Assembly: GCF_009711085.1 (NCBI RefSeq)
Contig: NZ_WMKA01000041.1
Span: 1 to 37,647, forward strand
Length of the DNA: 37,647 nt
Source of the DNA: Cellulosimicrobium composti
GTDB taxonomy: Bacteria > Actinomycetota > Actinomycetes > Actinomycetales > Cellulomonadaceae
Reading direction: 5' to 3'
The translations under genes and the position numbers were made by a program. The stretch's first letter is position 1. Each line of letters begins with the position of its first letter. Below are positions 1 through 37,647 of the stretch, in pieces. A model generated the notes under the pieces. The model did not search any database and was not told the origin of the DNA. It saw only the letters and a program-made list of their open reading frames with translations.

Positions 1-10
1 GCTGGTCACC

Positions 11-364
11 TCATCCGTCCTGGTGAGAACACCTCTCGGCCGCCGTCCCGTCGGGACCGCGTTCGTCGACCGTCCCCCAGACGAGCTCGCCGAGTCGGAA
101 CGTGGTCACACCGGGTCCCGTCTCGACGATCTCGCCGGCCAGGTCGACGCCGGGGTAGGCGGGGAGGGCGGTGCGCACGATCCACTGCAGCTTCCCGCGC
201 CGTTGGGCGATCTCGCCGCCGTTCACCGTCGTGGCGTCGACGCGGACGACGACCTCGCCCGCGCCCGCCCGGGGGCGGGGCCGCTCCACGACGTCCAGGA
301 CGTCGGGTGCGCCGAATCGCGCGAACGAGGCGGCCTTCATCAGGTCTGCGGACGTGTCGGTCAT
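11..364 (-). CDS. Zinc-type alcohol dehydrogenase/quinone oxidoreductase-like protein, N-terminal part (possibly frameshifted)
   Basis: The 117 residues from the ATG at 364 match the GroES-like N-terminal domain of medium-chain NADPH:quinone oxidoreductases. They include the opening KAASFARFGAPDVL, the strand ending VVVRVDATTVNGGE, PGVDLAGEIVETGPGVT and VWGTVDERG. Family members are about 310-330 residues, so the Rossmann domain is missing. The frame ends at a TGA at 11-13 just after the GTAAE motif, where the family continues. A neighbouring frame stays open from about position 35 to the edge, so a one-base frameshift near 30-40 (real, or a sequence-end error) is likely. Because the window stops here I cannot tell a truncated gene from an error. 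It is divergent from a TetR gene, which probably controls it. An upstream extension of this frame is only shadow sequence. Confidence 0.6.
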   Translation of the reverse strand: MTDTSADLMKAASFARFGAPDVLDVVERPRPRAGAGEVVVRVDATTVNGGEIAQRRGKLQWIVRTALPAYPGVDLAGEIVETGPGVTTFRLGELVWGTVDERGPDGTAAERCSHQDG

Positions 365-415
365 CGAGGGCTCCTTGGGTGCCGTGGTCGTGCGTGTCTC
401 GGCGACGCTAGGACG

Positions 416-440
416 GAAAGTGGGCACCATCGCCCGTTTC
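416..440. promoter_or_regulatory. Imperfect inverted repeat, candidate TetR operator
   Basis: GAAAGTGGGC (416-425) and GCCCGTTTC (432-440) form an imperfect inverted repeat between the divergent oxidoreductase and TetR genes. Placement and size fit an operator for the adjacent TetR protein. No convincing -10/-35 pair was identified, so the call rests on symmetry and position. Confidence 0.35.
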
Positions 441-493
441 GCGGTGAACTGAGAGGCCGAGCCTCGCGATCCTCTCGGATGGGAGCACCTGCC

Positions 494-1072
494 ATGCCTG
501 GTCCGTCGCGACGGGACGTCGTCCGCAACCGCGCTCGGCTCCTCGCCGCGGCCCGTGAGCTCTTCGTCGCCGAGGGGTTCGACGTGCCCGCGGCGGCGAT
601 CGCGCGCCGCGCGCACGTGGGCACCGCGACGCTGTACCGCCACTTCGCGACGCGGAGCGATCTCGTGGACGCCGTCTTCGACGCCGAGGTGCGTCACTGC
701 CTCGCGCTGCTCGAGGCGGTCGAGGTCGACGCGCCGTGGGACGGCGTGCGCCGGGCGCTCGAGGCGGTGGCCGAGCTCGAGGTCGCGGCGCCGGGATTCG
801 CCGGGTCGTTGCTCGCCGAGAACCGCGAGACACCCCTCATGACGACGTTCCAGCGCGCGGTGCGCACGCACCTGTCGACGCTCGCGGAGCGGCTCCGGGG
901 CGAGTCCGACGCCCGCCCCGACCTGGGCGGCAGCGACCTGCTCCTGGCGCTGACCGCCGTGCGCGCCGTCGCGGTCGCCGACCGCCCGGAGGCCGTCCGG
1001 CACGCGCGACGGTTCGTCGACCTGATCATCGAGGGGATGCGGACGAGCAGCGCGGGTGGGGCATCGGGCTGA
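494..1072 (+). CDS. TetR/AcrR-family transcriptional regulator
   Basis: A 192-residue one-component repressor type. The N-terminal helix-turn-helix lies at about residues 10-55, with the typical AAAIARRAHVGTATLYRHF recognition segment, followed by a variable all-helical ligand domain. Start choice: ATG 494 has GGGAG at 481-485, eight bases upstream; an in-frame ATG at 479 would add five residues and lacks a clear ribosome site. It is divergent from the quinone-oxidoreductase gene, the usual arrangement when the regulator controls its neighbour and itself. The ligand cannot be read from sequence. Confidence 0.88.
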   Translation: MPGPSRRDVVRNRARLLAAARELFVAEGFDVPAAAIARRAHVGTATLYRHFATRSDLVDAVFDAEVRHCLALLEAVEVDAPWDGVRRALEAVAELEVAAPGFAGSLLAENRETPLMTTFQRAVRTHLSTLAERLRGESDARPDLGGSDLLLALTAVRAVAVADRPEAVRHARRFVDLIIEGMRTSSAGGASG

Positions 1073-1147
1073 CAGCCGCGCTCGCGCCGTCCGGCAACCC
1101 GCCACGCGGGCCCGCGCCTGCCGTCGACGGGCGACTACGCTCGGGCC

Positions 1148-1867
1148 ATGCCGACCGTCCTCCTCGTCCGTCATGGCCGCACGACCGCGAACGCGGGCGG
1201 GATCCTCGCCGGCCGCGCGGGCGGGGTGCGGCTCGACGCCACGGGCGAGGACCAGGCGGTCCGGGCTGCGAGGCGTGTCGCGGCCATCCCCCTCTCACGC
1301 GTCGTGACGAGCCCGCTGGAGCGGTGCCGCCAGACCGCGCAGGTGCTGGTCGAGCAGCAGCCGGACGTCCCGGAGACGACGACCGAGCACGGCATCACCG
1401 AGTGCGACTACGGGCAGTGGCAGGGGCGCGCGCTGAAGGACCTGGCCGCCGAGCCGTTGTGGTCGGTCGTGCAGACGCAGCCGTCGGCGGCGGTCTTCCC
1501 GGGCGGTGAGTCGCTGGCCGCGATGCAGGCGAGGGGCGTGGAGGCCGTGCGGCGCCACGACGCGGAGGTCGCGGAGCGGTTCGGGGCGGACGCGGTGTGG
1601 GCGGCGGTGTCGCACGGGGACGTCATCAAGTCCGTCCTCGCGGACGCGCTCGGCATGCACCTCGACCTGTTCCAGCGCATCGTCGTGGGCCCGGCGTCGA
1701 TCTCGGTCGTCCGGTACGGGCCGCACCGCCCCGAGGTGGTCGCGGTGAACACCGACGCGGGAGACCTGTCGTGGCTGCGCGGCGCCGCACCGGTCGGCGA
1801 CGCCCCGGTCGGGGGCGGCGCCGGACCGGCCCCGGCCGACGACCCGACGGAGATACGCCCCTCCTGA
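1148..1867 (+). CDS. Histidine phosphatase-family protein (MSMEG_4193/Rv2135c type)
   Basis: A 239-residue phosphoglycerate-mutase-like fold. The phosphohistidine motif LVRHG is at the N-terminus (His9), and a second catalytic-type His is at 156 in the SHGDVIK motif. TSPLERCRQTA and the GESLAAMQAR helix are also family features. The C-terminal 30 residues are Gly/Ala/Pro-rich and probably disordered. Substrate unknown. It is the first gene of a three-gene set with the DUF3090 and SCO1664-like genes, matching the order Rv2135c-Rv2134c-Rv2133c in Mycobacterium tuberculosis, where the set lies near mshC. Length agrees with that relative. Confidence 0.9.
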   Translation: MPTVLLVRHGRTTANAGGILAGRAGGVRLDATGEDQAVRAARRVAAIPLSRVVTSPLERCRQTAQVLVEQQPDVPETTTEHGITECDYGQWQGRALKDLAAEPLWSVVQTQPSAAVFPGGESLAAMQARGVEAVRRHDAEVAERFGADAVWAAVSHGDVIKSVLADALGMHLDLFQRIVVGPASISVVRYGPHRPEVVAVNTDAGDLSWLRGAAPVGDAPVGGGAGPAPADDPTEIRPS

Positions 1868-1922
1868 CGTCCGACCCGTGACCACCCTCCACGGGCGGCG
1901 GCGCCGCTCGTAGAGTGAGGAC

Positions 1923-2471
1923 ATGCCCACTCTCGTGCACGAGTACGACTGGCCGGACCGTGTCGTCGTGGGGACCGTCGGCATGCCGGGGTCCCGCACC
2001 TTCTACCTCCAGGCCCGCGCGGGGACGCGCACGACGAGCGTCGCCCTGGAGAAGGAGCAGTCCGCCGTCCTGGCCGAGACCATCCAGCGCCTCCTCGACG
2101 AGCTGATGGAGGCGCCCGACAACCGGTACAGCGTGCCCGCGGACGTGCCGGCCGAGCTCGTCGACGACGACCCGCTGGACCTCCCGCTCGAGGAGGAGTT
2201 CCGCACGGGCTCGATGCGCCTCTCGTGGGACCCGCGCACGGCCCAGGTCGTCGTGGAGGCGTTCCCGCTCGTGGACGACGACGACCTGGACCCGGAGGCG
2301 GACGAGCCGGAGCCGGAGGAGGCGCTCGTCGTCCGGATGCCCGTCGGCACGGCGCGCGCGTTCGCCCAGCGCACGCGCGCCGTCGTGCGCGCCGGACGCC
2401 CCGCCTGCCCCCGGTGCGGCCTGCCCGTCGACCCCGACGGGCACGAGTGCGTGCTCCCCGACGAGGAGTGA
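1923..2471 (+). CDS. DUF3090 family protein
   Basis: A 182-residue conserved actinobacterial protein of unknown biochemical function. The opening (HEYDWPDRVVVGTVGMPG), the RTFYLQARAG strand and the sequence around ALEKEQ are typical of DUF3090. The C-terminus has a small Cys cluster, CPRCGLPVDPDGHEC, which looks like a metal-binding knuckle (CxxC plus a following HxC). An acidic linker is present around residues 118-135. The gene lies 55 bases after the histidine phosphatase and overlaps the next gene by GTGA, so the two are probably translationally coupled. Confidence 0.9.
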   Translation: MPTLVHEYDWPDRVVVGTVGMPGSRTFYLQARAGTRTTSVALEKEQSAVLAETIQRLLDELMEAPDNRYSVPADVPAELVDDDPLDLPLEEEFRTGSMRLSWDPRTAQVVVEAFPLVDDDDLDPEADEPEPEEALVVRMPVGTARAFAQRTRAVVRAGRPACPRCGLPVDPDGHECVLPDEE

Positions 2472-3253
2472 CGGTCCCGCACGCCGACCTCGACGCCGTG
2501 CCGCTCGAGGTCGTCGGCCGCATCCGCGCCGCGTCCAACGCGACGTTCCTCGCGCACGTCGGCGACGTCCCCGTCGTCTACAAGCCCGTCGCGGGCGAGC
2601 GGCCGCTGTGGGACTTCCCCGACGGCACGCTCGCGGGACGCGAGGTCGCGGCCTACCTCGTCTCGGAGTCGACCGGCTGGGGGATCGTGCCGCGCACGTG
2701 GCTGCGCGACGGGCCGCACGGGCCCGGCATGGTGCAGCTCTGGCAGGAGGTCGACGCCGCGCAGTCGCCGGTGGACGTCGTCCCCACCGGCGAGGTGCCG
2801 GCCGAGGGCGTGCGCACGGTCCTCGAGGGCGTCGACGACGCCGACCGGCCCGTCACCCTGGTGCACGAGGACTCCGCGGCGCTGCGCCGCATGGCCGTGT
2901 TCGACGCCGTCGTGAACAACGCCGACCGCAAGGGCGGGCACGTGCTGCCGCTCGCCGACGGCCGCCGCCTCGGCGTGGACCACGGCGTCACGTTCCACGT
3001 CGAGCCCAAGCTCCGCACGGTCCTGTGGGGCTGGCTCGGGGCGAGCCTCGACGACGACGAGCGCGCCGGCGTGGCCCGGGTCCGCACCGGCCTGGGGCCA
3101 GACCTCGACGGCGACCTGGCGCGCCGCCTCGCCGGGCTGCTCACGCCCGACGAGGTCGCGGAGCTCGCGCGACGCTGCGAGCGGCTGCTGTCCGCGGCCC
3201 GGTTCCCGCACCCGGAGGGAGACATGCCCGCGGTCCCCTGGCCGCTCTTCTAG
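2468..3253 (+). CDS. SCO1664 family protein (phosphatidylinositol-kinase-like fold, Rv2133c relative)
   Basis: A 261-residue protein with features of the PI3/4-kinase-like or HipA-like superfamily: VVYKP near residue 38 as the likely nucleotide-binding lysine, VFDAVVNNADRKGGHVL as the catalytic loop (NNADRK), and LGVDHGVTF as the metal-binding Asp motif. Its substrate is unknown. The start is GTG 2468, inside the stop of the preceding gene (GTGA), with GAGGAG directly before it. The much longer frame to the left is only shadow sequence over the DUF3090 gene. Length is close to the mycobacterial relative in the same trio. Confidence 0.85.
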   Translation: MTVPHADLDAVPLEVVGRIRAASNATFLAHVGDVPVVYKPVAGERPLWDFPDGTLAGREVAAYLVSESTGWGIVPRTWLRDGPHGPGMVQLWQEVDAAQSPVDVVPTGEVPAEGVRTVLEGVDDADRPVTLVHEDSAALRRMAVFDAVVNNADRKGGHVLPLADGRRLGVDHGVTFHVEPKLRTVLWGWLGASLDDDERAGVARVRTGLGPDLDGDLARRLAGLLTPDEVAELARRCERLLSAARFPHPEGDMPAVPWPLF

Positions 3254-3318
3254 GGCCGGGGGGACGGCACGCGCCGGTCCCGCGCGAGGCCGCAGGTCCG
3301 CCGGTACCGTCGCTGAGG

Positions 3319-4296
3319 ATGAGCCACGACACCCCCACCACGGTCTCGACCGGGTCCCTGCCCGGGCACGACGACGTCGAGGCGGCTCTCGACGCCGCCT
3401 ACGAGCGGTTCCGCGACCTCGACGACGGCGCGGTCGTCGAGGACGTCCCGGCGCTCGCGGACGCGGACCCCGACCTCTTCGGCGTCGCGCTCGTGGACAC
3501 CGCCGGCGCCGAGCACGTGCGGGGCGACGCCCGGCACCGGTTCACGATCCAGTCGATCTCGAAGGCGTTCGTCTACGCGCTCGTGTGCCAGGAGATCGGC
3601 CACGACGCCGTGCTCGAGCGCGTCGGCGTGGACAACACGGGCGTGCCGTTCGACTCGGTCCTGGCGATCGAGCACAACGAGGGCCACCCCATGAACCCGA
3701 TGGTCAACGCGGGCGCGATCGCGGCGACCGGCCTCGCTCCGGGGGAGTCGCGCGCGGAGCGGTGGGACTTCCTGGTCCGCGGGCTGTCGCGGTTCGCCGG
3801 GCGCGACCTCGAGGTCGACGACGGGGTGTACCGGTCGGAGTCGCAGGCGAACCAGCGCAACGAGGGGCTCGCGCTGCTCCTCGAGGGGCACGGGCGGCTG
3901 AGCGGTGACGCGCTGGGCGTCGTCGACGCGTACACCCGGCAGTGCTCCCTGCTCGTGGACGCGCGCGACCTCGCCGTCATGGGTGCCACGCTCGCGAACG
4001 GCGGGGTCAACCCGCTCACGCGCGAGCAGGTCGTCGACGCGCCCATCGCGCGGGACACCGTCAGCGTCCTCACGTCGACCGGGATGTACGAGCGGTCGGG
4101 CGAGTGGCTGTTCGAGGTGGGGGTGCCCGCCAAGAGCGGCATCTCCGGGGGCATCGTCATGGTCTCGCCCGGCAAGGGCGCGGTCGGGACGTTCTCCCCG
4201 CGCCTCGACGACGCGGGGAACTCCGTGCGGGGCCGGAGGGCGTGCTCGCACCTCGCGCGGTCGCTGGGTCTCGACCTCTTCGCGTCCCGGCCGTGA
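3319..4296 (+). CDS. glsA: Glutaminase A
   Basis: A 325-residue serine-dependent beta-lactamase-fold glutaminase that hydrolyses glutamine to glutamate and ammonia. The SxxK catalytic motif is Ser79-Ile-Ser-Lys82 in FTIQSISKAF. Other conserved blocks are NEGHPMNPMVNAGAIA, SESQANQRNEGLA, a Tyr in DAYTRQCSL, and the C-terminal VPAKSGISGGI. Length matches the family, with no extra STAS or ankyrin domain. ATG 3319 was chosen because family homology begins there; the longer in-frame extension overlaps the preceding gene. The stop overlaps the GTG of the downstream acetyltransferase. Confidence 0.96.
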   Translation: MSHDTPTTVSTGSLPGHDDVEAALDAAYERFRDLDDGAVVEDVPALADADPDLFGVALVDTAGAEHVRGDARHRFTIQSISKAFVYALVCQEIGHDAVLERVGVDNTGVPFDSVLAIEHNEGHPMNPMVNAGAIAATGLAPGESRAERWDFLVRGLSRFAGRDLEVDDGVYRSESQANQRNEGLALLLEGHGRLSGDALGVVDAYTRQCSLLVDARDLAVMGATLANGGVNPLTREQVVDAPIARDTVSVLTSTGMYERSGEWLFEVGVPAKSGISGGIVMVSPGKGAVGTFSPRLDDAGNSVRGRRACSHLARSLGLDLFASRP

Positions 4297-4820
4297 CCGC
4301 CGTCCGGGTGCGGCGCGCGTCGCTCGACGACGCCGACGCGATCGCGCGCATCTGGCACGACGGCTGGGCCGACGGCCACGCGGGCCACGTGCCCGACGAG
4401 CTCTACCGGCACCGGACCGCGGCGAGCTACCCGCCGCGCGTGCGCACCCGCCTCGCGAGCACGTGGGTCGCGGAGGCGGGCGGCGCGGTGCGCGGGTTCG
4501 TGGTCGTCGTCGACGCCGAGGTCGAGCAGGTGTACGTCGACGCCGCGGCGCGGGGGAGCGGCGTGGCGGCGGCGCTCCTGGCCCGCGCCGAGAGCGTCGT
4601 CGCGGACGCCGGTCACGACCGGGCGTGGCTCGCGGTCGTGGCGGGCAACGCGCGCGCCCGCCGGTTCTACGAGCGCTCCGGGTGGGTCGACGCCGGCCCT
4701 CTCGACTACGCGGCCGAGGTCGCCGGGGGCGTCGTCGTGGTCCCGTGCCGCCGCTACGAGAAGCCGGTCACCGGCGCGGGAGCAGGAGGACCGCGATCAC
4801 GCCCGCCACGAGCGCGGTGA
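4293..4820 (+). CDS. GNAT-family N-acetyltransferase
   Basis: A 175-residue acetyl-CoA-dependent transferase. The order is N-terminal beta-alpha (VRRASLDDADAIARIWHDGW), central strand VEQVYVDAAARGSGVAAALL containing the acetyl-CoA-binding A-x-G-x-G/A loop, then NARARRFYERSGW, the classic fourth motif. The acceptor is unknown. The start is GTG 4293 within the glsA stop (GTGA overlap), so it is co-translated with glsA. The last 20 or so residues are low-complexity and overlap the convergent MFS gene by 53 bases. Confidence 0.88.
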   Translation: MTAVRVRRASLDDADAIARIWHDGWADGHAGHVPDELYRHRTAASYPPRVRTRLASTWVAEAGGAVRGFVVVVDAEVEQVYVDAAARGSGVAAALLARAESVVADAGHDRAWLAVVAGNARARRFYERSGWVDAGPLDYAAEVAGGVVVVPCRRYEKPVTGAGAGGPRSRPPRAR

Positions 4821-6151
4821 GGGCCGCGAACCCGAACCCGGCCTCGATGCCGCTCGCCGCGCCGCCGGCGACCCCGGCCGCCGCGACGCTCGACACGACG
4901 GCGGCACCGAGCGCCGCGCCGAACTCGTGGAACGTGCTGACGATCCCTGACGCGATCCCCGCCTCGTGCGGCGCCACCCGGCCGAGCGCCGTCGCGGACG
5001 CGACGACGAACAGCGCGCCGATCCCCGCGGCCGCGACCGCCATGCCCACCACGGAGACGAGCGTGCCGTCGAGGGTCGCGGGGAGCGCGAGCCCGCCCGC
5101 GACGACGACGGCGGCGACGAGCGCGAGCGGTCGCCCGCCCGTGCGGCCGAGCACGGTGCCCGCGAGCTGCGACCCCGCCATGGTCGCGAGCGCGACGGGC
5201 AGGAAGAGCAGGCCGGTCGCCACCGGCCCGAGGCCGTGCACGCGCTGCAGCAGGAACGAGCCGAGGAAGAACACCGCGATCATGAGCGCCGTCGCCACCA
5301 GGACGAGGAACGTGCCCGCGCGCACGGCGCGCCGCGCGAGCAGACGCAGGTCCATGAGCGGCTCCGCGGCCGTGCGCTGCCGCAGCGCGAACGCGACGTA
5401 CAGCAGCACGCCGACACCGACCCGCACGAGGGTCGCGGCGTCCGTCCAGCCGCGGTCACCCGCCCCGACGAGCGCGGAGATCACCGCGCCGGTGGCGGCC
5501 GTGACGAGTGCCGCGCCGAGCAGGTCGAGCCGACGCCGGTCCGCGCCGACGACGCCGGCGGGCAGGAGGCGCACGAGCGCGACGAGGAGCGCCGCGCCGA
5601 CCGGCACGTTGATGAAGAAGATCCACGGCCAGCCCGGGCCCCCCGTCAGGAGACCGCCGAGGAGCACGCCGATCGCGGCGCCGCCGCCGCTGAGCGCCGA
5701 CCACACGCCGAGGGCGCGGTTGCGCTCGTCGCCGTCGAACGTCGTGACGACCGCGGACAGGGCCGCGGGTGAGAGCAGGGCCGCGCCCGACGCCCTGCGC
5801 CACGCGCCCGGCGAGCAGGAGCCCGGGGCTGCCCGCGAGCCCGGCGAGGAGCGACGCGAGCGTGAAGACGGCGAGCCCGGTCAGGACGAGGCGCCGGGAC
5901 CCGAACCGGTCCGCGAGCCGTCCGCCGAGGAGCATGAGCCCGCCGAAGACGAGCGTGTAGGCGCTGACGACCCACGTCAGCGCGCCACGGTCGAGCGCGA
6001 GGTCGTTCCCGATCACGGGCAGCGCGACCGTCACGACCGTGACGTCCAGGACGAGCATGAGCTGCGCCGTCCCGAGGAGCGCGAGGATCCGCCAGCGTCT
6101 CGGGACGGGGGTGGTGCGCGGGGTGGTGACGTGCACGTCCGGGTCTGTCAT
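4768..6151 (-). pseudogene. MFS drug-resistance transporter (DHA2/EmrB-QacA-like), one-base frameshift
   Basis: Two frames together make one transporter of about 460 residues. The first runs from ATG 6151: it has LDVTVVTVALPVIGND (motif D1), then TWVVSAYTLVFGGLMLLGG and RLADRFGSRRL (motif A), ending GRVAQGVG. The second runs to 4768 and holds SGGGAAIGVLLGG (motif C), PWIFFINVPVG and the remaining helices. Between them the CCC at 5786-5788 has one C too many: removing one restores GAALLSPAALSAVVTTFDGD, the expected link. The gene is therefore a recent frameshift or a base-call error. A GGAGG ribosome site precedes the start. It is divergent from a TetR gene across a triple-operator region, and it overlaps the GNAT gene at its 3' end. 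Confidence 0.88.
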
Positions 6152-6167
6152 GACCGCCTCCGAAGGT

Positions 6168-6181
6168 GAACACCAGTGTTC
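6168..6181. promoter_or_regulatory. Palindromic operator GAACAC-CA-GTGTTC
   Basis: A perfect 6-2-6 inverted repeat lying between the MFS start codon (6151) and the TetR promoter. It shares the GAACA/TGTTC half-site with the two downstream direct-repeat copies. It probably binds the neighbouring TetR protein and would block MFS transcription. Confidence 0.6.
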
Positions 6182-6184
6182 GGG

Positions 6185-6214
6185 TTGAGAGTGCAGCACG
6201 CTAACGCGTACAGT
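6185..6214 (+). promoter_or_regulatory. Candidate promoter for the TetR gene
   Basis: TTGAGA (6185-6190) and TACAGT (6209-6214) are spaced by 18 bases, in front of the TetR gene. The -10 lies inside the first operator copy, consistent with autorepression. On the other strand TTGTCG (6226-6221), 17 bases, TAGCGT (6203-6198) is a weaker candidate for the MFS gene. These are judged by eye against a sigma-70-type consensus. Confidence 0.45.
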
Positions 6215-6251
6215 GCTGTTCGACAAGAGCTCGTACAGTGCTGTTCGACAA
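6207..6251. repeat. Two exact 20-bp direct repeats, 25-bp period, each with an operator-like dyad
   Basis: CGTACAGTGCTGTTCGACAA occurs at 6207-6226 and 6232-6251. Each copy contains the dyad ACAG-TG-CTGT followed by TC, resembling the GAACAC/GTGTTC palindrome at 6168. The second copy abuts the ribosome site of the TetR gene. The 25-bp period puts the copies about two and a half helical turns apart. Most likely tandem repressor sites. Confidence 0.7.
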
Positions 6252-6262
6252 AGGAGGTCGTG

Positions 6263-6895
6263 ATGCCGAGCCACGGGGGACAGCACCAGGCCAAGCGCGC
6301 CGACGCGCGACGCAACGTCCGGGCGATCCTCGACGCCGCCGCCGTCTGCCTGAGCCGGGACCCGGACGCGAGCGTCGCCGAGATCGCGAGGACCGCGGGG
6401 GTCGGTCGGGTCACGCTCTACGGGCACTTCGCGAGCCGGGCCGAGCTCGTCGACGCCGTGGTGGCCCGCGCGATCGAGGAGGGCGACGCCGCGCTCGACC
6501 AGGTCGACCTCTCGGGCGACGCGCGCGACGCCCTGGTCCGCCTCGTCGAGCAGAGCTGGCTGACGATCGTGCAGATCGGCTCGCTCGTGACCGCGGCGTT
6601 CGACGCGCTGTCGGAGGAGCGGATGCGCGAGCTGCACGCCCGGCCGATGCAGCGCGTCGAGGGTCTCGTCGAGCGCGGGCGCGCGGACGGCGCGTTCCGC
6701 ACGGACCTGCCCGCGACGTGGCTCGTCGGCACGCTGCACCGCCTCATGCACGGCGCCGCGGCCGAGATCGAGGCCGGCCGCCTCGCGCCCGTGGAGGCGG
6801 CGACGACCATCGCCGCGACCGCGCTCGCCGCGTTCACGCCGCCCGGCCGGCCGGTCCCGGAGGTCGGCGCGCTCGCGACCCGGGAGCGGTCGTGA
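6263..6895 (+). CDS. TetR-family repressor of the adjacent MFS transporter
   Basis: A 210-residue protein with an N-terminal HTH (about residues 18-60; SVAEIARTAGVGRVTLYGHF) and a helical C-terminal domain that contains TLHRLMHGAA. Start: ATG 6263 has a very strong site AAGGAGG at 6251-6257, five bases upstream; a GTG directly before it (6260) is possible but less well placed. Divergent from the MFS pump, with three operator-like elements between them, so the likely role is drug-responsive repression of the pump and of itself. The stop overlaps the GTG of the next gene. Confidence 0.9.
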   Translation: MPSHGGQHQAKRADARRNVRAILDAAAVCLSRDPDASVAEIARTAGVGRVTLYGHFASRAELVDAVVARAIEEGDAALDQVDLSGDARDALVRLVEQSWLTIVQIGSLVTAAFDALSEERMRELHARPMQRVEGLVERGRADGAFRTDLPATWLVGTLHRLMHGAAAEIEAGRLAPVEAATTIAATALAAFTPPGRPVPEVGALATRERS

Positions 6896-7527
6896 GCGCC
6901 GCCGGCCGCGACGCCGCACGCGAGGCCGAGCGCGAGCCCGAGCGTGAGGCGGAGCGCGACCGCGACGGGCGGGCCGCGGGGCGCCCGCGGCTGCGGCTCT
7001 GGCCGCTCGCCGCCGGGGTCCTGTTCGGCGCGGCGCTCGCCGTCGCCCTGGCGGTCGGGGTCTCCGACCTCGACCAGGTCGCGCGCGTGCTCGTGGCCGC
7101 CGCCTTCGTGTACCTGGGCTCCGCCGCTCTCGGCCGGCGCTCCGCGGCGTGGCCGCTGTTCGGCCTGACGTTCGTGCTCATCGGTCTCGGGTACGCCCTG
7201 CCCGGCGTCGACCCGCTGTGGGCGATGGTCGCGCTCGTCGTGGTCCTCGCCGTGTACGGGCTCGCCCGGGGCGAGATCCGCCCCGCGTGGGGGCTGCCCC
7301 TGCAGCTCGCGGCCCTCGTCGCGGCGGTCGCCGTCGCCCTCGCGGTCGCCGCCCTCGGCCAGCCCTGGGCAGGGCTGCTCGTGGGCGCAGGGCTGCTCGG
7401 GCACGCCGCGTGGGACGTCCACCACCTGCGGACGCGACGCGTCGTCGCGCCCACGCTCGCGGAGTTCTGCTGCGCGCTCGACGCGGTCCTCGGCGTGGCC
7501 GTGATCGTCCTGTCCGTGACCGGCTGA
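6892..7527 (+). CDS. Conserved polytopic membrane protein of unknown function
   Basis: 211 residues. The first 35 are strongly charged with repeated Glu-Arg pairs, then about six hydrophobic segments follow (for example WPLAAGVLFGAALAVALAVG and LWAMVALVVVLAVYGLA). Near the C-terminus AAWDVHHLRTR and AEFCCALDAVLG look like conserved polar motifs inside or next to membrane segments. I do not recognise the family with certainty. The start is GTG 6892 overlapping the TetR stop (GTGA), so it is co-expressed with the repressor and may be linked to the drug response. Confidence 0.75.
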   Translation: MSAAGRDAAREAEREPEREAERDRDGRAAGRPRLRLWPLAAGVLFGAALAVALAVGVSDLDQVARVLVAAAFVYLGSAALGRRSAAWPLFGLTFVLIGLGYALPGVDPLWAMVALVVVLAVYGLARGEIRPAWGLPLQLAALVAAVAVALAVAALGQPWAGLLVGAGLLGHAAWDVHHLRTRRVVAPTLAEFCCALDAVLGVAVIVLSVTG

Positions 7528-7615
7528 TCGCCTCCCCGGCAGGTGCGTCCCGACCGACGAGAACGGCGTCCGCCCGGAGTCAGGACCTCGTGCACCCGAT
7601 CGGAGGAGACGACCC

Positions 7616-8182
7616 ATGCGCGACGTGACCTACTCGATGAACGTCTCGGCGGACGGCTACGTCGCCGACCCCGAGGGTGGGATCGGCTGGAGCGACCCGG
7701 CGCCCGAGGTGTTCCGGTACTGGACGGACGAGATCCGCGGGGCCGGGACCCACCTGCTCGGACGCCGGCTCTACGAGACGATGAGCTACTGGGAGGACCC
7801 CGAGGCGCAGGCCACGTTCGACGAGGCGGACCGCACCTGGGCCGAGCTCTGGAAGGCGCTGCCCAAGGTCGTCTTCTCCAGGACCCTCACGGACGTGACG
7901 GGCACGAACACCCGCCTCGCCACGGGCACCGTCGCCGACGAGATCGCGCGCCTGCGCGCCGAGCCCGGCGACGGCGAGATCGCGATCGGCGGGGCGATGC
8001 TCGCCGCCGAGGCCGCCCGGCACGACCTGATCGACGAGTACCGCGCGATCGTCCACCCCGTGCTCGTGGGGGGCGGCCTGCCGTTCTTCCCGCAGGAGGC
8101 GCGCCGCGTCGACCTCCGCCTCGTCGAGGCCCGCACGATCGTCGACACGGTCGTGCTCCTGCGCTACCGCGTCCAGCGCTAG
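7616..8182 (+). CDS. Dihydrofolate reductase-family protein (RibD C-terminal-like)
   Basis: A 188-residue NADPH-dependent reductase-like domain. It shows YSMNVSADGYVAD at the N-terminus, GTHLLGRRLYETM, PKVVFSRTL, IAIGGAMLAAEAARHDLIDEY (the dinucleotide-binding GG motif) and PVLVGGGLPFF. The family is common in actinobacteria and its members are rarely true DHFRs; the substrate is unknown. CGGAGGAG lies upstream of ATG 7616 at a suitable distance. It is separated by about 90 bases from the membrane-protein gene and by about 107 from the permease gene. Confidence 0.88.
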   Translation: MRDVTYSMNVSADGYVADPEGGIGWSDPAPEVFRYWTDEIRGAGTHLLGRRLYETMSYWEDPEAQATFDEADRTWAELWKALPKVVFSRTLTDVTGTNTRLATGTVADEIARLRAEPGDGEIAIGGAMLAAEAARHDLIDEYRAIVHPVLVGGGLPFFPQEARRVDLRLVEARTIVDTVVLLRYRVQR

Positions 8183-8289
8183 CGGGGCGGCCCCTCACCT
8201 CGGGCGTCCTGTCACCGGCACGACGACGTCCGGCGGGTGAGCCGTGATCGTGCCACGCTGGCGGTCACGCGCCACGGGAGGGAGACGGG

Positions 8290-9561
8290 ATGGGTCTGGG
8301 CAGACGCCGGTCGGGGGAGTCGGGGGGACGCGACGCGGACCGGGTCGACGACGCGGCCGGGACGCGCACCGCCGACGACGGGCCCGAGCCGTCCGAGCCC
8401 GGCGCGGGGGCGCCCGTGACGGACGCGCCCGACCCGGCCGCCCGGGCGCCGCGCCCGGCCGGTGCCCCTGCGCCGTGGTCCGACGGCCTCGGCCGCGCGG
8501 GCACGCGCTCGGTGCAGGTCCTCGCCGTCCTCGCGCTCGTGGCCGTCGCCGTGTTCGTCGTCACCCGGCTGACCCTCATCGTCATCCCCGTGCTCATCGC
8601 GCTCGTGCTCGCCGCGGCCATCTCGCCCCTCGTCGGACTCCTGCGGCGCCGCGGCGTGCCGTCGTTCCTCGCGACGGTCGTCGCGCTTCTCGCGCTCGTC
8701 GCCGTGCTCGCCGGGGTGCTCTGGCTCGTCGTCGCGGCCGTCGTCAACCAGTGGCCCGCGCTGCGCGACCAGGCCGTCGAGGGCTTCGACGAGCTCCAGA
8801 CGTACGTGCAGGACCTGCCGTTCGACATCACCGAGGAGCAGATCGCCTCCGTGCGCGACTCCCTCGTGGGCCTCCTCCAGTCCGACGCCGTCGGCGCGGG
8901 GGCGCTCGCCGGGGCGTCCCAGACCGTCGACTTCGTCGCCGGGTTCTTCGTCATGGTCGTCGTGCTGTTCTTCTTCCTCAAGGACGGGCCCGCGATCTGG
9001 GAGTTCCTCCTGCGCCCGTTCGAGGGCCACCGGTACGAGCGCGGCCGACGCATCGGCGACACGACGGTCCGCACGCTCGGCGGCTACGTGCGCGGCACCG
9101 CGATCGTCGCGGCGGTCGACGCCGTCGCGATCGGCATCGGCCTCGCGCTCGTCGGCGTCCCGCTCGTCGTGCCGCTGTCCGTCCTCGTGTTCCTCCTCGC
9201 GTTCATCCCGCTCGTCGGGGCCACGCTCGCGGGGGTCTTGTGCGCGCTCGTCGCGCTCGTGGCCGTGGGGCCGGTCGAGGCGCTCGTCGTCGTCGCGATC
9301 GTCATCGGCGTGAACCAGCTCGAGGGCGACCTGCTGCAGCCCGTCGTCATGGGCCGCACGCTGCGCCTGCACCCGCTCGTCATCCTCGTCGCGCTCACCG
9401 CGGGCACCGTGCTCGCCGGGCTCACCGGCGCGGTGCTCGCCGTGCCGATCGCCGCGTCGATCTGGCGCGCGATCCAGGTGTGGGACGGGCCGGACCTCCC
9501 GGCACGGTTCGCGCGCCAGAAGCGGCACGAGACCGTCGACGGCGCACCCGCGTCCACGTGA
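8290..9561 (+). CDS. AI-2E family transporter (PerM/YdiK/TqsA-like permease)
   Basis: 423 residues: a hydrophilic Asp/Pro/Ala-rich N-terminal tail of about 65 residues, then about eight membrane helices. Recognisable blocks are LTLIVIPVLIALVLAAAISPLV, FFVMVVVLFFFLKDGP, GYVRGTAIVAAVDAVAIGIG, LAFIPLVGATLAG, and the C-terminal NQLEGDLLQPVVMGRTLRLHP, a diagnostic motif of this family. Family roles include autoinducer-2 export and Na+/H+ antiport, so the cargo is undecided. GGGAGGGAGA precedes ATG 8290. The stop is shared in a GTGA overlap with a possible upstream GTG of the next gene. Confidence 0.92.
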   Translation: MGLGRRRSGESGGRDADRVDDAAGTRTADDGPEPSEPGAGAPVTDAPDPAARAPRPAGAPAPWSDGLGRAGTRSVQVLAVLALVAVAVFVVTRLTLIVIPVLIALVLAAAISPLVGLLRRRGVPSFLATVVALLALVAVLAGVLWLVVAAVVNQWPALRDQAVEGFDELQTYVQDLPFDITEEQIASVRDSLVGLLQSDAVGAGALAGASQTVDFVAGFFVMVVVLFFFLKDGPAIWEFLLRPFEGHRYERGRRIGDTTVRTLGGYVRGTAIVAAVDAVAIGIGLALVGVPLVVPLSVLVFLLAFIPLVGATLAGVLCALVALVAVGPVEALVVVAIVIGVNQLEGDLLQPVVMGRTLRLHPLVILVALTAGTVLAGLTGAVLAVPIAASIWRAIQVWDGPDLPARFARQKRHETVDGAPAST

Positions 9562-9581
9562 CCGACGCCGCGGAGGAGCCG

Positions 9582-10181
9582 ATGACCGACCCGGACGACG
9601 CCCCCGCGGCACGCCGCGCCCGCCTCGCCGCGCTCGAGCGCGGCACCTCGCTCGCCGCGGCGCTCGCGTTCTTCGACGCCCTGCCGCCCGCCGACCCGGC
9701 CGGGCTCGCCGGGCGCTGGCGCGGCTCCGGCGTGCCCACGGGCCACCCGCTCGACGGCACCCTCGAGGCGCTGGGCTGGCTCGGCAAGCGGTTCGAGCCC
9801 ACCGGCGACGCGCACCCGCTCCTGCTCGCCGGGCCGCGCGGCGTCGTCGTCGACCTCGACCCCCGGGTCGTGCCGCTCCGGCTCGCCCTGCGGTGCGCGC
9901 CGCTGCTGCGCCGTGGGCCGGTCGCACGGGCCGTGCGCGCGCTCCTGCCGCTCGCCGGGACCCGCGGGCCCCGGGCGCGGGTGCGCGCCGTCGTGCACCG
10001 CGGCATCACGACGGCCGCCATGACCTACGACGCGCTGCCCGTCGAGGACGCGTTCCGCGCCGTCGACGACGACACGCTGCTCGGCCTCATGGAGGCCAGG
10101 GGCATGGACCGCCCGTACCTGTTCGTGCTGCGCCGGGTCCCGGCTCAGGACACCTTGCCCTGCAGCAGCCGGCGCCAGTAG
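9582..10181 (+). CDS. GXWXG domain / DUF4334 domain protein
   Basis: 199 residues. The GxWxG signature is GRWRGSG near residue 43, followed by HPLDG and LGWLGKRFEP; the DUF4334 half has RGITTAAMTYDALPVEDAFR and ends with PYLFVLRR. Family function is unknown. ATG 9582 is favoured because GGAGG (9572-9576) is five bases upstream; an in-frame GTG at 9558 overlapping the permease stop would add eight residues. The last 12 codons overlap the 3' end of the convergent flavoprotein gene by 37 bases and lie beyond the conserved domain. Confidence 0.82.
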   Translation: MTDPDDAPAARRARLAALERGTSLAAALAFFDALPPADPAGLAGRWRGSGVPTGHPLDGTLEALGWLGKRFEPTGDAHPLLLAGPRGVVVDLDPRVVPLRLALRCAPLLRRGPVARAVRALLPLAGTRGPRARVRAVVHRGITTAAMTYDALPVEDAFRAVDDDTLLGLMEARGMDRPYLFVLRRVPAQDTLPCSSRRQ

Positions 10182-11338
10182 ATCTCCGGCTGCAGGTAGC
10201 GGTCGAACAGGAGCAGGCTCCGCCGGGGCCGGGCAAGGTCCACCACGGGGAAGCCCGGGTCAGGACGGCGCTCGCGGTCGAACTCGGCGAGCAGCAGCGC
10301 GTCCCGACCCGTCGTCACGGGTGCGACGGAGTAGCCGTCGTACCGCTGCATCGACCGGCCCGTCCGGCGCGCCTGGACGTTGCGCGCCACGACGGGCACC
10401 TGACGGCGCAGCGCCCCGCCCGACGGCACCGCCTCGGCCGCGGCCGCGTCGCCGAGACCCCACACGCGCGGGTACGCGACGTGCTGCAGCGTGCCCGGGT
10501 CCACCGCGACGAAGCCGTCGCTGCCGGGCGTCGCGAGGCCGCTCTCGGCGATCCACGCGGGGGCGCGGTGCGGCGGGGCGAGGTACAGGGCGTCGTAGGC
10601 GACGTCGTCCGTGCCGTGCGGACCGCGCAGCCGCGCCGTGCGGCCCGCGGCGTCGACGGACTCGAGCGTCGTGCTCGTGCGCACGCGCACCCCGTAGCGC
10701 CGGGCCGCGGCGCGCAGCGCGGGCTCGGCGCGCGGGTCGTCCACGAGCCGCGGCGACGCGACGGCGAGCTCGACCCGGATCGCGTCGAGCACGCCGGTAC
10801 GACGCCAGTGGTCGGCGGCGAGGAAGAGCGGCTTGAGCCCGACGGGCGCGCACGGCACGTGCCGGTCGGAGATCGCGAACACCGCGGTGCCCGACGTGAG
10901 CGCCGACAGCATGTCCCACGTGCGGGGCGCGAGATCGGGCACGTAGCTCGTCGCGGCGTGCGGCGTGCGCACGGCCTCCGCGGCGCCCGGCACCGCGTCC
11001 CAGTCGACCTCCGAGCCCGGGCACACCGCGAGGTCTGCGTACCCGAGCGTCTCGCCGCCCGCGAGGTGCACGAGCGAGCGCTCGGGGTCGACCGCGACGA
11101 CCCGGTCGGCGTACCGGCGCACGCCGTCCGGCACGACGTCGTCCTGAGGTCGGGTGAGGTCGTCGAGCGTCGCGGTGCCGCCCGCCACGTAGGACAGCAG
11201 CGGCCGGTACCGGTGGACGGGGCTGGGCTCCACGACGGCGACGTCGCGGCAGCCGTCGCGGCGCAGGCGCCCCGCGAGCGACAGCCCGGCGTTGCCGCCG
11301 CCGAGGACGAGGACGTCATGGAGCACGGGCGTGGTCAT
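10145..11338 (-). CDS. NAD(P)/FAD-dependent oxidoreductase, sulfide:quinone oxidoreductase-like
   Basis: 397 residues with an N-terminal FAD Rossmann motif (VLVLGGGNAGLSLAGRL), HRYRPLLSYVAGG, the second nucleotide fold around GTAVFAISD, and GLGDAAAAEAVPSGGALRRQVPVVARN, the C-terminal FAD motif. The ending, FDRYLQPEIYWRRLLQGKVS, resembles the membrane-association tail of SQR. SQR needs redox-active Cys residues; I see Cys in AVCPGSEVDWD and VPCAPVGLK but none in the third position after the GD motif, so true SQR activity is uncertain. It lies 80 bases after the FAD monooxygenase and could be in the same transcript. Confidence 0.83.
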   Translation of the reverse strand: MTTPVLHDVLVLGGGNAGLSLAGRLRRDGCRDVAVVEPSPVHRYRPLLSYVAGGTATLDDLTRPQDDVVPDGVRRYADRVVAVDPERSLVHLAGGETLGYADLAVCPGSEVDWDAVPGAAEAVRTPHAATSYVPDLAPRTWDMLSALTSGTAVFAISDRHVPCAPVGLKPLFLAADHWRRTGVLDAIRVELAVASPRLVDDPRAEPALRAAARRYGVRVRTSTTLESVDAAGRTARLRGPHGTDDVAYDALYLAPPHRAPAWIAESGLATPGSDGFVAVDPGTLQHVAYPRVWGLGDAAAAEAVPSGGALRRQVPVVARNVQARRTGRSMQRYDGYSVAPVTTGRDALLLAEFDRERRPDPGFPVVDLARPRRSLLLFDRYLQPEIYWRRLLQGKVS

Positions 11339-11418
11339 GGCGGGCCGATCTGCCGGGGACGGGAACGACCCACGCTACGGCCGGCCGTCGCCGCACGCCG
11401 CCCGGGCGCCGTGCGGGC

Positions 11419-12933
11419 TCAGCCGTCGAGGAGGGCGAGGTACTGCGCGACGCCCGTCTTCGGGTCGTCCCCGACCAGGCCCACGTAGCCGTCCGGGCGC
11501 ACGACGACGATCCCGCCGTGCGTGAGCCCCGTCGCCTCGGTGAGCGCGTCCTCGTCCTCCTCGGTGACGACGAGCTCGGTGACGCCCTCGGCCAGGTGGA
11601 GCGGCCAGCCGCGCGGGAGCACGACCGCGAGGTGCCCGGGCGTGCGCGCGAGCGCGTCGGCGACCTGCGTGCGCGGCAGGCGGAGGAAGTCGCCCGGGTG
11701 GACGGTGCGCCCGTGCCCGGCGACGACGGGGCTCCCGGCGTACCGGACGCGCTGCTGCTCGACCCGTGCGGCGAGGCGCTCGTCGAGCGACGTCGACTCG
11801 AGGCCCAGGTGCAGGACGAGGTTGCGCACGCGCTGCGCGACGGGGTTGCGCAGCGTGCCGAGGCGCGTGAGCCGGGTCGAGAGCGCGATGACGTCCGCAC
11901 CCACGGGGTGCCGCTCGGCCTCGTAGCTGTCGAGGAGCGCGCCCGTGCGGCCCGAGGCGACCGCGAGCGCGAGCTTCCAGCCGAGGTTCACCGCGTCGTG
12001 GATGCCGGTGTTCATGCCGAGGCCGCCCGCCGGGCTGTGGATATGGGCGGCGTCGCCCGCGAGGAAGACGCGGCCGACGCGGTAGCGGGGCACCTGCCCG
12101 TGCTTGAGCCGCAGCCGCGTGAGCCAGTGGGCCTCACGGACCCGCAGACGCACGCCGCGCTCGTCGAGCGCCTCCTGCAGCCACTCGACGGTGACGGGGC
12201 GGTCCGGGTCGACGCCGGGCGGCAGCTGGGCGAAGACGCGCGCCCGGTCTCCCGGCAGGGGGAACAGCAGGCCCGTCGCCTCGCCGGGGGAGAAGAACGT
12301 GTGGAAGCACGACGGGTCGTAGTCGTGGTCGCCGTCGACGTCGCCGAGGAGGAAGTCCTCGCCCGCGAACGACCCCTCGAGGCGCAGGCCGAGGAGGTGG
12401 CGGACGGTGCTGCGCGCCCCGTCGGTGCCGACGACGAACGCCGCCTCGATCGTCGCGCCCGTCCCGTCGGGCGCGGTCACGGTCGCGACCACGCCGTCGT
12501 CGCGCGCGTCGAGCGCCGTGAGCGTCGTCGACCGCTCGACGTGGACGCCGAGCTCGGCGAGGCGCGCGGTGAGCACGGCCTCGGTGTCCGTCTGCAGGAG
12601 CGACACCGAGTACGGGTGGACGGCGTCGATCCCGTCGAACCCCACGTGCGCGAGGCGGCGGCCGTCCGCGTAGAGCTCCATGCCGCGCGACACGACGGCG
12701 CGTTCCAGCACCGCGTCGAGCACGCCGAGCGCCTGGAGGTGGTCGAGCGTGCGCGAGTGCACGACGATCGCGCGCGACTCGGTGGTGGGCGCCGCGAGCG
12801 TGTCGACGACGCGGACGGCGACGCCCCGGCGGGCGAGGTCGACCGCGAGCGCGAGGCCGACGGGCCCGGCGCCCACGACGAGCACGTCGGGCGTCGGGGC
12901 GGGGGTCGGCAGGGCGGCGGGCTGCTCGGGCAT
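11419..12933 (-). CDS. Class A FAD-dependent monooxygenase (PHBH-fold aromatic hydroxylase)
   Basis: 504 residues. FAD motif VLVVGAGPVGLALAVDLARRG is centred on residues 21-26; the DG motif VVGTDGARSTVR follows in the middle; the GD motif FLAGDAAHIHSPAGGLGMNTG binds the ribityl chain; and a C-terminal thioredoxin-like domain ends with VVVRPDGYVGLVGDD. The order and length fit the pentachlorophenol/rifampicin-monooxygenase group, which hydroxylates phenolic or polyketide substrates with NAD(P)H and O2. The actual substrate cannot be assigned. It lies 30 bases after the WYL regulator gene and so is probably in its transcript. Confidence 0.92.
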   Translation of the reverse strand: MPEQPAALPTPAPTPDVLVVGAGPVGLALAVDLARRGVAVRVVDTLAAPTTESRAIVVHSRTLDHLQALGVLDAVLERAVVSRGMELYADGRRLAHVGFDGIDAVHPYSVSLLQTDTEAVLTARLAELGVHVERSTTLTALDARDDGVVATVTAPDGTGATIEAAFVVGTDGARSTVRHLLGLRLEGSFAGEDFLLGDVDGDHDYDPSCFHTFFSPGEATGLLFPLPGDRARVFAQLPPGVDPDRPVTVEWLQEALDERGVRLRVREAHWLTRLRLKHGQVPRYRVGRVFLAGDAAHIHSPAGGLGMNTGIHDAVNLGWKLALAVASGRTGALLDSYEAERHPVGADVIALSTRLTRLGTLRNPVAQRVRNLVLHLGLESTSLDERLAARVEQQRVRYAGSPVVAGHGRTVHPGDFLRLPRTQVADALARTPGHLAVVLPRGWPLHLAEGVTELVVTEEDEDALTEATGLTHGGIVVVRPDGYVGLVGDDPKTGVAQYLALLDG

Positions 12934-12963
12934 CGGGACCGTCCCGGGGTCGGAGGTCGGACG

Positions 12964-14049
12964 CTACGACGGTAGGGGCTCGGGGGTCGTGCCGCGACCG
13001 GGTGCCCCCGCGGCCGGGCGGGCGCTCGCGGGCACGGCGCCCAGGCGCCGGGCGACGGCGGCGCACGCCGCGACCAGCTCGGCCGGGCCGGCGGCGAGCA
13101 CGTCCGCGTCGAACGCGGCGACGCGCGCCGCGAGCCCCGCCCACGACCACGACCCGAGGCCGATCCGGCACCGGTCCGGGCCGAGAGCCTCGACCGTGCC
13201 GTCCTCGACGAACGGCGCGACGGCCGTCGCGGGCGCGGCGAGCTCGACCCACCCGGTGCAGGGCCACGCCGCGCCGTCGGGACCCGCACCCGCGGGCCCG
13301 GGGTCGCCGTCGGGCACCGCGGCCCCGGCGAAGCGCGCCGCGACGAACGCGCGCACGTCGCCGCCCGGCAGTGGGCGGGGTGTGAACCGGGGCCCCGTCG
13401 GGGTCCGCGGCGTCATCCGGTCGAGGCGGAACGTGCGCCAGTCCTCGCGGTCCAGGTCCCACGCGAGGACGTACCAGCGCCGGTCGCGCACCACGACGTG
13501 GTGCGGCTCCGCCCGCCGGGGCGGTGCGACGTCCCGCGCCGCGTGGTGCGTCCCGTCCTGCGCGTAGTCGAAGCGCAGCACCTCGTGACGGCGTGCGGCC
13601 GCGCTCACCGCGAGCAGCGCGTCGAGGTCGACGGGCGCGGGCGAGCCGCCCGGTGGCGAGGAGACGGGCGTGACGTCGACCGCGTCGACGCGGTGCCGCA
13701 GGCGCGCGGGCAGCACCTGACGCACGGTCGTCAGCGCCCGCGCGGACGCCTCCTCGACCGCGTCGCCCGCGCCGCCCGCCGCGGCGGTGCGCAGGGCGAG
13801 CGCGAGCGCGACCACCTGCTCGTCGTCGAACAGCAGGGGCGGGAGCTCCGCGCCGGCGTCGAGGCGGTAGCCGCCGTCGCGACCGCGCGTCGCGACGACC
13901 CGGTACCCGAGGTCGCGCAGGCGCTCGACGTCGCGGCGCACCGTGCGGGGGTCGACGCCGAGGCGGGCCGCGAGCTCGCGACCGGTGCGGTCGGGGCGCG
14001 CCTGGAGCAGCGCGAGGAGGAGGAGCGTCCGGCGCGACGTCTCGGTCAT
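12964..14049 (-). CDS. WYL-domain transcriptional regulator (DeoR-type HTH)
   Basis: 361 residues. An HTH_11-type winged helix occupies residues 1-60 (RTGRELAARLGVDPRTVRRDVERLRDLGYRV). The WYL domain follows, with RRAEPHHVVVRDRRWYVLAWD (here the triad reads WYV) and a WCX-like C-terminal region. Such proteins often sense small molecules or nucleic acids and regulate adjacent genes. The gene heads a minus-strand transcript with the FAD monooxygenase and is divergent from a VOC gene, an arrangement often seen for this regulator type. The final 20 residues are low-complexity. Confidence 0.9.
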   Translation of the reverse strand: MTETSRRTLLLLALLQARPDRTGRELAARLGVDPRTVRRDVERLRDLGYRVVATRGRDGGYRLDAGAELPPLLFDDEQVVALALALRTAAAGGAGDAVEEASARALTTVRQVLPARLRHRVDAVDVTPVSSPPGGSPAPVDLDALLAVSAAARRHEVLRFDYAQDGTHHAARDVAPPRRAEPHHVVVRDRRWYVLAWDLDREDWRTFRLDRMTPRTPTGPRFTPRPLPGGDVRAFVAARFAGAAVPDGDPGPAGAGPDGAAWPCTGWVELAAPATAVAPFVEDGTVEALGPDRCRIGLGSWSWAGLAARVAAFDADVLAAGPAELVAACAAVARRLGAVPASARPAAGAPGRGTTPEPLPS

Positions 14050-14072
14050 GGACCCATCCTCGCGCGCAATGC

Positions 14073-14087
14073 GGACACCATCCGTCC
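14073..14087. promoter_or_regulatory. Small dyad GGAC-N7-GTCC between the WYL and VOC genes
   Basis: GGAC (14073-14076) and GTCC (14084-14087) form a short dyad in the 144-base divergent region, 24 bases from the WYL start. It may be the regulator's operator, but four-base arms occur by chance in GC-rich DNA. Confidence 0.3.
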
Positions 14088-14193
14088 TCGTTGGTCGAGA
14101 GGGTCGAGGAGCGCTCGGGCCACCGGCCCGTGCGCCGCCGCTCGGGGCAGCCGAGCGTCCACCACGACCACCGGGACCACCAGGGAGACCACC

Positions 14194-14610
14194 ATGTCCG
14201 TCCGGACCACCCCGCACCTCAACTTCCGCGGCGACGCCCGCGCCGCGCTCGAGCACTACCGCGCCGTGTTCGGCGGCGACCTCGTCGTCACGACCTACGG
14301 CGACCTGGGGCAGGCGGGAGACCCCGCCGAGGCCGACCTCGTGGTCTGGGGCCAGGTCGCCGCGCCGAGCGGCTTCCGCGTCATGGCGTACGACGTCCCG
14401 GCCGACCGCCCCTGGAGCCCGGGCGAGGCGCCGTTCTTCGTGTCCGTGCGCGGGGACGACGTCGAGGAGGTCCGGGGGTACTGGGACGCGCTCGTCGAGG
14501 GCTCGACCGTCGTCGCGCCCCTCGCGTCGTCGGCCTGGGCGCCGCTGTACGGGATGCTCACGGACCGCTTCGGCGTGACCTGGGTGCTCGACGTCGCGGC
14601 GGCCCGCTGA
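14194..14610 (+). CDS. VOC-superfamily protein (PhnB/3-demethylubiquinone-like glyoxalase fold)
   Basis: 138 residues with paired beta-alpha-beta-beta-beta modules. The N-terminus (TPHLNFRGDARAALEHYRAVFGGDLVVTTYGD) is typical of PhnB-like proteins, and the C-terminal half ends with YGMLTDRFGVTWVLDV. GGGAG at 14183-14187 precedes ATG 14194. Family members range from metal-dependent enzymes to antibiotic-binding proteins; no function is assigned. It is divergent from the WYL regulator and followed at once by a strong hairpin. Confidence 0.9.
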   Translation: MSVRTTPHLNFRGDARAALEHYRAVFGGDLVVTTYGDLGQAGDPAEADLVVWGQVAAPSGFRVMAYDVPADRPWSPGEAPFFVSVRGDDVEEVRGYWDALVEGSTVVAPLASSAWAPLYGMLTDRFGVTWVLDVAAAR

Positions 14611-14612
14611 CC

Positions 14613-14657
14613 CGCTGGCCGGTGCGCGCCGCCCGCCGCGGCGCGCACCGGCCGGCG
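14613..14657 (+). terminator. Long GC-rich hairpin after the VOC gene
   Basis: An 18-bp stem (one G-T pair) with a nine-base loop at 14631-14639. The core arms are GCCGGTGCGCGCC (14618-14630) and GGCGCGCACCGGC (14640-14652). It begins three bases after the VOC stop codon. There is no T-tract, which is common for actinobacterial terminators. Confidence 0.65.
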
Positions 14658-14763
14658 ACCGGCCGCGCCGCAACTCACCCGTTCCGGGACCCGCGATCAC
14701 GGCACGGGCGCCTCCTCGCGCGCTCCCTCCAGGTGCAGGGGGACCGATCCGAGGGGGGAACCC

Positions 14764-16245
14764 ATGCCTGGAACCAGGAAGCCGTCGTCCAGGAAGCCGG
14801 CGCGCCGCGAGGTGCCGGTGACTCCGGACACCGTCGACGCGCTCTTCCCGCCGCTGCCCGAGCGGATCCCGCTGACGCTGGAGTCCGTCGCGGGCGACGA
14901 GCCCACGTACGCCGAGATGCTCGAGTCCATCTGCGGCGCGACCGACGACTCCCAGCCCGTCGAGCAGTACGACGGCACGCTGGGCGTCACGCAGGCGTTC
15001 GTCGCCGCCCACCAGAAGCAGGCCGTGCAGGTCCAGTGGAACAGCGGGCTGGGCGGCGTCTTCACCAACCCCGGGAACGTCGACGGCGTGCGGTGGGGCA
15101 GCGGGACGCTCATCGCCCCGGACCTCGTCCTCACGTGCGGGCACCTGTTCGACCAGAGCGCCGACGGGTGGGTCCTGCCGCGGCAGAACGGGTCCATGCA
15201 GGTCATCACGCCGCAGCAGATCGCGACGAGCATGCACGTCAACGTGCTGTACCAGGTGGACCCGAGCGGCACCCTGCGTGCCGAGCAGAGCTTCCCGATC
15301 GTCGCGCTCGTCGAGTACCGACTGGGCGGGCTCGACATGGCGGTCGTGCGGGTGGGCGGGAACCCAGGGGACACCTACGGGTTCACGGCCGTCGCGACCG
15401 CCAACCCGAGCGTGGGGGACATGCTCGCGATCATCGGTCACCCGGCCGGGATGCCGAAGCGGGTCGAGGCCGGTCCCGCGACGGTCGTGACGACGAACCA
15501 GATCCGCTACGACGACATCGACACGCTCGGCGGCAACTCGGGCTCGGGGATCCTCGGGCCTGCGGGCGAGCTCGTCGGGGTGCACACGAACGGCGGCTGC
15601 AACGCGCAGGGGACCGGGTCGAACTTCGGCACGGCGATCGCCGGGATCCGCGCGGTGTCGCCCACGCTGCAGGCGCTGCCCCACGGGGCGCGCACCGCGA
15701 CCGCCGACGACGGGTTCACCGACCTCGCGAAAGACGTCATCGCGACCGTCAGGGCCGCCGACCAGATCGGCACGCTCCTGGCCGCCGACACGGCGCGGGC
15801 CGTGGACGTCCTGACGATCCGGCAGGCGGACTCCCACACGGTCGCCGACCAGGTCGGGACCTCCTTCTTCCGGGACCAGCCCGGGACGCCGCGCGCGCTC
15901 GACACGATCTTCCAGGCCGACACGCGGTTCGCCGCCGACGACCCGGTCGCGACCGGGTTCCTCGGCGACGCGGGGGGCACGGGACCGGCGGACACCCGGG
16001 TCGAGGGCGTGCTCGACCCGGGCGACCTGTTCGACCCCGTGGTGAACCCGGCGGTCGCGCGCCTCGCGCAGGCGGGCGCGCTCGTCGGTGCCCGGCCGTT
16101 CGTGCAGGGCGCGGAGTCGCTCGTCGACGAGGGCGAGGCCGCCGAGGGCGACGTGGTCGGAGCGCTCGTCGAGGCCGTCGCCGAGGCGCGCGCGACCCTG
16201 GAGGCGGTCGAGGCCACCCTCGCCCGGCTCCAGGCGGGGCGGTGA
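14764..16245 (+). CDS. Trypsin/V8-like serine peptidase with a C-terminal Ser/Thr-x4-Asp repeat tail
   Basis: 493 residues. A chymotrypsin-fold domain covers about residues 75-300: His127 (LVLTCGH), Asp191 (GGLDMAVVRV) and Ser259 (GGNSGSG) form a complete triad, with WGSGTLIAPDLVLT and GELVGVHTNGGCN as family hallmarks. There is no signal peptide; the N-terminus is basic (Lys/Arg-rich). Residues 311-402 form a Thr/Asp ladder (see the repeat entry), and the last 55 residues are an Ala/Glu-rich probable coiled coil. The MvdD-like ATP-grasp gene follows after 40 bases, clearly in the same transcript. Inference: the tail is the substrate of that ligase, and the peptidase may release or process it. 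Alternatively it is a structural helical repeat. Confidence 0.88.
   Translation: MPGTRKPSSRKPARREVPVTPDTVDALFPPLPERIPLTLESVAGDEPTYAEMLESICGATDDSQPVEQYDGTLGVTQAFVAAHQKQAVQVQWNSGLGGVFTNPGNVDGVRWGSGTLIAPDLVLTCGHLFDQSADGWVLPRQNGSMQVITPQQIATSMHVNVLYQVDPSGTLRAEQSFPIVALVEYRLGGLDMAVVRVGGNPGDTYGFTAVATANPSVGDMLAIIGHPAGMPKRVEAGPATVVTTNQIRYDDIDTLGGNSGSGILGPAGELVGVHTNGGCNAQGTGSNFGTAIAGIRAVSPTLQALPHGARTATADDGFTDLAKDVIATVRAADQIGTLLAADTARAVDVLTIRQADSHTVADQVGTSFFRDQPGTPRALDTIFQADTRFAADDPVATGFLGDAGGTGPADTRVEGVLDPGDLFDPVVNPAVARLAQAGALVGARPFVQGAESLVDEGEAAEGDVVGALVEAVAEARATLEAVEATLARLQAGR
15694..15969 (+). repeat. Twelve (Ser/Thr)-x4-Asp motifs in the peptidase tail: candidate graspetide core
   Basis: In the peptidase, Thr311, 319, 328, 337, 343, 351, Ser357, Thr366, 375, 381, 387 and 397 are each followed exactly five residues later by Asp (316, 324, 333, 342, 348, 356, 362, 371, 380, 386, 392, 402). 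Steps between successive motifs are 6-10 residues. Between residues 311 and 413 there is no Glu and a single Lys (323). Two longer sub-repeats share the pattern ADQ(I/V)GT then R-A-(V/L)-D. Graspetide ligases join Thr/Ser hydroxyls to Asp/Glu carboxyls, so alternating donors and acceptors at fixed spacing are what a multi-ring ester substrate would look like. The modification itself is an inference. Confidence 0.7.
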
Positions 16246-16285
16246 GCGCCGTGGACCGGACCGCGGACCGCGCCGGGAGCCTCCG

Positions 16286-17287
16286 ATGATCGGCATCGTG
16301 TCCCACACGGACGACCTCCACACCACGGAGGTCGTCCGCCACCTCGACGCGCTCGGCGCGTCGCACGTGCTCCTCGACACCGGCCACGCCCCGCGGTCGG
16401 TCGCGCTCACGTCCACGCAGGACGCGGGCGGGTGGCACGCCGACTGGGTCGACACGAGCCCGGACGGCGTGGCCGCCGTCGACGCGACGTCGCTGCGGGC
16501 CGTGTGGTGGCGACGCCCGCAGCCCTTCGCGGTGCACGACGACGTCCGCTCGCCCCAGGACCGCGGGTTCGCCGTGGGCGAGATCGCCGCCGCGGTGGCC
16601 GGGCTGTGGTCGTGCCTGCCCGCGACGTGGGTCAACGACCCGGACCGCGACGAGGCCGGCTCGCGCAAGATGTGGCAGCTCCAGGTCGCGGCGCGTCTCG
16701 GCCTGCGCGTGCCGCGCACGTGCATGACGAACGACCCGGCCCGGGCGCGCGAGTTCCTGCACCGGGAGCCGGGGCGGGTGATCTTCAAGCCCTTCGGCGG
16801 CACGCCCGCGACGTGGCGCGAGACCCGCCCCGTGCGGGAGGCGGACCTCGACCTGCTGGAGAGCGTGCGGTACGCGCCGGTGATCTTCCAGGAGGCGGTG
16901 GCCGGCTCCGACGTGCGCGTGACGATCGTCGGGACCCAGGTGTTCGCGGCGGAGCTGCGGACCGAGGAGTCGGGGTACGCCTACGACTTCCGCGTCGACA
17001 CCCACCACTGCCCGACGGCGGCGCACGACCTCCCGGCGCCGGTGTCCGCGGGGCTCCTGCGCCTCATGGAGGTGCTCGGGCTCTGGTACGGGGCGGTGGA
17101 CCTGCGCCGCACGCCCGAGGGCGACTACGTGTTCCTCGAGATCAACCCGGCCGGGCAGTGGCTGTTCGTCGAGTACGCGACGGGCCAGCCGATCGCGGCG
17201 GCGCTCGCCGCGCTGCTCGCACGGCTCGACCGCGAGGAGGACGCGGGCACGACGCGCCGCCGGGCGTGGCGGGCGGGCACCGGGTGA
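16286..17287 (+). CDS. MvdD-like ATP-grasp ligase (graspetide synthetase family)
   Basis: 333 residues. Family features are AVWWRRP (residues 72-78), NDPDRDEAGSRKMWQLQVAA with LGLRVPRT (117-145), VIFKP with the probable ATP-binding Lys168, FQEAVAGSDVRV (hinge and ribose region), GAVDLR, and the metal-binding LEINPAGQW (284-292) followed by VEYATGQPIA, the combination typical of MvdC/MvdD/TgmB enzymes. These activate side-chain carboxylates as acyl-phosphates and form omega-ester or omega-amide rings in a precursor. ATG 16286 has GGGAG six bases upstream. No separate small precursor ORF is visible within the gene pair; the Thr/Asp tail of the upstream peptidase is the best substrate candidate. 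Confidence 0.85.
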   Translation: MIGIVSHTDDLHTTEVVRHLDALGASHVLLDTGHAPRSVALTSTQDAGGWHADWVDTSPDGVAAVDATSLRAVWWRRPQPFAVHDDVRSPQDRGFAVGEIAAAVAGLWSCLPATWVNDPDRDEAGSRKMWQLQVAARLGLRVPRTCMTNDPARAREFLHREPGRVIFKPFGGTPATWRETRPVREADLDLLESVRYAPVIFQEAVAGSDVRVTIVGTQVFAAELRTEESGYAYDFRVDTHHCPTAAHDLPAPVSAGLLRLMEVLGLWYGAVDLRRTPEGDYVFLEINPAGQWLFVEYATGQPIAAALAALLARLDREEDAGTTRRRAWRAGTG

Positions 17288-17293
17288 GCGGGC

Positions 17294-18046
17294 TCAGCGC
17301 CAGCGATCGCGCCACCGTTCCCACGGTGGCGCGACCGTCCAGTTGAGACGCAGGGTCCGCCACGCGCGGTCCATCCGCCGGCGGCGCTGGCGCCGCCCGC
17401 GCAGCGAGCGCGCCGACACGCCGACGCGCCACGACCGGTCGAGCACCGCGCGGCGGCGCGGGCCGAGCCGGAACGACAGGTCGAGGTCGTCGTGCACCTC
17501 GGGGTCGTCGCGCACGACGGCGTCGCGCACCGCCGCCCACGCGGTGCGGCGCAGCGCCATGCACGAGCCCCACAGCGCGGTGTGCCCGAGCGCGAGGTGG
17601 CACAGCACGTAGTACGCGCCGAGGTACGCGACCGCGACGGCGGTCCGGACGCCGCGCGGCAGGTCGTGAAAGACGCCCGTCCCCGTCATCGCGTCGAGCG
17701 ACGGGTCGCCCGCCATCCGGTCCACGACCCGCTCGACCCACCGCGCGTCCGGCTGCGAGTCGGCGTCGAGCCGCGCGATCACGTCGCCGCGCGCGGCGTC
17801 GTACCCCGTGGCGGCCGCGGCGGGGATGCCCACGTGGCCCTCGTGGACGACGACGGCGCCCCACCGGCGCGCGACGAGCGCCGAGTCGTCGCGCGACGCG
17901 TTGTCGACGACGACCACCTCGAGCGGCGCGACCGTCTGGCGCGCGAGGAGGGCGAGACAGCGGTCGAGCGCCACGGCGTCGTCCCGGACGGGGACCACCA
18001 CGGACACCGTGGGGACCGCCCCCGTCGCCCGCGCCGCGCGCGTCAC
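17294..18046 (-). CDS. Glycosyltransferase family 2 protein
   Basis: 250 residues, a GT-A fold. VSVVVPVRDDAVALDRCLALL opens the domain, VVVVDNASRDDSA is the nucleotide-binding region, DVIARLDADSQPD supplies the DxD metal motif, and HDDLDLSFRLG is the acceptor/catalytic region. One or two hydrophobic stretches (VAVAYLGAYYVLCHLALG) may touch the membrane. The C-terminus is strongly basic. The sugar donor and acceptor are unknown. The start is GTG 18046, inside the stop of the membrane-protein gene (GTGA overlap), so the two are translationally coupled and probably function together at the membrane. Confidence 0.85.
   Translation of the reverse strand: MTRAARATGAVPTVSVVVPVRDDAVALDRCLALLARQTVAPLEVVVVDNASRDDSALVARRWGAVVVHEGHVGIPAAAATGYDAARGDVIARLDADSQPDARWVERVVDRMAGDPSLDAMTGTGVFHDLPRGVRTAVAVAYLGAYYVLCHLALGHTALWGSCMALRRTAWAAVRDAVVRDDPEVHDDLDLSFRLGPRRRAVLDRSWRVGVSARSLRGRRQRRRRMDRAWRTLRLNWTVAPPWERWRDRWR
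17307..17334. terminator. Perfect 12-bp palindromic hairpin at the convergent junction
   Basis: TCGCGCCACCGT (17307-17318), loop TCCC, ACGGTGGCGCGA (17323-17334). It lies inside the final codons of the glycosyltransferase gene and 19 bases beyond the ATP-grasp stop, with only six bases between the two convergent genes. It probably terminates both transcripts. No T-tract. Confidence 0.65.
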
Positions 18047-18651
18047 GCGCGCACCCGGGCCCGCGTCCCCGCGAGCGCGAGGACCACGCCCGCGACCAGG
18101 GAGCCGAGCAGGCCCGCGGCGAGGTCGGTCACGGTGTCCGCGTACCCGACGCCGATGCGGTCGTCGAGGAACGTGTGCCCGGCCCACTCGCCGATCTCCC
18201 AGAGGATCGCGAGCACCGCGCCCGTGCCGGTCGTCGCCACGAGCACCCCGGCGCGGGCCCGCCCGGTCCGGGCGGCACGCGGGTCCGGGACGACCCGCGT
18301 GCGGACGAGGAGCACGCCCGCGAGCGCCGCGATCAGCCCCGTGCACGCGGCGTGCACGGCGAGGTCGAGCCAGGGGACGGCCTGGTACCAGTCGAGCTGC
18401 GCGGCCCAGGCGGCGACGACGAGCGTGCCCCCGTACGCGACGTCGAGGGGCGTCGCGACGCCGAGCGCGCGCGGCACCATGGTGCCGCCGAGCACGAGCA
18501 GGAAGAGGGCGACCGCGACCGGGTCGAGGCCCACGACGGCGAGCAGCAGGCTCGCCGCCGCACCGGCGCGCACCGCGTCCCCCGGCACGAGCGCGGCGCC
18601 GGGCGCCCGTACGTCCGCGCGCTCGGCCGTGCTCGGGGCGGTGTCGTGCAT
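18043..18651 (-). CDS. Polytopic membrane protein, DUF2238/VanZ-like
   Basis: 202 residues with about five hydrophobic segments (for example AASLLLAVVGLDPVAVALFL, LDLAVHAACTGLIAALAGVLLV, LGSLVAGVVLALAG). The motif WEIGEWAGH followed by GYADTVTDLAAGLLG resembles the conserved E-W and D-T-x2-D-L residues of DUF2238/YjdF-type proteins; assignment to that family rather than VanZ is tentative. It is first in a two-gene operon with the glycosyltransferase and may anchor or supply lipid-linked substrate, but no function is shown. Confidence 0.72.
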   Translation of the reverse strand: MHDTAPSTAERADVRAPGAALVPGDAVRAGAAASLLLAVVGLDPVAVALFLLVLGGTMVPRALGVATPLDVAYGGTLVVAAWAAQLDWYQAVPWLDLAVHAACTGLIAALAGVLLVRTRVVPDPRAARTGRARAGVLVATTGTGAVLAILWEIGEWAGHTFLDDRIGVGYADTVTDLAAGLLGSLVAGVVLALAGTRARVRA

Positions 18652-18801
18652 CCGTGACTCCTCGGCGGTCGTGCGGCGGGGCTCACAGCGTCACACCGGC
18701 AGACCGCGCTCGCACGCCCCGTCACGCCCCCCGCGCTGTCGCCCGCGTCACCGTCGGAGACTGCTCCCGCGCCGCCGGCGCGCTCCGACGCCGCGTCAGG
18801 G

Positions 18802-19395
18802 TCACGCCGCGCGCCACTCCTCCGCCAGGAGCGCGTACGTGACGCCGTCGACCCAGCCGAGGTCGCGGTGGAGCGAGTCCCGCACGCTCACGCCCTCGCG
18901 CCGCATGCCGACGCGCTCCATGAGGCGCCACGACGGCTTGTTGGCGAGGAACGCGTTCGCGACGACGCGCCGCAGGCCGAGGTCCTCGAAGCACACGCGC
19001 AGCAGCGCGCGCACCGCCTCGGTGGCGTACCCGTGGCCCTGGTGGGCGGGGGAGAGCGCCCAGCCGATCTCCGCCTCGTCGAGCCGGGGCCGGTCGGGGA
19101 CGTCGCGCTGCGCCCACCCGTCGCGCACCGCGAGGTACAGGTCGCCCACGACCTCGCCGTCGTGCTCGACGACGAGGGTCGTGGCGAGCCGGTCCGGCTC
19201 CGCGTGGTGCTCGCGCCACTCGTCGACGTCGGCGAACCGCTGCGTGAGCCAGCGGTCGACGTCGGGCAGGCGGCGGTAGGCGAACAGGGCGTCGGCGTCG
19301 TCGGGGCGGGCACGGCGCACGGACAGGCGCGGCGTCCCGACGGGCCAGGCGACCTGGCCGAGGACGTCCGGACGGGTCTCGGTGGTGTCGGCCAT
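18802..19395 (-). CDS. GNAT-family N-acetyltransferase (RimJ/RimL type)
   Basis: 197 residues. Features: TPRLSVRRARPDDADALFAY at the N-terminus, LDEAEIGWALSPAHQGHGYATEAVRALL with the acetyl-CoA pyrophosphate loop (QGHGYA), LGLRRVVANAFLANKPSWRLMERVGM, and a final YALLAEEW. These are typical of the RimL-like group that acetylates protein N-termini or small molecules. ATG 19395 is preferred over a GTG three codons upstream because homology starts soon after it. The 150-base gap between this gene and the next minus-strand gene holds no ORF and no motif I recognise. Confidence 0.87.
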   Translation of the reverse strand: MADTTETRPDVLGQVAWPVGTPRLSVRRARPDDADALFAYRRLPDVDRWLTQRFADVDEWREHHAEPDRLATTLVVEHDGEVVGDLYLAVRDGWAQRDVPDRPRLDEAEIGWALSPAHQGHGYATEAVRALLRVCFEDLGLRRVVANAFLANKPSWRLMERVGMRREGVSVRDSLHRDLGWVDGVTYALLAEEWRAA

Positions 19396-19609
19396 GGGCA
19401 CCACCCTGGCACGCGCGGCGACGCGGATCGAGGGGTTTGCGCGCCGGACGTCCGTGCCCGCGCGTCACACGCCGGGCGGGCTCGCGGTCGACAGGGTGAC
19501 AGGGGCAGGCGCCGGCCGCACGCAGCGGGGGCACCGCGAGAGACCGCCGAGACCCGGCGGCGCGGCCCGGCCGGCGCGCGACGACCACCCGAGACGACCC
19601 GAGGCGCGC

Positions 19610-21253
19610 ATGGACACCGAAGCGCTCGGTCCGGCGGTGCGGCGGTTCCGGCTCGCCGCCGACCTCACGCTCGAACGGCTCTCCGAGCTGTCCGGGGTGA
19701 GCGACCGTGCTCTCAGCGACATCGAGCGTGGCGCGGCGCTCGGCCCGCAGCACCGGACGATGGTCGCCGTCGTCGACGCGCTCGGCCTCGACGACGAGGA
19801 CCGGGCGCTCGTCCTGCGCGCGGCGCGCGAGGGCCGCCGCCGCTCCCGGCCGGAGCCGGGGTGGCGACTGCCGCTGCCGCGCGGGGCCGCGGACTTCACG
19901 GGTCGCGAGGCCGAGCTCGCGCGCGTCGCCGCGGCGCTGCGCGCCCGCCCGGGTGCCCCGCCGCCCGTCGTGCTCGTGACCGGGCCGCCCGGGTACGGCA
20001 AGACGAGCCTCGCCGTCCGCGCCGCGCAGCACCTCCAGGCGGAGTTCGACGACCTGCTCTTCCTCGACCTCGCGGGCACGGCGCCCGACGCGACGACGCC
20101 CCGTGCCGTCGTCGCGCGGCTCGTGCGGGCCCTCGGCGGGACGGGGGCGCGCGCCGCGGACGACCCGGCGCGGCTGCGCGCTCTCCTCGGGCACCGGCGC
20201 GTGCTCGTCGTGCTCGACGACGCGCGCGACGAGGCGCAGGTGCGCGCGGCGCTGCCCGCGGACGGCCCCGCGGCGGTGCTCGTCACGAGCCGGCGGCACC
20301 TCGAGGGTCTCGAGGACGTCGTGCGCCTCGACCTGGAACGGCTGCGGCCCGCCGACTCGCGCGCGCTGCTCGAGCGCATCGTGCCGCGCCACCAGGCGTC
20401 CCGCGCCGACCTCGCGCGCCTCGCCGCGCTGTGCGACGACGTGCCCCTCGCGCTGCGGATCGCGGCGAACCGGCTCGTGAGCCGCCCCACGTGGACGGTC
20501 GACGGCCTCGCGGAGCGGCTCGCCGTCGCCGACCGCCGCCTCGACGCCCTGGCCGCGGGCGACCTGTCGGTGCGTGCCGCGATCGCGCTGTCGTTCGACC
20601 AGCTCGGGCCCGCCGCGCAGCGGCTGTTCCGCCGGCTCGCGCTCGCGGACGGGCTCGACGTCGGCGCCGGGCTCGCCGCGACGCTCGCCGAGGAGTCGTT
20701 GCGCACGACCGAGGAGCTGCTCGACGAGCTCGTCTCCCTCAGCCTGGTGCGGGCGGTCGAGCGCGACCGGTACGCGCTGCACGACCTGCTGCGCCTCTAC
20801 GCGCTGGGCGAGCTCGCCGCGGTCGAGACCGCGCAGGAGAGCGCCGCGGCTCGTCGCCGCGCGGACGCCTGGCTCCTGCGCACCACGGCCCGTGCCGCGC
20901 GCTGGCTCGAGCCCGGCGACCCGGGCGAGGGAGCGGCGGACCCCGGTGACGTCGCGGTGCTCGCGACGCGCGAGGAGGCGCGCGCGTGGCTCGTCGACGA
21001 GGCGCCGAGCTGGTTCGCGGCGCTGCGGCGCGTGGCCCGCGGCGGCGACCCGGCGACCGTCGTCGAGGTCGCCCGGACCCTGCACCGGTTCCCGGGGCTG
21101 CGGCACGCCTGGGGCCGCGGTCCCGGCGCCGCGCGCGTCCTCGACGACCGCGCGACGCCCGCGCGCGCCGCGGACGACGGCGGCCCCCGTCGCCGGGACG
21201 ACGGGGGCCGCGTGCGTCGGCGTGTCAGGCGACGGCCTCGACAGCCTCGATGA
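19610..21253 (+). CDS. XRE-HTH / NB-ARC STAND regulator, C-terminally truncated
   Basis: 547 residues. An XRE-type HTH (residues 8-65, LERLSELSGVSDRALSDIERG) is followed by an NB-ARC ATPase: Walker A GPPGYGKTS (125-133), Walker B VLVVLDDA, TSRR sensor, DDVPLALRIAANRL (GLPL-equivalent) and the winged-helix LHDLLRLYA. Relatives normally continue with a TPR sensor for 200-400 residues. Here the typical sequence stops near residue 505 (FPGLRHAWGR), and the remainder is Arg/Asp-rich read-through that crosses a terminator-like hairpin and the 3' end of the convergent hydrolase gene. So the gene seems to have lost its C-terminal half, by deletion or frameshift, and may be inactive or constitutive. 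Confidence 0.82.
   Translation: MDTEALGPAVRRFRLAADLTLERLSELSGVSDRALSDIERGAALGPQHRTMVAVVDALGLDDEDRALVLRAAREGRRRSRPEPGWRLPLPRGAADFTGREAELARVAAALRARPGAPPPVVLVTGPPGYGKTSLAVRAAQHLQAEFDDLLFLDLAGTAPDATTPRAVVARLVRALGGTGARAADDPARLRALLGHRRVLVVLDDARDEAQVRAALPADGPAAVLVTSRRHLEGLEDVVRLDLERLRPADSRALLERIVPRHQASRADLARLAALCDDVPLALRIAANRLVSRPTWTVDGLAERLAVADRRLDALAAGDLSVRAAIALSFDQLGPAAQRLFRRLALADGLDVGAGLAATLAEESLRTTEELLDELVSLSLVRAVERDRYALHDLLRLYALGELAAVETAQESAAARRRADAWLLRTTARAARWLEPGDPGEGAADPGDVAVLATREEARAWLVDEAPSWFAALRRVARGGDPATVVEVARTLHRFPGLRHAWGRGPGAARVLDDRATPARAADDGGPRRRDDGGRVRRRVRRRPRQPR
21180..21211. terminator. Perfect 13-bp hairpin between convergent genes
   Basis: GCGGCCCCCGTCG (21180-21192), loop CCGGGA, CGACGGGGGCCGC (21199-21211). 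It is 14 bases beyond the hydrolase stop (minus strand) and inside the anomalous tail of the STAND frame, which supports that tail being non-native. No T-tract. Confidence 0.7.
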
Positions 21254-21944
21254 TCGTCGCCGCGACCTCGGCGGGGTGGGAGACGGACAGCGCGTGCGAG
21301 CCGCCGGTGACGCCCGTCGTGCTGCGCGACCCGGCGCGCTCGGCCATGAAGCGCTCGAGCTCGGCGGGGATGTTCCTGTCCTCCTCGCCGTAGACGAACC
21401 ACGACGGGACCCGGCGCCACGCCGCCTCCGCGCCGGGCAGGCCCTCGCTCAGGGCGAGCTCGGTGACCGGGCGCTGCTCGGCGGCCATGACGACCGCGCG
21501 CTCGGTCGGCACGTCGGCCGCGAACTGGGTCGGGAACGCGTCGCCGCGGATCCGCAGCTCGTTGCCACCGCTCGTGAGCGGGTAGCCGATCAGGGTCTCG
21601 CCGAGCGTGCTGCCGGGGAACTTCTGCGACAGCTGGAGCGCGGACTCGCCCGTGTCGGGCGCGAACGCCGCGACGTAGACGAGCGCCTTCACGGCGTCGT
21701 TGTCCGCGGCCGCGCCGGTGACGACGATGCCGCCGTAGGAGTGCCCGACGAGCACGACGGGTCGGCCGATCGCCGCGATCACGTCGCGCACGTACTCGGC
21801 GTCGCCCGTGACGGAGCGCAGCGGGTTGGCGACGGCGACGACGTCGACCGACCGCGCGAGGAGGCGCTCGACGACGCCGTCCCAGCTGTCGGAGCCGGCG
21901 AACGCGCCGTGGACCAGGAGGACGATGGGCTGGGTGCTGGACAT
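21225..21944 (-). CDS. Alpha/beta hydrolase (EstA/salicylate-esterase-like)
   Basis: 239 residues. PIVLLVHGAFAGSDSWDGV gives the oxyanion HG motif; VVLVGHSYGGIVV is the nucleophile elbow (Ser in GHSYGG); WFVYGEEDRNIPAE supplies the acid; GGSHALSVSHP carries the catalytic His. Length and pattern fit the family of small esterases and haloperoxidase-like hydrolases that often sit beside ECF41 sigma genes or redox enzymes. No signal peptide. It is second in a minus-strand pair behind another hydrolase (89-base gap). Confidence 0.9.
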   Translation of the reverse strand: MSSTQPIVLLVHGAFAGSDSWDGVVERLLARSVDVVAVANPLRSVTGDAEYVRDVIAAIGRPVVLVGHSYGGIVVTGAAADNDAVKALVYVAAFAPDTGESALQLSQKFPGSTLGETLIGYPLTSGGNELRIRGDAFPTQFAADVPTERAVVMAAEQRPVTELALSEGLPGAEAAWRRVPSWFVYGEEDRNIPAELERFMAERAGSRSTTGVTGGSHALSVSHPAEVAATIIEAVEAVA

Positions 21945-22033
21945 GAGGGTCCTTCTCTCTTCGGGGTGGGGAGGGTGTGCCGACCGCGGCGCCACGGCGG
22001 GCCCGCGGCACGGCCGCGCGGGTGCGCGGCCGG

Positions 22034-22984
22034 TCAGAGGGTGCCGAGCGCGGTGCGCAGCACGTGGACGGCCTGCTCGACGGCGGCCGTCGCGGCCTGC
22101 GTGGGGCGCAGCGGGTTGAGCATCATGAAGTCGTGGATCGTGCCGTTGTAGCGCAGGCTCGTCGTCGGGACGCCGGCCTGGAGCAGGCGGCGCGCGTACG
22201 CCTCGCCCTCGTCGCGCAGCACGTCGTTCTCGTCGACGACGACGAACGCGGGCGGGAGCCCGGCCAGGTCGTCGAGCGACGCGCGCAGCGGCGAGGCCGT
22301 GATCTCCTCGCGCCGGTCGTGGTCCGGCAGGTAGCTGTCCCAGAACCAGGCCATGGCCCGCGCGGTGAGGTGCGGGCCGTCCTTGAACTCCCGGTAGCTC
22401 GCCGTGTCCTGCGCGGCGTCCGTGACGGGGTAGTAGAGCGACTGGTGCACGAACGTCACGTCGCCGCGCTGCTTGGCGAGCAGCGTGAGCGCCGCCGTGA
22501 GGTTGCCGCCCACGGAGTCGCCCGCGACGGCGAGCCGTGACGCGTCGAGACCGAGCGCCGCGCCCTGGGTCGTGATCCAGCGCGCCGCGGCGTACCCCTG
22601 CTCGAGCGCCACCGGGTAGCGCGCCTCGGGGGAGCGGTCGTACTCGACGAACGCGACCGCGGCACGCGCGCCTACGGCGAGCTCGCGCACGAGCCGGTCG
22701 TGCGTGACGGTGCCCCCGAGGACCCAGCCGCCGCCGTGCATGTAGAGCACGACGGGGAACGGGCCGCTCTCGCCGCGCGGCGTCAGCACGCGGACGCGCA
22801 CCGACCCCTCGCCGGCCGGGACGGTCACCCAGGTCTCCTCGACCATCGCCTTCTCGACGAGCTGCGACTGCAGGTCGTCGAGCACCTTGCGGGCGCGCTC
22901 GGGGCCGAGCTCGTCGACGAACGGGGGCGTCGCGACGGCGTCGGCGAACGCCTGCGCCTGCGGCTCCAGGACGGGTTCGCTCAT
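22034..22984 (-). CDS. Alpha/beta hydrolase, hormone-sensitive-lipase family esterase
   Basis: 316 residues. The HSL-family oxyanion motif HGGGWVLG, the nucleophile elbow AGDSVGGNL (Ser), the acid in VVVDENDVLRDEGEAYA, and the His in IHDFMMLNP are all in the right order and spacing. The N-terminal cap (about 75 residues) is helical. It would hydrolyse short to medium acyl esters in the cytoplasm. It is divergent from the ECF41 sigma factor gene across a 383-base intergenic region and may belong to its regulon, although no ECF41-type motif points toward this gene. Confidence 0.92.
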   Translation of the reverse strand: MSEPVLEPQAQAFADAVATPPFVDELGPERARKVLDDLQSQLVEKAMVEETWVTVPAGEGSVRVRVLTPRGESGPFPVVLYMHGGGWVLGGTVTHDRLVRELAVGARAAVAFVEYDRSPEARYPVALEQGYAAARWITTQGAALGLDASRLAVAGDSVGGNLTAALTLLAKQRGDVTFVHQSLYYPVTDAAQDTASYREFKDGPHLTARAMAWFWDSYLPDHDRREEITASPLRASLDDLAGLPPAFVVVDENDVLRDEGEAYARRLLQAGVPTTSLRYNGTIHDFMMLNPLRPTQAATAAVEQAVHVLRTALGTL

Positions 22985-23095
22985 GGTTCTTCTCCTTCGG
23001 TGCGGTTGCGGTGATCCCCTGCTCCTCCAGCGTGGGGACGCCCGGCCGGGGGCACCACGAAGAACCCACGCAGGAGTCGGGGCCGGGCGGCGTCG

Positions 23096-23122
23096 TGTCA
23101 CACGCGCGCCGCGCGCGCGGTC
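23096..23122 (+). promoter_or_regulatory. ECF41-type promoter motif, distal copy
   Basis: TGTCACA (23096-23102), 16 bases, GGTC (23119-23122; context CGGTCG). ECF41 sigma factors recognise TGTCACA at -35 and a CGTC-like -10. It lies in the 383-base gap between the esterase and the sigma gene and points toward the sigma gene. Confidence 0.45.
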
Positions 23123-23283
23123 GGACGGGGTGCGGCACGCGCGCCGGGCGGGTCCGGTCGAGTCGCGAGGCAAGAGCGGGAGCACCGGGTTTCAGGCGGC
23201 CCCCACCTGGGGGTACGCGCCCAGCAGATCGCGGCTGGTCCCACCCGCCGCCGGACCCGCCCGGCCGTCGCCGCGCCCGGTGC

Positions 23284-23310
23284 TGTCACAGATCGGGACG
23301 CTGCCCGGTC
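23284..23310 (+). promoter_or_regulatory. ECF41-type promoter motif, proximal copy (autoregulation)
   Basis: TGTCACA (23284-23290), 16 bases, GGTC (23307-23310; context CGGTCG), 58 bases before the sigma factor ATG. Same -35, spacing and -10 context as the distal copy, which makes chance less likely. Apart from these two motifs I see nothing definite in 22985-23367. Confidence 0.6.
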
Positions 23311-23367
23311 GCACGGGTGAGCCCCGTCCGTCCGGCCGGGGTGACGACGGCGCGAGGGGCGACGAGG

Positions 23368-24255
23368 ATGACAGGCGTGGACGGACCGACGGCGGACCTC
23401 GCGACCGCGGAGCAGCAGTTCAGCGCCGCGCGGCGCCGCCTCTTCGGGATCGCGTACCGGATCCTGGGCAGCGCCGCCGAGGCGGACGACGTCCTGCAGG
23501 ACGCGTGGCTGCGGTGGCAGACCTACGACCGCTCCACGGTGCGCAACCCCGACGCCTTCCTCACCACGACGACCACGCGACTTGCGATCAACGTCGCCCA
23601 GTCCGCGCGCGTGCGCCGCGAGACGTACATCGGCCCGTGGCTGCCCGAGCCCGTCGACACGAGCGCCGACCCGACGCTCGGCGCCGAGCGCGGCGAGGCG
23701 CTCGAGGTCGCGCTCCTCATGCTGCTCGAGAAGCTCACCCCGACCGAGCGCGCCGCGTACGTGCTGCGGGAGGCGTTCGACTACCCGTACGAGCAGATCG
23801 CCGAGATCATCGGCCACACCCCGGCGAACGTGCGCCAGCTCGTCAGCCGCGCGCGCCGCCACCTCGGCGAGGAGCGCCGGGCGCCCGTCGCGCCCGAGGC
23901 GCAGCGCCGCCTCCTCACCGCGTTCGTCGCGGCCGCGAAGGCGGGCGACGTCGCCGTCCTCGAGCGGCTCTTCGCCGAGGACGTCATCTCCTACTCCGAC
24001 GGTGGCGGCGTGGTCCGCGCCTCGAAGGTCCCCGTGGTGGGCCGGCCGCGCGTGGCCAAGTACCACCACGCGTTCGCCGAGCGCTTCTGGGCGGGTGTGG
24101 ACGTCGAGCCCGCGGACGTCAACGGCTACCCGGCCGTGCGGCTCTCGCGCGACGGCGCGCTGTTCGCGGTGCTCACGGTCCGCGCCACGACCGCGGGCAT
24201 CGACCGCGTGCTGTGGATGATGAACCCGCGCAAGCTCGCGGCCCTGTCCGCGTAG
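23368..24255 (+). CDS. sigJ: ECF41-family RNA polymerase sigma factor (SigJ-like)
   Basis: 295 residues. Sigma region 2 (about residues 15-80; AYRILGSAAEADDVLQDAWLRW) and region 4 (110-165; LTPTERAAYVLREAFDYPYEQIAEIIG, TPANVRQLVSRARRHL) are followed by a SnoaL-like C-terminal domain. Three ECF41 hallmarks are present: WLPEP at 91-95, DGGG at 211-214, and NPRKL at 286-290. In this family the C-terminal domain replaces a separate anti-sigma factor. ATG 23368 was chosen as the start of homology. The usual carboxymuconolactone-decarboxylase or oxidoreductase partner is absent; nearest neighbours are two hydrolases and a SnoaL-like gene seven bases downstream. Confidence 0.92.
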   Translation: MTGVDGPTADLATAEQQFSAARRRLFGIAYRILGSAAEADDVLQDAWLRWQTYDRSTVRNPDAFLTTTTTRLAINVAQSARVRRETYIGPWLPEPVDTSADPTLGAERGEALEVALLMLLEKLTPTERAAYVLREAFDYPYEQIAEIIGHTPANVRQLVSRARRHLGEERRAPVAPEAQRRLLTAFVAAAKAGDVAVLERLFAEDVISYSDGGGVVRASKVPVVGRPRVAKYHHAFAERFWAGVDVEPADVNGYPAVRLSRDGALFAVLTVRATTAGIDRVLWMMNPRKLAALSA

Positions 24256-24262
24256 GCGCGGC

Positions 24263-24748
24263 GTGAGCTCACGTCGCAGCGGACGAAGGGGTCGGCGCGA
24301 CGCCGACCACACGACGCACCAGCGCGTCGTCGAGGAGCTCGCCGCCGCGTCGCGCGCCCAGGACCGGGACGCGGTGCGCGGGCTGCTCGACCGCACGGCG
24401 ACCCTCTGGGTCGACGCCACGGGGAGCGACGAGGCGACGCCGGGCGTCGTCGAGGGCGTCGACGAGACCGCGCGCGCCCTGTGCCGGGTGCTGCGCCCGG
24501 GCGAGGGCACGGACGTCGTCGTGCGCTCGGTCAACGGCGTCGCCGGGCTCGTGGTGCGCCACCACGGCCGCGTCACCGGCGTGGTCAGCGTCGCCGTGCG
24601 GTCCGGCCGCGTCGCCACGGCGTGGGCCGTGCTCAGCCCGGCCAAGCTCCGGACCTGGAACCGCGTCGACGGTCGGGGCGACGCCGCGACGGGCGGCGAC
24701 GCCGCGACGGGCGGCGGCGCCGCGACGGGCGGCGGCGCCGCGGTCTAG
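24263..24748 (+). CDS. Free-standing SnoaL-like protein resembling the ECF41 C-terminal domain
   Basis: 161 residues from GTG 24263. Residues 15-135 look like a SnoaL/NTF2 fold (RVVEELAAASRAQDRDAVRGLL, RSVNGVAGLVVRHHGRVTGVVSVAVRSGRVATAWAVL). The ending SPAKLRTWN parallels the NPRKL motif of the sigma factor. The last 24 residues are a Gly/Ala/Thr repeat coded by an 18-bp tandem repeat. Placed seven bases after the sigma gene, so surely co-transcribed. Inference: it may compete with or regulate the C-terminal domain of the sigma factor; it could equally be an unrelated small enzyme. Confidence 0.75.
   Translation: MSSRRSGRRGRRDADHTTHQRVVEELAAASRAQDRDAVRGLLDRTATLWVDATGSDEATPGVVEGVDETARALCRVLRPGEGTDVVVRSVNGVAGLVVRHHGRVTGVVSVAVRSGRVATAWAVLSPAKLRTWNRVDGRGDAATGGDAATGGGAATGGGAAV
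24677..24745 (+). repeat. 18-bp tandem repeat, almost four copies
   Basis: Units at 24677, 24695, 24713 and 24731 (the last 15 bases, to the stop codon). The first two are identical (GGCGACGCCGCGACGGGC); the third and fourth have GGCGGC instead of GGCGAC. They encode repeats of GDAATG then GGAATG. Probably variable in copy number by slippage. Confidence 0.85.
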
Positions 24749-24806
24749 GGTCGCGTGCCTCGACGTGCTCCGGCGCGCTCGACGCCCTGACGCCGCCCGC
24801 GCCGGC

Positions 24807-25943
24807 TCACACGAGGTCGACGTCCGCGAAGAGCGCGGCGTGGTCGGACGCGGCGTGCGAGGGCGCGGTCATCGTGTCGTAGTGCGGGAACAGGGTGCCG
24901 TTCGTGCCGCCCCACACGCCCTTGCGGAAGACCGACCCGCCGACGGTGCGCTCGAACAGCGCGGGGGAGAGCAGCACGTAGTCGATCTTCTGGCTCGCGG
25001 TGCCGTTGCCGTACGTGCCGGGCCGGCCGTCGCCGCGGAACGCGGGGTGCTCGCTGACGTCGCGCAGGTCCGTCCCCTGGAGCAGGGGGCGCAGCGGCGT
25101 CGATCCGGGCGTGTCGTTGAGGTCGCCCACGACGACGACGTTCTCCTCGCCGCGCGCCCGCAGCGCGGCGTAGATCGCGGCGGTGCGCGTCGCCTGGCGG
25201 CGCCGGGTCGCGTCGGACTCGGACTGCTTCCCGTACCCCTTGGACTTGAAGTGGTTGACGAGCACGGTGAGCGTGGCGCCGCCCGGCAGCTCGACGACGT
25301 ACTCGGGGCAGTCGCGGCCGAAGACGAGCCGTCCGCGCGAGTCGCGGTCGTCGACGTGCGAGCGCACCGACCCGATCCGGTACGGGCGCGTGGTGAGGAG
25401 GCCGACGTCGATGCCGCGGTCGTCGTTGCCGTCGATGACCATGACGTGGGGGTAGCGCGGGCGCCCCGCCCGGGTGACGCCCGCGTCGGTGAAGTGCTTG
25501 AGCGCGACCCGGTTCTCGGCCTCGACGACGGCGAGGACGTCGGCCCGGACGTCGGTGACGACGCGCGCGGTGTGCACCATGGCGAGCTCGTCGACGCGGT
25601 CCTTGACGAGGTCCACCCAGCCGACCCAGTCACCGCGCCCGCGCGCGACGACCTCGGTCCGTGCGGTGCCGGCGGCCACGGACCCGGTCCGTCGCACGAG
25701 CCGTCCCCGGACCTGCCGCAGCACGGCGAGGGCGGCGGCGTCGGAGCGCAGGAGGCCGAGGGTGCCCAGGTGCTCGAGGATCTCCGCGCGCACCTCGGGC
25801 CCGTACGTCTCCTCGGCGAGGAGGGCGTTGACGCGCGCGTGCGCGGCGAGCACCGCGTTCCCGGCCGTGAGCGGTCCCGCCATCGCGCGGGGGCGCTCGA
25901 AGAGGTTCTCGACGTTGAACGTCCCGATCCGGACCGTCGCCAT
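24807..25943 (-). CDS. Endonuclease/exonuclease/phosphatase-family protein
   Basis: 378 residues with the EEP (DNase I-like) fold. TFNVENLF at the N-terminus contains the metal-ligand Asn; VLAVVEAENRVAL has the catalytic Glu; IDVGLLTTRPY, LVNHFKSKGYG and VVVGDLNDTPGS follow, then IDYVLLSP, and SDHAALFADVDL supplies the terminal D-H pair. All catalytic motifs are intact. No signal peptide, so it is presumably intracellular; the substrate could be nucleic acid, a phosphoinositide-like lipid or a small phosphoester. The insert of about 90 residues between the first two motifs is usual for this actinobacterial subgroup. It lies downstream of an HNH nuclease on the same strand, 176 bases away. Confidence 0.9.
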   Translation of the reverse strand: MATVRIGTFNVENLFERPRAMAGPLTAGNAVLAAHARVNALLAEETYGPEVRAEILEHLGTLGLLRSDAAALAVLRQVRGRLVRRTGSVAAGTARTEVVARGRGDWVGWVDLVKDRVDELAMVHTARVVTDVRADVLAVVEAENRVALKHFTDAGVTRAGRPRYPHVMVIDGNDDRGIDVGLLTTRPYRIGSVRSHVDDRDSRGRLVFGRDCPEYVVELPGGATLTVLVNHFKSKGYGKQSESDATRRRQATRTAAIYAALRARGEENVVVVGDLNDTPGSTPLRPLLQGTDLRDVSEHPAFRGDGRPGTYGNGTASQKIDYVLLSPALFERTVGGSVFRKGVWGGTNGTLFPHYDTMTAPSHAASDHAALFADVDLV

Positions 25944-26050
25944 CGTGGTCTCCCGGTGCACGGCCCGGGCTCCCGGGTGGTCGCGGACGCGGGCCGGCTC
26001 TACCGGGAGGGAGGGGCGTGCGGTGCGGTCCGGGACACGCCGACGGCGGC

Positions 26051-26081
26051 GCCCGGCCGGTGTCACCGCCACCGGCCGGGC
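26051..26081 (-). terminator. 12-bp hairpin after the HNH gene
   Basis: GCCCGGCCGGTG (26051-26062), seven-base loop, CACCGGCCGGGC (26070-26081). It is about 40 bases beyond the HNH stop on the minus strand. A second, weaker dyad (GGGCCGG 26088-26094 and CCGGCCC 26104-26110) lies between it and the stop. No T-tract. Confidence 0.6.
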
Positions 26082-26119
26082 GGCTCGGGGCCGGACCGGC
26101 GGACCGGCCCGGTGGCTCG

Positions 26120-26593
26120 TCAGCGTCGGCGCGGGGCGGGCGCCGACGGGTAGATGTCGCGGAACGCGGGCTCGAACGGGCGTCTGAGCAGGCGCAGACC
26201 GGCCTGCTCGGGCGTGCGTCCGCCCTTTGCGGCGTTGCACGGCTCGCACGCCGCGACGGCGTTGAGCCACGTCGTCGTGCCGCCCTGGCACCGCGGGACC
26301 ACATGGTCCATGGTCGTCGCGGTCCCGCCGCAGTACGCGCACCGGTACCGGTCGCGGCGCAGCAGCGCGGCGCGCGAGTACGGCACCCGGCCCTGGCGCT
26401 CGTACACCCACCGCGCGTGCACGTACCGCACGAGGGCGACGGACCGCGGGCGCTGGTAGGGACCGAACGTCTCGCCCTCGACCGCCTCGAGCACCTCGGC
26501 GACGCGCCGGTGGAGCATGCGGATGGCGTGACGCAACGACACGCGGCCGAGCTCCTGGCTCCCGCCGAGGTTGTAGATGACCACCTCGCTCAT
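26120..26593 (-). CDS. HNH endonuclease
   Basis: 157 residues. The beta-beta-alpha-metal motif is complete: CAYCGG, TMDHVVPRCQGG (His as general base), LNAVAACEPCNAAKGGRTP with the Asn and the second CxxC zinc pair. The N-terminal half (VVIYNLGGSQELGRVSLRHAIRMLHRRVAEV) is the domain seen in the common stand-alone actinobacterial HNH proteins of about 160 residues, which lack an obvious mobile partner. Target unknown; nothing around it suggests an intron or intein. Confidence 0.92.
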   Translation of the reverse strand: MSEVVIYNLGGSQELGRVSLRHAIRMLHRRVAEVLEAVEGETFGPYQRPRSVALVRYVHARWVYERQGRVPYSRAALLRRDRYRCAYCGGTATTMDHVVPRCQGGTTTWLNAVAACEPCNAAKGGRTPEQAGLRLLRRPFEPAFRDIYPSAPAPRRR

Positions 26594-26630
26594 CGTCGCG
26601 CCTCCTGTCGTTCACGGGCCGGGACGACGA

Positions 26631-26663
26631 GAGCCGTCCCAGGACGGTGCCCCAGGACGGCTC
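26631..26663. promoter_or_regulatory. Inverted repeat in the 290-base gap upstream of the HNH gene
   Basis: GAGCCGTCC (26631-26639) and GGACGGCTC (26655-26663) form a perfect 9-bp dyad around a 15-base spacer that carries a further GGACGG. It is 38 bases before the HNH start. It could be an operator for that gene or the end of the lipoprotein transcript. The rest of 26594-26883 shows no ORF that looks real. Confidence 0.4.
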
Positions 26664-26883
26664 AGCAGGTGGACGACGTGCGTCGTCTACCTGGAGAGCG
26701 GCCTTCGGGACGGGTCGACGGACCACGGGTTCGTCACGGTCCACCTTCCCTCACCGGTCGTCATGGTCGAGCGTCCGGGCGATGTCGACCGGACGCCAAG
26801 AGGCTATGCCTGCGAGCGCGAGACGTCCACGGTTTAGCGTCGGCACGTCGCCGACGCGCCGACCCCGGTCCGGTCCCGTCGGG

Positions 26884-27192
26884 TCAGGAGCGGCGGCCGC
26901 GCAGCGCGATCACCGGGCCGGAGAACAGCGCGATGCCGAGCATGAACCCGACGTCGTACCAGTTCCCGTCGTTGTCGACCTCGTAGATGCTCACCGTGTC
27001 GGTGAAGAGCGACACGATGAAGCTGACCGGCAGGATGATGCCGTGCCACAGGCCCCACCAGAACCCGTACCCGCCGGGGGTCTGGTCGGGGTTGGGCCCG
27101 GCGGCGCAGGCTCCCAGGAGCAGGATCCCGCCGACCACGAGGGCGGCGACGGCGAGCCCGCGGGGCGCGCCGCGGCGCGCGGGTGCGTTCAT
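26884..27192 (-). CDS. Small membrane lipoprotein of unknown function
   Basis: 102 residues. An N-terminal hydrophobic segment ends in a lipobox (LLLGAC, Cys near residue 29), followed by AAGPNPDQTPGG, then FWWGLWHGIILPVSFIVSLF as a second hydrophobic stretch, VSIYEVDNDGNWYDVGF and a third hydrophobic segment. This pattern matches a widespread family of small membrane proteins of unknown role. It is third in the minus-strand operon, 17 bases after the histidine kinase stop, which suggests it is part of the signalling unit. Confidence 0.85.
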   Translation of the reverse strand: MNAPARRGAPRGLAVAALVVGGILLLGACAAGPNPDQTPGGYGFWWGLWHGIILPVSFIVSLFTDTVSIYEVDNDGNWYDVGFMLGIALFSGPVIALRGRRS

Positions 27193-27209
27193 CGGTGCAC
27201 GTCCTTCCG

Positions 27210-28727
27210 TCAGTCGAGCGCGGGGGGTGCGGCGGCCGGCGGCGCCGGCTCGAGCGGGAGGCGCACGACGAACCGCGTGTCGCCCGGGACGGACGTCACG
27301 GTGAGGTCGCCGTGGTGCTTGTTCACGACGATCCGCCACGAGATGTCCAGGCCGAGCCCGGTGCCCTGCCCGACGGGCTTCGTCGTGAAGAACGGCTCGA
27401 AGATGCGGGGCCGCACGTCGTCGGGGATGCCGGGCCCGGTGTCGGCGATCTCGATCTCGGCGTGGTCCTCGACGCGGCGCGTCGTGACCGTGAGCGTCCC
27501 GCTGCCGCCCATGGCCTGCGCCGCGTTCTCCACGAGGTTGGTCCAGACCTGGTTGAGCTCGGCCGCGTACACGGGGACGGGCGGGAGCGTGGGGTCGTAG
27601 TGCCGCACGACCTCCACCCCGGCGAGCACCTGGTCGAGCATCGTCAGGGTCGAGTCGAGGAGCTCGTGCAGGTCGACGGGCCGGAACGGCGCGCGGTCGA
27701 GCTGGGAGTACTGCCGCGCGGCCCCGACGAGGGACGAGATGCGGACGGTGGCGTCCTCGATCTCCGCCATGAGCTGCTCGGTCTCGATCGTGTACGCGAT
27801 CCAGCTCACGGTCCCGGGGAGCGCGCCCGCGTCGACGCGCTCCGCGGCGCGGTCGAGCCACACCTCGTCGATCCCGGCCTGGACGAGCGCGGGCGAGACG
27901 CGCCAGCCCTCGGGCAGGCCGTGGTCGTCGAGCCAGTCGGTGAGACGGTCCTCGAGGTCGGACGTCTCGAGCGCGCCCACGGCGTCGGCGGTGCGCGTGT
28001 CCCGGTAGCGTTCGAGCGCGGCCTCCTGGAGGCGGATGACCTCGGCGAGCGTGGCGCGGTCGAACGGGCCGTCGGCGATGAGCGCGAGCTTGTGCCGCAT
28101 CGCGGCGACGCGCTCGCGCAGCGTCCCCGTCGCGCGCACGGCCGCGGCGGCGGGGTTGTTGAGCTCGTGCGTGAGGCCCGCGGACAGGGACCCGAGCGCG
28201 AGCAGCCGCTCGCGCTGCCCCACGACCTGCTGCGCGTCGCGCGTGCCCCAGAACACGCCCTCGAGCAGGTGGACGGCCATGGGGAACCACTCGGTCATGA
28301 GCTTGGCGAAGTCGTGCGCCTCGAGGACGAAGAACCGCGACGGCTCCAGCGCGCGGGCGGAGTGCAGGTAGGTCTGGGGGAGCCGGTCGCCGAGGTAGGC
28401 GTTCCACGCGCCCAGGTACACGCCGACCTGGTGGGTGCGCGAGACCTCGACGTCGTCCTGGCCCACGCGCCGGTAGAGCGCGACGCCGCCGTCGAGCATG
28501 ACGTAGAACGCCTCGGCGGGCGAGCCCTCGTGGAAGAGCCAGCCGGCGTCGTGCCGCTCGACGTGCCCGGTCGCGCACAGCCACGCGAGCTGGTCGTCCG
28601 TGAGGTGCTCGAACAGGAACGTGCCGCGCAGCTCGTCGACGTCGCACGGCAGCCATCCCCGCGCGGCCGCGGCGGCGCGGGTGCCCGCGGCGGGCGGGGT
28701 GGTGGTGGGGTCCTCGGTGCTGGTCAC
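27210..28727 (-). CDS. Soluble sensor histidine kinase with N-terminal cyclic-nucleotide-binding-like domain
   Basis: 505 residues with no membrane segment. Residues 35-150 look like a CAP/cNMP-binding beta-roll (LFEHLTDDQLAWLC, GWLFHEGSPAEAFYVMLDGGVALYR). The H-box is LSAGLTHELNNPAAAA with His187; the N-box is ELNQVWTNLVENAAQAM; G-boxes are IADTGPGIPD and GTGLGLDISWRIV. The start is GTG 28727 with GGAGG six bases upstream. It lies 55 bases after the response regulator-flavoprotein gene and is almost certainly its partner. An effector nucleotide is possible, but the phosphate-binding residues of the beta-roll were not verified. Confidence 0.9.
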   Translation of the reverse strand: MTSTEDPTTTPPAAGTRAAAAARGWLPCDVDELRGTFLFEHLTDDQLAWLCATGHVERHDAGWLFHEGSPAEAFYVMLDGGVALYRRVGQDDVEVSRTHQVGVYLGAWNAYLGDRLPQTYLHSARALEPSRFFVLEAHDFAKLMTEWFPMAVHLLEGVFWGTRDAQQVVGQRERLLALGSLSAGLTHELNNPAAAAVRATGTLRERVAAMRHKLALIADGPFDRATLAEVIRLQEAALERYRDTRTADAVGALETSDLEDRLTDWLDDHGLPEGWRVSPALVQAGIDEVWLDRAAERVDAGALPGTVSWIAYTIETEQLMAEIEDATVRISSLVGAARQYSQLDRAPFRPVDLHELLDSTLTMLDQVLAGVEVVRHYDPTLPPVPVYAAELNQVWTNLVENAAQAMGGSGTLTVTTRRVEDHAEIEIADTGPGIPDDVRPRIFEPFFTTKPVGQGTGLGLDISWRIVVNKHHGDLTVTSVPGDTRFVVRLPLEPAPPAAAPPALD

Positions 28728-28782
28728 GGTGCGCCTCCGGTGGTCGGGTGCGGGTCGCTCGAGGGGTCGGTGCGGTCGGGGG

Positions 28783-30459
28783 TCAGAGCTGTTCGAGGTA
28801 GCGGTGCACGAGCATGACGGCCATCGCGCCCTCGCCCACGGCGGACGCGACGCGCTTGGCGGACTCCGAGCGCACGTCGCCCGCGGCGAACACGCCGGGC
28901 ACGGACGTCTCGAGGTGGTACGGGGGACGGTCGAGCGTCCACCCCGACGGCGGCGCGCCGTCGCGCAGGAGGTCCGGCCCGGCGAGCACGTACCCGCGCG
29001 GGTCGCGCGCGACGACGCCGTCGAGCCAGTCGGTGCGGGGCGCGGCGCCGATGAACACGAACGCCCAGCCGCACTCGACGAGCGCGGTCCGGCCGGTGTC
29101 GAGGTCGTGGAGCTCGAGGTGCTCCAGGTGGTCGTCCCCGGACGCGGCGACGACCTCGGTGCGGGTGAGGACCCGCACGCGCGGGTGCGCCTCGACCTGC
29201 TCGACGAGGTAGGACGACATGGAGCGCGCGAGCGTGTCGCCGCGCACGACGAGCGTGACGCGCTTGGCCTCGCGCGCCAGGTAGAGCGCCGCCTGGCCCG
29301 CGGAGTTCGCGCCCCCGACGACGTACACCTCCTGGTCGTGGCACGCGGTGGCCTCGGTGAGCGCCGACCCGTAGTACACGCCGCGCCCCACGAGGTCGCC
29401 GAGACCGGGGCCGTCGAGCAGCCGGTAGGACACGCCGGACGCGAGGATGACGGTGTGCGCGTCGATCGCGGTGCCGTCGGGGAAGCGCACGCTGCGCGCG
29501 GGGCCGTCGACGTCGAGCTCGACGGCGTCGCGCGTGGTGACGATCTCCGCGCCGAACCGCACGGCCTGGCGCCGTGCACGCTCGGCGAGCTGGGCGCCGG
29601 AGATGCCGTCGGGGAAGCCGAGGTAGTTGTCGATGCGCGAGCTCTGCCCGGCCTGCCCGCCCGTCGCGGTGCGCTCGACGAGCACGGTGCGCAGTCCCTC
29701 CGACGCCCCGTACAGCGCCGCGCTGAGCCCGGCGGGCCCGCCGCCCACGACGACGAGGTCGTAGAAGTCGGCGGTCGGGCGGGTCGCGAGCCCGACGCGC
29801 TCGGCGAGCGTGGCGTCGTCGGGCGCGACGAGGGCCTCGCCGTCGGGCGTGACGACGAGGGGGAGCGTCGCGGGGTCGGCCTGCGCGGCGGCGAGCAGCC
29901 GCGCGCCCTCGGCGGACTCCGACGGGTACCAGCGGTAGGGCACGCGGTTGCGCGCGAGGAACTCGCGCACCTGCGACGAGCGCGCCGACCACCGGTGCCC
30001 CACGACGACGGTCTCCGCGGGCCGGTGCCGGTCCGTCGCCGACCACGCCTCGAGCTGGGCGTCGACCACGGGGTAGAGCTTCTCCTCGGGCGGGTCCCAC
30101 GGCTTGAGCAGGTAGTAGTCGAGGTCGACGACGTTGATCGCCTCGATCGCCGCCTCCGTGTCCGCGTAGGCGGTGAGCAGGACGCGGCGCGCGGCGGGGA
30201 AGAGGTCCATCGCCTGCTCGAGGAGCTCGACGCCCGTCATGCCCGGCATCCGGTGGTCGGCGAGCACGAGGGCGACGTCCTCGCCGCGCAGCGCGAGCTC
30301 GCGCAGGGCGTCGAGCGTCGCGGGGCCGGACTCGGCGCGCACGATCCGGTAGCGGTCCCCGTAGCGGCGCCGCAGGTCGCGCGCGACCGCGCGCGACACC
30401 CCCGGGTCGTCGTCGACGGTGACGATCGCGGGGCGGTTCGTCGCGACGGTGGGTTCCAC
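28783..30459 (-). CDS. Response regulator receiver fused to a thioredoxin-reductase-like flavoprotein
   Basis: 558 residues from GTG 30459 (GGAGG upstream). Receiver domain residues 10-125: acidic pocket Asp16-18, phosphoacceptor Asp68 (VLADHRMPG), Lys119 (LLKPW). A thioredoxin/glutaredoxin-like segment at 148-210 lacks a CxxC (HRWSARSSQ at the active-site position). From 232 on there is a TrxB-like module: VVVGGGPAGLSAALYGAS, TGGQAGQSSRIDNYLGFP, VVGGANSAGQAA for NADPH, and FAAGDVRSESAKRV. The redox CxxC of TrxB is reduced to a single Cys373 (ATACHDQ), so it cannot be an ordinary thioredoxin reductase. It probably couples phosphorylation to flavin chemistry. Confidence 0.9.
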   Translation of the reverse strand: MEPTVATNRPAIVTVDDDPGVSRAVARDLRRRYGDRYRIVRAESGPATLDALRELALRGEDVALVLADHRMPGMTGVELLEQAMDLFPAARRVLLTAYADTEAAIEAINVVDLDYYLLKPWDPPEEKLYPVVDAQLEAWSATDRHRPAETVVVGHRWSARSSQVREFLARNRVPYRWYPSESAEGARLLAAAQADPATLPLVVTPDGEALVAPDDATLAERVGLATRPTADFYDLVVVGGGPAGLSAALYGASEGLRTVLVERTATGGQAGQSSRIDNYLGFPDGISGAQLAERARRQAVRFGAEIVTTRDAVELDVDGPARSVRFPDGTAIDAHTVILASGVSYRLLDGPGLGDLVGRGVYYGSALTEATACHDQEVYVVGGANSAGQAALYLAREAKRVTLVVRGDTLARSMSSYLVEQVEAHPRVRVLTRTEVVAASGDDHLEHLELHDLDTGRTALVECGWAFVFIGAAPRTDWLDGVVARDPRGYVLAGPDLLRDGAPPSGWTLDRPPYHLETSVPGVFAAGDVRSESAKRVASAVGEGAMAVMLVHRYLEQL

Positions 30460-30547
30460 ACGGCCTCCTCGGCAGCCACGGACGGGCGAGTGCCATCCTC
30501 CCGCCGCTGGGCCGCCGCGTCCACGGGCGGCGTGGCGCAGGTCACTC

Positions 30548-30575
30548 TTGACGCCGAGGAACGCTCCGCTAGGTT
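30548..30575 (+). promoter_or_regulatory. Candidate promoter of the siderophore operon
   Basis: TTGACG (30548-30553) and TAGGTT (30570-30575) with a 16-base spacer. The -10 runs into the iron box at 30574, an arrangement that lets a DtxR-type repressor block transcription. Confidence 0.5.
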
Positions 30576-30592
30576 AGGTGAGGCAAACCTCA
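30574..30592 (+). promoter_or_regulatory. DtxR/IdeR iron box
   Basis: TTAGGTGAGGCAAACCTCA matches the 19-bp consensus for DtxR/IdeR at about 16 of 19 positions and keeps the partial two-fold symmetry. It lies 54 bases before the desA ATG. Iron-replete Fe(II)-DtxR should repress the whole siderophore operon through it. A GTG at 30578 lies inside the box and so is not the start. Confidence 0.88.
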
Positions 30593-30646
30593 GGTCTGCC
30601 CGTCGCGCTCTGCGGCGGTCCTCTCCCCGTCCCTGGAGCCCTCGTC

Positions 30647-32227
30647 ATGCTCTCAGCACGCCCCGTCGCGCCCGCGACCGCCCGCCCGACCGCCGCCCCG
30701 CCCGTCGAGGCGCTCCTCACGAGCGCGACCGCGAGCGCCTACGCGAGCACCGTGCACGCCGTGGTGGACGACGTCGCGGCGCGGCTCGGGGCCGTGCGCC
30801 AGCCCTGGTCGGGCGCGAGCCGCGCGCACCTCGCGGCGCTCGTCGACGCCGTCGACCTCGACGCGCCCGGCGTCGGGACGGACGCGGCGCTGCGCGAGTC
30901 GGCCGACCTGTACGCGACCCACGCGGTGTGGTTCCACGACCGTGCCTACGCGGCCCACCTCAACTGCCCGGTCGCGCTGCCGGCCGTGGGCGCCGAGGCG
31001 ATGCTCGCGGCCGTCAACACGTCCGTCGACACGTACGACCAGTCGACGGTCGCGACCCTCATGGAGCGGCGCGTCGTCGCGTGGACCGCGCGCCGCGTCG
31101 GGTACGCCGCGGGCGACGGCGTCCTCACGTCGGGCGGCACCCAGTCCAACCTGCACGCGCTCTTCCTCGCCCGGGAGCGCGCCGTCGAGCGCGCCGCGCG
31201 CGCGGGCGGACCCGGGCGGGCCGCCGTGCTGCCCCGCCTGCGCGTCCTCGCGGCCGCGTCGAGCCACTTCAGCGTGGCCCGCTCGGCCCTGCTGCTCGGC
31301 CTGGCCGACGACGCCGTGCTCCACGTCGGGGCAGACGCCGACGGCCGCCTCGACCCCGCGGCGCTCGCGGCGGAGGTCGGCGCGGTGCGCGCGGCCGGCG
31401 ACGTGGTCATGGCGGTCGTCGCGACCGCGGGCACCACGGACCGCGGCTGCGTGGACCCCCTCGCGGCGGTCGCGGACGTGTGCGACGCGACGGACGTGTG
31501 GCTGCACGTCGACGCGGCGTACGGCTGCGGCCTGCTCGTGTCGCCCACGCGCCGGCACCTGCTCGACGGGATCGAGCGCTCCCGCTCCGTCACCGTCGAC
31601 TACCACAAGGCGTTCTTCCAGCCCGTGTCCGCGAGCGCCCTCCTCGTGCGCGAGCGCGCCGACCTCGAGCGCGCCGCCCACCACGCGGACTACCTCAACC
31701 CGCGCGAGGACGCCGAGCCCAACCAGGTCGACGTGTCGCTGCAGACGACGCGCCGCTTCGACGCGCTCAAGGTCTGGGCGACGCTTCGCGCGCTCGGCCC
31801 CGACGGCGTCGGGCGCCTCGTCGACGCGGTGTGCGACCTCGCCGCGGCCGTCCACGCCGACCTCGCGGACGACCCGGACCTGCGCGTCCTGGCCCGCACG
31901 GACCTGTCGACGGTCCTGTTCCGGTACGAGCCGCCGGGTCTCGCGCCCGAGCGCGCGGACCGGCTGGTCCCGCTCGTGCGGCGCGTGCTGTTCGAGTCCG
32001 GGCGCGCGGTCGTGGCCAGGACCGTGCTCGACGGCGTGCCCTGCCTCAAGCTCACGCTCCTCAACCCGGCCGTCACGCTCGCGGACGTGCGCCGCGTCCT
32101 GGACCTCGTGCGCACGACCGCGCAGGCCCTCGTCGAGCGCGACGAGCTCCTCCACGACGACGACGTCGCGACGCACGCCGCGGACCTCGTGGCGTCCCTG
32201 GCGACCGCCGGGGCGGTGACCCGATGA
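30647..32227 (+). CDS. desA: PLP-dependent decarboxylase, DesA-like (lysine or diamine precursor decarboxylase)
   Basis: 526 residues, group II PLP decarboxylase. HVDAAYGCG has the PLP-pyridine Asp289; VDYHKAFFQP carries the Schiff-base Lys321; GVLTSGGTQSNLHAL binds the cofactor phosphate. In desferrioxamine pathways DesA makes cadaverine from lysine; closely related enzymes decarboxylate ornithine or diaminobutyrate, so the diamine is inferred from context. ATG 30647 has GGAG nine bases upstream. It is the first gene after the iron box, and its stop overlaps desB (ATGA). Confidence 0.9.
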   Translation: MLSARPVAPATARPTAAPPVEALLTSATASAYASTVHAVVDDVAARLGAVRQPWSGASRAHLAALVDAVDLDAPGVGTDAALRESADLYATHAVWFHDRAYAAHLNCPVALPAVGAEAMLAAVNTSVDTYDQSTVATLMERRVVAWTARRVGYAAGDGVLTSGGTQSNLHALFLARERAVERAARAGGPGRAAVLPRLRVLAAASSHFSVARSALLLGLADDAVLHVGADADGRLDPAALAAEVGAVRAAGDVVMAVVATAGTTDRGCVDPLAAVADVCDATDVWLHVDAAYGCGLLVSPTRRHLLDGIERSRSVTVDYHKAFFQPVSASALLVRERADLERAAHHADYLNPREDAEPNQVDVSLQTTRRFDALKVWATLRALGPDGVGRLVDAVCDLAAAVHADLADDPDLRVLARTDLSTVLFRYEPPGLAPERADRLVPLVRRVLFESGRAVVARTVLDGVPCLKLTLLNPAVTLADVRRVLDLVRTTAQALVERDELLHDDDVATHAADLVASLATAGAVTR

Positions 32228-33690
32228 CCGCGACCGCTCCCACGACGAGCGGCCCCGCCCCGGCGCCTCACGACCCGGAGCGCGTGCGCGACGTCGTCGG
32301 CGTGGGGATCGGGCCGTTCAACCTCGGCCTCGCGGCGCTGTCCGCGCCCCTCGACGACGTCGACGCCGTGTTCCTCGACGCGGCGCCCGAGTTCCGCTGG
32401 CACCCCGGCATGATGATCGAGGGCGCGACGATCCAGGTCCCGTTCCTCGCCGACCTCGTGACGATGGCGGACCCGACGTCGCCGTACTCGTTCCTCGCGT
32501 TCCTCAAGGCGACGGGCCGGCTGTACCCGTTCTACATCCGCGAGTCCTTCTACCCGCTGCGCGCCGAGTACGACGCGTACTGCCGCTGGGTCGCGGCCCG
32601 CCTGGGCTCGCTGCGCTGGTCGCGGCGCGTCGTCGCCGTCGAGCACGACGCCGCCGCGGACGCGTTCGTCGTGCGGGCCGAGGTGCTCGCTGCCGACGGC
32701 ACCGTGACGGGCACCGAGGAGCACCGGGGCCGCCACCTCGTGCTCGGTGTCGGCACCGCGCCGGTGCTGCCGCCCGCGCTGCGGGCGCTCGCGGACGAGG
32801 CCGCGCGCGGCGAGCACCCGGGTGCCGGGCCGCTCGTGCACAGCGCGCAGTACGTGCCGCACCGTGACGCGCTCGCCGCGGCGGGGTCCGTGACGGTCGT
32901 CGGCTCGGGCCAGTCGGCCGCCGAGGTGTACCGCGACCTGCTCGACGGCGTGCACGGCGACGCCGACCGGCCCGGGTACCGGCTCGACTGGGTGACGCGC
33001 TCGCCGCGCTTCTTCCCCATGGAGTACACGAAGCTCACGCTGGAGATGACGTCGCCGGAGTACACCGACCACTTCCACGGCCTGCCGCTCGAGCTGCGCC
33101 AGCTCCTCGCGCGCGAGCAGCGCGGCCTGTACAAGGGGATCAGCGGCGACCTCGTGGACGAGATCTACGACGCGCTGTACCGCCTGAGCCTCGACCGGCC
33201 GGTGCCGACGACGCTCCTCACGGACACCGAGGTCGTCGCGGCCCGGTACGAGCCGGGCGAGGCCGGGGACGCGGGGGAGTACGTGCTGCGCCTGCGCCAC
33301 GCGCAGCTCGGGCGGGAGGCCGAGCGCCGCACGCGCGCGCTCGTCGTCGCGACGGGGTACGCCGCGTCGGTCCCGGCGTTCCTCGACCCGGTGCGTCACC
33401 TGCTGCGCTTCGACGAGCTCGGCCGCCTCGACGTCGCGCGCGACTACACGGTGGACGACGCGCGGCGCGTGCACGTGCTCAACGGCGAGGAGCACACGCA
33501 CGGGGTCACGGCGCCGGACCTCGGGTTCGCCGCGTGGCGCAACTCCGTGGTGCTGCGCACGATCACGGGCCGCGAGGTGTACCCCGTGGAGGAGCGCATC
33601 GCGTTCCAGACGTTCGGGCTGCCCGACGACGCCGCGACCCGCCCGGCGCCCGTGCCCGCGGGCGAGCGCGCGGGAGGGGAGGCCCGATGA
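32224..33690 (+). CDS. desB: Diamine/lysine N-hydroxylase, DesB-like (SidA/IucD/PvdA family)
   Basis: 488 residues, flavin-dependent N-monooxygenase that makes the N-hydroxy-diamine for hydroxamate ligands. FAD motif VVGVGIGPFNLGLAALS, the substrate loop WHPGMMIEGATIQVPFLADLVTM, NADPH motif VVGSGQSAAEVYRDLL, FFPMEYTKLTLEM and the C-terminal ATGYAASVPAFL are all characteristic. The Asp/Thr-rich C-terminal tail is short. It overlaps both neighbours by ATGA, indicating tight translational coupling within the operon. Confidence 0.94.
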   Translation: MTATAPTTSGPAPAPHDPERVRDVVGVGIGPFNLGLAALSAPLDDVDAVFLDAAPEFRWHPGMMIEGATIQVPFLADLVTMADPTSPYSFLAFLKATGRLYPFYIRESFYPLRAEYDAYCRWVAARLGSLRWSRRVVAVEHDAAADAFVVRAEVLAADGTVTGTEEHRGRHLVLGVGTAPVLPPALRALADEAARGEHPGAGPLVHSAQYVPHRDALAAAGSVTVVGSGQSAAEVYRDLLDGVHGDADRPGYRLDWVTRSPRFFPMEYTKLTLEMTSPEYTDHFHGLPLELRQLLAREQRGLYKGISGDLVDEIYDALYRLSLDRPVPTTLLTDTEVVAARYEPGEAGDAGEYVLRLRHAQLGREAERRTRALVVATGYAASVPAFLDPVRHLLRFDELGRLDVARDYTVDDARRVHVLNGEEHTHGVTAPDLGFAAWRNSVVLRTITGREVYPVEERIAFQTFGLPDDAATRPAPVPAGERAGGEAR

Positions 33691-36161
33691 CCGCCACGAC
33701 GACCGTCCCGGTCGCGACCGCAGGGTTCGCCGTGCGCGTCCGGCTCGGCGCCGGGCACGCAGACCTCTCCCTGGAGCCCGTCGACCCGGTGCGCGACGCT
33801 GCGCTCGTGCAGGGCTGGCTCGCCCACCCGCGCTCCGCGTTCTGGCAGCTGGGCCACCTCGACGTCGACGGCGTGCGCGCCTACCTCGCGGGGGTCGGGG
33901 CCGACCCGCACCAGGACGCGTGGCTCGGCCGGGTGGACGGCGTGCCGGCGTTCCTCGTGGAGACGTACGACCCGGCGCGCGTCACGCTCGCCGACGTCCC
34001 CGCGGCCGTCGCCCTCCTGGAGCCCGGCGACGTCGGGATGCACCTGCTCGTCGCGCCCCCGGACGGCCCGGCGCGCCGCGGCTTCACGTCCGCGGTCATG
34101 GGCGCCGTCGTGCGGTTCTGCCTCGACCCCGCCGGGTGCGGGGCGCGGCGCGTCGTCGTCGAGCCCGACGTGCGCAACACGGCGGTCGCGGCGAAGAACG
34201 CCGCAGCCGGGTTCCGGGTGCTGCGCGAGGTCGCCCTGCCGGGCAAGACCGCGCACCTCGCCGTCGCGACGCGCGCCGACCTCGACGCGAGCCCGCTGGG
34301 CGACGGCGTCGACCTCGCGCCGCACCTGCGCCCCGACCTCGCCGAGCGTGCGCACCGCCACCTCGTCGCGAAGGCGATCGCGGAGCTCACGCACGAGCGG
34401 CTGCTCGCGCCGCGCGCCGAGGTCCGGCCGGTCGAGGCGCACGGCCCCGGCGAGTACGCGCTGCCCGTCGCGGACGGCTCGGTGGAGTACCGGTTCGTGG
34501 CGCGGCGGTACGCGCTCGAGCACTGGGTGCTCGACGAGGCGTCGATCCGGCGCACCACGACGGCCGGGCGCGGCACGGCGGACCGGCCGGACGACGCGGG
34601 CGACCCCGCGGGTGCGGGCGGCACCAGCACGCCGCGCGACCTGCCGGTCGACGCGCTCGACCTCGTCGTCGAGCTGCAGCCGGACCTGAACATCCCCGAC
34701 GACCTGCTCGCCACGTACCTCGAGGAGGTCTCCTCGACGCTCGCGAGCGCGACCGCGAAGCTCGAGCGGTACGAGCGCACCGGCGGCCCGAGCGCGACCG
34801 ACCTCCTCGACGCGTCGTTCCAGCAGGTCGAGGCCTCCATGACGGAGGGGCACCCGGGGTTCGTCGCGAACAACGGGCGCCTCGGGTTCGGCCTCACCGA
34901 GTACCGGGCGTACGCGCCCGAGAACGGGGGCCGCGTGCGGCTGCTGTGGCTCGCCGCGCGGCGCGCGCACACGCACCTCGCGCTCGGCGCCGGGCTCGAC
35001 GAGGCGACGCACTACGGCGCCGAGCTCTCCGACGACGAGCGCGCCGCGTTCGCGGACCGGCTCGCCGCGCACGGCCTCGACCCGGCCGACTACCTCTACC
35101 TGCCCGTGCACCCGTGGCAGTGGGAGCACCGCGTGCCCATCACGTTCGCGGCCGACGTCGCGCGCGGCGACCTCGTCCCGGTCGGCCAGGGTGCCGACGA
35201 GTACCAGCCGCAGCAGTCGATCCGCACGCTGTTCAACCTCACCCGCCCGGGCCGCCACTACGTCAAGGTCGCGCTCGCGATCCAGAACATGGGGTTCCTC
35301 CGCGGGCTGTCGCCCGCGTACATGCGCGACACGCCCGCGATCAACGACTGGGTCGCCGACCTCGTCGCCGCCGACCCCGAGCTCGGCGGCCGCGGCTTCA
35401 CCGTGCTGCGCGAGCTCGCCTCCGTCGGGTACACCGGCGACGTCTACCACCGCACCGCGACCCCGTCGGCGCACCGCAAGATGCTCGCCGCGCTGTGGCG
35501 CGAGAGCCCCGTGCCGCGCATCGCGCCCGGGGAGCGCCTCGCGACCATGGCCTCGCTCCTGCACCGCGACCCCGACGGCGCCGCGCACGCGACCGCGCTC
35601 GTGCGCGCCTCCGGGCTCGACCCCGCCGACTGGGTGCGCGCCTACCTCGACGCCTACCTGCGTCCGCTCGCGCACGCCCTCCTCGCGCACGACCTCGCGT
35701 TCATGCCGCACGGCGAGAACCTCGTCCTCGTGCTCCGCGACCACGTCGTGGTCCGCGCGATCATGAAGGACGTCGGCGAGGAGGTCGCCGTCCTCGGCGA
35801 CGCCCCGCTCCCGCCCGGCGTCGAGCGGGTGCGCGCCGTCGTCGACGACGACGAGAAGGCGCTCGCGATCTTCACCGACGTGTACGACGGCGTGCTGCGC
35901 CACCTCGCCGCGATCCTCGCCGGCGACGGCGTGCTGCCCGAGGACCGGTTCTGGCGCCTCGTCGCCGAGTGCCTCGACGCCCACCGCGCCGACCACCCGG
36001 ACCTGCGCAGCGGCGTCGACCTGCGCGCGCCCCGCTTCGCGCACTCGTGCCTCAACCGGCTCCAGCTGCGCAACACGCTCCAGATGGTCGACCTCGCCGA
36101 CCAGTCCGCGTCCCTGCTCTACGCGGGCACGCTCGCCAACCCCGCGGGCCGGGGCGCCTGA
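33687..36161 (+). CDS. desD: Fused DesC-type acyltransferase and DesD-type NIS siderophore synthetase (IucA/IucC)
   Basis: 824 residues in one frame. Residues about 20-200 are a siderophore GNAT acyltransferase (AFWQLGHLDVDGVRAYL, VVVEPDVRNTAVAAKNAAAGFRVL), normally the separate DesC that acylates the N-hydroxy-diamine. A linker follows, then an IucA/IucC synthetase: ASFQQVEASMTEGHPG, the YLPVHPWQWEH block (His475), SIRTLFNLT, VKVALAIQNMGFLRGLSP, FMPHGENLVLVL, IMKDVGEEV, and a FhuF-like C-terminal helical part. DesD activates carboxylates with ATP and joins and cyclises hydroxamate units. The start ATG overlaps the desB stop. The Gly/Asp-rich insertion near residues 290-315 is probably flexible. 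Confidence 0.93.
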   Translation: MTATTTVPVATAGFAVRVRLGAGHADLSLEPVDPVRDAALVQGWLAHPRSAFWQLGHLDVDGVRAYLAGVGADPHQDAWLGRVDGVPAFLVETYDPARVTLADVPAAVALLEPGDVGMHLLVAPPDGPARRGFTSAVMGAVVRFCLDPAGCGARRVVVEPDVRNTAVAAKNAAAGFRVLREVALPGKTAHLAVATRADLDASPLGDGVDLAPHLRPDLAERAHRHLVAKAIAELTHERLLAPRAEVRPVEAHGPGEYALPVADGSVEYRFVARRYALEHWVLDEASIRRTTTAGRGTADRPDDAGDPAGAGGTSTPRDLPVDALDLVVELQPDLNIPDDLLATYLEEVSSTLASATAKLERYERTGGPSATDLLDASFQQVEASMTEGHPGFVANNGRLGFGLTEYRAYAPENGGRVRLLWLAARRAHTHLALGAGLDEATHYGAELSDDERAAFADRLAAHGLDPADYLYLPVHPWQWEHRVPITFAADVARGDLVPVGQGADEYQPQQSIRTLFNLTRPGRHYVKVALAIQNMGFLRGLSPAYMRDTPAINDWVADLVAADPELGGRGFTVLRELASVGYTGDVYHRTATPSAHRKMLAALWRESPVPRIAPGERLATMASLLHRDPDGAAHATALVRASGLDPADWVRAYLDAYLRPLAHALLAHDLAFMPHGENLVLVLRDHVVVRAIMKDVGEEVAVLGDAPLPPGVERVRAVVDDDEKALAIFTDVYDGVLRHLAAILAGDGVLPEDRFWRLVAECLDAHRADHPDLRSGVDLRAPRFAHSCLNRLQLRNTLQMVDLADQSASLLYAGTLANPAGRGA

Positions 36162-36162
36162 C

Positions 36163-37647
36163 GTGGGCGCGCCCACCCCCGTCCCGCCGGGCGGGTTCGC
36201 CGTGCACCGCGACGCGTGGGGCGTGCCGCACGTGCGCGCCGCCGACGAGCTCGCGCTCGCGCGCGGCCAGGGGTACGTCACCGCGCTCGACCGCGGCTGG
36301 CAGATCGAGGTCGACCGGTGGCGCGCCGAGGGGCGCCTCGCCGAGCGGCTCGGCGAGCCGGGCCTCGCCTGGGACCGGTTCGCCCACCGCGTCCGCCTCG
36401 CCGACACCGCGCGCCGCGCCTACACGGCGCTCGCCGACGACGACCGCGCCTGGGTCGACGCCTACACCGCAGGCGTCAACGAGGGCCTGGGACGCGGGCG
36501 CGACGTGCCCGAGATGCACGCCCTCGCCGACCCCGCGTGGCCCGGCGGGGGCGACCTGCCACCGCACGAGCCGTGGCCCGCGTGGGCGCCCCTCGGCGTC
36601 TTCCTCGTCGCGCACGTCCTGTTCTCCGGCTTCCCGCACGTGCTGTGGCGCGACCACGTCGCCCGCACCCTCGGGCCCGCCGTCGCACGCTCCCGGCCCG
36701 ACGTCCCGCTCGCCGCGGTGCTCGACCTGCTCGCCGTCGACGGCGGCCCCGGCTCGGGCTCGAACGCCTGGGCGCTCGCGGGCACCCGGACCCGCAGCGG
36801 GGCGCCGCTGCTCGCGGGGGACCCGCACCGCCTGCTCGAGCTGCCGGGCGTCTACCAGCAGGTGCGCCTCGCGTGCGACGCGTACGACGTCCTGGGTCTC
36901 GCGTTCCCCGGCGTGCCGGGCGTGCCGCACGTCGGGCACGCGGGTGCCGCCGCGTGGGGCGTGACGAACGCGATGGCGCACCACGTGGACGTCGTCGCCG
37001 AGCGCCTGCGCCGTACCCCCGACGGGGGTGTCGAGGCGCAGGGACCGGACGGGCCGGAGCGCGCCGACGTCGTCGTCGCCACCGTGCGCGTGCGCGCGGC
37101 CGGCGGCCCGGTCGAGCACCGGGTCGAGACGGTCGAGACGGCGCGCGGCGTCGTCGTCACGGGCGGGCCCGACGAGCCCGACCGGACGTTCGCGGTGCGC
37201 CTGCCCGCGCGCGTGGACGCCGACCTCGGCGTCGCGGTGTGGCGGCGGCTGCTGCACGCCCGCTCGGCGCGCGACGTCACCGACGCCTTCGCGACGTGGG
37301 TGGACCCGGTCGACCGCGTCCTCGCGGCGGACCGCCACGAGGTGCTGTCCGTCACCGCGGGGCGCGTGCCGCGCCGGGACCGCGCCGAACGGGCCCTGCC
37401 GCTGCCGGGCTGGACCGACGCCGGGCGCGCCCGGGACTGGGTCACGCCGCCCCCGCCCGTCGTCGTGCACGACGTCGCGGTCGACGCGAACGAGCGCCCC
37501 GAGCGACCCGGCACCGACCTCGGCCACACCTACGCGCCCCCGCACCGCGCGCACCGCGTCCGCGCCCTGCTCGACGCGACCGGACCCGCCGCGGGCGGCC
37601 GGGCGGGGAGCCCGGCGGGCGGTGCCGCGGACGCGGCGGACGGCGCC
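36163..37647 (+). CDS. Penicillin acylase-family protein (Ntn hydrolase), 3' end outside the window
   Basis: 495 codons, open at the right edge. GTG 36163 is one base after the desCD stop. Features: HRDAWGVPHVRA and GYVTALDRGWQIEVDRWRAEGRLAERLGE in the alpha chain; the autocleavage site GSGSNAWAL with Ser200 as the likely N-terminal nucleophile of the beta chain; LLAGDPHRLLELPGVYQQV and GVPGVPHVGH after it. No signal peptide is apparent, so it probably acts in the cytoplasm. Streptomyces des clusters carry a penicillin-amidase gene, desG, associated with arylated ferrioxamines; this one, in the same operon, is a good candidate for the same or a similar acyl-exchange role. Confidence 0.88.
   Translation, partial: MGAPTPVPPGGFAVHRDAWGVPHVRAADELALARGQGYVTALDRGWQIEVDRWRAEGRLAERLGEPGLAWDRFAHRVRLADTARRAYTALADDDRAWVDAYTAGVNEGLGRGRDVPEMHALADPAWPGGGDLPPHEPWPAWAPLGVFLVAHVLFSGFPHVLWRDHVARTLGPAVARSRPDVPLAAVLDLLAVDGGPGSGSNAWALAGTRTRSGAPLLAGDPHRLLELPGVYQQVRLACDAYDVLGLAFPGVPGVPHVGHAGAAAWGVTNAMAHHVDVVAERLRRTPDGGVEAQGPDGPERADVVVATVRVRAAGGPVEHRVETVETARGVVVTGGPDEPDRTFAVRLPARVDADLGVAVWRRLLHARSARDVTDAFATWVDPVDRVLAADRHEVLSVTAGRVPRRDRAERALPLPGWTDAGRARDWVTPPPPVVVHDVAVDANERPERPGTDLGHTYAPPHRAHRVRALLDATGPAAGGRAGSPAGGAADAADGA

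Follow-up and report, generated by a model that had tools for sequence, protein, structure and literature searches.

A peptidase with a repetitive C-terminal tail as candidate substrate of the adjacent graspetide-type ATP-grasp ligase in Cellulosimicrobium composti

In microviridins, plesiocin and thuringinin the nucleophile stands before the acid (PMC7823629), and multivalent cores are known (PMC12291112). The multi-core graspetides plesiocin, thuringinin and AMdnA combine tandem units with a single ATP-grasp ligase, related to the one described here, and the locus described below shares this organization. However, they derive from small precursors with an N-terminal leader, whereas here the precursor would be a full enzyme with its recognition motif C-terminal to the core. 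Microviridins have homologous ligases, a PF motif within PFFARFL (PMC7823629) that has its counterpart here, and a TxKxPSD motif which, in our own comparison, is resembled by the TLKFRDD-type units of relatives. They differ by their Thr1-Asp7 link, while the present locus has one ligase, many repeats of i to i+5 units and no small precursor that we could find. A fuscimiditide variant with the leader moved to the C-terminus also has its recognition element after the core, with the key tetrapeptide RPFG where RPFV is found here, but that arrangement was engineered, and is “unnatural” in the words of its authors (PMC13003496), whereas here it would be a natural one.

Ligases that adjoin peptidases of several families, as here, form ATP-grasp branches 7 and 8 of a 2022 survey, which predicted no precursor for them (PMC8939145), and group 32 of PMC13097080. 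A peptidase tail is not mentioned for either in the portions of these two papers that were available, and the correspondence of the present locus to them is putative. A preliminary description of this DNA had left to the literature whether the peptidase/ATP-grasp pairing was new: the association without a precursor is already in PMC8939145, where it is explained differently. In the literature searched we found no description of such a tail as a ligase substrate, or of the modification of a whole enzyme.

The peptidase and ligase genes

The window, i.e. the whole 37,647-nucleotide stretch analyzed, carries on its forward strand a gene for a 493-residue serine peptidase with a C-terminal tail (14764..16245), followed after 40 bases by a gene for a 333-residue ATP-grasp ligase (16286..17287). 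Both genes, the gap and the motifs are where the preliminary description had placed them. The catalytic domain (residues 112-273, 15097..15582) matches Trypsin_2 in Pfam (E=1.8e-15), and the His127, Asp191 and Ser259 assigned to the catalytic triad (at 15142, 15334 and 15538) are invariant across 17 aligned trypsin-type sequences. The closest solved structure is the glutamyl endopeptidase 1p3c (8.9e-9). Moreover, in the sequence alignment H274 matches a His common to Glu-endopeptidases, which we take to have a role in their recognition of Glu. By these comparisons the protein is a V8/glutamyl-endopeptidase-like enzyme with a complete catalytic His/Asp/Ser set and a putative specificity for Glu. 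A known defence system was considered and rejected, as PADLOC gave only weak peptidase-domain matches to RT-Protease_XI (1.4e-4).

The ligase harbors a WWRRP motif, an invariant K168, and E285 and N287, each at least 90% conserved in 58 alignment rows. The label “MvdD-like” given to it earlier is approximate: it has an MvdD pre-ATP-grasp domain (E=1.2e-8, above the Pfam cut-off for that domain), but among the NCBIfam models TIGR04187 scores higher (229 bits) than MvdC (183) and MvdD (173). Since each score is below its own cut-off (475 bits for the curated MvdD equivalog, TIGR04184), the ligase belongs to none of these three model families, and ten of its relatives likewise fall below the cut-offs. 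Among solved structures it is closest to graspetide-type ligases, with scores from 131 bits (5ig8) down to 83. As a clear homologue of the MvdC/MvdD/TIGR04187 type, it is predicted to act in graspetide biosynthesis. It is very improbable that it adds amino acids to the acidic tail in the manner of RimK, with no ring closure. RimK belongs to the same ATP-grasp superfamily and its domain is a weak match in the ligase, but RimK structures reach about 30 bits against 131 for 5ig8, and the paired donor-acceptor spacing and the Thr/Lys exchange described below have no obvious role in glutamylation.

Ladder and follower in the peptidase tail

Residues 311-402 of the peptidase (15694..15969, forward strand) form a ladder of 12 T/S-x4-D units, in agreement with the “up to about twelve” losses of 18 Da expected in the preliminary description, and are the predicted cross-linked core. 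Within 140 residues of the tail, T/S is followed by D/E at +5 in 12 cases against 2.4 expected (0/2000 shuffles), and within 130 residues in 11 cases against 2.2 (0/1000 shuffles). The peptidase ranks first for this excess among 126 ORFs of the window (z 6.7, against 3.7 for the next), and in a blind ranking of 2286 ORFs from the window and 60 loci ATP-grasp-linked tails fill all of the first 18 places, that of the window being 8th. In seven close tails, two of which (L009 and L080) are identical, conservation is complete at 23 of 24 donor and acceptor positions, a single T-to-S exchange accounting for the other; of the remaining ladder positions 48 of 68 are invariant (Fisher p=0.011). High-GC genomes favour linkers rich in A, D and T, and the ladder might be an ordinary low-complexity acidic linker of this sort, but the spacing tests, the blind ranking, the conservation of the ladder and its association with the ligase leave this reading hardly credible. 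The tail thus has the repeated nucleophile-before-acid core that is a criterion for graspetide precursors, and side-chain ester or amide macrocycles are predicted in it.

Past the ladder, pattern comparison among tails reveals a T-x-V-E-x3-D segment (residues 411-418, 15994..16017, forward strand). The corresponding pattern [TS]-x-[VQ]-E..D[PI] occurs in 10 of the 12 actinobacterial trypsin-type tails listed, and also in L020 and L042. It could be either an extra ring site or a cleavage site. The protein ends with what we call the follower (residues 444-493, 16093..16242, forward strand), consisting of an RPF motif and the last segment, helix-like by eye, and comparison across tails makes it the proposed recognition element of the ligase. 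The RPF motif resembles graspetide leader motifs, its PF sits C-terminal to the core, and PF is missing in the tails of L037 and L048. This motif was absent from the preliminary description. A follower profile gave exactly one match in each of 14 whole genomes searched, 13 of which had contributed to the profile.

Carriers of the tail and co-variation with the ligase

The lack of a visible small precursor gene, already reported in the preliminary description, is borne out: a comparison of 57 ORFs of at least 25 residues around the window with 10 relatives revealed no conserved small precursor, its only matches being antisense within the ligase gene. The locus therefore lacks the small separate precursor with an N-terminal leader that is another graspetide criterion. 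Instead, by reading, a tail lies directly upstream of a related ATP-grasp in 59 of 71 loci. A mechanical rule selected 56 loci, 55 of them with tails also counted by reading; L065, picked by this rule, is an ordinary small precursor, and in L053 no tail is present upstream of the related ligase. A Pfam scan of 50 upstream proteins identified Astacin (17), Trypsin_2 (16), M43 (9), S8 (3) and tyrosinase (2, in L015 and L033), with matrixin as the best family for L038. Carriers thus range over trypsin-like and subtilisin peptidases, three metallopeptidase families and two tyrosinases, and one tail (L020) stands alone with no enzyme attached. The tail is a module borne by swappable carrier enzymes. 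The peptidase/ATP-grasp pairing proposed earlier is therefore real but not special to serine peptidases, and the donor can be Lys as well. A small protein was also seen adjoining the M43 peptidases.

Donor-x4-acid is the usual register, and the donor is Thr/Ser or Lys depending on the lineage; the Streptomyces astacin-type locus L016 is an example with Lys. The preliminary description had regarded loss of the ladder in pairs keeping both enzymes as evidence against modification of the tail. Across pairs the ladder is retained: in 65 of 68 tails D/E stands at +5 from T/S or from K more often than in shuffles, for at least one donor (p<0.05, uncorrected, with two tests per tail and near-duplicates included), the exceptions being L018, L037 and L073, which supports the tail as ligase substrate. 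Of the 105 Lys in 13 Lys-type tails, 88 are followed by D/E at +5, and when 2671 ORFs were ranked by K-x4-D/E excess in 48 residues the top 22 were tails of this kind. These data bear on the published explanations, in which the peptidase feeds the ligase with peptides cut from other cellular proteins, as stated for branches 7 and 8 (PMC8939145), or matures a separate precursor, maturation or resistance having been proposed for proteases near groups 26, 30, 32 and 40 (PMC13097080), the tail being unrelated in either case. No conserved small ORF accompanies the window, and tails persist while the carrier changes, so that such explanations are improbable here.

The follower varies with the ligase across carrier classes. 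Between carriers of different class, follower similarity correlates with ligase similarity (rho 0.486, 1147 pairs). Because astacin, M43 and matrixin all belong to the metzincins, the permutation test was repeated with the three families merged, and the result holds (rho 0.436, 917 pairs). With and without merging, 0/1000 permutations reached these values in both schemes, on the 57 of 67 tree rows that had a class and a core. On the same rows, core and ligase are less closely linked than follower and ligase: 706/1000 within-class permutations reached the observed value when the core was loosely defined, against 15/1000 for a strict core, 29/1000 for unit profiles and 11/1000 with merged folds. 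On the ligase tree the donor class changes 9 times, hardly fewer than the carrier class (12). Since the follower varies with the ATP-grasp even where the carriers differ in fold, it is most likely the tail, and not the peptidase, that the ligase recognizes and cross-links.

The preliminary description also had the peptidase cleave its own modified tail to free a multi-ring graspetide. The window's enzyme is closest to Glu-endopeptidases, with H274 aligned on their common His, and the ladders of 19 trypsin-type tails have hardly any Glu (4 E against 268 D) while followers contain it. Yet Glu is also absent from the automatically chosen segments of subtilisin (42 D to 0 E) and matrixin (17:0) carriers, the segments of L037 and L061 not being tail, and Glu avoidance was therefore dropped as proof of self-cleavage. 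Because tyrosinases bear tails of the same kind, and one tail stands alone, self-cleavage finds no support as a general rule, and self-release is an unlikely account of the system; the V8-like peptidase of the window may still trim itself.

Proposed mechanism and distribution

The two genes probably act together as precursor and synthetase, the precursor being a whole enzyme on whose follower the ligase docks before closing up to 12 rings. What we infer of docking, chemistry and function is as follows. The ATP-grasp would bind the PF motif of the C-terminal follower and join each Thr/Ser hydroxyl to the Asp/Glu carboxyl five residues on, a Lys amine replacing the hydroxyl in other lineages, which would give a series of as many as 12 small side-chain rings. 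The mature product would most likely be a peptidase tethered to a chain of ester-closed rings. All graspetides characterized by 2022 inhibit proteases (PMC8939145), and inhibition of tyrosinase has also been reported for microviridins (PMC7823629); we therefore tentatively suggest that the tail serves as an inhibitor tethered to the enzyme or as a latency element. A role as a protease-proof stalk is somewhat less likely, and its release as a multi-ring peptide less likely still.

On balance we favour a system for whole-enzyme modification in bacteria, and probably in one archaeon, in which a graspetide ligase, guided by a recognition element naturally located at the C-terminus, strings rings on the C-terminal tails of swappable enzymes, Thr esters and Lys amides sharing one register. 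The tails may then be the missing precursors of the peptidase-linked ATP-grasps of the 2022 survey, and would offer an answer to the question it raised with loci that have several peptidase families and no precursor (PMC8939145). If true, graspetide chemistry would shift from peptide production to the modification of full-length enzymes. It would also supply natural C-terminal recognition elements, so far an engineering result (PMC13003496), and dozens of ligase/tail pairs, Thr- and Lys-type, ready for making cross-linked proteins.

A wide follower search matched few genomes, and the system therefore looks rare and patchy. Among 396 Actinomycetota genomes 6 matched at E<=0.001, of which G000 and G078 were kept, matches L075-L078 being judged spurious on reading; in the phylum of G477 the only match among 297 genomes was G477 itself. 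Thirteen stretches matched in viral_contigs, none of which was confirmed as phage or viral carriage. At E<=1e-30 the ligase has matches in 16 plasmid records, and a tail is present in one (L105) of five plasmid regions inspected. Within Cellulomonadaceae, the family of the window, the ligase search gave matches at E<=1e-20 in 14 of 81 genomes; in the frames read in 12 of these, a tail is present in G000 and nine others, while in L084 no frame was clear and L090 lacks a tail. Finally, in distant microbes similar tails occur on serine and metal proteases and on a tyrosinase.

A peptidase and an adjacent ATP-grasp ligase

A serine peptidase of 493 aa (14764-16245, forward strand; Trypsin_2 match, 1.8e-15) and an ATP-grasp ligase of 333 aa (16286-17287, forward strand) lie 40 bases apart in the window, as stated in the preliminary description. 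The closest solved relatives of the peptidase domain are glutamyl endopeptidases (1p3c, 8.9e-9), and the catalytic residues proposed in that description (His127, Asp191 and Ser259) are unchanged in all 17 aligned sequences. The ligase best matches solved microviridin-type ligases (5ig8, 130.7 bits), with further matches to 5ig9, 7m4s (AMdnB), 9bou, 7mgv (CdnC) and 7drm (83.3 bits), and RimK at about 30; we take 5ig8, 5ig9 and 7drm to be MdnB, MdnC and PsnB. The closest NCBIfam model is TIGR04187, with a score below its cut-off. Lys168 of the ligase is invariant and Glu285 and Asn287 are nearly so (58 rows), and its closest titled relatives at the locus, 89-91% identical, are Cellulosimicrobium records.

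In the C-terminal tail that follows the peptidase domain, residues 311-402 (15694-15969, forward strand) form a ladder of 12 T/S-x4-D units. The regularity initially noticed in this tail is far beyond that of shuffled sequences: the +5 spacing occurs 12 times in 140 aa versus 2.4 expected (0 of 2000 shuffles reach it) and 11 times in 130 aa versus 2.2 expected (0 of 1000). When 2286 ORFs are ranked by this statistic, ranks 1-18 are tails adjoining such a ligase, and rank 19 is not. Donor-to-acid distances measured over ten window-like trypsin tails have their peak at 5 (97 of 182), and distances between an acid and the following donor are spread mainly over 1, 3 and 4, a pattern expected for units with linkers of variable length rather than for one simple repeat. 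In seven close tails (the window's own, L002, L003, L004, L009, L080 and L081; two identical), titled Sphaerisporangium for L003 and Cellulosimicrobium for the remaining titled records, 23 of the 24 donor/acceptor positions are invariant versus 48 of the 68 other ladder positions (Fisher p=0.011), and the sole varying one is a Thr to Ser change.

Tails on different enzymes

A ligase scan of 84,980 species genomes gave 71 loci, 59 of which have a tail directly upstream (upstream frames by reading). A mechanical rule (ladder p<0.05 plus PF motif, L048 being admitted on its ladder alone) retained 56 loci, including L065, an ordinary small precursor with PF near its N-terminus; reading brought in four more, L018, L037, L047 and L059. 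The 12 loci without a tail (L053, L058, L062, L063 and L065-L072) mostly harbor distant ligases or fragments, and L062 has a small upstream ORF with a GG site, as in an ordinary precursor.

The carriers among 50 upstream proteins scanned match Astacin (17, weakly in L038, where matrixin is best), Trypsin_2 (16), M43 (9), S8 (3) and tyrosinase (2); L053, also in this set, has no match. Astacin, matrixin and M43 are all metzincins, so the carriers represent four folds. By eye, no signal peptide-like N-terminus was found among carriers, some of whose starts are uncertain. The L020 tail (Chitinophagales, 171 aa) has no carrier. Record titles, with phylum ranks that we partly assume, place hosts in Actinomycetota, Pseudomonadota, Chloroflexota, Bacteroidota, Acidobacteriota, Planctomycetota and Verrucomicrobiota. 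One further record is titled as a Nitrososphaerales archaeon (L047); its tail is a 99-aa fragment, preceded in a different frame by a subtilisin-like fragment. Within the window's genus (kinship code g1), genomes G000, G444 and G460 harbor the trypsin pair, and G402, G427 and G473 an astacin pair with a Lys-type tail.

Two ATP-grasp branches that lack precursors have been linked to several unrelated peptidase families, and these peptidases were proposed to cut other proteins (PMC8939145); group 32 was described as having 'diverse families of neighboring proteases', with proposed roles in maturation or resistance (PMC13097080). The portions of both papers accessible to us do not mention enzyme-borne tails. 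Our literature search, with key surveys outside its coverage, found no published description of them. Graspetides themselves are known; what we rate as new, judging from sequence, is their putative chemistry on an enzyme-borne, follower-directed precursor.

Exchange of Thr/Ser and Lys donors

Spacing of T/S or K to D/E at +5 is enriched in 65 of 68 tails, near-duplicates included (p<0.05, two uncorrected tests per tail); L018, L037 and L073 show no significant enrichment. Lys-type tails include those of Streptomyces astacins and Rhodobacterales M43 enzymes (L055 has PKSIIQDGPKNPVQDPPKPPIYD), the Thr-type counterpart being tails such as GTPVVLDRGGTPIVLD in L040. Of the 105 Lys that have a residue at +5 in 13 Lys-type tails, 88 face D/E there, and such tails occupy ranks 1-22 of 2671 ORFs for K-x4-D/E excess in 48 aa. 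A K-x4-D/E-K-x4-D/E block is present in 10 of the 68 tails, most of them also with several T/S+5 units, on trypsin (L012, L014), M43 (L019, L028, L035, L045, L073), tyrosinase (L033), subtilisin (L061) and astacin (L060) carriers. Closure through side-chain esters and amides predicts that hydroxyl and amine donors can replace each other within a single register, whereas models of the tail as a linker or as a site of glutamylation do not. The nucleophile also precedes the acid in microviridins, plesiocin and thuringinin (PMC7823629).

The tail of L018 (Amaricoccus) is atypical and has TxWQEEGG-type repeats with T/S to D/E enriched at +3, perhaps another ring register. That of L105 (a Burkholderia stagnalis plasmid record with no gene listed at this locus in the PLSDB table), on an M43-like peptidase by eye, combines VTIATAD units with one TLKFIDE unit and links the window-like and TLKFIDE styles.

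Proposed follower recognition and function

The ladder is followed by an RPF motif and a final stretch of some 50 aa. An alignment of 50 upstream proteins shows P and F conserved in at least 90%; their invariance in the 45 followers aligned arises by construction, the set being chosen by motif. L037 and L048 lack the RPF/PF motif. A follower profile has exactly one match in each of 14 relatives' whole genomes, 13 of these followers having been in the profile. PFVLA fits Phhx(1,2)h, a common leader motif present in about half of precursors (PMC8939145). The fuscimiditide paper (PMC13003496) reports that a graspetide ligase functions with the leader placed after the core and that RPFG is the key recognition sequence, which makes C-terminal RPF recognition plausible.

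Follower and ligase similarity are correlated between carriers of different classes (rho 0.486, 1147 locus pairs; 0 of 1000 free and 0 of 1000 within-class permutations, within-class maximum 0.316), also with metzincins merged (rho 0.436, 917 pairs; 0 of 1000 in both schemes). For the core, the within-class test failed with the first definition (706 of 1000 permutations); out of 1000, the strict core gave 15, or 11 once the folds were merged, and unit profiles gave 29. One 14-row group of the ligase tree (67 rows), with support of only 89/89, brings together astacin, tyrosinase, subtilisin and M43 carriers, most of its cores being TLKFRDD-like. Donor class changes 9 times on this tree versus 12 for carrier class, and is thus no clean clade marker.

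Homology, spacing and conservation suggest that the ligase most likely binds the PF follower and closes i to i+5 rings along the tail. The preliminary description had the peptidase cleaving itself or relatives to release a multi-ring product; tyrosinases also carry such tails, which speaks against self-release as a general rule. Among possible functions, we favour tethered inhibition or latency over a stalk or a released peptide. Inhibition of serine proteases and of tyrosinase has been reported for microviridins (PMC7823629), so tethered inhibition is thinkable for both kinds of carrier. Cyclisation of peptides and proteins by a graspetide ligase is the subject of PMC12291112.

Just upstream of the M43 peptidase, a conserved protein some 105 aa long is encoded in all nine M43 loci examined (L019, L028, L031, L032, L035, L045, L049, L054 and L055); its invariant positions include W14, E19, R39, R41, D61 and W70 (9 rows), only weak lipocalin-like matches were obtained in some of four scanned, and it may serve the peptidase as inhibitor or chaperone. 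Some trypsin-type loci harbor a second large gene fusing Trypsin_2 to a non-specific endonuclease (L012:6864-9275, L013:2241-4502) or to an LCAT-like hydrolase (L021:1639-4254), a hint of a setting in conflict or effector functions. Finally, an ORF of the window at about 19603-21253 (forward strand) resembles, by eye only, a helix-turn-helix and NB-ARC-type regulator.
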